Below are positions 1-46,535 of a stretch of 46,535 nt of DNA, one piece after another. The position numbers and the translations under genes were made by a program. A model generated the notes under the pieces. That model was not told where the DNA came from, searched no databases, and saw only the letters and a list, made by a program, of their open reading frames with translations. Positions within the stretch are counted from its first letter, which is position 1. Each line of letters opens with the position of its first letter. This DNA is from Lysobacter enzymogenes. GTDB taxonomy: Bacteria > Pseudomonadota > Gammaproteobacteria > Xanthomonadales > Xanthomonadaceae. Location of the stretch: positions 1 through 46,535 of the forward strand of contig NZ_FNOG01000016.1 of NCBI RefSeq assembly GCF_900106525.1, written 5' to 3'.

Positions 1-8
1 CACCCTCT

Positions 9-124
9 CCCTGGTGATAATAGCTGTGTGGAACCACCCGATCCCATCCCGAACTCGGAAGTGAAACGCATATGCGCCGATGGTAGTGTGGCTTAAGCCA
101 TGCAAGAGTAGGTCATCGCCAGGG
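9..124 (+). rRNA. rrf: 5S ribosomal RNA
   Basis: The stretch has the conserved 5S core (GAACCACCCGATCCCATCCC, then GAACTCGGAAGTGAAAC) and terminal helix halves CCTGGTG near position 10 and CGCCAGG near 118-123. Its length of about 116 nt is normal. It is the 3' end of an rRNA operon whose 16S and 23S genes would lie before the window. The exact ends are uncertain by a few bases. Confidence 0.96.
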
Positions 125-134
125 GCTTTACCCT

Positions 135-171
135 GAAGGCCGGATCCGAAAGGATCCGGCCTTCTTCTTTT
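135..171 (+). terminator. Intrinsic terminator of the rRNA operon
   Basis: A 13-bp perfect stem (135-147 with 152-164) closed by a GAAA tetraloop is followed by a T-rich tail (TTCTTCTTTT, 162-171). It lies 11 nt after the 5S gene, as expected for an rrn terminator. Confidence 0.93.
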
Positions 172-590
172 GCGCGACATAAAACCCATCCGAGAGCGAC
201 GTGCAGTAACCCGCGCAATATCGAGCGGCGCTTGGCACTGCCGGCGTGGGCTACGGGCCGTTCGCGGGCGGGAATCGCGACGAGCCCGCCAACCGCTTCG
301 GTCGGATGCAGATAATCCAGATAATCTGCGGAACTACCGCCGCTGCTGCCGGCGATACACCTCAGTGCGCGTTAAACCCAGTCCCTTGGCACAAAAATAA
401 ACGCACCCATTCAGCCCGCTTGCACATCTGAGCGCGCGACTGCGGGTACACTCGCCGGGCTGCTAGACGCCGGCATCGCGCCGCGCGCAGCTTGCCGGCC
501 ACATCGCCCCCGACGGGGCATGGCCGTGCCGCCGGTTCCCGCTGCGCCAAGACGCTCCGGGACCGGTTCCGTCGAAAGGAGAGGCGCACG
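172..590. other. Non-coding stretch after the rRNA operon
   Basis: No convincing protein or tRNA gene was found here on either strand; overlapping ORFs in several frames look like GC-rich shadows. A weak promoter-like pair is TTGCAC (420-425) and TACACT (447-452), but the 21-bp spacing is too long for a typical sigma-70 promoter. It lies upstream of the 12-codon ORF at 591 and of the ABC exporter gene. Confidence 0.5.
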
Positions 591-629
591 ATGAAGTTCA
601 CAATCACCGGCAAGGTCCGTCACCGCTAA
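591..629 (+). CDS. Possible 12-residue leader peptide
   Basis: ATG at 591 opens a 12-codon ORF (MKFTITGKVRHR) ending in TAA. It has a near-perfect Shine-Dalgarno, AAAGGAG at 575-581, nine bases before the ATG. This is the best ribosome-binding site in the 700-base leader before the ABC exporter, and stronger than the one in front of the exporter itself. The peptide is basic with no recognised family. It could be a translated leader that controls the exporter, or a chance SD. A GGCGCC hairpin (753-758 with 764-769) follows, but no T-run was seen, so classical attenuation is not shown. Confidence 0.4.
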   Translation: MKFTITGKVRHR

Positions 630-866
630 GTCGGTGCGTTCGGCTCCGGATACGTTCCGGGCCGCGTTTGGCCGACCGTCGTTCGTTTCAGGCCGCTGCG
701 GTGGCCGTGGATCGCACGTGCGCGTCCGCCGCCTCACTCCCGTTTATCGATCGGCGCCTCTTGGGCGCCCAGTCGCTCGCGTGCGTCGTCCGCCCGCGCC
801 GGTTCCGGCGCGCCGCCGGACGAACGCCGCGGCGGGAGCCGTTCCAGTTGATAAGGCAACACTCTC
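630..866. other. Leader between the small ORF and the ABC exporter
   Basis: This 237-base GC-rich stretch has no gene that could be supported. It contains a short hairpin (753-769) and, at its end, a modest ribosome-binding site (AAGG near 853-856) for the exporter at 867. Confidence 0.4.
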
Positions 867-2705
867 ATGATGATTTTTCGTTGGTTCGAATCGTTGATCG
901 ATCCGTTCCGCCCGGCGCCGGCGCAGATGCCGCCGCGCTCGGTGGCGCGGTTCTACTGGCACTTCATCCGCCAGGCCTGGCCGATCTTCGTGATCCTGAC
1001 CGTGGTCGGCTTCTTCGCCGCCATCGTCGAAGTGATCATGTTCGACTACCTCGGCAAGGTGGTCGACCTGGTCAACACCACGCCCGCCTCGGAACTGTTC
1101 GCCGCCCACGGCGAGCAGCTGGTGTGGATGGCGGTGGTGATGCTGGTCGCGCGGCCGGTGTGTCTGGGCCTGCACGATCTGCTGCTGAACCAGGCCGTGC
1201 ACCCGAACATGACCAACCTGGTGCGCTGGCAAACCCACCGCTACATGCTGCGGCAGAGCCTGAGCTTCTTCCAGAACGACTTCGCCGGCCGCGTGGCCAA
1301 CCGGATCATGCAGACCGGCCCGTCGTTGCGCGAATCCACCACCCAGGCGTTCGATGCGATCTGGTACGTGGTCGTGTACTCGGCTTCGGCGATCTATCTG
1401 TTCGCACAAGCCGATGTGTGGCTGGTGGCGCCGCTGCTGGTGTGGATCGTGCTGTTCATCGGCCTGATGCGCTACTTCGTGCCGCGGGTGAAGCTGCGTT
1501 CGTGGCGGGCCTCGGACGCGCGTTCCAAGCTGATGGGGCGCATCGTCGACGGCTACACCAACATCGCCACGCTCAAGCTGTTCGCGCACTCGCGGCGCGA
1601 AGAGGAATACGTGGCCGAGGCGATGGTCGAGCAGACCCAGCGTTCGCGCGAGATGACCCGCATGACCACGCTGATGGGCGTGAGCATCACCATGCTCAAC
1701 GGCTTTTTGATCGTCGGCACCACCGGCCTGGCGCTATGGCTGTGGCATAAGGGCTCGATCACGGTCGGCGCGATCGCGCTGGCGACGGGCCTGGTGATCC
1801 GCATCCACAACATGTCCGGCTGGATCATGTGGACGGTCAACGGCATCTTCGAGGATATCGGCACGGTGCAGGACGGCATCGAGACGATTTCGCGGCCGCT
1901 GACCGTGGTCGATCGCGAAGACGCCGCCCAGTTGCAGGTGACCCGCGGCGAGGTGCGCTTCGAGAACGTGCACTTCCATTACGGCAAGGACGCCGGGCTG
2001 ATCGCCGACCTCGACCTCACGGTCAAGCCGGGCGAGAAGATCGGCCTGGTCGGGCCGTCGGGCGCGGGCAAGTCGACGCTGATGAACATTCTGCTGCGCC
2101 TGTACGACCTGGAAGGCGGCCGCATCGCGGTCGACGGCCAGGACATCGCCGCGGTGACGCAGGAAAGCCTGCGTTCGCAGATCGGCGTGGTCACCCAGGA
2201 CACTTCGCTGTTGCATCGTTCGATCCGCGACAACCTGCTGTACGGGCGGCCGAACGCGAGCGAAGAGGACATGTTCGAAGCGGTGCGCAAGGCGCGTGCG
2301 GACGAGTTCATCGGGCAACTGGTCGACGGCGAAGGACGCTTGGGCTACGAGGCCCTGGTCGGCGAGCGCGGGGTGAAGCTGTCCGGCGGCCAGCGCCAGC
2401 GCGTGGCGATCGCGCGCGTGCTGTTGAAGAACGCGCCGATCCTGGTCCTCGACGAGGCGACCTCGGCGCTGGATTCGGAAGCCGAAGCGGCGATCCAGGA
2501 AAGCCTGGAGACGTTGATGGCGGGCAAGACGGTGATCGCGATCGCGCACCGGCTGTCGACCATCGCGCGGATGGACCGGTTGGTGGTGATGGACAAGGGC
2601 CACATCATCGAGACCGGGACGCATGAGGAGCTGATTGCGCGCGATGGGTTGTATGCGCGGCTTTGGAAGCGGCAGACCGGTGGGTTTGTTGCGGTCGAGG
2701 CGTAA
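867..2705 (+). CDS. ABC exporter, fused membrane and ATPase domains (MsbA/multidrug type)
   Basis: This 612-residue half-transporter has an ABC exporter membrane domain (about residues 30-330, roughly six hydrophobic helices) followed by a nucleotide-binding domain (about 355-605). The ATPase motifs are complete: Walker A GPSGAGKST (396-404), signature LSGGQ (505-509), Walker B ILVLDEA with D529 and E530, and switch histidine H561. It should work as an inner-membrane homodimer that exports a hydrophobic substrate using ATP. The substrate cannot be read from sequence; lipid or drug efflux are the usual annotations. No periplasmic adaptor gene is nearby and it appears monocistronic, bounded by terminators at 2721-2799. 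The start could be either of two adjacent ATG codons (867 or 870). Confidence 0.93.
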   Translation: MMIFRWFESLIDPFRPAPAQMPPRSVARFYWHFIRQAWPIFVILTVVGFFAAIVEVIMFDYLGKVVDLVNTTPASELFAAHGEQLVWMAVVMLVARPVCLGLHDLLLNQAVHPNMTNLVRWQTHRYMLRQSLSFFQNDFAGRVANRIMQTGPSLRESTTQAFDAIWYVVVYSASAIYLFAQADVWLVAPLLVWIVLFIGLMRYFVPRVKLRSWRASDARSKLMGRIVDGYTNIATLKLFAHSRREEEYVAEAMVEQTQRSREMTRMTTLMGVSITMLNGFLIVGTTGLALWLWHKGSITVGAIALATGLVIRIHNMSGWIMWTVNGIFEDIGTVQDGIETISRPLTVVDREDAAQLQVTRGEVRFENVHFHYGKDAGLIADLDLTVKPGEKIGLVGPSGAGKSTLMNILLRLYDLEGGRIAVDGQDIAAVTQESLRSQIGVVTQDTSLLHRSIRDNLLYGRPNASEEDMFEAVRKARADEFIGQLVDGEGRLGYEALVGERGVKLSGGQRQRVAIARVLLKNAPILVLDEATSALDSEAEAAIQESLETLMAGKTVIAIAHRLSTIARMDRLVVMDKGHIIETGTHEELIARDGLYARLWKRQTGGFVAVEA

Positions 2706-2720
2706 TTGCCCTCACCCCAA

Positions 2721-2799
2721 CCCCTCTCCCGCGTTGCGGGAGAGGGGCTTTGATGGCTGATCTCAGGCCTCTCTTCCTTTGTGGGAGAGAGGCTTTTTT
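2721..2799 (+). terminator. Double hairpin terminator after the ABC exporter
   Basis: The first hairpin has a 12-bp stem (2721-2732 with 2736-2747) and belongs to the interspersed CCCTCTCCCGC/GCGGGAGAGGG repeat family. The second (about 2767-2775 with 2785-2793) is followed by six Ts (2794-2799), a typical rho-independent terminator. Confidence 0.8.
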
Positions 2800-2827
2800 G
2801 TGGAGGCGCGGGGAACTGCGCTAGCGT

Positions 2828-2870
2828 CGTAGGTGCGGTTTCGCGGTCGCGGCTTGCGCCGCTCCTACAG
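2828..2870. repeat. REP-like palindromic repeat (GTAGGAGCGGCG family)
   Basis: One half reads CGCGGCTTGCGCCGCTCCTACAG-like at 2848-2870, preceded by a degraded inverse half (CGTAGGTGCGGTTTCGCG). The same element recurs near 4561, 24057, 36728, 40442, 46397 and 46521, always between genes. Confidence 0.8.
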
Positions 2871-2895
2871 GGGGAAACGTACCGAGAGAGAAAGC

Positions 2896-4383
2896 TCAGA
2901 ACAGGGAGCCGGTGGTGCCGCGGCCGTCGTCATCGGGCGAACCTGCGCGCTTGCGCACCCAGCCGCCTACGCCCGAGGGTTTGTGCCCGGGCGGCTTCGC
3001 TTTCGCCGCGCCGCGTTCGCGTTCTTGCCGGTGCGCGCTTTCGGCCATCGCCTTGAACTGCCGTTCGCGCTGCAGCCACAGCTCGTCCATGCTCGGGTCG
3101 GCGACCAGGGCGGCGGCGCCGAGGTCGGCTTCGCTGGCTTCGTCGGGAATGTGCTGGAACGGGATGCGCATCGGTGCGGCGCCCTGGGCCAGCGCGTCCT
3201 GCATTGCGCCGAAGTACAGGCGGTTGTTGCCGTAGCGCTGGTTGACCTGATCGAGCACGCGGGTCAACGCCTGGTTGCGCTGGCGCTCGGGGAACAGCGC
3301 GGCGCTGTCGCCGGCGTCGGGTAGCAGGTCGATCAGCGACACCGCGACCGACAGCGGCGGATGCCGTTCGACCCGCCAGCGGCCGCTGGCGGCGGCGCGC
3401 AGCAGCGGTTCCAGCGCGTCGGCCATCAGGTGCAGCAAGGTCGGCGTGTCGTCGAGCGGGGCGAACGAGAGGTCGCGGCTGAAGCGTTGCTCGCGGCCGA
3501 CGAAGCGCACGTGCAGGCTCAGGCCGCGGGCCTTGCTGCGTTCCTGGCGCAGGCGCATCGCCGCTTTCGCCAGCAGCTTGAACAGCACCGAGCGCATGCC
3601 GTCGGCGTTGCGCATCTGCGGATCGAGCACGTGCGAGTGGCCGACCGAAGCGACCGCGGCGCGCTGCCGCGGCGGCAATTCGATGCCGCGCAACTGCGCC
3701 CAGAAACGCTCGCCCTCGATACCGCCCCAGATCGCCTTGAGCCGCTCGCGCGGCGCCGCGGTGAGTTGCTCGACCGTGTCGATGCCGGCGTGGTTGAGGC
3801 GTTGCAGCATCGACGGGCCGACGCCGCACAGATCCTGCAACTGCAGGCCGTGCAGCGCGTGCGGCAGGTCGGCCAGTTCGACCACGGTGAGGCCGTCGAC
3901 TTTGTCGATGTCCGACGCGGTCTTGGCCAGGAAGGTGTTCGGCGCGATGCCGACCGAGCAGCGGATCGGGTCGAGCCCGCGTTCGATCAGCGTGCGTTTG
4001 ATCTTGCGCGCGATGGCGACGGCGTTGTCGCGCTCGCGTTCGCGGCCGATCAGGCGGCAGGCGACTTCGTCGATCGACAGCGGTTTGCCGTCGATGGGAA
4101 TGCAGTCCTGGATCGCTGCGATCAAGCGATGGTGCAGTTCGACGTAGCGCGCCGGCCGCGCTTGCACCAGGGTGATGTCGGGGCAGCGTTCGACCGCTTC
4201 GCGCACCGGCGTGCCGGTCTTGACCCCGTGCACCTTGGCTTCGCGGCTGGCGGCGATGCAGCAGGTGCTGGCCGCCATCACCGGCACCACGCCGACCGGA
4301 CGCCCGCGCAAGTCGTCGCGGTCGAATTGTTCGACCGAGGCGAAGTAGGAATTGAAGTCGACGAACAGGCAGCGCAGGGTCAC
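2896..4383 (-). CDS. Y-family (translesion) DNA polymerase
   Basis: The 495-residue protein starts MTLRCLFVDFNSYFASVEQ, the usual Y-family first motif with catalytic D9. The second catalytic motif SIDEV gives D105 and E106, so the metal-binding carboxylates are present and it should be an active polymerase, unlike ImuB-type proteins that lack them. A helix-hairpin-helix segment (LCGVGPSMLQRL, about residues 185-196) and a little-finger domain follow. It is longer than DinB/Pol IV (about 350); the last 60 or so residues are basic and low-complexity (KAKPPGHKPSGVGGWVRKR). DNA damage tolerance is the expected role. No lexA, imuA or recA gene lies beside it. Whether it is Pol IV-like or UmuC-like cannot be settled by eye. 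Confidence 0.9.
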   Translation of the reverse strand: MTLRCLFVDFNSYFASVEQFDRDDLRGRPVGVVPVMAASTCCIAASREAKVHGVKTGTPVREAVERCPDITLVQARPARYVELHHRLIAAIQDCIPIDGKPLSIDEVACRLIGRERERDNAVAIARKIKRTLIERGLDPIRCSVGIAPNTFLAKTASDIDKVDGLTVVELADLPHALHGLQLQDLCGVGPSMLQRLNHAGIDTVEQLTAAPRERLKAIWGGIEGERFWAQLRGIELPPRQRAAVASVGHSHVLDPQMRNADGMRSVLFKLLAKAAMRLRQERSKARGLSLHVRFVGREQRFSRDLSFAPLDDTPTLLHLMADALEPLLRAAASGRWRVERHPPLSVAVSLIDLLPDAGDSAALFPERQRNQALTRVLDQVNQRYGNNRLYFGAMQDALAQGAAPMRIPFQHIPDEASEADLGAAALVADPSMDELWLQRERQFKAMAESAHRQERERGAAKAKPPGHKPSGVGGWVRKRAGSPDDDGRGTTGSLF

Positions 4384-4541
4384 GGCGGCGGGCCATGCTT
4401 GGGGCGTCAGTATCGCGCTGTGCGGAGCTGGGCGCAGCGACGCGGCCGGTCATCTTCGGCAGCTGTCGTCTCAGGTGGCGAGATTCTTTCTTATTTCAAT
4501 GGGTTGCTGGTTTTTTAGGCGCGGCGACTGCGAAACCTCGC

Positions 4542-4590
4542 TTACGTCGTATGTGCGATGTCGCGGTCGCGGCTTGCGCCGCTCCTACAG
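4542..4590. repeat. REP-like palindromic repeat
   Basis: Positions 4561-4590 are a full half-element (TCGCGGTCGCGGCTTGCGCC then GCTCCTACAG), nearly identical to the copy at 2841-2870. A degraded left half precedes it. It lies in the 247-base gap between the polymerase start and the end of the AAA+ gene. Confidence 0.75.
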
Positions 4591-4630
4591 GTGAGAAATC
4601 GGGGCGGCGCGATGGGCCGCCCCGATGGGT

Positions 4631-5701
4631 TCACTTCAGCCGGTCGACGGCCTGATAGATCGCGGCGAGCGAGTGGCTGCGGTTGCCGCTGCCGGCGACC
4701 GCGGCGATGGCGGCGTCGGCGTCCAGGCCGCGCTCGCCGGCCAGGCGGCGGATCAACACCGCGGCTTCGTCGAGCCGCAGTTCGCGCACGTCGACGTGGG
4801 CGAAGCAGCGGCCCGGCCGCACCAGCGCGTCGTCGAGATCGCCGACGTTGGGCAGGTTGGTCGAGAAGATGATCTTTCGCCCCTGCGCGCGCACCACGCC
4901 GTCGGCGATGGCGAGGAAGCGATGCAGGTGTTCGTTGCCTTCGGCGCGCGGACGCAGCAGATGATCGGCGTCTTCGACGACGAAGGCGTGGTCGTCGCCG
5001 GTGATGAACTTGACGTAGATCTCGTCGCACTCCAGCGCTTTCTTGTCGCCCGTGTACAGCGCCTGCGCGCTGCCTTCGTTGCGGCGCGAAATCTCGCCGA
5101 GGATCGCGCGGATCAGCCGGGTCTTGCCGGTGCCGGGCCGGCCCTGCAGCACCAGCACCGTTTCCTTGGCGCGCAGATAGCGGTCGATGAAGCCGGCGAC
5201 GCCGCCGATGTCGGGATAGGCCTCGTCCAGCAGCACATCGTCGGCCAGTTCCTCGATGCTGGCGCTCTGCAACTGGCCGTTGCCGCTGAGGAAGTTCCAG
5301 TCGATGGAGAACATCGGTTCGCGGATGCGCACGGGTTCGATGCGCGCCTGCACGGCCTGCAGGACCGCTTCGGCGCGTTCGACCGAGTCGGCCCAGATGC
5401 CGAAGTAGAACGAACAGTAGTCGGCCTTGCTGCCGGCGTGGGCGTCGACGAATACACCCTCGCCGTCGAGCAGCAGGTTGCGGCCGTTGGGGCGGTGCGC
5501 GTTCAGGCCGAGCTGGGTGGCGAGGTCGTCGAACATGGCGTCGACCTGGGTGCGCGCGGCCAGCCGCAGCGAGCGGTGGATCGGATAGCGGGCGACGCCG
5601 CGTTCGAGCGCGTCGGCGAGGCGGGCGTTGAGGATCAGCGAGGACAGATCCCAGAGCTGATGGTTGAAGACAGCGCCGTAAGGCTTGTGGTCGGTACTCA
5701 T
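4631..5701 (-). CDS. AAA+ family ATPase
   Basis: The likely product is 356 residues, starting MSTDHKPYGAV at 5701; a longer reading to 5899 is in frame but its extra part looks non-coding. The C-terminal half is an AAA+ module: Walker A GRPGTGKT (about residue 188), Walker B FVVEDAD (about 242), a sensor-1-like FSTNLPN, and an arginine region DDALVRPGRC. The N-terminal half (DUF5925-like by impression) has no recognised motif. It probably remodels or moves a protein or nucleic acid partner, but no substrate can be named. The E-D-A-D Walker B places acidic residues where hydrolysis needs them. No obvious Shine-Dalgarno precedes 5701, so the start is tentative. Confidence 0.75.
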   Translation of the reverse strand: MSTDHKPYGAVFNHQLWDLSSLILNARLADALERGVARYPIHRSLRLAARTQVDAMFDDLATQLGLNAHRPNGRNLLLDGEGVFVDAHAGSKADYCSFYFGIWADSVERAEAVLQAVQARIEPVRIREPMFSIDWNFLSGNGQLQSASIEELADDVLLDEAYPDIGGVAGFIDRYLRAKETVLVLQGRPGTGKTRLIRAILGEISRRNEGSAQALYTGDKKALECDEIYVKFITGDDHAFVVEDADHLLRPRAEGNEHLHRFLAIADGVVRAQGRKIIFSTNLPNVGDLDDALVRPGRCFAHVDVRELRLDEAAVLIRRLAGERGLDADAAIAAVAGSGNRSHSLAAIYQAVDRLK

Positions 5702-6012
5702 GTCGATGTGGGCGAGTCGCCCGGGTTGAGGCCGCAGCGTCCGTTGCCGCGACTGGAACGCGCCCGGCCGGCGGCGGCCGGGCTGGCGCATTGTCCGGCC
5801 GTGGAGGGCCGGGTGGAACCGGGTGTCCGTTCGCACGCGACGAACGGAGCGGATCGTGCGGCCGTCGGCGCAGGCGTTCGATCGAGCGTTCTGCCGCAAG
5901 CGGCGCAGTTCGATCGGCTGATCAGCCGTATACGGCGAAACTCAAACGATTGCCCGGCCGCCAGCGGCCGGGCGCAATCCCATCGGCGGCCGGCAACGGC
6001 CGCAGCGGAAAC
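5702..6012. other. Intergenic region with terminator-like hairpin for rpiA
   Basis: The 311-base gap holds a strong hairpin (GCCCGGCCG 5952-5960 with CGGCCGGGC 5965-5973) 40 bases past the rpiA stop. On the minus strand it is followed by a moderately T-rich stretch, so it may end rpiA transcripts. The rest is GC-rich with no gene seen. Confidence 0.5.
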
Positions 6013-6675
6013 TTACAGCACCACCGGCGGCTCGCCGCCGACGATGACCACATCGGCCTTGCGCCGCGCGAACAGGCCCACGGCGACCACGCCGGGGATC
6101 TGGTTGAGCGCGTTCTCCAGCTTGACCGGTTCGGCGATGGCCAGGTTGTGGATGTCGAGGATGACGTTGCCGTTGTCGGTGACCACGCCGTTGCCGGCCG
6201 CGTCCTGGCGCCACACCGGCTGGCCGCCGGTGATTGCCACGATCTGGCGGGCGACCAGACTGCGCGCCATCGGAATCACTTCCACCGGCAGCGGGAACTT
6301 GCCCAGCACCTTGACCTGCTTGGACGGGTCGACGATGCAGACGAACTTGGCGCTGGCCTCGGCGATGATCTTCTCGCGGGTCAGCGCGGCGCCGCCGCCC
6401 TTGATCAGGCATTTGTTCGGATCGCACTCGTCGGCGCCGTCGACGTACAGCGACAGCTGGCCGGCGCTGTTGAGGTCGAGCACCTCGATGCCGAGCTCGC
6501 GCAGCAGCGCCGTGCTCTGCTCGGAGCTGGACACCGCGCCCTTGATGCGTTCCTTGATGCGGCCCAGGGCCTGGATGAAATAGGCCACGGTCGAGCCGGT
6601 GCCGACGCCGACGATCATGCCGTCTTCGATGTAGTCGATGGCTTTTTCGGCGGCCAGGCGCTTGTGTTCGCTCAT
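6013..6675 (-). CDS. rpiA: Ribose-5-phosphate isomerase A
   Basis: This 220-residue protein matches RpiA throughout and is the usual length. It interconverts ribose 5-phosphate and ribulose 5-phosphate in the cytoplasmic non-oxidative pentose phosphate pathway. Family motifs present are GVGTGSTV (residues 23-30, phosphate loop), DGADE (about 82-86) and [11 protein letters not shown] (about 92-102), which contains the catalytic acid and lysine. It ends near a hairpin at 5952-5973. The gene lies upstream of the AAA+ gene on the same strand but over 300 bases away, so it is probably a separate unit. Confidence 0.97.
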
Positions 6676-6795
6676 TGGATTCGGGCAGTTGGGAGGAAAG
6701 GTGGGACGGGAATCAGGGCGACGGCGGGAGCGGAGGAACTGGCGGAAAACCTGGGGTTTTCCCGTTTCCCCGCTGCCCTGGCCGCCCTGCGGTGG

Positions 6796-7266
6796 TCACT
6801 CCATCGCCAGCAGCAGCTTCCACTGCGCCGCCGACACCGGCAGCACCGAGAGGCGGTTGCCGCGGCGGGTCAGGGCGAAGTCCTCGCCGAGCTCTTCGGC
6901 GCGGGCCTTGATCTCGTCCAGGGCGATGGTGCGCGAGAGCTTGCGTTCGAAAGCCACGTCCACCAGCAGCCAGCGCGGGTCTTCGCGGGTGCTCTTGGCG
7001 TCGTAGTAGTCGGACTTGGGATCGAACTGGGTCGGGTCCGGATAGGCCTCGGCGGCGATGGTGGCCAGGCCGACGATGCCGGGCACGGCGGTGTTGGAGT
7101 GGTAGAACAAAACGCCGTCGCCGACCTTCATGCCGTCGCGCATGTAGTTGCGGGCCTGGTAGTTGCGCACGCCGTTCCATGGCTCGGTGCGCACGCGTTC
7201 AAGATCGTCGATGGAGAAAGTGTCCGGTTCGGACTTCATCAGCCAATAGCGGCGTCGTGCAGTCAT
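6796..7266 (-). CDS. EVE domain protein
   Basis: The 156-residue product starts MTARRRYWLMKSEPDTFSI and is an EVE domain over its whole length (WLMKSEPDTF, WNGVRNYQARNYMR, GDGVLFYHSN, WLLVDVAF). EVE proteins have a PUA-like fold and are thought to bind modified bases in DNA or RNA; the human relative is THYN1. The ATG at 7266 was chosen because homology starts there and the upstream in-frame part is low-complexity. It lies 53 bases after the 5-formyl-THF cyclo-ligase stop on the same strand, a common pairing in proteobacteria, and may be cotranscribed with it. Confidence 0.92.
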   Translation of the reverse strand: MTARRRYWLMKSEPDTFSIDDLERVRTEPWNGVRNYQARNYMRDGMKVGDGVLFYHSNTAVPGIVGLATIAAEAYPDPTQFDPKSDYYDAKSTREDPRWLLVDVAFERKLSRTIALDEIKARAEELGEDFALTRRGNRLSVLPVSAAQWKLLLAME

Positions 7267-7319
7267 GCGGGGGGCTCGCAAGGTTCGGATGCGGGGGCAG
7301 TCGCATCGCGGTTGGGGGA

Positions 7320-7913
7320 TCAGGCGTACAGCGCGGAGCGGCAATCCACGGTGCCGGCTTCGGTGCACACGGCGTCCAGCGCGACATCCCAGTCGGCGGC
7401 GTCGAGGCGCTCGACGCGCTGCAATTCGAATGCGGCGCCGACCAGCCAGGGGGGGGCGGGGCGGCGTTGGCGGAAGGCGAGGCTGCGATCGTACCAGCCG
7501 CCGCCCATGCCCAGACGGTGGCCGCGGGCGTCGAAACCAACCGAAGGCAAGACAATCAGACCCATGTCCTCAGCCCGAAGCAGCGAGCTGTCAGCCAGCG
7601 CCGGCTCCGGTATACCGAAACGGTTGGCGACCAGCGGATCGCCCGGCCGCCAAGGCGCGAAACGCAAGCTTTTGTCGGCGTGCAGCACCGGCAGGCAATA
7701 GACGCAGTCCGCGGGCAGGCGCAGTTGCCAGGCGTGCAGGGCGATTTCGCCGTCGCTGGCCCAGTAGCCAGCGACATAGCCCGATTGCGGCGCGAACGGC
7801 AGCGACAGCAGTTGCGCGGCGAGCGCTTCGGCGCCGCCGATGCGCGCGGCGGCAGGCTGGGTGCGGCGGCGCTCGCGCAGTTCGCGGCGCAGGGTGGTGC
7901 GATCGTGCGTCAT
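7320..7913 (-). CDS. ygfA: 5-formyltetrahydrofolate cyclo-ligase
   Basis: This 197-residue protein is a typical 5-FCL. It uses ATP to convert 5-formyl-THF to 5,10-methenyl-THF, returning the stored folate to one-carbon metabolism. Visible motifs are RRELRERRR (N-terminal basic helix), WASDGEIAL, and the phosphate loop PSVGFDARGHRLGMGGGWYD (about residues 125-144). The start at 7913 (MTHDRTTLRR) fits family length. The gene lies directly downstream of 6S RNA, the position of ygfA in many gammaproteobacteria, where the two can share a transcript. Confidence 0.95.
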   Translation of the reverse strand: MTHDRTTLRRELRERRRTQPAAARIGGAEALAAQLLSLPFAPQSGYVAGYWASDGEIALHAWQLRLPADCVYCLPVLHADKSLRFAPWRPGDPLVANRFGIPEPALADSSLLRAEDMGLIVLPSVGFDARGHRLGMGGGWYDRSLAFRQRRPAPPWLVGAAFELQRVERLDAADWDVALDAVCTEAGTVDCRSALYA

Positions 7914-7968
7914 GCGTTCGGGGGGCTCGGCATGGTCGGGGCAGGGCCAAGGCGGCCTGGCGTGCATA

Positions 7969-8011
7969 AGGAAACGGGCGCGGTCACCTGGGTGACGTCG
8001 CGCCCGTTCCG
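7969..8011 (-). terminator. Hairpin between 6S RNA and ygfA
   Basis: On the minus strand an 18-20 nt GC-rich arm (GGAACGGGCGCG...) pairs with its complement (...CGCGCCCGTTTCC), interrupted by a small TCACC/GGTGA inner stem. It lies about 10 nt past the 3' end of 6S RNA. The T tail is short (GTTT), so it may be a partial terminator or a processing element that lets some transcripts reach ygfA. Confidence 0.55.
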
Positions 8012-8018
8012 GGAAAAG

Positions 8019-8206
8019 TAGTCCTCCGCCAATGGCGATGCTTGCGAAACGACCTTGAACCCGGGGTTCAAGTGGGAACGCTTGGACGCCTTCGGGCTTC
8101 CCGCTGCTAGGCGGACTTGCACTCCAGGCTTCCGGCGCGTCCCCGGTGTCGTCATTAAGGGACAAGGCGAATGTTTGCGCACGCCGTCGCGCACAGCAGA
8201 GGACGT
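8019..8206 (-). ncRNA. ssrS: 6S RNA
   Basis: The gene lies between zapA and ygfA, the classic 6S location. The RNA ends pair: GTCCTCTGC (8205-8197) with GCGGAGGAC (8029-8021), forming the closing stem, for a length of about 188 nt, close to E. coli's 184. The characteristic palindrome TTGAACCCCGGGTTCAAG is present near 8056-8073, matching the conserved 6S segment CCTTGAACCAAGGGTTCAAG. A TATACT -10 box sits just upstream. 6S RNA mimics an open promoter and sequesters sigma-70 RNA polymerase in stationary phase. Ends are inferred from pairing and promoter position. Confidence 0.9.
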
Positions 8207-8212
8207 GCGCGC

Positions 8213-8241
8213 AGTATAGCGCGCGAGTGCCGACAGGCGAA
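8213..8241 (-). promoter_or_regulatory. Putative sigma-70 promoter of 6S RNA
   Basis: The -10 box TATACT is at 8218-8213 on the minus strand, seven bases from the predicted 5' end. The -35 at 17-bp spacing is TTCGCC (8241-8236), a weak match. Confidence 0.55.
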
Positions 8242-8401
8242 TCCGCTCGTCGGCGATGCTGCGTTGCGGTTCATGCGCTCGATGCGCAGCGGCATGAACG
8301 GGGCGCGGCGTGACGCGCGTCGCGTCGGTTTCTGGCGCGTGCGCCCGGTATCGGCGTTGGCGTCGGCGCGGTTGCGCGCCGTTGCAAGGCGATGGCGCGA
8401 C

Positions 8402-8710
8402 TCAGCGCGAGGCGGCCGCGTCGAACAGGCTGTCGAGCTTGCGGTGCAGGTCGTCGAGGGTGCGCGCGAGTTCGCGCTCGCGGCCGCCGCTCTCGCCGCG
8501 CAGCTGTTGCAGCTCGTGGGCGAAGTTGAGCGCGGCCAGCACCGCCACGCGGTCGAGCGCGGCCATGCGGTTGCCGCCGCGGATCTCGCGCATCTTGCTG
8601 TCGAGCATGCGCGCGGCGGCGAGCAGGTCTTCGCGCTCGTTGGGCTCGCAGCCGACCGTGTACTCGCGGTCGAGCAGGCGGATGCTGACGGCTTCGCTCG
8701 TCGTACTCAT
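8402..8710 (-). CDS. zapA: Cell division protein ZapA
   Basis: The 102-residue protein matches ZapA: an N-terminal FtsZ-binding head (VSIRLLDREYTVGCEPNEREDL, about residues 8-29) and a C-terminal coiled coil (from about 48, LDRVAVLAALNFAHELQQL). ZapA cross-links and bundles FtsZ filaments at the division site. It is upstream of 6S RNA and 47 bases downstream of the ZapB-like gene on the same strand, a conserved arrangement. Confidence 0.95.
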   Translation of the reverse strand: MSTTSEAVSIRLLDREYTVGCEPNEREDLLAAARMLDSKMREIRGGNRMAALDRVAVLAALNFAHELQQLRGESGGRERELARTLDDLHRKLDSLFDAAASR

Positions 8711-8757
8711 ACGGGCAGGCTCATGGGCGAGGTCGGGGACGGCGGATTCGAAAGGGC

Positions 8758-8979
8758 TCAGGTGTGCTGTTCCAAGGACTTGAGCCGGGTGATCATGGCT
8801 TCGACGCGGGTGCGGGCCTGCTCGTTCTTGGCCAGCAGGGCCGAACGCTCGCCGATCAGTTGCTCCTGCTGTTGGCGCAGGCTGCGGTTCTCGTCGCTGA
8901 GCCGGCGCACGCGCTCGCCGAGTTCATCGACCCGGGCGAGCACGGCTTGCAGTTCGACGATGAGTTCGGCGCGATCCAT
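8758..8979 (-). CDS. ZapB-like coiled-coil protein (TIGR02449 type)
   Basis: A 73-residue protein from ATG 8979 is almost wholly a heptad-repeat coiled coil (LIVELQAVLARVDELGERVRRL onward), with charged residues at outer positions. Small coiled coils of this type sit directly upstream of zapA in many gammaproteobacteria and resemble ZapB. A role with ZapA in Z-ring organisation is inferred from position and fold only. An in-frame upstream ATG at 9015 adds 12 low-complexity residues and was not chosen. Confidence 0.8.
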   Translation of the reverse strand: MDRAELIVELQAVLARVDELGERVRRLSDENRSLRQQQEQLIGERSALLAKNEQARTRVEAMITRLKSLEQHT

Positions 8980-9229
8980 CCCGGCACGATGGCAGGACCG
9001 GGCGGGGGCGGTCAAGGCGGGGCGGGGGCCGGTTGGGCTGCGGTCACACTGGCGCGCGGCCCTTCGCTGCGGGCGGGCGCCCGGGCGGCGCGGCGCGAAC
9101 GGCGGATTTCAGCGGCTGCGGGCGCCGTCGCCGCGTCCGCGAAGACGGCGCGCCGCGCGGCCGGTGTGGCGTGCCGGGCCGCGCGACGCGCCGGTGGCGG
9201 ACGAATCGCTGGGGTACTGCATCAAGGAC

Positions 9230-9256
9230 GGGCGCGCCGGCCGCGCCGGCGCGCCC
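9230..9256 (-). terminator. GC-rich hairpin at the end of the lyase/HDO/methyltransferase operon
   Basis: A perfect 12-bp stem (9230-9241 with 9245-9256) with a 3-base loop lies 8 bases past the methyltransferase stop codon. There is no clear T-run, so it may act as a weak terminator or 3'-end stabiliser. Confidence 0.5.
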
Positions 9257-9264
9257 GCGGCGGC

Positions 9265-10338
9265 TCAGGGCCGCAGTTCGAACAGCGCCGGCAGCGGCGG
9301 CCGGTCGGAGGGGACTTTGCGGAAGCGGCTGAAACCGGCGGCGGTGGCCATCTCGCGGGCGCGCTTCTCGCCCATGAACGCGCCCAGCCCGGCGCCGTGG
9401 TGCGACAGCGAGCAGGTCATGCAGTACAGCGTGCTCTGCGGGTACATCACCCGGCCGAACAGGTTCATGTTCTCGTGCAGTTCTTCCGACAGGTTGAGCT
9501 CGACCATCAGGTAGGTGCCGTCCTCCGCCGTGGTCGCGCGCAGGTCGTGCAGCATCTGCTGCGGGTCGGCGGCGTCGTGGATGACGACGAAGGTGGTCAC
9601 GAAGTCGAACTTCTGCCCGACCACCGCGTCCGAGTCGGCGACTTCGAAACTGACCCGGTCGGCGACGCCGGCGGCTTGCGCGTTGGCGCGCGCGCGTTCG
9701 ATCGACGGCAGGTGGAAATCCACGCCGACCACGCGCGCGTTGGGAAAGGCCTGCGCCATCGTGATCGCGGCCAGGCCGCTGCCGCAGCCGAAGTCCAGCG
9801 CGGTGCCGCCGGCTTCGAGCTTTTCCTTGACCCCGTCGAGCGAGGGAATCCAGCGCTGCACCAGGAAGTGCTTGTACCAGGGCATGGTCATGCGCTCCAT
9901 GCCTTGCCAGGTTTCCAGCGGGTAGGCCTCTTCCGGCGCGCCGCCGCCGTTGCGGAAGGCTTCGGCGATGCGCGGGGCCATGCTCACGAACGGCACGCTG
10001 AGCTGGAGGATGCCGCCGGCGAAGTACGGCGAGTCTTCGTCGGCCAGCACCGGCGCGTACTCGGCCGGCAGCCGGTAGCGGCGGGTTTGCGGGTCGTAGT
10101 GCACGTACTGGCCGGTGGCCATCGCGCCCAGCCATTCGCGCAGGTAACGCGCGTTGAGGCCGGTGTCGGCGGCCAGTTCCTCCAGCGTCACCGCGCCCAG
10201 GCGGGCCAGCGCCTTGAACAGGTCGAGCCGGTCGCCCAGGTAGAGCATGGCGCCGCGCAGGGTGTTGCCGTAGTCCTCCATGATCCGGGCCGAGAATTGT
10301 TCGACCTTGCTGTGGTCCATCGCGTTGCCTTCCGCCAT
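9265..10338 (-). CDS. flcA: SAM-dependent methyltransferase, FlcA-like (last gene of fluopsin-type cluster)
   Basis: The 357-residue protein begins MAEGNAMDHSKVEQF at 10338, preceded by GGGAG about 8 bases upstream. It has an N-terminal winged-helix dimerisation region (about 25-95: LFKALARLGAVTLEELAADTGL) and a class I methyltransferase domain with SAM motif DFGCGSG (182-188) and an acidic residue after the next strand (VVGVDFH). In the fluopsin C pathway the methyltransferase N-methylates the thiohydroxamate, and that is the expected role here. It is the last of five same-strand genes and is followed by a hairpin. The letter A is given by gene order and by being the only methyltransferase. 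A different small-molecule acceptor is possible. Confidence 0.75.
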   Translation of the reverse strand: MAEGNAMDHSKVEQFSARIMEDYGNTLRGAMLYLGDRLDLFKALARLGAVTLEELAADTGLNARYLREWLGAMATGQYVHYDPQTRRYRLPAEYAPVLADEDSPYFAGGILQLSVPFVSMAPRIAEAFRNGGGAPEEAYPLETWQGMERMTMPWYKHFLVQRWIPSLDGVKEKLEAGGTALDFGCGSGLAAITMAQAFPNARVVGVDFHLPSIERARANAQAAGVADRVSFEVADSDAVVGQKFDFVTTFVVIHDAADPQQMLHDLRATTAEDGTYLMVELNLSEELHENMNLFGRVMYPQSTLYCMTCSLSHHGAGLGAFMGEKRAREMATAAGFSRFRKVPSDRPPLPALFELRP

Positions 10339-10393
10339 TGCCGTGTCTCCCGGGCTCGTATGCTTGCTGGTAAGGGTGTGGTGGGTGATGCGC

Positions 10394-11857
10394 TCAGCGC
10401 CGGCGGCCGGCTTCGTTGAGCACGCCGTCGACGATGGTTTCGGCCATGCCCAGGTGCGCGCCGGGTTCGAACAGCCGCGCCAGCCGGCTTTCGCCGACCG
10501 CGGCGAGCACGCGCGGATCGGCCTCGACCGCCTCGCGGATCGGCACGCGGTCGCGCTGGCAGGCCTGGGTGAGTTCGAAGATGATTTCGTAGGCGCTGTT
10601 CTTGCCCAGGGTCTTGGACATTTCGAACACGAACGCTTCCATGCAGATCGAATCGCTGAAGGCCTGGGCGTTGCGCTCCATGCGCGCATCGTTGACGGTG
10701 AGGCCGGCGACGGTGTCGGCGAGCAGGCGGATCGCCATCAGCGCGTAGTGCGAGACGTCAGCGACCGCGCACCATTCCAGGCGGGTGCCGCGGTAGTCGC
10801 GCTCGTGTTCGAGGATCATCGCGTCCAGCGCCAGCATCACCTGGGCCTTGGCCAGCCGCGCCATCACCACCACCTGCTCGCAGCCTTCCGGGTTGCGTTT
10901 GTGCGGCATGGTGCTGCTGCCGATCTGGCCGGCGCTCCAGCCGACCTCGACCTCGCCGATCTCCCAGCGGTTGAGGGTGCGGATCTCGTCGGCCACGCGC
11001 GCCAGCGAAGCGGTGGTCATCGCCAGCAGGCTGACGAATTCGGCGACGCGGTCGCGGGCGACGTGCCAGCCGGCCAGCGGCACTTCCAGGCCGAGCCGGC
11101 GCGCGAACGCGTCCAGCAGCGGCATCGCCTTGGGGCCGAACGCGGCCATGGTGCCGACGCCGCCGAACAGCTGCACGACGAGCACGCGCTGGCGCGCCTG
11201 GCGCAGGCGGTCGCGGTGGCGCAGCAGTTCGTCGATCCAGCCGGCGACCTTGAGGCCGAAGGTGGTCGGCAGCGCCGGGATCGAGTGGGTGCGCGCGACC
11301 ATCACCGAACAGCGGTGGCGATCGGCCAGGATCGCCAGCCGCGCCAGCAGCGCGTCGAGTTCGGCGTCCATCGCGTCGAACACGTCGCGCATCTCTAGCG
11401 ATTGCGCGGTGTCCTGGATGTCCTGGGTGGTGGCGCCGTAATGCACGAACTCGCGCGCCTCGGCGCCGCACAAGTCCTGCAATGCGTGCAGCAGCGGCAT
11501 CAGCGAATGGCCGGTGCGGGCGACACCTTCGGCGATGCGTTCGATGTCCATCGCCGGCAGGCGCGCGGCGCGCTGGATGTCCAGCGCCGCCGCGCGCGGC
11601 ACCATGCCGACCTCGGCCTGGGCCAGCGCCAGCGCGGCTTCGACGTCGAGCCAGCGCTGCAGCCGGCAGCGGCTGCAGAAGATCGCCCGGGTCGCGGCGC
11701 CGGCGTAGCCGCCGCCGTGGGTCTGGGAGTCGAGGACGTGGCTGTGTTCGTGCCGGCAATCGTCGAGCGCGTGTTCGGCGCCGGTGGCGCAGTGCGCGGG
11801 CGCGGCGGGCGCGGCGAAGGGGGCCAGCGGAATCGGGACGAGCGTTTGGGGTTCCAT
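10394..11857 (-). CDS. flcB: Fumarase/adenylosuccinate-lyase-family lyase, FlcB-like, with His/Cys-rich N-terminus
   Basis: The 487-residue protein has the three conserved superfamily regions: HYGATTQD (139-146), ARTHS with H191, and signature loop SSTMPHKRNP (314-323) with the catalytic serine. These enzymes add to or eliminate from fumarate. In fluopsin C biosynthesis two such lyases act on cysteine; one is thought to attach cysteine to fumarate and the other to release fumarate later. The B/C letters follow gene order only. The first 50 residues are extra compared with the neighbouring paralogue and hold six His and two Cys (H22, C23, H29, C34, H36, H38, H40, H47), with C61 and C64 following. 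Metal binding there is an inference. Confidence 0.75.
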   Translation of the reverse strand: MEPQTLVPIPLAPFAAPAAPAHCATGAEHALDDCRHEHSHVLDSQTHGGGYAGAATRAIFCSRCRLQRWLDVEAALALAQAEVGMVPRAAALDIQRAARLPAMDIERIAEGVARTGHSLMPLLHALQDLCGAEAREFVHYGATTQDIQDTAQSLEMRDVFDAMDAELDALLARLAILADRHRCSVMVARTHSIPALPTTFGLKVAGWIDELLRHRDRLRQARQRVLVVQLFGGVGTMAAFGPKAMPLLDAFARRLGLEVPLAGWHVARDRVAEFVSLLAMTTASLARVADEIRTLNRWEIGEVEVGWSAGQIGSSTMPHKRNPEGCEQVVVMARLAKAQVMLALDAMILEHERDYRGTRLEWCAVADVSHYALMAIRLLADTVAGLTVNDARMERNAQAFSDSICMEAFVFEMSKTLGKNSAYEIIFELTQACQRDRVPIREAVEADPRVLAAVGESRLARLFEPGAHLGMAETIVDGVLNEAGRRR

Positions 11858-11927
11858 CGCATACCTTCCGTTCGGGAGTGGCGGGGTGGAAACGCTTTGC
11901 GTGCGCGGCTGTGCGTGCGGCTGAGGG

Positions 11928-13352
11928 CTAGCCGCGGACCGCGATGTCGGCGGCCGCGATCTGCGCGGCCGCTTCGGTGGCAGTGGTGCGGTGGCGGGCG
12001 ACGGCGGCGGTTTCGCCGGCGACCAGCTCCACCATTCGCGCCGCCAGCCCGGTGTAGGTGACCGGGTCGAGCAGCGCTTTCAGCGCGCCGGGCGCGAACG
12101 CGTCGCGGATGCGCGCGTCGGCCAGCAGGGCGTCGGCGAAGGCGAGCTCGTCGCGGCGCGCGCGCATCGAGGCCTCGTGCACCAGGTCGTGCGCGGTCTG
12201 CTTGCCGACCCGCTCGCCCAGCGCCAGCATCACCCGCTCCGACAGGATCCGGCCGCCGAGCAGGTCGAGGTTGTCGCGCATGCGCTGCTCGCGGATGTCC
12301 AGGCCCGCGGCCAGGGCCTCGTCCATGCGCGCCAGCAACGCGCCGGTGTAGACGAAGATTTCCGGCAGCGCCGCCCATTCGATCCGCCACGCGGTGCCGT
12401 CGCGTTCGTGCTGCTGGAAGGCGGCGTCGGTGAGCGCGACCATCTGCGCGCGGATCAGCCGCGACAACGCGCTGATCAGGTCGATGGTCGAGGGGTTCTG
12501 CTTGTGCGGCATGGTGCTGGAGCCGATCTTGCCCGGCGGCGCGGCCTCGCGGACTTCGTCGATCTCGGTGCGCTGCAGGTGATAGACCTCGTTGGCGATG
12601 CGGCCCATCGTCACCGCCACCTGCACCAGCAGCCCGGCGACGTCGAGGATGCGGTCGCGCGCGCTGTGCCAGCTGGTCTGCGGCGCCGCCAGCCCGAGCC
12701 GGGCCAGCGTGCGCCGCTGCAGTTCCAGGCCGCGTTCGCCGAACGAGGCCAGGGTGCCGACCGCGCCGGTGAGGTTGCCGGTCATGACCCGCGCATAGGC
12801 TTGGTCGAAGCGCTCCAGATGGCGGTCGATCTCGTCGACCCACACCGCGACCTTGTAGCCGAACGTGGTCGGCAGCGCCTGCTGGCCGTGGGTGCGCGCG
12901 ACCATCGGCGTGCGCTTGTGGCGCAGCGCCAACTGCAGCAGCTGTGCGCGGATCGAGCGCAGCCGCGCCAGCGCGCATTGCCAGGCGTCGCGGATCTGCA
13001 GCACCAGGCCGGTGTCGAGGATGTCCTGGGTGGTCGCGCCGTAATGCACGAACTCGCCGCAGTCGCCGCGGCACAGCGCGGCCAGGGCGCGGATGGTCGG
13101 CACCAGCACGTGGCCGGTTTCGCGGCTTTGCCGGCCGAGCGCGTCGAGGTCGAAGGATTCGGCGTTGGCGGCGCGGGCGATCTCCCGCGCCGCCTCGTCC
13201 GGGATCATGCCCATCTCGGCCTGGGTCAGCGCCAGGGCGCGCTCCACGTCCAGCCACTTCTGCAATTGGTTGCGGTCGCAGAAGATCGCTGCGAAGTCGG
13301 GATCGGAGTAGACGCCCGCGTACAGGCGCGATTCGGTGGCGTGGCTGGGCAT
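11928..13352 (-). CDS. flcC: Fumarase/adenylosuccinate-lyase-family lyase, FlcC-like
   Basis: This 474-residue paralogue of the next gene shares HYGATTQD (103-110), ARTH with H155, and signature SSTMPHKQNP (278-287). All catalytic regions look intact. It lacks the His/Cys-rich extension of its neighbour. True adenylosuccinate lyase (purB) is normally single and lies with other genes; two adjacent diverged copies beside two HDO genes point to secondary metabolism. The suggested role is one of the two lyase steps (cysteine-fumarate adduct formation or fumarate release) of a fluopsin C-type pathway. Spacing to flanking genes is 70 and 55 bases on the same strand, consistent with one operon. Confidence 0.75.
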   Translation of the reverse strand: MPSHATESRLYAGVYSDPDFAAIFCDRNQLQKWLDVERALALTQAEMGMIPDEAAREIARAANAESFDLDALGRQSRETGHVLVPTIRALAALCRGDCGEFVHYGATTQDILDTGLVLQIRDAWQCALARLRSIRAQLLQLALRHKRTPMVARTHGQQALPTTFGYKVAVWVDEIDRHLERFDQAYARVMTGNLTGAVGTLASFGERGLELQRRTLARLGLAAPQTSWHSARDRILDVAGLLVQVAVTMGRIANEVYHLQRTEIDEVREAAPPGKIGSSTMPHKQNPSTIDLISALSRLIRAQMVALTDAAFQQHERDGTAWRIEWAALPEIFVYTGALLARMDEALAAGLDIREQRMRDNLDLLGGRILSERVMLALGERVGKQTAHDLVHEASMRARRDELAFADALLADARIRDAFAPGALKALLDPVTYTGLAARMVELVAGETAAVARHRTTATEAAAQIAAADIAVRG

Positions 13353-13407
13353 GGCAGCGGGCTCGGTGGCGGCGGGCTGGCGCGGGTGCTGCGGATCGGG
13401 CGGAGGG

Positions 13408-14433
13408 TTATGGCACGCGCTGCATCTCTTCCCAGACCGCGTCGTAGTAGGCGCGTTCGACCCGGAAGTGCTGCGCCAGCGAAGTCAGGAACGACTTCTG
13501 GAAGGCGTGGTCGGGCAGGCGCTTGGCGATCAGGCTCCATTCGCGCTTGGCCCGCGGCGGCACCAGGCTGACGTGGATGCGGTAGTACTCGGCCTCGTCC
13601 TCGCTCAGGCCGGCCTTGAGCAGCGCCTTGTAGAGCTTCTCGTGGTTGCCCGGCACGACGATCTCGGTGATGTAGAACACCGCCAGCCCCCAGCCCACGT
13701 CGGGATTGCGGAAGCTGCGCACGCGGTTGTTGAGGTAGGCGATCTCTTCGGGCAGCGTGCTGACCGCCTGGAAATCCGCTTCCAGGCCGATCGCCGCGAG
13801 CAGCTTGGCCAGCAGGCGCGGATGCGAGCCTTGCTCGCTCTCTTCGCCGAGCTCGCCGTACAGATAACGGCCCAGCGCCGCGGCCTCGTCGACGTCGACC
13901 AGATTCACCAGCAGGTCGGCGGCGTCGCGGTACAGGCGGAAGGTGCGGAACCACTGCCGACGCAGGAACACCTGCAACTGCGCGCGGCTGGCGCGGCCTT
14001 CGAAGATGTATTCCGACATCGGGTGCTTCTCGCGCGAGCGCGCGGCGACTTCCTGCTCGATGCGGGCGAGGAATTCGGCCTCCGACAGCGCCTGCGGCAC
14101 TTCGGCGGCGGGGATGTGGCGCTCCTCGACCCGGTAGGCCTCGTTGGACAGCCAGCGCCGGGTCAGCGCGGTGCCGGTGTCGTCGCTGAGCGAGAGGATG
14201 TACAGCAGCTTCTGGTATTCCTCGTTGGCCGCGTCCTGGCCTTTGAGCGCGTCTTCGGCCAGCGAGGTGAGGGTCTTGCTGGCGGTGTGCAGGTGGGCGA
14301 ACGGCGCTTCCGGGTCCAGTGCGCGCGCCAGGATGCGGGCGCGGTTGCTCTGCAGCGCGTCGAGCTGCTGCAGCGAATGGTTGCGGGCGGCGAGGGTCAG
14401 TGCGGGCATGGTGGCGTTCATGGCTGCGTTCAT
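13408..14433 (-). CDS. flcD: Heme-oxygenase-like iron enzyme with reduced ligand set, FlcD-like
   Basis: The 341-residue protein has the heme-oxygenase-like domain in its second half (about residues 125-340), opening with EKHPMSEYIFEG. Candidate ligands by eye are E197 or E198, H204, E257 and H287. After H287 the usual HxxxDxxH helix pattern reads H-x3-V-x2-R, so the second-iron ligands are missing. FlcD of P. aeruginosa is described as a mononuclear iron HDO held by two His and one Glu that excises the oxime carbon; H204, E257 and H287 fit that. It starts 8 bases after the stop of the upstream HDO gene, so translation is probably coupled. The exact start among three nearby ATGs (14433, 14421, 14409) is uncertain. 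Confidence 0.72.
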   Translation of the reverse strand: MNAAMNATMPALTLAARNHSLQQLDALQSNRARILARALDPEAPFAHLHTASKTLTSLAEDALKGQDAANEEYQKLLYILSLSDDTGTALTRRWLSNEAYRVEERHIPAAEVPQALSEAEFLARIEQEVAARSREKHPMSEYIFEGRASRAQLQVFLRRQWFRTFRLYRDAADLLVNLVDVDEAAALGRYLYGELGEESEQGSHPRLLAKLLAAIGLEADFQAVSTLPEEIAYLNNRVRSFRNPDVGWGLAVFYITEIVVPGNHEKLYKALLKAGLSEDEAEYYRIHVSLVPPRAKREWSLIAKRLPDHAFQKSFLTSLAQHFRVERAYYDAVWEEMQRVP

Positions 14434-14442
14434 GGCGGCGGC

Positions 14443-15462
14443 TCAGTGGACGGAGGGGCTTTGCATCTGGCGCCACAACAGATCGAAGTAGGCGCGGTTG
14501 ATGTCGAAGTGGCGGGCCAGCGACTGCATGAACGTGCGCTGGAAGGAATCCTCGTGCGCGTACTTGGCGATCAACTCCCACATCTCCTCGGTGTCGATCT
14601 CGTCCTGGGTGCCGTGCAGGCGGTGGAACTCGCTGGGTTCCTCGGGCACGCCCATACGCTGGAGCAGCTCGTAGATGCGCAGGTGGTTGACGCAGCTGAC
14701 CGATTCGACCGCGTACAACAGCGACAGGCCCCAGGCCACGTCGGTGTGGCGCACGCAGCGGATGCGGTTGTTGAGGTAGGCCTTCTCCAGCGGGTGCAGC
14801 ACGGCGAAGTCGATCTCCAGCGGGATCTCGAAGTGGGTCATCAGGTGCGACAGCAGCGCCGGATGCGAGCGCTCGGGCGTTTCCGCGCCGGCTTCGCCGT
14901 AGAGGTTGCGGTAGAACACCGAGGCGTCGCGGATGTCGGGGAAGCGGAACGCCAGCTCGGCCAGCAGGCTGTAGAAGTTGTACGAGCGGTTCCAGTGGTG
15001 CTGCAGGAAGCTGCGCACGTCCTGCTGCGACGGTTCGCCCTGGAACAGGTGCTGCGACATCGGGTGGCGCACGCGGGTGCGCGAGGCGATCTCGGCGTCG
15101 ATGACGGCGCGGAATTCTTCCACCGGCACCGGGCGGAACTCGGGCAGGGCCGGGGCGAACTGGTCTTCGACCGAATAGATCTGGCTGGCGAGCCAGCGCC
15201 GGGTCGGTTCGCTGTGCGGCTCGCCGGGCAGGTGCAGGTCGAGCAGGATGGATTGGTACTGCGCGTAGGCGGCTTGGTCGCCGGACAGGCCCTGGCGCAC
15301 CAGCGCCAGCAGCTCGTCGGCGGCGAGCGCGATCTGCGCGTTGGTGGCGCCCGGACGCAGGGCGTCGGCGAGGTAGTCCGGCGTGTGCGCGGCCTGGCGC
15401 GCGGCGCGCGGCGGCGCCGCGCTGGCGGGTTGCGGGTCGAGGATCCTGCTGGCGGTGCTCAT
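14443..15462 (-). CDS. flcE: Heme-oxygenase-like iron enzyme, FlcE-like
   Basis: The 339-residue protein starts MSTASRILDPQ at 15462 after a strong GAGGGGGAA ribosome-binding site. It is a paralogue of the next gene, with domain motif RVRHPMSQHLFQG (about 131-143). Candidate ligands are E194, H200, E253, H283 and D287; the seventh position after H283 is D290 rather than the usual His, so HxxxDxxD replaces HxxxDxxH. This is closer to a di-iron HDO set than its neighbour. In fluopsin C biosynthesis an HDO decarboxylates and N-hydroxylates the cysteine-derived intermediate, which is the inferred role. It is the first enzyme gene of the operon, 373 bases downstream of the MerR-YHS gene. Confidence 0.72.
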   Translation of the reverse strand: MSTASRILDPQPASAAPPRAARQAAHTPDYLADALRPGATNAQIALAADELLALVRQGLSGDQAAYAQYQSILLDLHLPGEPHSEPTRRWLASQIYSVEDQFAPALPEFRPVPVEEFRAVIDAEIASRTRVRHPMSQHLFQGEPSQQDVRSFLQHHWNRSYNFYSLLAELAFRFPDIRDASVFYRNLYGEAGAETPERSHPALLSHLMTHFEIPLEIDFAVLHPLEKAYLNNRIRCVRHTDVAWGLSLLYAVESVSCVNHLRIYELLQRMGVPEEPSEFHRLHGTQDEIDTEEMWELIAKYAHEDSFQRTFMQSLARHFDINRAYFDLLWRQMQSPSVH

Positions 15463-15835
15463 GGGTTCCCCCTCGGGCTGGCGTGGATGGCTGCGCGCGC
15501 CGCAACGCGGGCGCGCAGGCGGACGCGCCGCGACCGTGCGGTCGCGACTGGCTGGATTGAGTTCTTGCAACGGCGGGCCGTAAACGCGCGGATCGCGAAA
15601 GCGCCGATCCGATGCGTGCGGCGTCGAAACGTGCGGCGTTGAAGCGCGCTGCGCAGAAGCGTGCAGCGCTGGGGCGTGCGGCTTCGAAGCGCGCGCTACG
15701 AAGCGTTCGTGCTGAAGCGTAGGACTACGGCGTGAGATCTGAGACGTGAGATCTGAAGCGACGCGAACGCCCGATGCGGGCCTCGCGCTACGGCCGCCCG
15801 GCGGGGGCGAGCGGCCGTTCCCCTGTCGGCCGGCG
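15463..15835 (-). other. Long leader between merR-YHS and the first enzyme gene, with degenerate direct repeats
   Basis: The 373-base gap holds no supportable gene. At 15610-15760 there are about eight degenerate units of 14-18 bases sharing GTGCGGCG and GAAGCG on the plus strand, including a clean repeat of CGTGAGATCTGA spaced 14-15 bases apart (about 15730-15757). A small dyad CGTAG-GA-CTACG is at 15718-15729. A 7-bp hairpin (15791-15797 with 15811-15817) follows merR but has no T-run. No second MerR-type operator was found, so the enzymes may depend on the merR promoter. Confidence 0.4.
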
Positions 15836-16084
15836 TCAGCGCGCGGCCGATGCTGCGCCGGTGTCCAGGAAGTCCTGGCGGCACTGCGCCGAGCAGAAGT
15901 AGTAGCCCACGCCGGCCTGCACCGCGTGGTGCGGCGTGGTTTCGATGTTCACCTGCATGCCGCAGACCGGATCGACCGCGCCGGTCGCGGCGTCGGTCTC
16001 GCAGGTGCGCGCGGCCGAGCAGCAACTGCGCTGCGCCGGCTGGGGGCCATCGGAGGGCTTGTCCAATGGATGCGAACCGCTCAT
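15836..16084 (-). CDS. Possible separate YHS-domain metallochaperone from an internal start
   Basis: An in-frame ATG at 16084 (residue 133 of the fusion, MSGSHPLDK) is preceded by a near-ideal Shine-Dalgarno AAGGAG at 16098-16093 with 8-base spacing. Translation from here gives an 82-residue Cys-rich protein with the YHS domain (CGM, then FCSAQC). The site falls exactly where a free-standing MerR would stop. This could be a working second start or a relic of a former two-gene arrangement. It overlaps the fusion in the same frame, so both products may be made. Confidence 0.4.
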   Translation of the reverse strand: MSGSHPLDKPSDGPQPAQRSCCSAARTCETDAATGAVDPVCGMQVNIETTPHHAVQAGVGYYFCSAQCRQDFLDTGAASAAR

Positions 16085-16480
16085 GTGTTTCTCTCCTTCC
16101 AGTGCGTTGACGATCGGACAACATTCCACCGCGCCGCGCCCGGGGCAGGAGTCGAGCAGGACTTGCAGCAGATCGCGGATGTGGCTGAGTTCGGCGATCT
16201 TGGCTTCCACGTCGGCGAGCTTCTGCGTCGTCGCCGCCTTGACCCCGGCCATGTCGCTGCCGCGGCTGCCGAGCAGGGCCAGCAGTTCGCGGATTTCGGC
16301 GAGCGTGAAGCCCAGGTTCTTGGCCCGGCGGACGAACTGCAGCCGGGCCACGTCCTTGGTCTCGAAACGCCGGTAGCCGGACATCTGGCGCGTCGGCAAC
16401 GGCAACAACCCCTGTCGTTCGTAGTAGCGCACGGTGTCGATGCCGACCCCGACGCGTTGCGCGAACTCCCCGATCTTCAA
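15836..16480 (-). CDS. MerR-family metal regulator fused to a YHS metal-binding domain
   Basis: The 214-residue reading begins at TTG 16480, giving MKIGEFAQRVGVGIDTVRYY, with AGGGAGG seven to eight bases upstream; no ATG fits the start of homology. Residues 1-70 are the MerR winged helix-turn-helix, 75-108 the dimer helix, and C112 and C120 (plus C121) a metal loop with CueR spacing and CueR-like numbering. CueR's S77 position is M77 here. Residues 133-165 are a linker with C153, C154 and C160, and 168-208 a YHS domain with C173, C196 and C200. It likely activates its own operon in response to copper or a related ion. The fusion is unusual: typical MerR regulators end near residue 132. Confidence 0.85.
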   Translation of the reverse strand: MKIGEFAQRVGVGIDTVRYYERQGLLPLPTRQMSGYRRFETKDVARLQFVRRAKNLGFTLAEIRELLALLGSRGSDMAGVKAATTQKLADVEAKIAELSHIRDLLQVLLDSCPGRGAVECCPIVNALEGEKHMSGSHPLDKPSDGPQPAQRSCCSAARTCETDAATGAVDPVCGMQVNIETTPHHAVQAGVGYYFCSAQCRQDFLDTGAASAAR

Positions 16481-16518
16481 AGTCCACCTCCCTGTTCGTG
16501 GCGCTCGGTGTGCCGCCA

Positions 16519-16549
16519 GTGTTCGGTCTGGACCATAGTCCAGGGTCAA
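16519..16549 (-). promoter_or_regulatory. MerR-type promoter/operator upstream of merR-YHS
   Basis: On the minus strand TTGACC (-35, 16549-16544) is followed by the perfect dyad CTGGAC-TATG-GTCCAG (16543-16528). The -10 (GAACAC or AACACT, about 16524-16519) is weak, at 19-20 bp spacing. A long spacer with a central dyad is the hallmark of promoters that MerR-family proteins untwist. It lies about 40 bases before the TTG start, so autoregulation is likely. Confidence 0.7.
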
Positions 16550-16698
16550 GCCTCCGGATCGGCGGCAGGTCCGGATGAACATTGACCGGATTGGCTAATC
16601 CGCAAAGTTCGGCCGATCCGCCGTTGCGGGGCGCGAATCGCGGCAATTTGTGCGGCATTGCGCCGCGGTCGCGACGTGACCGCGTTCGCGTTCGCACA

Positions 16699-16770
16699 TA
16701 GGCCCTCAAGGAAGGTTCGCGGAGGCCCTCCCACAAGAGCGGGAGCCTCGGGCTTCAAAGCTTTCCCACA
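16699..16770. repeat. Degraded copy of the TTGTGGGAGGGCC inverted repeat
   Basis: Half-elements AGGCCCTCCCACAAGAGCG (16723-16741) and GGGCTTCAAAGCTTTCCCACAA resemble the cleaner pairs at 25890-25983 and 37386-37476. It occupies the gap between the sensor gene and the MerR operator. Confidence 0.6.
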
Positions 16771-16793
16771 AAAACCGGCCTCGCCGAGGCCGG
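16768..16793 (-). terminator. Intrinsic terminator of the GGDEF-EAL sensor gene
   Basis: On the minus strand a 7-9 bp stem CCGGCCTCG/CGAGGCCGG (16793-16775) is followed by TTTTTG (16774-16769), 9 bases past the stop codon. It separates the sensor transcript from the merR promoter. Confidence 0.85.
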
Positions 16794-16802
16794 GTGCGGC
16801 GC

Positions 16803-19800
16803 TCAGAACGCCGCGCGCACGCTCTGCGGCGGCTGCCACTGCTTGATGAAGGCCAGGCAGGCGTCGGCTTCCAGCGGCTTGGCCAGCCAGTAGCCCTGGA
16901 TTTCGTCGCAGCCGTGCGCGCGCAGGAATTCCATCTGCTCTTCCAGCTCCACGCCTTCGGCGACCACGTTCAGGCCCAGCGAATGGGCCATGGTGATGAC
17001 GGTGGTGGTGATGGCTTCGTCGTCCGGGTCGCGGGTCAGGTCGCTGATGAATTCCTTGTCGATCTTCAGCGTGTTGATCGGCAGGCGCTTGAGATACGCC
17101 AGCGACGAGTAGCCGGTGCCGAAGTCGTCCACCGCCAGCGCCACGCCGAGTTCGCGCAGCGCCTGCATGGTGTTGGAGGTGTGCGCGGCGTTGGACATCA
17201 CCACGCTTTCGGTCAGTTCCAGCTCCAGCCGCCACGGCGGGATGCCGCTTTCGCTGAGCGCGCGGGCGACCATTTTCGGCAAGTCGCCGCGCAGCAGCTG
17301 GATCGCCGAGACGTTGACCGACACCGACAACTGGTCGAGCCCGTGCTGGCGCCACTGGCGCAGGCGGTTGCAGGCTTCGCGCATCGCCCACTCGCCGATC
17401 TCCAGGATCAGCCCGCTTTCCTCGGCCAGCGGGATGAACTGGGTCGGCGGGATGTTGCCGTACTCCGCGCTCTGCCAGCGCAGCAGCGCTTCCACGCCGG
17501 TGATGCGCGCCTCCGGCAGCGACAGCCGCGGCTGGAACACCAGGCGCAGCTCGTTGCGGTCGAGCACCTTGCGCAGCGCTGCGGAGATGGTCGCGCGCTG
17601 GCGGATCTCGATGTCCATCGCCTCGGTGTAGCGCATGAAGGTGCGCCGGCCGGCGGCCTTGGCCTGGTACATCGCGGTGTCGGCGTGCTTGAGCAGGTCG
17701 GTCGGCACCTGCGCATGGTCGGGATAGACGCTGATGCCGATCGATGGCGAAATCGCCACGTCGTGGCGCTCGTCGAAGTCCAGCGGCGATTCGAACGCCT
17801 TGATGATGCGCCGGGCCACGTCTTCGGCCTGCTCGGGCGTGTCCAGGTTCTCCAGCACCACGGTGAACTCGTCGCCGCCCAGGCGCGCGACGGTGTGTTC
17901 GGCGCCGACGGTTTCCTGCAACCGCACCGCGGCGGCGCGCAGGATGCGGTCGCCGGCGGCGTGGCCGAGCGAGTCGTTGATGTCCTTGAACCGGTCCAGA
18001 TCGAGGAACAGCAGGGCGATGCGGTGGCCGTGGCGGCGCGCGCGCACGATCGCCCGCGACAGCCGCTCCGACAGCAGGGTGCGGTTGGGCAGGCTGGTCA
18101 GGGTGTCGTAGTTGGCGAGGTAACGCAGTTCCTGCTCGGCGCGCTTTTGGTCGGTGATGTCGGTCAGCACCGCCACGTAATGGCCGCGCTGGCCGCTGCT
18201 GTCGAGCACGATGGAGGCCTGCAGCCAGCACAGGAACTCGTTGCCGTCCTTGCGCTGCTGCCAGATCTCGCCCGACCAGCGGCCGCTGCGCTGCAGCTCG
18301 TCGCGCATGTCCGAATAGAACTCCGGATCGTGCTGGCGGCTGTCGAGCAGGCCGGTGGTCTGGCCGATGACTTCGTTCTCGGGATAGCCGGTCATGCGCG
18401 AGAACGCGGGATTGATCGAGACGAACACGAAGTCGCGGTCGAACACCGCCACCGCCTCGGCCATCGAGCGCAACACCTCGCTGGCGATGCGGCGTTCGCG
18501 CTCGGCGCTGCGCACCGCGGTGACGTCGCGGCCGGTGCCGGCCACGCGCACCGGATGGCCTTCGCCGTCGCGCTCGACCACCCGGCCGCGCGCCCGCACC
18601 CAGCCCCATTCGCCCTTGGGCGTGCGCATGCGGTGCTCGGACAGGAACAGCGCGGCGTCGCCCTTGAGGTGCTTGCGCAGCAGCTCGGCCACCCGCGGCA
18701 GGTCGTCGGGATGGATCTCGTGATCGTCGGCGATGTCGGCCTGCACGCCGATTTCCGGCGATTGCGCGTTGTGGTCGTCCACGCGCATGCGGTGCAGTTC
18801 GCGCCGGGTCAGGTCGTAGTCCCAGAACTGTTCGCCGGAGGCCCACAGCGCCAGTTTCAGGCGTTCTTCGCGTTCGCGGATCTGGGTGAAGTAGCCGCGT
18901 TCGCGGATCTGGGTGAAGTAGCCGCGTTCGCGCTGGCGCGCGCGGTGCCAGCGCCAGCCGAAGCTCAGCAGCACGCCGAGCGCGGCCAGGGCCGCGGCGG
19001 CGATCGCCAGCGGGTGCCGCCACAGCGGTGGGTCGACGCTGACCGGGATGGTCAGTTCCTGGGTGTTCCACACCCCGTCGCGGTTGGTCGATTGGGCGCG
19101 GAACAGATAGCGCCCCGGCGGCAGGCGGGTGTAGGTGATGTCCTGGCGCGGGCCGTTGTCGATCCAGTCGCGGTCGAACCCGTCCATGCGGTAGCGATAG
19201 CGGATGCCGCTGTTGGGGCCGAAGTCGAGCGCGCCGATGCGCAGGCGCAGGATGCCGGCGCCGTCGGGGATCTCCAGCTTGGACGACTGCCACAGCGCGC
19301 TGGAGCCGGCGCTGGTGTCCGAACCGATCCAGGCGCCGAGCAGGCGCACCGGCGGGGTGTAGCGCGAATCGGCGATGCGCGCCGGGTCGAACAGGTTGAG
19401 CCCGCGCACGCCGCCGAAGGCCAGGCGCCCGTCGGCCAGCGCGGCGACCGCACCGGCGTTGAATTCCAGATCCTGCAGGCCGTCGGCCAGGCCGTAGCGG
19501 CGCACCAGCGAGGCGCCCGGGTCGAAGCGCAGGATGCCGTTGTCGGTGCCCAGCCACAGACGGCCGTCGGGGCGTTCGGCGAGGGTGAACACCACCGGCA
19601 CCGGATGGTCGCCCAGCACCTCGGCCAGCGGGTGTTCGAAGCGGATGCGGCCGTCGCCGAATTCCACCACCCGGCTCAGCCCGGCCTGGGTGCCGACCCA
19701 GATCGAGCCGTCGGCGGACTGGTGCAGCGCGCGCACCGTGTTGCCCGGCAGGCTGTCGGCCTGGTCGGTGACGTGGCGGTAATGGCGCAGGTAACCGGTC

Positions 19801-21482
19801 TTGGGATCGAGCAGGTCCAGGCCGTCGCCGGTGCCGAACCAGATCCGGCCGGCGCGGTCTTCCAAGATGGCGTTGACGCGCGGGTGGCTGAGCCCCTTGG
19901 GATCGCCTTCGCGGTAGGCATAGCGCACCAGCACGCCGGTGTCGGGCAGGTAGTGCAGCGCGCCGATCTCGTCGCCGCCGAGCCACAGGCTGCCGTCGCG
20001 GGCGAAGCGCAGCGAGCGCAGGGCCGCGTCCTTGTAGCCGCGCAGGTCGACCGCCTCGATCCGGCCGGTGCCCGGGTCCAGCCGCAGCAGGCCGCTGGCG
20101 GTGGCCAGCCACAGGCGCCCGGGCGGCGTGGCCCTGCGCGCGGTGGCGGCGCTTTTTGCAGCGGCGCTGGTCGTGGCAGCGCCGTTCGCGGCCGCGCCGG
20201 CCGGGTCCGCCGCGTGTTCGGGTTCGCGCGCGATCGCGGTGATCCGGCGCGAAGCCGCCGGCAGCAGCGCGGTCATGTCCTGGAAGCGGTCGCCGGACAG
20301 GTCGTAGCGGCGCAGGTGGGCGTTGTCGGTGCCGATCCAGATCGCGCCGCTGTCGTCCTGGGCCAGGGCGCGGATGCTGGCGTCGGCGGCGGCGCGGTCG
20401 GGGCGCGAGTCTTCCAGGTCCAGCACGTAGCTGAAGCGGGTGCCGCGCGGATCGGCCACGGCCACGCCGCGGAACAGGCCGCCGGCCCACAGCAGTCCGC
20501 CCTGGTCGACCATCAGCGTGTCGATGGTGTCTTCCGGCAGGCTCGCCTCGACCCCGGGCTCGGCGTGGATGCGCTGGCTGTGGCCGGTCTCCGGGTCATA
20601 GCGGTACAGGCCGCTGCCGAAGCCGGCGATCCACAGCCGGTGGTCGTGCGCCTCGACCAGGGCGCGCGCGTCGCGCAGCCCGGCCAGGTCTTCGTCTTCG
20701 ATCTTGACCAGCACGCCGGTGCGGCCGTCGAGCCGGTACAGGCCGTCGGCGCCGCCGGCCCAGAGCACGCCGCGGTGGTCGAGGGCGAGGCTGCGCAGCG
20801 CGATCGGCGCGCCGATGCGCTCGACCCGGCCATCGGGTTTGATTCGGTGCAGGCCAGCCGAGCTGGCGAACCAGGCGCTGCCGTCGCCGCCCTGGACCAG
20901 GCCCTGCCAGGGCGCGGCGCGGGCGGCCTCGCCGGGCAGCGCCAGCAGCAGCTCGCGCGCGCCGGTCTGCGGGTCCAGCCGCTCCAGGCCGGCGAGGGTG
21001 CCGATCAGCACCTGCTCGCGCCACGGCAGCAGCGCGACCACCTGGCGCCCGGCCTGCGCTTCCGGCGCGCCGTAGCGGTGGATGCTGCCGCTGGCCAGGT
21101 CCAGCCGCGCCAGATATTCCGAATGGGTGCCGATCCACAGCGCGCGCTGGCCGTCCAGGGCCAGCGCGGTGACATGGCTGTCGGGCAGGCTGGCCGGGTC
21201 GCGCGGATCGTGGCGGTAGGCGACGTAGCGCTGGCCGTCGTAGCGGTGCAGGCCGCCCTGGGTGCCGACCCAGACGAAGCCGTGCGCGTCCTGGGCGAAC
21301 GCGGTCACCGAGTTCTGGCTCAGGCCCAGCTCGCTGCCCAGGCGCGAAAAATAGAAATCGCGGGTCGCCGCGGCCACGGGCTGCGGCCACGTCGCCACCC
21401 ACAGCACGGCGGCGATCACAACAGCGGTCAGCAGGGTGGCGGGGGAGAAAGGACGCACGGACACCGTGGCGCAGGCACGCAA
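16803..21482 (-). CDS. Membrane sensor with periplasmic propeller, PAS, GGDEF and EAL domains
   Basis: The 1559-residue protein has a signal segment (about 12-38), a long periplasmic two-component-regulator propeller (about 45-745; repeated G-x-(I/V)-W-(V/I/F)-G-T blades), a Y_Y_Y domain (about 750-815), one membrane helix (about 822-845), PAS-type domains (about 880-1110), then GGDEF (1202-1206) and EAL (1331-1333). GGDEF is intact, and the EAL module keeps ELTES, DDFGTGYSSL, DK and AEGVE, so both c-di-GMP synthesis and breakdown are possible. Propeller sensors of this type often sense sugars or polymers. A 9-residue duplication lies just after the membrane helix. The start codon is unclear: TTG 21482 or GTGs at 21464 and 21458, none with a clear SD. 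Confidence 0.92.
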   Translation of the reverse strand: MRACATVSVRPFSPATLLTAVVIAAVLWVATWPQPVAAATRDFYFSRLGSELGLSQNSVTAFAQDAHGFVWVGTQGGLHRYDGQRYVAYRHDPRDPASLPDSHVTALALDGQRALWIGTHSEYLARLDLASGSIHRYGAPEAQAGRQVVALLPWREQVLIGTLAGLERLDPQTGARELLLALPGEAARAAPWQGLVQGGDGSAWFASSAGLHRIKPDGRVERIGAPIALRSLALDHRGVLWAGGADGLYRLDGRTGVLVKIEDEDLAGLRDARALVEAHDHRLWIAGFGSGLYRYDPETGHSQRIHAEPGVEASLPEDTIDTLMVDQGGLLWAGGLFRGVAVADPRGTRFSYVLDLEDSRPDRAAADASIRALAQDDSGAIWIGTDNAHLRRYDLSGDRFQDMTALLPAASRRITAIAREPEHAADPAGAAANGAATTSAAAKSAATARRATPPGRLWLATASGLLRLDPGTGRIEAVDLRGYKDAALRSLRFARDGSLWLGGDEIGALHYLPDTGVLVRYAYREGDPKGLSHPRVNAILEDRAGRIWFGTGDGLDLLDPKTGYLRHYRHVTDQADSLPGNTVRALHQSADGSIWVGTQAGLSRVVEFGDGRIRFEHPLAEVLGDHPVPVVFTLAERPDGRLWLGTDNGILRFDPGASLVRRYGLADGLQDLEFNAGAVAALADGRLAFGGVRGLNLFDPARIADSRYTPPVRLLGAWIGSDTSAGSSALWQSSKLEIPDGAGILRLRIGALDFGPNSGIRYRYRMDGFDRDWIDNGPRQDITYTRLPPGRYLFRAQSTNRDGVWNTQELTIPVSVDPPLWRHPLAIAAAALAALGVLLSFGWRWHRARQRERGYFTQIRERGYFTQIREREERLKLALWASGEQFWDYDLTRRELHRMRVDDHNAQSPEIGVQADIADDHEIHPDDLPRVAELLRKHLKGDAALFLSEHRMRTPKGEWGWVRARGRVVERDGEGHPVRVAGTGRDVTAVRSAERERRIASEVLRSMAEAVAVFDRDFVFVSINPAFSRMTGYPENEVIGQTTGLLDSRQHDPEFYSDMRDELQRSGRWSGEIWQQRKDGNEFLCWLQASIVLDSSGQRGHYVAVLTDITDQKRAEQELRYLANYDTLTSLPNRTLLSERLSRAIVRARRHGHRIALLFLDLDRFKDINDSLGHAAGDRILRAAAVRLQETVGAEHTVARLGGDEFTVVLENLDTPEQAEDVARRIIKAFESPLDFDERHDVAISPSIGISVYPDHAQVPTDLLKHADTAMYQAKAAGRRTFMRYTEAMDIEIRQRATISAALRKVLDRNELRLVFQPRLSLPEARITGVEALLRWQSAEYGNIPPTQFIPLAEESGLILEIGEWAMREACNRLRQWRQHGLDQLSVSVNVSAIQLLRGDLPKMVARALSESGIPPWRLELELTESVVMSNAAHTSNTMQALRELGVALAVDDFGTGYSSLAYLKRLPINTLKIDKEFISDLTRDPDDEAITTTVITMAHSLGLNVVAEGVELEEQMEFLRAHGCDEIQGYWLAKPLEADACLAFIKQWQPPQSVRAAF
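18873..18926. repeat. 27-bp perfect tandem duplication inside the sensor gene
   Basis: Copies at 18873-18899 and 18900-18926 are identical and duplicate the residues GYFTQIRER in frame. A third partial start (TTCGCG) follows. It lies in the cytoplasmic helix between the membrane segment and the PAS region. Confidence 0.95.
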
Positions 21483-21671
21483 GAGCCGCAGTGTAGGCAG
21501 GCGCTGATGGCGGCAACAAGCTCTCGCGCGGCCCGGCCTTGCGGCGCGCGTGTAATGGCCTGCAAAACCGTGCGCTCGGCGCGGCCGCGCGCATCGTCCG
21601 TGTAGGCCGCGTGAGGATCGGCGCGGCGCCGGCCGCGCGCGCTAAACTGCCGGCAATCCCCCTTCATTGGC

Positions 21672-22226
21672 GTGCCCGTGCCCGCAAACCAACTTCCCCT
21701 GTTGTCCGAGGTCGAGGCCGAAAGCCAGGCCCTGACCCTGAGCACCTCCGCCTCCGAATTGCACGGCGCGCTGTGCGGCTGGCTCGCCGGCGGCGGCGCC
21801 GACGTGCGCGAATGGCCGGCCAAGGTGCTCGCCGACGCTTCCACCGCGACCCCGGCCGCCGACGGCGCGCTCGATCGCCTGCGCCAGGCCAGCGCGGCGC
21901 AGATGGGCGACGACGAATTCGGCTTCGAACTGCTGCTGCCCGGCGCCGAGGCCTCGCTGAGCGAGCGCAGCGGCGCGCTGTTCGACTGGTGCCGCGGTTT
22001 CCTCGGCGGCTTCGGCCTGGCCGCGGGCGCCGCGCCCAACCTGTCGGAGGAAAGCCGCGAAGCGCTCGGCGACCTGGCCAAGTTCGCCGCCACCGCGCCG
22101 CAGGAAGAGGGCGACGAGGAAGACGAAGAGGCGTTGACCGAACTGGAAGAGTTCGTGCGCATCGCCGCGCTCGGCCTGCACGGCGATGTGGTCCTGGCCG
22201 CGCGCCGCCGGCAGCGGTTGAACTGA
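21672..22226 (+). CDS. ygfB: UPF0149 / YgfB family protein
   Basis: The 184-residue protein from GTG 21672 matches the YgfB/YecA-type UPF0149 family: ASELHGALCGWLAGGG (about 28-43), WCRGFLGGFGLA (about 110-121), and an acidic stretch (QEEGDEEDEEALTELEEF, about 147-164) before the conserved C-terminal helix. Its biochemical role is not established. It sits one base before pepP, as in E. coli and many relatives, and is surely cotranscribed. It is divergent from the sensor gene. An in-frame GTG at 21678 is an alternative start. Confidence 0.9.
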   Translation: MPVPANQLPLLSEVEAESQALTLSTSASELHGALCGWLAGGGADVREWPAKVLADASTATPAADGALDRLRQASAAQMGDDEFGFELLLPGAEASLSERSGALFDWCRGFLGGFGLAAGAAPNLSEESREALGDLAKFAATAPQEEGDEEDEEALTELEEFVRIAALGLHGDVVLAARRRQRLN

Positions 22227-22227
22227 A

Positions 22228-23562
22228 ATGCAGGCCGCGCTGACCATGCCGGACAAGGCCTACGCGCGCCGGCGCCGGCAGTTGATGGAAATGGCCGGGC
22301 CCGATGCGATCGTGATCGTGCCCTCGGCGCACGAGCTGGTGCGCAGCCGCGACACCCACTACCCGTTCCGCCAGGATTCCGACCTGAGCTATCTCAGCGG
22401 TTTCCCCGAGCCCGAATCGGTGCTGGTGCTGGTGCCCGGCCGCGCCCACGGCGAGGTGCTGCTGTTCTGCCGCGAGCGCGACCGCGAGCGCGAAGCCTGG
22501 GACGGCCCGCGCTACGGCCCGGAAGACGCGGTCGAGGCGTTCGGCCTGGACGATGCGTACCCGATCACCGACCTCGACGACATCCTGCCCGGCCTGCTGG
22601 AAGGCCGTTCGCGGGTGTACTACCACTTCGGCCGCGACGTCGAGTTCGACCTGCAGCTGATCGGCTGGCTCAACCGGGTGCGGGCGATGGTGCGCCAGGG
22701 CGCGCAGCCGCCGCACGAGTTCCTGGAACTGGGCCACCTGCTCGACGAACTGCGCCTGTTCAAGGACCGCGACGAACTGCGCTTCATGCAGCGCGCCGCC
22801 GACATCAGCGTGCTCGCCCACGAAGCGGCGATGCGCGCGGCGCGGCCGGGCATGCACGAATTCGAACTGCAGGCGGAGATCGAATGCGTGTTCCGCCGCT
22901 TCGATGCCGAGCCGGCCTACGGCAGCATCGTCGGCACCGGCGCCAACGCCTGCGTGCTGCACTACCGCGCCAACCGCGCGCAGTCGCGCGACGGCGAACT
23001 GATCCTGATCGACGCCGGCGCCGAGTACCGCGGCTACGCCGCCGACATCACCCGCACCTTCCCGGTCAACGGCCGCTTCACGCCCGAACAGCGCGCGCTG
23101 CACGACCTGGTCGGCGCGGCCCAGGCCGCGGCGCTAGCGCAGGCGCGGCCGGGCGCGACCTACGAAGCCGGCCATAACGCCGCGGTGCAGACGCTGACCG
23201 AAGGCCTGCTGCGGCTGGGCCTGCTCAAGGGCACGCTGGAGCGCAACCTCGCCGACGGCCACTACAAGCGCTTCTACCGGCACAAGACCGGGCACTGGCT
23301 GGGCATGGACGTGCACGACGTCGGCGAATACCGCATCGACGGCGAATCGCGCCTGCTCGAACCGGGCATGGTGTTCACCATCGAACCGGGCCTGTACGTT
23401 TCGCCCGACGACAGCACGGTGGAACCCAAGTGGCGCGGCATCGGCATCCGCACTGAGGACGACGTGGCGATCACCAAGGAAGGCCACGAGGTCCTGACCG
23501 CGCGGCTGGCGCGCAGCGCCGACGAGATCGAAGCGTTGATGGCGCAGCGGCGGGCGGCTTAG
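22228..23562 (+). CDS. pepP: Xaa-Pro aminopeptidase P
   Basis: The 444-residue protein is full-length PepP. It has an N-terminal domain (FRQDSDLSYLSGFPEPESVL, about 49-68) and a C-terminal pita-bread M24 domain. All five dimanganese ligands are present: D262, D273, H356, E386 and E410. It removes the N-terminal residue from peptides with proline second, in the cytoplasm. ATG 22228 follows the ygfB stop by one base; ATG 22246 (MPDKAY) is also possible. In many relatives ubiH and ubiI follow; here they are replaced by repeats and a LysR gene. Confidence 0.96.
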   Translation: MQAALTMPDKAYARRRRQLMEMAGPDAIVIVPSAHELVRSRDTHYPFRQDSDLSYLSGFPEPESVLVLVPGRAHGEVLLFCRERDREREAWDGPRYGPEDAVEAFGLDDAYPITDLDDILPGLLEGRSRVYYHFGRDVEFDLQLIGWLNRVRAMVRQGAQPPHEFLELGHLLDELRLFKDRDELRFMQRAADISVLAHEAAMRAARPGMHEFELQAEIECVFRRFDAEPAYGSIVGTGANACVLHYRANRAQSRDGELILIDAGAEYRGYAADITRTFPVNGRFTPEQRALHDLVGAAQAAALAQARPGATYEAGHNAAVQTLTEGLLRLGLLKGTLERNLADGHYKRFYRHKTGHWLGMDVHDVGEYRIDGESRLLEPGMVFTIEPGLYVSPDDSTVEPKWRGIGIRTEDDVAITKEGHEVLTARLARSADEIEALMAQRRAA

Positions 23563-23598
23563 GTCCGCGGACGGCCGGTTGCCGCGCAACTCAACCAT

Positions 23599-24022
23599 CG
23601 TCATGCCCGCGAAGGCGGGCATCCAGGGCTTCACCGGTGCATGGCTCTGAAGTCTCTGGATCCCCGCCTTCGCGGGGATGACGGTCTGGAAGAGGCGCCA
23701 CGAACTCGAAAGAGACCCCGCGAAACCCTCCTATCGTCATGCCCGCGAAGGCGGGCATCCAGGGCTTTATCGCGGCATGACTCTGAAGTCTCTGGATCCC
23801 CGCGTTCGCGGGGATGACGGGGTGAGAGAGGCGTCGCGAGGTCGAAAGAAACGCCGCGCGCACCCACCTAACGTCATGCCCGCGAAGGCGGGCATCCAGG
23901 GCTTTATCGCGACATGACTCTGAAGTCTCTGGATCCCCGTGTTCGCGGGGATGACGGGGTGAGGGGGCGCCGCGAACTCGAAAGAAACGACGCGCAACCC
24001 ACCTATCGTCATGTCGGCGTGA
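23599..24022. repeat. Tandem array of a 136-bp unit with internal palindromes
   Basis: Units start at 23599, 23735 and 23872, with a truncated fourth at 24007. Each holds CGTCATGCCCGCGAAGGCGG, about 40 bases, then TGGATCCCCGC...GCGGGGATGACG, so the two ends pair into hairpins. The units differ by a few substitutions and single-base indels. The motif resembles the widely scattered 'GTCATTCCCGCG' type repeats of proteobacteria. It fills the gap after pepP; the first hairpin may also help end that transcript. Confidence 0.9.
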
Positions 24023-24056
24023 AAGCAGCGCCTAGAGCGAATCGACAACGCAGCGA

Positions 24057-24169
24057 CTGTAGGAGCGGCGCGAGCCGCGACCGCGACACCTCGCTCGCGG
24101 CGAAGGTTTCGGCGCAGTCGCGTTGGCGCAGTCGCGTTATCGCAGTCGCGGCTCGCGCCGCTCCTACAG
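24057..24169. repeat. Paired REP element with 24-bp perfect inverted ends
   Basis: CTGTAGGAGCGGCGCGAGCC (and four more bases) at 24057-24080 is the exact reverse complement of 24146-24169. Between them are short tandem GGCGCAGTCGCGTT-like copies. This is the cleanest pair of the GTAGGAGCGGCG family in the window and lies 12 bases past the LysR stop. Confidence 0.9.
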
Positions 24170-24180
24170 GTCGACTTCCG

Positions 24181-25077
24181 TCATTCCCGCGGCCCCAGCG
24201 TCTGCATCACCAACTCCACGAACCGGCTCAGCTTCGGCACCGGCTGGCGGTCGCGCGGGTACAGCAGGTGCACCGGCCGCGGCGGCGGCAGGTCGTTTTC
24301 GAACAGCGGCACCAGGCGGCCGGCGGCGATGTCTTCGGCCAGCAGCACCTCGGGCTGCAGCACGATCCCGCAGCCGTCCAGCGCCGCGCGCCGCAGCGCT
24401 TCGCCGTGGTTGGAGGCGAACCGGCCGCTGAGCTGCAAGGCCTCGCCGCCGAGGCTGGCGAAGCGCCAGCCGGCGTTGGGATGCCACAGCAGGTGGTTGA
24501 GGCAGCTGTGCCCGGCCAGCTCGGCCGGGCTCGCCGGCGTGCCGCGCTCGCGCAGGTACGACGGCGCCGCGCAGACCATCATCCGGTACGGCCGCAGCGG
24601 CCGCGCGACCAGGCGGTCGGAATCGGCCAGCGGGCCGATCCGGATCGCCGCATCGATGCCCTCGGCGATCAGGTCGGTCATGCGGTCCTCCAGCGCCAGG
24701 TCCACGCTGACCTCGGGATAGGCGCGCAGATAAGCGGTGACCAGCGGCGCGATCGAGACCGTGCCCAGGGTCAGCGGCGCGCTGACGCGCAGATGACCGC
24801 GCGGACGCGCGCCATCGCCGAGCCGCTCGCTGACGGTCTCGGCGCGGCGCACCTGTTCCAGCACCTGCCGCGCCTCGACCAGGAACGCCGCGCCGACCTC
24901 GGTCAGGCGCTGCTTGCGGGTGTCGCGCTGCAGCAGCCGCGCGCCCAGGCGCTCTTCGAGCTGGCGGATGTGCTTGCCGACCATCACCGCCGACAGCCGC
25001 TGCGCCTGCGCGGCGGCGGCGAAGCTGCCGGTGTCGGCGACCGAAACGAACACCGCCATCGCGCGCAGCAGGTCCAT
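24181..25077 (-). CDS. LysR-family transcriptional regulator
   Basis: The 298-residue protein has an N-terminal winged helix-turn-helix (about 1-60: MAVFVSVADTGSFAAAAQAQRLSA, HIRQLEERLGARLLQR) and a C-terminal periplasmic-binding-like effector domain (about 90-290, starting RGHLRVSAPLTLG). It is full length. It is divergent from the short SDR gene 101 bases away, with an inverted repeat between, and probably controls that gene and itself. The inducer is unknown. Confidence 0.94.
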   Translation of the reverse strand: MDLLRAMAVFVSVADTGSFAAAAQAQRLSAVMVGKHIRQLEERLGARLLQRDTRKQRLTEVGAAFLVEARQVLEQVRRAETVSERLGDGARPRGHLRVSAPLTLGTVSIAPLVTAYLRAYPEVSVDLALEDRMTDLIAEGIDAAIRIGPLADSDRLVARPLRPYRMMVCAAPSYLRERGTPASPAELAGHSCLNHLLWHPNAGWRFASLGGEALQLSGRFASNHGEALRRAALDGCGIVLQPEVLLAEDIAAGRLVPLFENDLPPPRPVHLLYPRDRQPVPKLSRFVELVMQTLGPRE

Positions 25078-25097
25078 GGCTAACTCAGGGTTAGGGG

Positions 25098-25116
25098 TGC
25101 GCGAAATGCTAGCGCA
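25098..25116. promoter_or_regulatory. Candidate LysR operator between lysR and SDR genes
   Basis: TGCGC-N9-GCGCA forms a perfect 5-bp dyad in the 101-base divergent region. Its symmetry and position suit LysR-type binding; specificity is unproven. Confidence 0.35.
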
Positions 25117-25178
25117 TTCACCGTGCCCGGCCGGGCGCGCAGACTGGGCGCCTGTTCTCCTTCCCCCTAGGAATCGTC

Positions 25179-25775
25179 ATGAAGATCCTGCTTGTCGGCG
25201 CCACCGGCACTCTCGGCCGCGCCATCGCCCAGACCCTGTCCCACCACGAGATCCTCGCTGCGGGCCGCAGCAGCGCGCAGTACCCGGTTGACATCACCGA
25301 CGACGCCAGCGTCGAGGCGCTGTTGCGCAAGACCGGCAAGCTCGACGCCATCGTTTCCGCCGCCGGCGCGCTGCACTTCGGCCCGCTGACGCAGATGAAG
25401 CCGGCCGAGTTCGCCATCGGCCTCAACGACAAGCTGCTCGGCCAAGTGCGGCTGGCGCTGCTGGGCCAGCACTCTCTCAACGATGGCGGCTCGATCACCC
25501 TGACCACCGGCATCGTCTCGGCCGAGCCGATCCGCGGCGGCGTCAACGCCAGCGCGGTCAACCGCGCGCTGGAAGGTTTCGTCGCCGGCGCCGCCTGCGA
25601 ACTGCCGCGCGGGCTGCGCATCAACGCGGTCAGCCCGAACGTGCTGAGCGAATCGATGGACGCCTACGGCGCGTTCTTCCCCGGCTTCGAGCCGGTGCCG
25701 GCCGCGCGCGCGGCGCTGGCCTACCAGCGCAGCGTCGAGGGCGTGCAGAGCGGGCGCACCATCGAAGTCTGGTGA
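25179..25775 (+). CDS. Short SDR-family protein lacking the YxxxK motif
   Basis: The 198-residue protein has a Rossmann nucleotide-binding start, VGATGTLGR (residues 6-14), then AAGAL (NAG-like, about 65-69). The usual active-site Tyr-x3-Lys is absent: the corresponding segment reads VNASAVNRALEGF (about 125-137). It is shorter than classical SDRs (about 250). It may bind NAD(P) and use a different mechanism, or act as a binding protein. It is paired with the divergent LysR gene, a frequent arrangement in which the SDR is the regulator's target. Confidence 0.88.
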   Translation: MKILLVGATGTLGRAIAQTLSHHEILAAGRSSAQYPVDITDDASVEALLRKTGKLDAIVSAAGALHFGPLTQMKPAEFAIGLNDKLLGQVRLALLGQHSLNDGGSITLTTGIVSAEPIRGGVNASAVNRALEGFVAGAACELPRGLRINAVSPNVLSESMDAYGAFFPGFEPVPAARAALAYQRSVEGVQSGRTIEVW

Positions 25776-25889
25776 GTCTCGCGGCGGCTCGGGCAGGCGC
25801 TGCGCGGCCTGCCCGGGCACGCAGCGCCAATCCTGCGGGGTGCGCGCGCAGGTGTCGCTATAACCGGCCTGCGAGCCCGAGGCGTTGCG

Positions 25890-25983
25890 CTCTTGTGGGA
25901 GGGCCTTCAGGCCCGAAGCTCTTCGCTCAGGTCGCGGCTATCTGAAACAAAAGCCTCGGGCCTGAAGGCCCTCCCACAAGAGC
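25890..25983. repeat. Inverted pair of the TTGTGGGAGGGCC repeat
   Basis: CTCTTGTGGGAGGGCCTTCA (25890-25909) with GGCCC after it is mirrored by CGGGCCTGAAGGCCCTCCCA (25957-25976) with CAAGAG. The pair can fold into a long stem with an inner loop of about 30 bases. It lies between the convergent SDR and NTF2-like genes. Confidence 0.88.
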
Positions 25984-26018
25984 GGGCGCTGAAGGCCTGC
26001 CTGCAAGCACCGAAGCCG

Positions 26019-26459
26019 CTACTCGGCCCCGTCGCGCTTGAGCACCGCCTTGCCGCTGGCGTGATCGACCGGCGCGGAAGTGTGCTCGTGCACGATCTTC
26101 CAGCCCTCGCCGCGACGCTCCAGCACCAGGCTGATGCGGTTGTCGAGCGAGCGCAGGCGGGCGCCGTCGGCGGTGTGCGCCGCAAAGGTGAGCACGGCGT
26201 GGCCGTAAGCCAGCGCGCCGTCGGCGCGCGACTGCGCCTGGGCGTAAGTCACCGCCACCGTCTCCGCACCGAGCGAGGAGAACCAGTCCTGCGCCATCGC
26301 CCGCCACGCCGGCAGGCCGCGCAGTTCCCAGCGGCCCCACAGGTCGAACACGTGCACGTCGTCGGCGTAGAGCGCGGCGAAGGCGTCGGCGTCCTTGGCT
26401 GCGACCGCTGCGGCATATGCGTCGAGCGCGGCGAGGAAGGGATCGTGGGTATCGCTCAT
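26019..26459 (-). CDS. NTF2-like / SnoaL-like fold protein (DUF4440 type)
   Basis: The 146-residue protein has the cone-shaped NTF2-like pattern: an N-terminal helix pair (FLAALDAYAAAVAAKDADAFAALYADDV, about 8-35), then beta strands ending in a hydrophobic-strand pair (ISLVLERRGEGWKIVHEHTS, about 109-128). Such proteins are small enzymes or binding proteins, and function cannot be assigned from fold. It ends 37 bases before pepQ's stop region on the same strand and lies downstream of it, so the two may be cotranscribed. Confidence 0.82.
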   Translation of the reverse strand: MSDTHDPFLAALDAYAAAVAAKDADAFAALYADDVHVFDLWGRWELRGLPAWRAMAQDWFSSLGAETVAVTYAQAQSRADGALAYGHAVLTFAAHTADGARLRSLDNRISLVLERRGEGWKIVHEHTSAPVDHASGKAVLKRDGAE

Positions 26460-26496
26460 CGCGGCGCTCCGGTGGCAGTGGGGCGGGACGCGGCGC

Positions 26497-27825
26497 TCAG
26501 GCCGCGGCGAATCCTTCGCGGGTCAGGTTGATCGGCGCGTCGTCGGTGCAGACCACATCGTCCTCGATGCGGATGCCGCCGAACGGGCGGAACCCATCGA
26601 TGCGCGCCCAATCCACGCTGTCGCGGTGCTCGCCGCGCTGCAGGCCGTCGAGCAGCAGATCGACGAAGTACAGCCCCGGCTCGATCGTCACCGCCATGCC
26701 CGGCTCCAGCACCCGGGTCAGGCGCAGATACGGATGCCCGGCGGGCTTGTCGATGCGCCCGCCGCGGTCGCTGGCGGCGAAGCCGGCGACTTCGTGCACC
26801 TGCAGGCCGATGCCGTGGCCGATGCCGTGCGGGAAGAACACGTTGCTGACGCCGTTGGCCACCGCCGCTTCCGGCGAGATCTTGAGCACGCCGAAGTCCT
26901 TGAGGATGCCGGCCAGGGCCAGATGCGCGTCCAGGTGCAGTTGCTTGTAGTCGAAGCCGGCGCGGACCTGCGCGCACATGCGCTGCTGGGCCGCGTCGAC
27001 CGCGTCGATCAGCGCCTGGAACTCGCCGTCGGTATCGCCTGCGTAGGTGCGGGTGATGTCGCAGGCGTAGCCGGCGTGGCTGGCGCCGGCGTCGATCAGG
27101 AAGCTGCGCAGTTGCTCCGGCGCTTCGCGGCCGAGTTCCATGTAGTGCAGCACTGCGCCGTTTTGGTTCAGCGCGACGATGTTGCCGTAGGGCAGTTCGT
27201 TGGCGTCCTGGCGCGCGGCGGCGCAGTAGGCCAGGTGGATGTCGAACTCGCTGGCGCCGGCGCGGAACGCGGCCTCGGCGGCGCGGTGCGCGCGCACGCC
27301 CTTGCGGGTGGCTTCGCGCATCATCGCCACTTCGTAGGGCGTCTTGAACGCGCGGTGGTATTCCAGGTAGTCGATCACCGCCTGCGGATTGTTCGGCGCG
27401 TAATCGCCGAGCGCGCTCTGCGGCTCGCCGAGGATGGCGCAGCGCGCCGGATCCTTGGGCAGATGCGGCAGCGCGTCGGCCGGCTCGCGGATCACGATCA
27501 CTTCGAAGTGCTCGACCCAGGCGCCGCTGGGCGCCTGCGGCACCACGTGCCAGTAATCGAAGGGCTGCAGGTAGATCAGCTTGGGCGTAGCGCCGGGGGT
27601 GAAGACCAGCCAGCTGCCGGGGTTGCGCACCAGCGGCACCCAGGCCTTGAACTGCGGGTTGACCGCGTAGGGATAGTCGCGGTCGTCGAAGACCTGGTAA
27701 TGCAGGGTGCCGCTGGGGACCACCAGATGGTCGAAGCCGCCGCGTTCCAGCGCTTGCGCGGCGCGGCGCTGCTGTTCGGCGAAATGCTGCGCGTAAAGAT
27801 CGGCGGGGGCGGCGGAAGCGGTCAT
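26497..27825 (-). CDS. pepQ: Xaa-Pro dipeptidase
   Basis: The 442-residue protein from ATG 27825 (MTASAAPADLYAQHF) matches PepQ in length and layout. The M24 metal ligands are visible in LIDAGASHAGYACDITRTY (two Asp), HGIGHGIGLQVHE (His), TIEPGLY (Glu) and GIRIEDD (Glu). It hydrolyses Xaa-Pro dipeptides in the cytoplasm. The upstream in-frame extension to 28170 overlaps interspersed repeats and is rejected. The window therefore carries both PepP and PepQ, which together handle proline-containing peptides. Confidence 0.95.
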   Translation of the reverse strand: MTASAAPADLYAQHFAEQQRRAAQALERGGFDHLVVPSGTLHYQVFDDRDYPYAVNPQFKAWVPLVRNPGSWLVFTPGATPKLIYLQPFDYWHVVPQAPSGAWVEHFEVIVIREPADALPHLPKDPARCAILGEPQSALGDYAPNNPQAVIDYLEYHRAFKTPYEVAMMREATRKGVRAHRAAEAAFRAGASEFDIHLAYCAAARQDANELPYGNIVALNQNGAVLHYMELGREAPEQLRSFLIDAGASHAGYACDITRTYAGDTDGEFQALIDAVDAAQQRMCAQVRAGFDYKQLHLDAHLALAGILKDFGVLKISPEAAVANGVSNVFFPHGIGHGIGLQVHEVAGFAASDRGGRIDKPAGHPYLRLTRVLEPGMAVTIEPGLYFVDLLLDGLQRGEHRDSVDWARIDGFRPFGGIRIEDDVVCTDDAPINLTREGFAAA

Positions 27826-27925
27826 GGCGGCGGGCTGGGTGCTGGCGGGGAGGCCGGAATCGCCATTTTGCCGCATCTGTGCGGGGTGGGGCTTGCGGGA
27901 TTGGGTGTGGTTTGGGGGAGGCGCG

Positions 27926-28146
27926 GCCCTCACCCCAACCCGCGCCCCGGCCCGAACGCAGAGCGTTCGGGCGTTCGGTGCTGCGCGAGCCGATGGCTCG
28001 CAAGCGCAGCCCCTCACCCCGCAAGCGGGAGAGGGGCTCAAAAGCGAGGTGCCAATGGCTGTTCCTTCTCCCGCTCGCGGGAGAAGAGCCTGCCCTCGAA
28101 GCGCTTTTGATCGGGGGTGCCCCGAAGGGGCGGATGAGGGCCGCGA
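27926..28146. repeat. Composite interspersed repeat (CCCTCACCCC ... GGATGAGGG)
   Basis: The element starts CCCTCACCCCAACCCGCGCC and ends GGGGCGGATGAGGG, with internal hairpins (AACGCAGAGCGTT, CCCGCAAGCGGGAGAGGGGC, TTCTCCCGCTCGCGGGAGAA, GTGCCCCGAAGGGGC). A single hairpin of the same family is at 2721-2747. It lies between pepQ and the PilZ gene. Confidence 0.8.
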
Positions 28147-28153
28147 CGCCCCC

Positions 28154-28501
28154 TTATTCGTAACTCCCACCCGGCGAATCCAGCCACTGCCGCAAATGCA
28201 CCATCCCGTCCTCAGGCATCGCGATGAAGCGGAACCCGGCCCAGTTCTGCCCCGGCATGCTCGCGCTGTCCTGCCACAGCAGGTGCGCGCCGACTTCGAT
28301 CGGCGCCTGCCGCGGCGCGTCGCGCAGGTCGAAGCGCAACTGGTACAGCGCGTCGTCGGTCAGCGCCGCACTGGCGATCATCATCATGCCGGTCTCCGAC
28401 AGATTGCCGAGGTGGCCGATCACCTGTTCGGTCATGGTGTCGACCACCTGCACCGTGTCGACGATGCGGCGCCGGCGCGCGCGGCGGAATTCTTCGCTCA
28501 T
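28154..28501 (-). CDS. PilZ domain protein
   Basis: This 115-residue single-domain protein has both c-di-GMP-binding signatures: an Arg-rich N-terminus (RRARRRR, residues 6-12, supplying RxxxR) and NLSETG (33-38, NxSxxG). It should be a cytoplasmic c-di-GMP effector. ATG 28501 lies 26 bases after the stop of the DUF1631 gene on the same strand, so the two are likely one operon and one pathway. An overlapping 722-residue reading in this frame is a shadow of the DUF1631 gene. Confidence 0.88.
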   Translation of the reverse strand: MSEEFRRARRRRIVDTVQVVDTMTEQVIGHLGNLSETGMMMIASAALTDDALYQLRFDLRDAPRQAPIEVGAHLLWQDSASMPGQNWAGFRFIAMPEDGMVHLRQWLDSPGGSYE

Positions 28502-28527
28502 GCCCGCTCCACTGACGGCCGCCCCGC

Positions 28528-30828
28528 TCACGTGGGTTCGCCTTGCGCCGACGCGGCCTCGTCGCGGCCGCGCCCGCCGAAACCGCGCAGCGCGTCCAGC
28601 GCGGCATGCCAGGCGCGGTCGACCAGACGGCTGCGTTCCTGCTCGACCACCCGCGCCTGGCCGCGCGCCATCATCCGCGCCAGCGTGTCGAGCGAGTGCT
28701 CGGCCGCGCGCTGGCCGCGCTGATTGACGAACAAGGCGTTGTCGGTGACCGGGCTGAACCACGACAGCCGGCGCCGCACCGCGTCGCCCTGCTGGTTCTG
28801 CACGAATTCGAACCAGGTGCCGAACGGCAGCGCGCGCAGGCGTTCGAAGCAGGCCTGCTCGCGCTCGTCGCGCGGCGGCAGCGGCGCGCGCGGCGCCGCC
28901 GCGGTGGCGTTGTCTTCGCCCAGGCGGCTGCGCTGGCGCAGCTTCATCGCCAGCTCGGTGCGCGAGGCGGCGTCCTCGTTCGCGACCGGGCCGGCGGTGA
29001 GCTGGCGGGCGATCGCGCGCGCGTCGTCGCCGTGGTAGCCGACCAGGGTCAGCGCGTGTTCGATGTCGCCGTCCAGCCCGCGCAGCGCTTCGCTGCCGGC
29101 GCCCTGGTTGGCGGCGACGATCTGGCCGGTGATCTGCAACTGCCGCTGCCACGCCGGCGAATCCTCGCCGTGGCGCAGCTGGGTCAGGGTCAGCACGTCG
29201 GTCCAGGCCTGGTTGAGCAGGGTCTGGACGAAGCGCGGCAAGCGCTGGCCGGCGACGGTTTGTTCCAGCGCCTGCTGGGCGCGGCGCTTGGCCAGCTCCA
29301 GTTTTTCCTTGCCACGCGCGGCCTCGACGAAGCGCCGCTCGGCCACTTCGGCCTTGCGCGCCTGCGCGTGCAGGTGCTCCTGCAGGCGCTGGTTGGCCGA
29401 ATCGAAGGACTGCGCCGAGCCGCGCTGTTCGACCACGTGCTCCACCGCCTGCCGCAGCGGCTCGTGCAGTTGCGGGTCGGCTTCCTCGTTCGGAGTCCAG
29501 CGCGCGCCGGCTTCGGCCACGGTGTTGAGCAGTTGCAGCGCCGGGTGGCCGTCGGCGGCCAGCAGCGAGCGGTCGCGCAGCGCGGCGTGCAGCAGCGGCG
29601 GCTGCAGGCGGTTGAGTAGGCTGGAGATCAGCGCGTCGCCGCGCAGGCGCTGTTCGATCTCGTCGAACAGCAGGCCCAGCAGCTCGAACGTGTCGCCGTC
29701 CTCGCGCGACAGCGCGGCGTCGGCGCCGGCGGCGCGGCGTTGGGCGAGCACGGCCTGGCGCAGGTCGGCGATCTTGCGCAGCGGCTGGGCGCCGCGCGCC
29801 GCGGCCTCGTCCAGGCGTTCGAGCCCGGCGACCAGTTCGGCGGTGGACAGCGGCGCCGGCGGCTGCGGCGCATCGGGTTGCGCGGTGCGCGGGCGCAGCT
29901 TGTCGACCAGGTCGCGGCGATCGGCCAGCCAGCGCTGCAAGGTGGCGAAGTCGGGCGCGCCGTCGGCGGCGGCCGGGGCGGTGGTCCAGGCGGTGTACGG
30001 GCGCGGACCGGCCGGGCGCGTATCGGCGTCGGCCGCGGGTTGCGCGGGGTCGGCGCCGCGCGCGGCCGTTTCGGCCGCCGGCGCCGGCTTGTCCTGCGCC
30101 TGCGGGCGCGTGCGCAGCGGCACGAACGACAGGCTGGGCAGCACGTTCTCGCGCACCAGCAACTGGTTCATCGATTCCACCAGCGCGGCATAGCCGAGCA
30201 TCACCTGCTGGTCGAACACCCGGTACAGGTCCAGGCGCGATTCGGGCGAAATCTGCAGCGGCTGGCAGGCCTGGGCGAAGCCGCGGATCAGCCGCTGCGG
30301 GCCGACCGGCAGGCGCTCGCAATCGAACGCCGGCATCCCGGCGAGCACGCCGAAGCGCTGGCCCAGCAGCATCAGGCCGAGCCCGGCGCGCGATTCGTGG
30401 CGGCTGGACAGGCTGCGCAGCACGGTGTTTTCGTCGACTTCGCTGTCGTCGACCAACCGAAGCTCCCGAAACTCAGGCGCCGCAGTCGTAGCCGAGCGCG
30501 ACATCCCTACCGCCGCCTCCCTGACCCCCGACAACGAAGCCTCCAACCCCGACAAATACCGAGGAATCAAATCCGAGCGCCGCAACCGCACCAGCCGCAG
30601 CGTCTCCAGATAGCCCGACTGCAACCCGGGGTTGCGGGCCTGGTCGGCCTGGCGGAACAGCTGCTGCTCGAACTCGGCCAGCATCCGTTCCATCTGCGGC
30701 GCGATCTCGTCGCTCACCAGGGCATACAACTGCTCCAGCAGGCGGCGCACGCGGCGTGGCAATACGGCCGTGGCCAAAGTGGCGCGCGGCGAAGCGTTCA
30801 AGGGATCGAACGTGGCGGGCATGTGCAT
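28528..30828 (-). CDS. DUF1631 family protein
   Basis: The 766-residue protein (MHMPATFDPLNA) matches the DUF1631 family, sometimes mislabelled 'thymidine phosphorylase' in databases. It is mostly helical, with a Pro/Ala-rich linker at about 260-330 and coiled-coil-like stretches around 500-560 (RKAEVAERRFVEAARGKEKLELAKRRA). The C-terminal part includes FGTWFEFVQNQQGDAVRRRLSWFSPVTDNALFVNQRG, a PilZ-like strand pattern seen in DUF1631 proteins. Function is unknown; the neighbouring PilZ gene supports a link to c-di-GMP signalling. The start is uncertain (30828 or 30822); a further in-frame 34 residues look non-coding. Confidence 0.88.
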   Translation of the reverse strand: MHMPATFDPLNASPRATLATAVLPRRVRRLLEQLYALVSDEIAPQMERMLAEFEQQLFRQADQARNPGLQSGYLETLRLVRLRRSDLIPRYLSGLEASLSGVREAAVGMSRSATTAAPEFRELRLVDDSEVDENTVLRSLSSRHESRAGLGLMLLGQRFGVLAGMPAFDCERLPVGPQRLIRGFAQACQPLQISPESRLDLYRVFDQQVMLGYAALVESMNQLLVRENVLPSLSFVPLRTRPQAQDKPAPAAETAARGADPAQPAADADTRPAGPRPYTAWTTAPAAADGAPDFATLQRWLADRRDLVDKLRPRTAQPDAPQPPAPLSTAELVAGLERLDEAAARGAQPLRKIADLRQAVLAQRRAAGADAALSREDGDTFELLGLLFDEIEQRLRGDALISSLLNRLQPPLLHAALRDRSLLAADGHPALQLLNTVAEAGARWTPNEEADPQLHEPLRQAVEHVVEQRGSAQSFDSANQRLQEHLHAQARKAEVAERRFVEAARGKEKLELAKRRAQQALEQTVAGQRLPRFVQTLLNQAWTDVLTLTQLRHGEDSPAWQRQLQITGQIVAANQGAGSEALRGLDGDIEHALTLVGYHGDDARAIARQLTAGPVANEDAASRTELAMKLRQRSRLGEDNATAAAPRAPLPPRDEREQACFERLRALPFGTWFEFVQNQQGDAVRRRLSWFSPVTDNALFVNQRGQRAAEHSLDTLARMMARGQARVVEQERSRLVDRAWHAALDALRGFGGRGRDEAASAQGEPT

Positions 30829-31015
30829 TCGGAACGGACGACCGCGAAATATAACCACGCCTCCCCGGCGCCCGCCCAGCCCGACGGTACCGGGCGCAGC
30901 GAACGGCCGACAGGAGGCGACCATTGGCACAAACGCTTTGTCCCCGAAGCGCCGGCCAAACTCAGTCTCGGTGCCGGGATGTGTCTGAGCCGTGATGCCG
31001 CCGGTGCCGGCGGAT

Positions 31016-32209
31016 TCAGTTTCCGGCGTGCGGGTCGGCCGGCTCGTCGGCGCCCAGGAACAAGGCCACCACGTCGTTGGTGAAGCGCTGGCCCAGCTCG
31101 GTCGGGCGGACCCGGTCGCCGTCGCGCTGCAGCCAGCCGGCGGCCTGCGCGGCGTCCAGCTGCGGCGCGATCTGCGCGCGCGACAGGCCGGTGGAGGCCT
31201 CGAACGAATCCAGCGAGAAGCCCTCGACCAGCCGCAAGGTATTGAGCATGTATTCGAACGGCCGCCGCGACGGCGCGATCCGGTCGTCGCCGCCGATCGC
31301 CTCGGCGCGGCCGGCCTGGGCCAGGTAGGCGGTGGGGTGCTTGAGCTTCCAGCGGCGCAGGATCGCCTGCTCGGCGCCGAGGCTGATCTTGGCGTGCGCG
31401 CCGGCGCCGATGCCCAGGTAGTCGCCGTAGCGCCAGTAATTGAGGTTGTGCTGGCACTGCCGCCCCGGCCGCGCGTAGGCGCTGACCTCGTACTGGCGGT
31501 AGCCGCGTTGCGCCAGCAGCGCCTGGCAGCGTTCCTGGATGTCCCAGGCGTTGTCCTCGTCCGGGATGCCCTGCGGCGGCCGTGCGGCGAACACGGTGTT
31601 GGGTTCCAGGGTCAGCTGGTAGTGCGAGATATGCGCCGGCTCCAGCGCTAACGCCCGCTCCAGGTCGTATTCGGCCATGGCCAGGGTCTGGCCGGGCAGG
31701 GCGTACATCAGGTCGAGGTTGAGGTTGTCGAAGCCGGCGTCCTGGGCCAGCTTCACCGCCGCCTCGGCCTCGGCGCTGCCGTGGATCCGCCCGAGCCGCT
31801 GCAGGCAGCCGTCGTCGAAGCTCTGGATGCCGAAGCTCAGCCGGTTGACCCCGGCCGCCTTGTACAGCTCGAAGCGGCCGTGCTCGGCGGTGCCCGGGTT
31901 GGTCTCCAGGGTGATCTCGCAGCCCGGGGCGAAGCGCAGGCGCGCGCTGGCCGCCTGCAGGAAGCGCTCGATCGCCTCCGGCGGGAACAGGCTCGGGGTG
32001 CCGCCGCCGAAGAACACGCTGTGCACGGTGCGGCCCCAGACCAGCGGCAGGTCGTACTCCAGGTCGGCGATCAGCGCATCGACATAGGCCGCGAACGGCG
32101 GCGCGCCGCGGGCCTCGTGCGAGTTGAAGTCGCAGTACGGGCATTTGCGCACGCACCAGGGCAGGTGCACGTACAGCGACAGCGGCGGGGGAACGAGGGC
32201 GACGCTCAA
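31016..32209 (-). CDS. hemW: HemW-type radical SAM heme chaperone
   Basis: The 397-residue protein has the radical SAM cluster motif C19-x3-C23-x2-C26 (CVRKCPYC), the GGGTPS SAM-binding motif (about 69-74), and the ETNPG and NLNLDLMYALPGQT segments of the HemN/HemW group. HemW lacks the N-terminal extension of true coproporphyrinogen dehydrogenase HemN, as here, and is thought to hand heme to target proteins. It lies next to rdgB in many proteobacteria; here a small membrane protein gene intervenes. Confidence 0.94.
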   Translation of the reverse strand: MSVALVPPPLSLYVHLPWCVRKCPYCDFNSHEARGAPPFAAYVDALIADLEYDLPLVWGRTVHSVFFGGGTPSLFPPEAIERFLQAASARLRFAPGCEITLETNPGTAEHGRFELYKAAGVNRLSFGIQSFDDGCLQRLGRIHGSAEAEAAVKLAQDAGFDNLNLDLMYALPGQTLAMAEYDLERALALEPAHISHYQLTLEPNTVFAARPPQGIPDEDNAWDIQERCQALLAQRGYRQYEVSAYARPGRQCQHNLNYWRYGDYLGIGAGAHAKISLGAEQAILRRWKLKHPTAYLAQAGRAEAIGGDDRIAPSRRPFEYMLNTLRLVEGFSLDSFEASTGLSRAQIAPQLDAAQAAGWLQRDGDRVRPTELGQRFTNDVVALFLGADEPADPHAGN

Positions 32210-32392
32210 TGGGCTAGGGCCGGGCGCAGGGCCCGGAACTCGAGGCGGGGAAGGCGGGCAGTTTACTGGGCCGCGCGCGCCAGGGCACGGCAGGGGCGCA
32301 GGGACAGGAAGAGACTCGGGGGCTGGAGGACGCGCCTGGAGGCGGCGTGCCCGCGGTTCTCGCGATATCCCCGACCTCTCGGGGCCGCCCGC

Positions 32393-32983
32393 TTACTCCT
32401 TCGCCCCGCCCCCGAACGTGGCGCCGAATCGCCGCGCCGCCAGGAGCGCGCGCAGATTCGTATCCAGCACCACCTCGGGCTTGGCCTCCACGACCTGGCG
32501 GATGATCGAGGCCAGCGGCTCGGCGCGGCCGTCGCCGGACATGTCGCCGTCGAACAGGGTCGCCGTGGTCCAGCGCCGGTGCGCGGCCGGGGCCAGGCGC
32601 AGTTCCAGGGTCGAGGTCAGGCGCAGGCGCCCGTCCTTGGCCCGGTGCAGGGACATGCTCTGCACCTCGGCCGGGTCGAAGGTGCGGGTGCGGTGGCCGC
32701 TGGTGATGTTGGCGTAGCGGATCGCGCCGCCGGCGGCGACGCCGTCCAGGCTGACCCGCTGCACCGCCGCCGCGGCGACCGCGGCGACCAGCGCCGCCAG
32801 CAGCCACAGCGCCAGTTCCAGCTCGCTGCCGAAGTCGGTGGCGCCGGTCTGCAGGCCGTCCTGGCGGATCCACACCGCGATCGGCAGGGCCAACAGGTAC
32901 AGCACCGCCACCGTGGCCACGGTGTGGCCGCCGGTGCGGAACGCCCGGCGCGGCGCGGCGGCGGCGCGCAGCAGGCGGTTCAC
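32393..32983 (-). CDS. Hypothetical membrane protein with two predicted helices
   Basis: The 196-residue product has two hydrophobic segments (about 22-40, TVATVAVLYLLALPIAVWI; and about 54-72, LELALWLLAALVAAVAAAA), then a mixed soluble tail (about 75-196). No family was recognised. It starts at GTG 32983, overlapping the rdgB stop by four bases (GTGA), so it is translationally coupled to rdgB. The tail strands (AIRYANITSG, SLHRAKDGRLRLTSTLELRL) suggest a beta-rich domain. Coding is supported by position and codon pattern rather than homology. Confidence 0.72.
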   Translation of the reverse strand: MNRLLRAAAAPRRAFRTGGHTVATVAVLYLLALPIAVWIRQDGLQTGATDFGSELELALWLLAALVAAVAAAAVQRVSLDGVAAGGAIRYANITSGHRTRTFDPAEVQSMSLHRAKDGRLRLTSTLELRLAPAAHRRWTTATLFDGDMSGDGRAEPLASIIRQVVEAKPEVVLDTNLRALLAARRFGATFGGGAKE

Positions 32984-33576
32984 CCGCCCAGCTCCGGCAG
33001 GCGCGCGCGCAGCGCGGCCAGGGCGCGGGCGCGGTGGCTGACCCGGTTCTTGAGCGCGTCGTCGATCTCGCCGGCGGAAATGCCGTGCTCGGTATCCAGG
33101 AACACCGGCTGGTAGCCGAAGCCGCGGCTGCCCTGACGCTGGTGCAGGATGCGCCCGTTCCAGAGGCCTTCGGCGATGATCGGACGCGGATCGCCGGCAT
33201 GGCGCAAGGCCACGATCACCGCATAGAAGTGCGCGCCGCGGCGCTCATCGGGCACATCCTTGAGCGCAGCCAGCAACTTGTCGATGTTGGCTTCGTTGTC
33301 GCCGTGGCGGCCGGCGTAGCGGGCCGAGTACAGCCCGGGGGCGCCGCCGAGCGCGTCCACGCAGATGCCCGAATCGTCGGCCAGCGCCGGCAGCCCGGTC
33401 ACCGCACAGGCATGCCGGGCCTTCAGCAGCGCGTTCTCGACGAACGTGCTGCCGGTTTCTTCGATGTCCTCGACCCCCAGGTCGGATTGCGCCACCGGTT
33501 CGATGCCGGTGTCGCCGAGCAGCTCCCGCAGTTCCACCAGTTTCCCGGCGTTGCTGCTGGCCAGCACCAGTTTCAT
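32980..33576 (-). CDS. rdgB: RdgB/Ham1 non-canonical purine NTP pyrophosphatase
   Basis: The 198-residue protein matches RdgB throughout: SSNAGK (7-12, phosphate binding), LADDSGI (about 65-71), FGYQPVF (about 153-159) and SHRARAL (about 180-186). It hydrolyses ITP, dITP and XTP to monophosphates and keeps these bases out of DNA and RNA. Its ATG overlaps the stop of the VOC gene by four bases (ATGA), and its own stop overlaps the next start, so three genes are coupled. Confidence 0.97.
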   Translation of the reverse strand: MKLVLASSNAGKLVELRELLGDTGIEPVAQSDLGVEDIEETGSTFVENALLKARHACAVTGLPALADDSGICVDALGGAPGLYSARYAGRHGDNEANIDKLLAALKDVPDERRGAHFYAVIVALRHAGDPRPIIAEGLWNGRILHQRQGSRGFGYQPVFLDTEHGISAGEIDDALKNRVSHRARALAALRARLPELGG

Positions 33577-33965
33577 GCTTTCGGTTCCAGCAAGTCCCAG
33601 CGATTACCGTACAGATCTTCGAAAACGGCGACCGTGCCGTAGGTCTCGACGCGCGGAGATTCCAGAAAGCGCACGCCCTGGGCCAACATCGCGGCGTGGT
33701 CGCGGGCGAAGTCGTCGGTGTGCAGGAAGAAGCCGACCCGGCCGCCGGTCTGGTCGCCGACGCGCGCGCTCTGTGCCTCGCCCGCGGCCTGCGCCAGCAG
33801 CAGCGCGGTGTGCGCGCCGGACGCCGGCGCCACCCGCACCCAGCGCTTGCCTTCGCCCAGGTCGATGTCCTCGAGCAGGACGAAGCCCAGCGCGCGGGTA
33901 TAGAAATCGATGGCGCGGTCGTAGTCGTCCACGACCAGGGTGATGCTGCCGATGCTGCGGTTCAT
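33573..33965 (-). CDS. VOC family (glyoxalase-like) protein
   Basis: The 130-residue protein from ATG 33965 (MNRSIGSITLVVDDYDRAIDF) is one vicinal-oxygen-chelate module: two beta-alpha-beta-beta-beta halves, with DYDRAIDFYTRALGF early and a closing TVAVFEDLYGNRWDLLEPK (about 111-129). These proteins are metal-dependent lyases, dioxygenases or resistance proteins; the substrate is unknown. The stop overlaps rdgB's start, suggesting coupling in a VOC-rdgB-membrane protein operon. A longer in-frame reading to 34202 crosses the rph terminator region and is rejected. Confidence 0.88.
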   Translation of the reverse strand: MNRSIGSITLVVDDYDRAIDFYTRALGFVLLEDIDLGEGKRWVRVAPASGAHTALLLAQAAGEAQSARVGDQTGGRVGFFLHTDDFARDHAAMLAQGVRFLESPRVETYGTVAVFEDLYGNRWDLLEPKA

Positions 33966-34173
33966 GCCGATGCCTTGCGGAGGATGAGAGGTCTGCGGGG
34001 TGTCCGGACGCGAGCGCGCCGCGCTTGCGCGGCGATGCGCGCGAACGCGCCGGCCGGCGCCCGGCCGAACGTTTCGATTGAACGCGCACGCAGCGCGAAA
34101 GTTCAGCGCCGCGCGCGCGAACTGCGATGCAGTGCGCGCGTCGGCGCGGAACCGGCGCGATCGGCAAAATCGA

Positions 34174-34254
34174 TAAAAAACGAACGGGCGGTGAGGAAGC
34201 ACATAACGGGCGAAGGGCGCAGATCCCCTACTCGCCGTCGTCTCCCCACCGCCC
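34174..34254 (-). terminator. Terminator-like structure after rph
   Basis: On the minus strand GGGCGGTGGGG (34254-34244) can pair with CCTCACCGCCC (34196-34186), followed by GTTCGTTTTTT (34184-34174). The loop is long (about 47 bases). It lies 20 bases past the rph stop and before the VOC-rdgB operon. The remaining intergenic stretch (33966-34170) is GC-rich with no gene seen. Confidence 0.6.
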
Positions 34255-34274
34255 GCAGGGGCGTGGCGCGCGCT

Positions 34275-35039
<765 letters not shown>

Positions 35040-35109
35040 GGCGCGGCGTTACCGTTTTGAGGGCCGGCGAGTTTACCATTCACCCCCCGTAAGGCTCGGA
35101 AACCGGCGA

Positions 35110-35970
35110 ATGATCCGCAGCATGACCGCCTTCGCCAGCGGCGAACGCGCGACACCCTGGGGCACGCTCGGCTGCGAGCTGCGCTCGGTCAACCACCGTT
35201 TCCTCGAACTGGGCGTGCGCCTGGCCGACGAGCTGCGCGTGCTGGAGCCGGCGCTGCGCGAGCGCATCGGCGCCCGCGTCGGCCGCGGCAAGCTCGACCT
35301 GACCCTGCGCCTGCGCGCGCCGGAAGGCGGCGACGCGCTGCAGCTCAATCCGACCCGTCTGCGCGAACTCAGCGAGCTGGCCATCGACTTGTCCGCGCGC
35401 TTCCCGGCGCTGCGCACCGAGTTCACCGAGCTGCTGCAATTCCCCGGCGTGCTGCAGGCGCCGGCCGCCGACCCGGCGGCGTTGCAGGCCGAAGCGCTGG
35501 CCTTGCTGGACAGCGTGCTCGACGAATTCGTCGCCTCGCGCGAACGCGAGGGCTCCAAGCTCGCCGCGGCGATCGGCGAGCGCGTGGACGGCATCGAGCG
35601 CATCGCAGGCGAGGTCCGCACGATGATGCCGGCGATCCGCGCCGGCCAGCGCACCAAGCTGGAAACCCGCCTGGCCGACCTGGCCCAGCCGGCCGACAAC
35701 GGTCGCCTGGAGCAGGAATTGGTGCTGTGGTTGCAGAAGCTCGACGTCGACGAAGAGCTCGACCGGCTGCAATCGCACGTCGCCGAAGCCCGGCGCGTGC
35801 TCAAGCTGCGCGAAGCGGTCGGCCGGCGCCTGGATTTCCTGCTGCAGGAATTCAACCGCGAGGCCAACACCCTGGGCTCCAAGTCGGTCGACGCGCGCAG
35901 CTCGTCGGCGGCGGTCGAGCTGAAGGTGCTGATCGATCAGGCGCGCGAGCAGATCCAGAACATCGAGTAA
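35110..35970 (+). CDS. yicC: YicC family protein
   Basis: The 286-residue protein starts MIRSMTAFASGE at 35110, the standard YicC opening, and keeps LRSVNHRFLELGVRLADEL (about 28-46), the central helical region, and the C-terminal DUF1732 signature GRRLDFLLQEFNREANTLGSKS (about 238-259). E. coli YicC has been reported as an endoribonuclease. The upstream in-frame part to 34945 is antisense to rph and not used. It starts the yicC-gmk-rpoZ-spoT-ridA series. Confidence 0.95.
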   Translation: MIRSMTAFASGERATPWGTLGCELRSVNHRFLELGVRLADELRVLEPALRERIGARVGRGKLDLTLRLRAPEGGDALQLNPTRLRELSELAIDLSARFPALRTEFTELLQFPGVLQAPAADPAALQAEALALLDSVLDEFVASREREGSKLAAAIGERVDGIERIAGEVRTMMPAIRAGQRTKLETRLADLAQPADNGRLEQELVLWLQKLDVDEELDRLQSHVAEARRVLKLREAVGRRLDFLLQEFNREANTLGSKSVDARSSSAAVELKVLIDQAREQIQNIE

Positions 35971-36079
35971 CGCGCCGGCGCAAACGCGGGACGGGCGCCG
36001 TCGCTCGTTGCCGTTTCCGCTTCGCCCGTTCCTCCAGTTTTCACCGTTTTCATTGTCACAGGCCGGACCGACCGACCCC

Positions 36080-36700
36080 ATGCGCGGAACCCTCTACATC
36101 GTCGCCGCTCCCTCCGGAGCCGGAAAATCCAGCATCGTCAACGCGGTGCTCGCGCGCGACCCGAACATCCGCCTGTCGATCTCGTTCACCTCGCGCAAGC
36201 CGCGGCCGGGCGAGCGCCACGCCGAGCACTACCACTTCGTCAGCGAGCAGGAGTTCGAGGCGATGGTCGCCGAAGGCGATTTCTTCGAGCATGCGCGCGT
36301 GCACGGCGACTGGAAGGGCTCGGCGCGGCAGTCGGTGGAGCCGTTCCTGTCGGCCGGCAAGGACGTGCTGCTGGAGATCGACTGGCAAGGCGCGCGCCAG
36401 GTGCGCAACAAGGTGCCCGACGCGGTCAGCGTGTTCATCCTGCCGCCGTCGCGGCAGGCGCTGGAGTCGCGCATGCGCTCGCGCGGGCAGGACACCGAGG
36501 AAGTGATCGGCCAGCGTCTGTCCGCCGCGCGCGAGGAGATGTCGCACTACGGCGAATTCGACTACGTCATCGTCAACGAAGTCTTCGACACCGCGGTCGA
36601 CGAGATGTGCGCGATCTTCACCGCCAGCCGACTGCGGCGCGAACCTCAGGTGGCGCGGCATTCGCGGCTGATCACGGCGTTGTTGGCCGACGAGGGCTGA
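36080..36700 (+). CDS. gmk: Guanylate kinase
   Basis: The 206-residue protein from ATG 36080 has the P-loop APSGAGKSS (10-18), the GMP-binding SFTSRKPRPGE (about 35-45) with HYHFVS, and LLEIDWQGARQVR (about 95-107). It phosphorylates GMP to GDP with ATP. Length is normal. It lies upstream of rpoZ and spoT, so GTP supply and (p)ppGpp metabolism are coded together. Confidence 0.97.
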   Translation: MRGTLYIVAAPSGAGKSSIVNAVLARDPNIRLSISFTSRKPRPGERHAEHYHFVSEQEFEAMVAEGDFFEHARVHGDWKGSARQSVEPFLSAGKDVLLEIDWQGARQVRNKVPDAVSVFILPPSRQALESRMRSRGQDTEEVIGQRLSAAREEMSHYGEFDYVIVNEVFDTAVDEMCAIFTASRLRREPQVARHSRLITALLADEG

Positions 36701-36727
36701 TCCGGGCCGCGCAGGGCCGACGTCCGA

Positions 36728-36815
36728 CTGTAGGAGCGGCGCGAGCCGCGACTGCGGGCTTCCGGTCTTGCGTCGTATGCGCGATGTCGCGGTCGCGGCT
36801 CGCGCCGCTCCTGCA
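36728..36815. repeat. Inverted pair of the GTAGGAGCGGCG REP element
   Basis: CTGTAGGAGCGGCGCGAGCC at 36728-36747 pairs with GGCTCGCGCCGCTCCTGCAG at 36796-36815, with one substitution. The pair lies between gmk and rpoZ. Confidence 0.88.
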
Positions 36816-36936
36816 GGGGGCATCCGCTTGATTCGTAAGGGTTAATTATCGAAAACCTTGCGTTTCGGGGCGGCTGCGCCTAGACTTCCCGGTCCCCATC
36901 CGTTTGCAAGACGGCCGACCCGGCCGCAGGAGCCCC

Positions 36937-37236
36937 ATGGCCCGCATCACCGTCGAAGATTGCCTGGAAGTGGTCCCCAACCGCTTCGAACTCGTCATGC
37001 TGGCCGCCAAGCGCGCCCGCCAGCTGGCCAACGGCGTCGAGCCGCAGCTGGACAACAGCGAAGCCAACGACAAGCCGACCGTTTTGGCGCTGCGCGAAAT
37101 CGCCGCGCGCCAGGTCAACCCGGACTACATCGACGCGGTCGAGAAGGCCGAGCGCGAGCGCAAGGAACGCGAAGCCCTGGAATGGGCCGCGGCCGAAGTG
37201 GTCGCCGACGACGACCTGTCCAAGGGCGACGACTGA
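36937..37236 (+). CDS. rpoZ: RNA polymerase omega subunit
   Basis: The 99-residue protein from ATG 36937 ([20 protein letters not shown]) is omega, preceded by GCAGGAG six bases upstream. It has the conserved [16 protein letters not shown] (about 16-31), [13 protein letters not shown] and a charged C-terminal tail. Omega helps RNA polymerase assembly and forms part of a ppGpp-binding site, which fits its place upstream of spoT. Confidence 0.97.
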
Positions 37237-37307
37237 GTCTCCCGGCCCGCCGCGTGCGGGCCGCGCGAGCAGCGGTTCGCGCCCCGTCGGGCGCGGGCTG
37301 CGACCGG

Positions 37308-37341
37308 AAAACGGCTCCGCCTCGCGGGGCCGTTTTCTTTT
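37308..37341 (+). terminator. Intrinsic terminator after rpoZ
   Basis: A 13-bp stem (37308-37320 with 37324-37336, AAAACGGC...GCCGTTTT) with a 3-base loop is followed by CTTTT. It suggests that spoT, 300 bases on, has its own promoter or depends on read-through. Confidence 0.88.
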
Positions 37342-37385
37342 GCGCTTCAGCCATGCCGGCCAGGTGGACCGCCCAGGCCAGCCAG

Positions 37386-37476
37386 CTCTTGTGGGAGGGG
37401 CTTCAGCCCCGACGCTCTGCGCTCGGATCGCCGCGACCGGACACAAGAGCCTCGGGGCTGAAGCCCCTCCCACAAC
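37386..37476. repeat. Inverted pair of the TTGTGGGAGGGGC repeat
   Basis: TCTTGTGGGAGGGGCTTCAG at 37386-37405 is mirrored by CTGAAGCCCCTCCCACAA at 37459-37476. It lies between the rpoZ terminator and spoT. The rest of the 37237-37654 gap shows no gene. Confidence 0.88.
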
Positions 37477-37654
37477 AGCCCAAGCGCCTGCGCATCCAGC
37501 GCGAGCCCGGCCCCGAACCTGCCGCTTTCCTGAACCGGATCGGCGCCCGCGCCCCCGTCGCGCGCATCATTGCTTGCGCCCCATCGCACCGCCGCCACAT
37601 TCAATGCAGGCCGATGCGTTGCCACTGACCGTGCCGCGCGCGTAAATTTCCGTT

Positions 37655-39835
37655 ATGACTCCCGCCGAGCCCGCATTGAACACCTATCCCGCCGCTGCCG
37701 ACGACACGGAGCTGCCGGACTACGTGCGCGAGCTGGAGCTGGCCGCGCATTACCTGCCCGAAGCCCAGCGCCAGCAACTGCGCCGCGCCTGGGCGGTCGG
37801 CGCGGCCGCGCACGCCGGGCAGACGCGCAAGTCGGGCGAGCCGTACATCACCCATCCGGTGGCGGTGGCCAAGGTGCTGGCCGAGCAGGGCTTGGACATC
37901 GAGACCCTGATCGCGGCGATCCTGCACGACACCATCGAAGACACCCCGGTCACCCGCGAGTGCCTGTCCACCGAATTCGGCCCGACCGTGGCCGAACTCG
38001 TCGACGGCGTCACCAAGCTCGACAAGCTGCAGTTCCGCGACCGCCAGGAAGCCGCCGCGGAGAGCTTCCGCAAGATGCTGCTGGCGATGGCGCGCGACCT
38101 GCGCGTGATCCTGATCAAGCTCGCCGACCGCCTGCACAACATGCGCACCCTCGGCGCGCAAAGCATGGAGGCGCGACAACGCATCGCCCTGGAAACGCTG
38201 GAGATCTACGCGCCGATCGCCCAGCGCCTGGGCATGAACCTGATCAAGGCCGAACTGCAGGACCTGGGCTTCCGCGCCATGCACCCCTGGCGCCACGCGG
38301 TGATCGAAAAGCGCATCCGCACTCAGCCGGTGGTGCGGCGCGAATCGCTGGTGCAGATCGAAGCGCACCTGGCCCAGCGGCTGGCGAAAGAGAAGCTGCC
38401 GCACCGGCTGATCAGCCGGGTGAAGTCGCCGTGGAGCATCTACACCAAGATGCACAACGAGCATAAGAGCTTCAACCAGGTCATGGACGTGTTCGGCTTC
38501 CGGGTCGTGGTCAAGAACGTGCCCGACTGCTATCACGCCCTGGGCGTGGTGCATTCGGCGTACAAGCCGCTGGACGGGCGCTTTCGCGACTTCATTGCCA
38601 TCCCCAAGGCCAACGGCTACCAGTCGCTGCACACGGTGCTGTTCGGCCCCTACGGCTCGCCGGTGGAAGTGCAGATCCGCACCGAGGACATGGACCTCGT
38701 CGCCGAGCGCGGCATCGCCGCGCATTGGTCGTACAAGCACGGCGGCGAAGGCCCGAACAGCGCGCAGTCGCGTGCGCACAGCTGGATCGCCAATCTGGTC
38801 GAGTCGCAGCGCGCCACCGGTTCGTCGCTGGAATTCCTCGAGAACGTCAAGGTCGACCTGTTCCCGGACGAGGTCTACCTGTTCACGCCCAAGGGCGACA
38901 TCCTCTCGCTGCCGCGCAATTCCACCGCGCTCGACTTCGCCTACGCGGTGCACACCGACGTCGGCAACCGCGCGGTGGCCGCGCGCGTGGACGGCAAGCT
39001 GGTACCGCTGCGGACCAAGCTGGCCAGCGGCCAGCGCGTGGAGATCATCACCGCCAAGTCGTCCTCGCCCAAGCCGCAGTGGCTGGAGTTTGTGGTCTCG
39101 GGCAAGGCCCGCACCTCGATCCGCCAGCAGCTCAAGCAGCTCGAACACGAGGACGCGGTGCAACTCGGCCACCGCATGCTAGACCGCGCGCTGGAGTCGC
39201 TGGAGACCTCGCTCGACCGCACCCCGGCGCTGCGCCTGGAGGCCTACCTCAGCGAGAACCGTTACCCGCGCCTGGAAGCGCTGCTGGCCGACATCGCGCT
39301 GGGCAACCGCATGCCCAACCAGGTCGCGCTGGCGCTGGCGCGCGAGGCGCCGGGCAAGTCGCGCGGCCGCGCCATCGACCGGCCGCGCCTGCCCGAGGAC
39401 AAGATCCTCATCACCGGTTCCGAGCGCGGCGTCATCAGCTTCGCCAACTGTTGCCTGCCGCTGCCGGGCGACGAAATCATGGGCTACCACACCGCCGGCC
39501 GCGGCATCGTGGTGCACCGGCTGGACTGTCCGAACGTCGCCGACTACCGCAAGTCGCCCGACCGCTGGGTTTCCATCGGCTGGGACCGCCAGGTTTCCGG
39601 CGACTTCGCCGCCGCGCTGCGCATCGAGGTCGACAACCGCCCCGGCTCGCTGGCCCAGGTGGCCGCGGCGATCGCCGAGGCCGAATCCAACATCGACCGG
39701 GTCGAATACCTGGAACGCGACGCCAACATCGCGGTGATGCGCTTCGCCATCGAAGTGCACGACCGCCGCCACCTGGCCGATGTGATGCGGCGGGTGCGGC
39801 GCCTGACCGTGGTGCTGGGCGTGCAGCGGATGTAG
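37655..39835 (+). CDS. spoT: Bifunctional (p)ppGpp synthetase/hydrolase SpoT
   Basis: The 726-residue protein has an HD hydrolase domain with HDTIED (H91, D92, E95, D96), so the hydrolase site is intact. Next come a synthetase domain (about 250-370; DVFGFRVVV, GYQSLHTVL, EVQIRTEDMD), TGS (about 405-465, DEVYLFTPKGDIL), a helical region, a Cys-containing segment (FANCCLPLPGDEIMGY, about 593-608) and a C-terminal ACT domain (about 650-720). It balances (p)ppGpp under starvation. Downstream of gmk-rpoZ and upstream of ridA, it is in its usual context. Confidence 0.97.
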   Translation: MTPAEPALNTYPAAADDTELPDYVRELELAAHYLPEAQRQQLRRAWAVGAAAHAGQTRKSGEPYITHPVAVAKVLAEQGLDIETLIAAILHDTIEDTPVTRECLSTEFGPTVAELVDGVTKLDKLQFRDRQEAAAESFRKMLLAMARDLRVILIKLADRLHNMRTLGAQSMEARQRIALETLEIYAPIAQRLGMNLIKAELQDLGFRAMHPWRHAVIEKRIRTQPVVRRESLVQIEAHLAQRLAKEKLPHRLISRVKSPWSIYTKMHNEHKSFNQVMDVFGFRVVVKNVPDCYHALGVVHSAYKPLDGRFRDFIAIPKANGYQSLHTVLFGPYGSPVEVQIRTEDMDLVAERGIAAHWSYKHGGEGPNSAQSRAHSWIANLVESQRATGSSLEFLENVKVDLFPDEVYLFTPKGDILSLPRNSTALDFAYAVHTDVGNRAVAARVDGKLVPLRTKLASGQRVEIITAKSSSPKPQWLEFVVSGKARTSIRQQLKQLEHEDAVQLGHRMLDRALESLETSLDRTPALRLEAYLSENRYPRLEALLADIALGNRMPNQVALALAREAPGKSRGRAIDRPRLPEDKILITGSERGVISFANCCLPLPGDEIMGYHTAGRGIVVHRLDCPNVADYRKSPDRWVSIGWDRQVSGDFAAALRIEVDNRPGSLAQVAAAIAEAESNIDRVEYLERDANIAVMRFAIEVHDRRHLADVMRRVRRLTVVLGVQRM

Positions 39836-39980
39836 CGGCCGCGGCGGCTTCGCTTTCGCTGGAAGCTGGGAAACCGGGAAATCAGAACAGGAAATCGCCG
39901 AAGCGGGCAGGGCGCTCTTTCGCGTCGCCGTGTCCTGCCTTTACGATCCCCTTCTCCCTTCCCTATCCCGGCCCCGACCC

Positions 39981-40364
39981 ATGTCCCGCGAAATCATCCA
40001 GACCGACAAAGCCCCGGCCGCCATCGGCCCGTACTCGCAAGCCGTGCGCGTGGACAACACGGTGTACCTGTCCGGCCAGATCGCGCTCGACCCGTCCAGC
40101 GGCCTGGTCGTGGAAGGCGACATCGAAGCGCAGGCGCACCGCGCGTTCCAGAACCTGCAGGCGGTGTGCGAAGCCGCCGGCGGCTCGCTGGCCGACATCG
40201 CCCGCCTCGGCCTGTACCTCACCGACCTGGGCGCGTTCGGCAAGGTCAACGCGGTGATGGGCGAATACTTCAACCCACCGTATCCGGCGCGCTCCACCGT
40301 CGAAGTCTCCGCGCTGCCGCGCGGCGTAGCCTTCGAAGTCGACGCGATCATGGTCCTGCGCTAA
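39981..40364 (+). CDS. ridA: RidA family enamine/imine deaminase
   Basis: The 127-residue protein from ATG 39981 (MSREIIQTDKAPAAIGPYSQAV) is RidA: GPYSQAV (16-22), YLSGQIALDP (about 29-38), the catalytic Arg in YPARSTVEVSALP (about 101-113) and a C-terminal E in FEVDAI. It clears reactive 2-aminoacrylate and similar imines formed by PLP enzymes. It is the last gene of the spoT group and is followed by a strong terminator. Confidence 0.96.
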   Translation: MSREIIQTDKAPAAIGPYSQAVRVDNTVYLSGQIALDPSSGLVVEGDIEAQAHRAFQNLQAVCEAAGGSLADIARLGLYLTDLGAFGKVNAVMGEYFNPPYPARSTVEVSALPRGVAFEVDAIMVLR

Positions 40365-40385
40365 ACCGCATCGCCATCGCCAAAC

Positions 40386-40412
40386 AAGGCCGCCCCCGAG
40401 GCGGCCTTTTTT
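40386..40412 (+). terminator. Intrinsic terminator after ridA
   Basis: The stem AAGGCCGCC/GGCGGCCTT with a five-base CCCGA loop is followed by a T-run (TTTTTTATT), 21 bases after the stop codon. Confidence 0.93.
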
Positions 40413-40441
40413 ATTCCCGCCCGCGCTGTCCCGGTCGCCCC

Positions 40442-40470
40442 CTGTAGGAGCGGCGCAAGCCGCGACCGCG
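40442..40470. repeat. Single REP half-element
   Basis: CTGTAGGAGCGGCGCAAGCC followed by GCGACCGCG matches the family copies elsewhere; no inverted partner was seen close by. Confidence 0.85.
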
Positions 40471-41005
40471 CCAACGCAACAACGGCGCCGGCTACCCGCC
40501 AGCGTCCCCGCGAACCCCGCGACGCAGCCCACGTTCGCCCCAGTCACCCCGGTGCTTCCCAGGCATCCGCCCGAATCCCAGGCGCGCCGCCCGCTCCGCG
40601 CCGCCGCTCGCAGCGAACCGCCCCGCGGCTTAAGCCCGAAGCCACCAATCCCCGCCCGACACCCGCGATACCGCGAGCCGCCTGCGCCCGGCAGCCTCCT
40701 CACACACCTCACCACCGCGACCAGCGCCGCCCCCGCCGAACCCGGCGACGTGCCGCGAGACCGCCACCGCAGCGCGCAAACGGGCCGCTGCGGGCGCCGT
40801 CTTGTCCGCCTCCCGGGGCCGAGCGCGATTGGACGAATGGTTCAACACAGCGAGCAGGCCGGCGCGCCCGAGCGCACCGCATGCCGCCCTGACAGAGCCA
40901 CCAGGAAACGTCCAGCCGTGGCGCAGGCGCCGCCCGGACCGCTCCGTCGCTACCGCCGCCGAATCCGCACCGGGGACATTCGGGCCGGCACCCTAGGAAA
41001 AGAAG
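40471..41005. other. Gene-free GC-rich stretch upstream of the secreted repeat protein
   Basis: The 535 bases have open frames on both strands, but all are proline/arginine-rich readings typical of GC-rich shadow ORFs, without homology or a ribosome-binding site. The promoter of the secreted protein gene should lie here, but no convincing -35/-10 pair was found. Confidence 0.5.
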
Positions 41006-41101
41006 ATGAGTGAAGTGTCGATCGGGCTGGATGCGGTTTCAGGGGCGGCGCCATGCGCCACGGCCGGCGGGCGGGTCCACGAATTTTTGGGGCGTGATTG
41101 A
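41006..41101 (+). CDS. Possible 31-residue upstream ORF coupled to the secreted protein
   Basis: ATG 41006 follows AGGAAAAGAAG, a good Shine-Dalgarno, and gives MSEVSIGLDAVSGAA onward for 31 codons. Its TGA (41099-41101) lies one base before the ATG (41103) of the large secreted protein, which has only a weak site of its own. This spacing would allow termination-reinitiation coupling. No family was recognised, so it could be a control peptide or coincidence. Confidence 0.35.
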   Translation: MSEVSIGLDAVSGAAPCATAGGRVHEFLGRD

Positions 41102-41102
41102 G

Positions 41103-44100
41103 ATGCGCATGACTAAGTACAGCCAGTTCGCCGGCCTGCTGTCGCTGGCCCTGTCCGGCATCGCGCTGCCTGCCGCGGCGCAGACGGTGATCTTTCAGGA
41201 AACCTTCGACAACGGCAACGTCGTCGGCCCCACCTTCGCTACGCGGGACATCCCGGCCTACATCGGTCCCGCGCCGCTCAACATGACGTATACGGCCGAT
41301 CCCTCCTGGAACGGTACGATAGGATGCAACGGCATCGTCGGCGCTTGGGCGAGCCCCGCGGCCGATGCCAATGCCGCAGCGAGCTGCGTGGGAGCGGGGT
41401 CTCCTCAGCCATTGAGGATTTGGGGCTCGGCGCAGATAAACCTGCTCGCGCTTGGCGCATTCAACGCCGGCCGGCCCGATGGCTTTGTGCCAACAGTCGA
41501 CAACGCCACCGCGACCAACGCCGAAAAGCAGAACATTGGACTGACCGCCTATACCAATGGCGATCCGGGCGCACCCAATACCATTATGCAGAACGCCACG
41601 CCTATCCCGTTTCCGGGTGTCCCGGCAGGCGGCAGCGGCCGTTTCATCAGCTTCCGGTTCACCGCTGCTGTCGTCAATTGCGGGGGGGGCAACGCTTCGC
41701 CGCTGGTCGTTGTCAACCTCAACGGGACGCAGATCGGCAGCCAGATGAATCTCTGCGCCCCGCCGGCGGGCTCTCGCGGTTACAACGTTTCAGCGCGTCC
41801 CGACTCGCCGGTCGTCGCAGGTTTCACCCTACAGGTCCGAGTCTCCAACTATATTCCGACGGGAGCCGGCTCGGCCCCGCTGATTACCGGCGGAGGGCTG
41901 ACCTTCGCCATGATCAATCAACAACCGTTGGGCGGCGGTAACGACTGGGCTTTCGACAATTTCGCCGCTATCGACGTGAGCCCCAGCGTGACCAAGGCGG
42001 TGGACATTGCCTCCAATCATGTCGGCCAGGTCAAGCGGCTCACCTTCACCGTCACCAACACCAGCGGTGACAACAATGCCAAGGTCGGCTGGGGCTTCAC
42101 CGACACGCTGCCGACCAATGTGGTCATCGCCCCCACGCCGAATGCCACCACCACCTGCGGTACGGGCACCACGCTGACCGCCACCGCTGGCGCGACCACG
42201 TTCTCGGTCGCGGGCGGCAATCTGCCTGCCGGCACGCCGGGAGGCAATGTGCCGGGCGCCGCGGCGACCACCTGCACCATCAGCGTCAACGTGGTCAGCA
42301 ATACGCTGGGCACGTTCACCAACACGCAGGCCAACTACACCAGCTCGACCGGCTTGAACATCCCGAACCAGTCCGTGCCGATGACCTGGGTGGCCAACAC
42401 CGTCACCGTCACCAAGATCAGCAACGGCGGCACCGGCACGTTCAATTTCAGCGGCAGCAACGGCATCGCCGGCCATGCCATCGCGACGACGGCGGACGGC
42501 GGGGCCGGCACCCAGGGCGCGCGGCAGACCTTGGTCCTGGCCAGCACCACGGGAACGACTACGTTGACCGAGGCGGCCGCCGCCGGTTGGCAAGTCACGG
42601 GTACGCCGTCGTGTACCGTCAACGGCGCGACGCTGGCCGGAACAAGCTACAACGCCGGCACGCAGACGCTGACGTTGCCGACGCTGCCGCTGGTCGCGGG
42701 CGCCGGGCGCAATGTGGTCTGTGTGTTCACCAACGCCCGCGTTGCAACAACTTTGGCAGTGACCAAAGTTTCCAACGGCGGCACCGGCACGTTCGGCTTC
42801 TCCGGCAACAACGGCATCGCTGCGCATAGCATCACGACGACGGCGGCCGGTACCCCCGGAACCGTCGGCGCGCAGCAGTTGCTGACGGCTTCCGGCACGG
42901 CGACCGCGATCAGCGAAGACGCTCCGCCCGCCGGATGGGCGCTGTCGAACGCGGCCTGTACGGTTACGCCGCCCAACGGCACCGCCGCACCCGCGGCGGG
43001 CACGTTCGACTCGGCGACGCGGACGTTCAATTTGACCGCGGCCGATACGGCAGGCGGCAACGCGATCGCCTGTACGTTCACCAACGATCGATTGCCGGTG
43101 CTGACGCTCGCCAAGACGGTCGTGAACGACAACGGCGGCGCCGCCGTCGATACCGCCTGGACGCTGACCGCGACGGGCCCGGCGACCATCAGCGGCACGG
43201 AAGGGCAGGCCGGCATCACCGCGGCTGCCGTTCCGGTCGGCACCTACACGCTGTCGGAAACGGGCGGTCCCGCGGGTTACGCGCTGACCGGCTGGGCTTG
43301 CACCAACGGCGTTACCGTCGACGCCAGCAACCGGATCGTCCTGGCGCTCGGCCAGACCACGGTGTGTACCGCCACCAACGACGACCAACCGGCGCGGTTG
43401 ACGCTGCGCAAGACGGTCACCAACGACAACGGCGGTGCTGCGGTCAACACCGCGTGGACGCTGACGGCGACGGGCCCGACCAACCTCAGCGGCGCGCACG
43501 GTGCGGCTGCGGTGACCAACGCTGCGGTGAATCCCGGCACCTATACGCTGGCGGAAGCCAACGGCCCGGCCGGCTACGCGGCGACCGGTGCCTACAGCTG
43601 CGTCGTCAACGGTGCCGCGGCGGTGGTCGGCAACAACCTGACCTTGGCCGCGGGCGACAACGCCACTTGCACGATCACCAACGACGACCAGCCGGCGCAA
43701 CTGACGCTGCGCAAGGCCGTCACCAACGACAACGGCGGCACCGCGGTCAACACGGCGTGGACGCTGACGGCGACGGGCCCGACCAACCTCAGCGGTACGC
43801 ACGGCGCAGCGGCGGTGACCAATGCGGCGGTGAATCCTGGTGCCTACACGCTGGCGGAATCCAACGGCCCGGCGGGCTACGCGGCAACCGGTGCCTACAG
43901 CTGCGTTGTCAACGGCGCCGCGGCGGTGGTCGGCAACAACCTGACCTTGGCCGCGGGCGACACCGCCACTTGCACCATCACCAACGACGACCAGCCCGCG
44001 CAACTGACGCTGCGCAAGGCCGTCACCAACGACAACGGCGGCGCCGCGGTCAACACGGCGTGGACGCTGACGGCGACGGGCCCGACCAACCTTAGCGGTA

Positions 44101-46286
44101 CGCACGGCGCAGCGGCGGTGACCAATGCGGCGGTAAATCCTGGTGCCTACACGCTGGCGGAATCCAACGGCCCGGTTGGGTACGCGGCGACCGGCGCTTA
44201 CAGCTGCGTCGTCAACGGTGGCGCAGCGGTGGTCGGCAACAACCTGACCCTGGCCGGGGGCGACAACGCCGTCTGCACGATCACCAACGACGACCAGCCG
44301 GCGCGGCTGACGCTGCGCAAGACCGTGGTGAACAACAACGGCGGCACGGCGACGGCCGCCGCGTGGACGCTGACGGCCGCCGGGCCGACCAACCTCAGCG
44401 GCGCGCATGGCAGCGCTGCGGTGACCAACGCTGCGGTCGCGGTGGGCGCCTATACCTTGGGCGAGACGGGCGGTCCGGGCGGCTATGCGGCTTCGCAGTA
44501 CAGGTGCGTGCTCAATGGCGCTGCCGCCGTGGCCGGCAACAGCCTGACCTTGGGACTTGGCGACAACGCGGTCTGTACGATCACCAACGACGACATGGCC
44601 ACCCAACTTCGGATCACGAAAGTCACCGAAGGCGGAACAGGGACGTTCGGGTTCAGGATCCTTGTCGCCAGCGGCGCGCTGTTCAATCAGTCGATCACCA
44701 CCACTGCGGCGGGAACTCCGGGAACCACCGGCCCGACGCTGCAGGATAATTCGCTCAACAACAGTGGCATGGTGGTTCAGGAAACTGTGCCTCCCGCGGG
44801 GTTTGTCCTGCGCACCGCGAGCTGCACGGTCACGCGCCCGGATGGCACGACCGCTCCGGCCGGAACCTTCAGTGCCGCAGGCCGTTCGGTGAACTTGTCG
44901 GCCGCGGATGGCGCGCGCGGCAACCAGATCGCCTGTACGTTCGTCAACCAGCGCCCACCGACGGTGCGGGTGACGAAGGTTTCGAACGGCGGAACCGGCA
45001 CCTTCCAGTTCGGCGGCAGCAACGGCATCGCCAATCATTCGATCACCACGACTGCCGACGGCGGAACCGGTACGCAGGGCGCCGTGCAGACCCTGGCGGC
45101 GGTCGATACGGCAACCGCGCTGACCGAGACGGTGCCCGCGGGTTGGTTGCTGGCGGGGGCCGCGTGTACGGTGACTCCCGCCGGCGGCAGCGCGGCGCCA
45201 GCGGCCGGCGCGTTCGATCCGGCGACGTCGACCTTCAACCTGGCTGCTGCGGACACTGCGGTCGGCAACGCGATCGCCTGTACCTTCACCAACCAGCGCC
45301 AGTCCAGCTTGCAGCTGGCCAAGGCCTGGGCGGCGGGCAGCATCGCCGGCGACCAGGTGACGATCGGCGCGACCACCGGCGGCAGCAACAACACCGCCTC
45401 GTTCGGCGCCACCGCGCCGACCGCGGCCGACAGCGGCGCGGCGGTGATCGTCAACGTCGGCGACAGCATCACGCTGCCGGCGGAGACGGGCGCGAACCTG
45501 GCCAACTACACCACGACGGTGGCGTGCAGCGGCGGCCACACCTTGTCGGGCAGCGACGGCCAGCAGAGCAATACGCTGACCATCACCAGCGGCACCGCGG
45601 CGGTGTGTACTTACACCAACACTCCGCGCACGGCCACGCTGCAACTGGCCAAGGCTTGGGCGGCGGGCAGCACCGCGGGGCATCAGATCAGCATCGGCGC
45701 GACCACGGGCGGCACCAACAACACCGCCGCGTTCAATGCCACGGCGCCGAATGCGGCCAACAGTGGTGCGGCGGTGTTGGTGACCATCGGCGACACGATC
45801 ACCTTGCCGGCGGAAGCGGGTCCGGACGTAGGCAACTACGGCACCGTGTTGACGTGCACCGGCGGCCATGAGCTGGTCGGCACCAATGGCCAGGAGGCGG
45901 ACAACACGCTGACCATCACCAGCACCAACCCTGCGGTGTGCACCTACACCAACACCTTGCGCACGACCGATCTGTCGATCACCAAGACCAACACGCCGGC
46001 CAACGGACCCAGCGATCAGGCCGGGGATACGCTGGTTGCGGGCGCCACCACGACATATCAGTTGGAAGTGACCCTTCACGATTCGGTGTCGGTGACCGGT
46101 GCGGTGGTTCGCGACACCCCCGCGGCCGGCCTGAACTGCCCGGCCAGCAACCCGGTGACGTGCTCTGGGCCGTCGGGCTGTCCGAGCATCGCGATCACCG
46201 TCGGCGATCTGGCCAGCGGGGTCACTCTGGACACGTTACTGCCGTCGATCCCGGTGACGTTGGAGTTCAGCTGCACGGTGCAGTGA
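41103..46286 (+). CDS. Large secreted repeat protein (prealbumin-like and DUF11-type domains)
   Basis: The 1727-residue protein has a Sec signal peptide (MRMTKYSQFAGLLSLALSGIALPAAAQ, 1-27). A unique N-terminal domain follows (about 28-300, with C-containing segments and NDWAFDNFAAIDV), then a DUF11-like segment (about 300-430). The rest is repeats: two A units (VTKxSNGGTGTF, about 434-665), five B units (TLxKTVxNDNGG, 667-1168), two more A units (about 1170-1400), two C units (LQLAKAWAAGS, about 1403-1620), and a C-terminal DUF11 domain (about 1623-1727). The B units resemble the SpaA/prealbumin fold of adhesins. No LPXTG, PEP-CTERM or beta-barrel anchor is seen, so export beyond the periplasm is unproven. 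The start may instead be ATG 41109. Confidence 0.88.
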   Translation: MRMTKYSQFAGLLSLALSGIALPAAAQTVIFQETFDNGNVVGPTFATRDIPAYIGPAPLNMTYTADPSWNGTIGCNGIVGAWASPAADANAAASCVGAGSPQPLRIWGSAQINLLALGAFNAGRPDGFVPTVDNATATNAEKQNIGLTAYTNGDPGAPNTIMQNATPIPFPGVPAGGSGRFISFRFTAAVVNCGGGNASPLVVVNLNGTQIGSQMNLCAPPAGSRGYNVSARPDSPVVAGFTLQVRVSNYIPTGAGSAPLITGGGLTFAMINQQPLGGGNDWAFDNFAAIDVSPSVTKAVDIASNHVGQVKRLTFTVTNTSGDNNAKVGWGFTDTLPTNVVIAPTPNATTTCGTGTTLTATAGATTFSVAGGNLPAGTPGGNVPGAAATTCTISVNVVSNTLGTFTNTQANYTSSTGLNIPNQSVPMTWVANTVTVTKISNGGTGTFNFSGSNGIAGHAIATTADGGAGTQGARQTLVLASTTGTTTLTEAAAAGWQVTGTPSCTVNGATLAGTSYNAGTQTLTLPTLPLVAGAGRNVVCVFTNARVATTLAVTKVSNGGTGTFGFSGNNGIAAHSITTTAAGTPGTVGAQQLLTASGTATAISEDAPPAGWALSNAACTVTPPNGTAAPAAGTFDSATRTFNLTAADTAGGNAIACTFTNDRLPVLTLAKTVVNDNGGAAVDTAWTLTATGPATISGTEGQAGITAAAVPVGTYTLSETGGPAGYALTGWACTNGVTVDASNRIVLALGQTTVCTATNDDQPARLTLRKTVTNDNGGAAVNTAWTLTATGPTNLSGAHGAAAVTNAAVNPGTYTLAEANGPAGYAATGAYSCVVNGAAAVVGNNLTLAAGDNATCTITNDDQPAQLTLRKAVTNDNGGTAVNTAWTLTATGPTNLSGTHGAAAVTNAAVNPGAYTLAESNGPAGYAATGAYSCVVNGAAAVVGNNLTLAAGDTATCTITNDDQPAQLTLRKAVTNDNGGAAVNTAWTLTATGPTNLSGTHGAAAVTNAAVNPGAYTLAESNGPVGYAATGAYSCVVNGGAAVVGNNLTLAGGDNAVCTITNDDQPARLTLRKTVVNNNGGTATAAAWTLTAAGPTNLSGAHGSAAVTNAAVAVGAYTLGETGGPGGYAASQYRCVLNGAAAVAGNSLTLGLGDNAVCTITNDDMATQLRITKVTEGGTGTFGFRILVASGALFNQSITTTAAGTPGTTGPTLQDNSLNNSGMVVQETVPPAGFVLRTASCTVTRPDGTTAPAGTFSAAGRSVNLSAADGARGNQIACTFVNQRPPTVRVTKVSNGGTGTFQFGGSNGIANHSITTTADGGTGTQGAVQTLAAVDTATALTETVPAGWLLAGAACTVTPAGGSAAPAAGAFDPATSTFNLAAADTAVGNAIACTFTNQRQSSLQLAKAWAAGSIAGDQVTIGATTGGSNNTASFGATAPTAADSGAAVIVNVGDSITLPAETGANLANYTTTVACSGGHTLSGSDGQQSNTLTITSGTAAVCTYTNTPRTATLQLAKAWAAGSTAGHQISIGATTGGTNNTAAFNATAPNAANSGAAVLVTIGDTITLPAEAGPDVGNYGTVLTCTGGHELVGTNGQEADNTLTITSTNPAVCTYTNTLRTTDLSITKTNTPANGPSDQAGDTLVAGATTTYQLEVTLHDSVSVTGAVVRDTPAAGLNCPASNPVTCSGPSGCPSIAITVGDLASGVTLDTLLPSIPVTLEFSCTVQ
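43101..44606 (+). repeat. Five tandem ~303-bp repeats inside the secreted protein gene
   Basis: Unit starts are 43101, 43398, 43701, 44004 and 44307 (297, 303, 303, 303 and 300 bp). The units from 43398 to 44306 are nearly identical at DNA level over long stretches, the outer two more diverged. Each encodes 99-101 residues ending in CTITNDD-type strands. Confidence 0.95.
45304..45960 (+). repeat. Two-copy ~333-bp repeat (LQLAKAWAAGS units)
   Basis: Copies begin near 45310 (LQLAKAWAAGSIAGDQVTIG) and 45643 (LQLAKAWAAGSTAGHQISIG), each about 110 residues and ending in CTYTNT. They are more diverged at DNA level than the five-copy array. Confidence 0.85.
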
Positions 46287-46396
46287 TGGGGACGGCCTCG
46301 CCGCCGCGGGAGGGCGGCGGCGAGTGCCGAATATCGTGAATGGCGTGGGGCGCGTTCGCATTGCCTCGCCCCCGCAAGCGAATCCGTCCGTAGCCC

Positions 46397-46495
46397 CTGT
46401 AGGAGCGGCGCAAGCCGCGACCACGCCATCGCGGCTACGCCGAAAGCTTCATCGCAGTTGCGACCTCGCGGTCGCGACTTGCGTCGCTCCTACAG
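46397..46495. repeat. Inverted REP pair after the secreted protein gene
   Basis: CTGTAGGAGCGGCGCAAGCC at 46397-46416 pairs with CTTGCGTCGCTCCTACAG at the right end (46478-46495), with mismatches. A GC-rich hairpin (CTCGCCGCC/GGCGGCGGCGAG, about 46297-46324) just before may help end transcription. Confidence 0.85.
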
Positions 46496-46520
46496 TCGGA
46501 ATCGAAGCCGCCGAAGCCTC

Positions 46521-46535
46521 CTGTAGGAGCGGCGC
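46521..46535. repeat. REP half-element cut by the window edge
   Basis: CTGTAGGAGCGGCGC matches the start of the family element; the remainder lies beyond the window. Confidence 0.75.

Follow-up and report, generated by a model that had tools for sequence, protein, structure and literature searches.

Lysobacter is a genus studied for biocontrol. One locus of L. enzymogenes probably places the copper-antibiotic pathway known from Pseudomonas in this genus as well, and raises the question by which switch it would be turned on. The locus lies in a stretch of 46,535 nucleotides (contig NZ_FNOG01000016.1), which is called the window here. An initial annotation of this DNA had read five same-strand genes as two lyases, two heme-oxygenase-like iron enzymes (HDOs) and a methyltransferase. 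Open reading frame calls and a Pfam scan of the window agree with this reading in gene order and span, and place the fluopsin C gene set in five minus-strand genes at 9265-15462. The following features are used throughout:

9265..10338, minus strand: SAM methyltransferase FlcA (HTH_65 and Methyltransf_31, with an Rv2258c-like HTH_65 N-terminus), predicted N-methylation; start picked by eye via a Shine-Dalgarno-like site, alternative start 10320
10394..11857, minus strand: aspartase/fumarase-superfamily lyase FlcB (Lyase_1 and ADSL_C), predicted to convert cysteine and fumarate to S-succinylcysteine
11928..13352, minus strand: aspartase/fumarase-superfamily lyase FlcC (Lyase_1 and ADSL_C), predicted C-S cleavage
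13408..14433, minus strand: FlcD-like HDO (HOASN and Haem_oxygenas_2), predicted oxime-carbon excision with mononuclear iron
14443..15462, minus strand: the other HDO, FlcE (HOASN and Haem_oxygenas_2)
15836..16480, minus strand: MerR-family regulator with C-terminal YHS fusion (Pfam MerR_1, MerR-DNA-bind and YHS), 214 amino acids, TTG start
15836..16084, minus strand: possible internal open reading frame for a free YHS protein of 82 amino acids, with the Shine-Dalgarno-like GGAAGGAGAG at 16100-16091
16518..16549, minus strand: MerR-type promoter/operator with TTGACC, the dyad CTGGACTATGGTCCAG, a 20-bp spacer and AACACT; the -10 element was assigned by eye

We regard it as quite likely that the locus is a complete fluopsin C-type operon, merR-yhs-flcE-flcD-flcC-flcB-flcA, under predicted copper-responsive control by MerR-YHS. 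Its enzymatic part is carried by the FlcD-like HDO, which shares 235 of 326 residues (72%, E = 7.9e-153) with the crystallised FlcD of P. aeruginosa (PDB 8w1q). Within the alignment to PA3515-PA3519 that the initial annotation had proposed, FlcD is the protein compared directly with P. aeruginosa. FlcA, FlcB, FlcC and FlcE were compared with Pseudomonas-family orthologues, where only hits above 50% identity were called up. Identities amount to 81-84% for FlcA, 72-78% for FlcB, 71-74% for FlcC and, with respect to the gene preceding flcD in 13 Pseudomonas-family clusters, 73-76% for FlcE. The letters FlcB and FlcC were assigned by gene order only. All 15 published FlcD residues that were checked are kept in 21 out of 21 loci, namely E181, H191, H274, E244, R281, V278 and nine more; the residue list was drawn from PMC11363339. 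One of the compared Pseudomonas-family clusters (L139) carries an FlcD close to the PDB protein, and none identical to it was recognised among the hits, the direct comparison being that of L113. The five-gene order is the same in all 21 loci (8 Lysobacter, 13 Pseudomonas family), with no gene missing and intergenic gaps of at most 92 bases. Because of the FlcD E-value and the same gene order in 20 other loci, chance is excluded. Fluopsin C-type biosynthesis by the five enzymes, as claimed initially, is thus strongly supported, and the product is presumably fluopsin C.

Following the published P. aeruginosa pathway, FlcB would add cysteine to fumarate, FlcE would decarboxylate the adduct and convert it to an oxime, FlcD would take off the next carbon as formate, and FlcC would cut the C-S bond. 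After N-methylation by FlcA, two N-methyl-thiohydroxamates would bind each copper. The gap between merR-yhs and flcE measures 373 bases, and from merR to the end of flcA neither a terminator-like hairpin nor a sigma-70 site with 16-18 spacing was found. A terminator-like hairpin is located upstream of the operator, at 16793-16775. Between the operon ends, no export or self-resistance gene was seen.

A MerR regulator with CueR-spaced cysteines had been placed at the head of the group. The MerR assignment holds, and the window copy indeed has both C112 and C120; the pair conserved in all eight flc-positive genomes, however, is C112-x8-C121, a spacing as in mercury MerR, and in four of the eight, Ser or Arg occupies position 120. 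CueR has Ser77 and the ligand cysteines C112-x7-C120. The Lysobacter regulator resembles CueR in its MerR family and copper context, but its conserved putative ligands are Met77, at the Ser77 position (8/8 genomes), and C112-x8-C121. In the alignments, C112 and C121 match the cysteines of mercury MerR (5crl) and of 4ua1 without a gap; the CueR cysteines align to the regulator only with a one-residue gap. The best NCBIfam score is that of mercury MerR, 121.9 and hence below its cut-off of 150.85, and the CueR model TIGR02044 gives 114.3 bits, likewise below its cut-off (147.4). The sub-cut-off score, Met77 and the conserved C112-x8-C121 instead of C112-x7-C120 rule out CueR itself. Copies of the MerR-YHS fusion in four other Lysobacter are 88-95% identical.

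The case for copper control, also claimed initially, therefore does not run via cysteine spacing but via the kinship of regulator and operator to copper-resistance operons. The six nearest regulator relatives found (56-65% identity) are all located in such operons, next to multicopper oxidase, CopB, cytochrome c and DUF411 genes, and the operator core ahead of them is identical in four cases and has one mismatch in two. Since the closest relatives sit there with nearly the same operator, copper is the best guess for the regulator. In 5/5 readable relatives, a P-type ATPase of 787-793 amino acids with CPC, DKTGT and an N-terminal CC plus YHS starts at an ATG that overlaps the stop codon of merR; both ATPases scanned, out of these five, score above the TIGR01511 copper cut-off. 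The merR/copper-ATPase unit is hosted by five flc-free Lysobacter, and its merR also by the Xanthomonas campestris plasmid NZ_CP066927.1. It shares with the flc regulator the Met and C-x8-C pattern, the operator core, the ATG/merR-stop overlap and CC plus YHS. However, it has the whole ATPase, whereas the flc locus has a YHS stub only, followed by biosynthetic genes. With its operator and the YHS-gene overlap, the flc regulator groups with these copper-operon regulators, the overlap having become a fusion in the lineage of the window.

The operator is conserved in all eight flc-positive Lysobacter genomes. Its 22-base core (16549-16528) occurs once per genome at up to two mismatches, which rules out a widespread operator; a reversed control pattern gave no hit in 20 genomes. 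MerR-YHS may bind this one site upstream of its own gene and, as cytoplasmic Cu(I) rises, would turn the whole operon on, so that excess copper would end in an antibiotic chelate. This copper response is a prediction.

The Pseudomonas clusters seem to be wired differently. P. aeruginosa flcA-E (PA3515-PA3519) comprises the same five enzyme kinds as the Lysobacter cluster and is a CueR target according to PMC7922089 and PMC12833586, whereas the Lysobacter operon has its own MerR-YHS gene and a different operator. A CueR-type promoter precedes 13 of 13 Pseudomonas-family clusters by a pattern that was loosened once the sites had been seen, and 12 of 13 by the first, stricter one. A search for the MerR/YHS regulator at these 13 clusters, run without identity filter, gave as its best match one of 26% identity (E 0.028) about 8 kb from flcE at L144. 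Because the Pseudomonas clusters have a CueR-type promoter and not such a regulator, the flc pathway in Lysobacter seems to stand under a captured copper-efflux switch. Most likely, Lysobacter took over the operator together with merR and the 5' end of an ATPase gene, the part that codes for YHS, and the flc genes were put behind them. The direction of this capture is an inference, since flc and cop copies part in the MerR tree with support values of only 65/64, and the root of the tree is unsure. The same enzymes wired to copper in two ways, by a CueR-type promoter and by a dedicated regulator, is what the comparison suggests, and this would speak for copper stress as the signal that naturally triggers fluopsin C.

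Two other readings concern product and signal. HDO, lyase and methyltransferase families serve several pathways. HDO examples are found in PMC11363339, and with lyase letters given by order only, the natural product of the cluster might be another, related thiohydroxamate or oxime. Considering the 72% identity of FlcD with its 15 retained residues, as well as the complete and tightly spaced gene set in 21 loci, this is highly improbable. It is also conceivable that fluopsin C is made, yet the regulator senses another soft metal or the product instead of copper. The C-x8-C spacing and the best family score are mercury-MerR-like, Met77 takes the position of a Cys in mercury MerR, a more distant relative from Marinobacter (43%) adjoins merT, merP and merA, and a single operator per genome would suit a pathway-specific sensor. 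We nevertheless hold this to be unlikely, given the copper-resistance setting of all six closest regulators, the copper-subfamily scores of both scanned partner ATPases and the CueR control of the same genes in P. aeruginosa.

Another doubt concerns the YHS domain, which the initial annotation had missed. It scores 34.9 bits in the regulator reading frame (Pfam cut-off 30.3) and is fused to MerR in five flc-positive genomes, the window included, and a separate overlapping gene in three. An internal ATG with a purine-rich site ahead is present in all eight and is the gene start in the three unfused cases, so a free YHS protein from the internal frame is possible. The stub may be an ordinary small YHS gene that came to lie behind merR by chance: the comparison spans only about 60-80 residues, the search covered a plasmid collection, and when five ATPases were compared with the eight leaders by tblastn, nothing past YHS stood out as a convincing remnant, the sole extension reaching ATPase residue 88, in the window. 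On the other hand, both contexts have the ATG/merR-stop overlap, a CC motif ahead and the same kind of regulator, and the 25 plasmid matches listed, out of 223 records, all fall within heavy-metal P-type ATPases. We thus consider a chance neighbour rather unlikely and a copper-ATPase remnant preferable. Tentatively, an efflux switch may have become an antibiotic switch: the ATPase would have been cut to YHS, and YHS, fused to the regulator in the lineage of the window, might pass Cu(I) on to its Met/Cys sensor, as CopZ1 reportedly does for CueR. If true, copper efflux would have been replaced by weaponised copper. In four pairs each, dN/dS is 0.04-0.10 for the MerR part and 0.20-0.48 for the YHS part, values given without significance test.

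In a search mostly outside subscription literature, no paper was found on fluopsin or thiohydroxamate with Lysobacter, on YHS with MerR and copper, or on MerR with DUF411 and multicopper oxidase. MerR-YHS is offered for study as a single-operator sensor with an unusual Met-Cys-Cys pattern.

The flc cluster is present in 8 of 20 Lysobacter genomes; outside Lysobacter, none was found in a sample of 198 family genomes, and FlcE had no match at E 1e-5 in the plasmid collection. At the cut-offs used, eight of the 20 genomes have the flc-type merR and operator, five the cop-type, none both and seven neither. A second MerR copy at the cop operon of flc-positive strains was sought and rejected: oxidase and CopB are present in these loci of 16 kb each, and 8/8 gave no MerR/DUF411 hit (E 1e-3). 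Since merR is also absent from all four flc-free cop loci of a second batch, its lack there is not flc-specific. The distance between sens and zapA is about 600 bases or less in 15 out of 15 genomes without flc at this site, and because the two are near-adjacent there, the flc unit was inserted whole.

The minus strand of the window carries, at 16480-9265, a gene of the MerR family followed by five genes for enzymes. The enzyme set proposed in the initial annotation, two heme-oxygenase-like iron enzymes (HDOs), two lyases and a methyltransferase, is recovered completely by Pfam. The row and its neighbour sens read as follows:

First in 16480-9265, minus strand: regulator ORF (MerR_1, MerR-DNA-bind, YHS)
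After the regulator, minus strand: two HDO ORFs (each HOASN and Haem_oxygenas_2)
After the HDOs, minus strand: two lyase ORFs (each Lyase_1 and ADSL_C)
Last, minus strand: methyltransferase ORF (HTH_65 and a SAM methyltransferase domain)
16803-21482, flank opposite zapA: sens, a propeller-PAS-GGDEF-EAL protein of 1559 aa

By homology, this operon (flc) is a fluopsin C-type cluster with a predicted product. PDB FlcD sequences (8w1q with 9b9m-o; 3bjd) match the second HDO at E about 1e-152, with 235 identities in 326 aligned residues, and the first HDO at E about 1e-70; by its position the latter is the FlcE counterpart. Both the steps of the pathway and the FlcD residues are given in PMC11363339. 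Fifteen such residues were compared across 21 loci, 8 from Lysobacter, window included, and 13 from the Pseudomonas family, five of the latter named, and every one of them is identical throughout (E181, H191, H274, E244, R281, V278, R121, Q147, R150, Y177, Y220, R224, H251, Y270 and Y271). FlcB and FlcC are lettered by gene order alone; GSSTMPHK is read in the translations of both window lyases. A third HDO-family gene (PF14518) lies outside the cluster in the same genome (G000:C4:300236-300661, L002).

The five-gene order is constant in 21 of 21 loci, with intergenic gaps of at most 92 bases. Against the 13 Pseudomonas-family clusters, the window proteins show identities of 73-76% (FlcE), 68-74% (FlcD), 71-74% and 72-78% (lyases) and 81-84% (methyltransferase), and a joint tree of the five proteins separates Lysobacter and Pseudomonas with support 100/100. 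FlcD of the cluster occurs in 8 of 20 Lysobacter genomes, in 4 of 198 in the family sample (all Lysobacter) and in 1 of 369 in the class sample, the window's own genome, which is also the single FlcE carrier among 398 in the phylum sample. In the genus of P. haemolytica it is found in 5 of 199 and in its family in 8 of 398, some genomes being counted in both samples. Named hosts are Lysobacter sp. yr284, P. haemolytica, P. fluorescens (two), P. spelaei and P. paracarnis.

The genes flanking the operon look like housekeeping genes. One flank carries zapA and 6S RNA (8019-8205), followed by what we take to be 5-formyltetrahydrofolate cyclo-ligase, EVE and rpiA; every one of 20 Lysobacter genomes has a match to the sens protein. 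Rfam gathering scores are reached by a 5S rRNA gene (10-124, plus strand) and by the 6S RNA gene (minus strand). The window and four relatives carry flc between sens and zapA; the remaining three flc-carrying Lysobacter genomes have it elsewhere. Across the 15 genomes without flc at this site (12 lacking it altogether, 3 carrying it at another position), sens and zapA are separated by at most about 600 bases in every case, and thus flc arrived in the genus, or changed place inside it, as one unit. The G+C content of its genes is not unusual (0.675-0.719; window 0.697).

Control of the operon appears to differ from that in Pseudomonas. PA3515-PA3519 are described as CueR targets in PMC7922089 and PMC12833586, the former adding that holo-CopZ1 aids CueR activation. 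A CueR-type promoter, TTGACCTT[G/T]CCA...TTTA, lies 42-353 bases upstream of the flcE start as set here in 13 of 13 Pseudomonas-family stretches, with a pattern relaxed after the sites were seen and used without a chance control. Searching these stretches of 16-20 kb with the flc regulator yields nothing convincing (best E 0.028, 26% identity). We consider our overall reading, a fluopsin C-type operon that in Lysobacter stands under a copper-operon-type MerR-YHS regulator, to be probable, a confidence lowered marginally because co-transcription is presumed and a distant mercury-operon relative was counted.

The leaders of the 8 flc-carrying genomes align in a single strongly conserved promoter block, GGCTTGACyCTGGACyATGGTCCAGACCGAACACTG, whose core ends 47 bases upstream of the window merR start. 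Of 20 genomes, 13 contain the 22-base operator core (at most 2 mismatches). Each of the 8 has a single copy, upstream of flc merR, and five flc-free genomes have it upstream of a related merR, one of these five with an overlapping second match on the opposite strand. The reversed core gave 0 matches. A scan of 9000-16800 (chance means 3.9 terminator-like and 0.4 sigma-70 sites) returned one terminator-like site, 16793-16775, upstream of the operator, and no sigma-70 site with 16-18 spacing, so that the MerR-type promoter remains the evident start. Across their 373-base gap, merR-yhs and flcE are presumably co-transcribed. The yhs-flcE interval shows scant conservation in the 8 leaders apart from a ribosome site and a hairpin-like stretch (15521-15549, TCGCGACCG...CGGTCGCGG), of similar form in 8 of 8, which may be a genomic repeat; a partial copy lies at 16661-16680, upstream of merR.

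The initial annotation had assigned CueR-like cysteine spacing to the regulator. This is present in the window via Cys120, but four of the 8 genomes have another residue at 120 (one Ser, three Arg). The aligned methionine and cysteine residues are putative metal ligands. In alignments to PDB sequences, Met77 corresponds to Ser77 of CueR and to Cys in mercury MerR (5crl) and 4ua1, and Cys112 and Cys121 to the two C-terminal cysteines of these last two proteins, whereas CueR is one residue shorter at this pair. The same Met and x8 spacing recur in regulators of copper-resistance (cop) operons; the sensor is thus of a copper-operon MerR type, distinct from CueR. From this context, its metal is probably copper, to which the regulator would respond.

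Five merR relatives from flc-free Lysobacter genomes (56-63% identity) and one from a Xanthomonas campestris plasmid (65%) adjoin genes for multicopper oxidase, CopB, cytochrome c and DUF411. Of two distant relatives, that of Sphingobium (47%) is close to copper-binding protein genes and that of Marinobacter (43%) next to merT, merP and merA. In Marinobacter salarius pSMR5 (L061, 4992-5666) the merT/merP/merA-adjacent MerR ORF continues, by eye, into an HMA-like stretch containing GMHCGGC, a further case of a MerR fused to a metal-binding domain.

A P-type ATPase gene follows merR in the five Lysobacter cop loci, its ATG overlapping the merR stop. The encoded protein has 787-793 aa, contains CPC and DKTGT, and begins with a CC motif plus a YHS domain; the two of the five that were scanned score 569.5 and 571.9 bits, above the TIGR01511 copper cut-off of 397. 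The same stop-ATG overlap is seen between flc merR and a YHS gene of 85-86 aa in three flc-carrying genomes. In the remaining five, the window among them, a frame difference fuses both into a single ORF, which retains the YHS start codon and a Shine-Dalgarno-like stretch. All 25 plasmid matches listed for this YHS stub, of 223 records, fall in heavy-metal P-type ATPases. By sequence and context, Lysobacter flc stands under a dedicated regulator whose type is known elsewhere from cop operons, alongside copper ATPases. The simplest reading is capture of a merR/ATPase unit whose ATPase was cut down to the YHS stub; the MerR tree supports the flc/cop split at 65/64 only.
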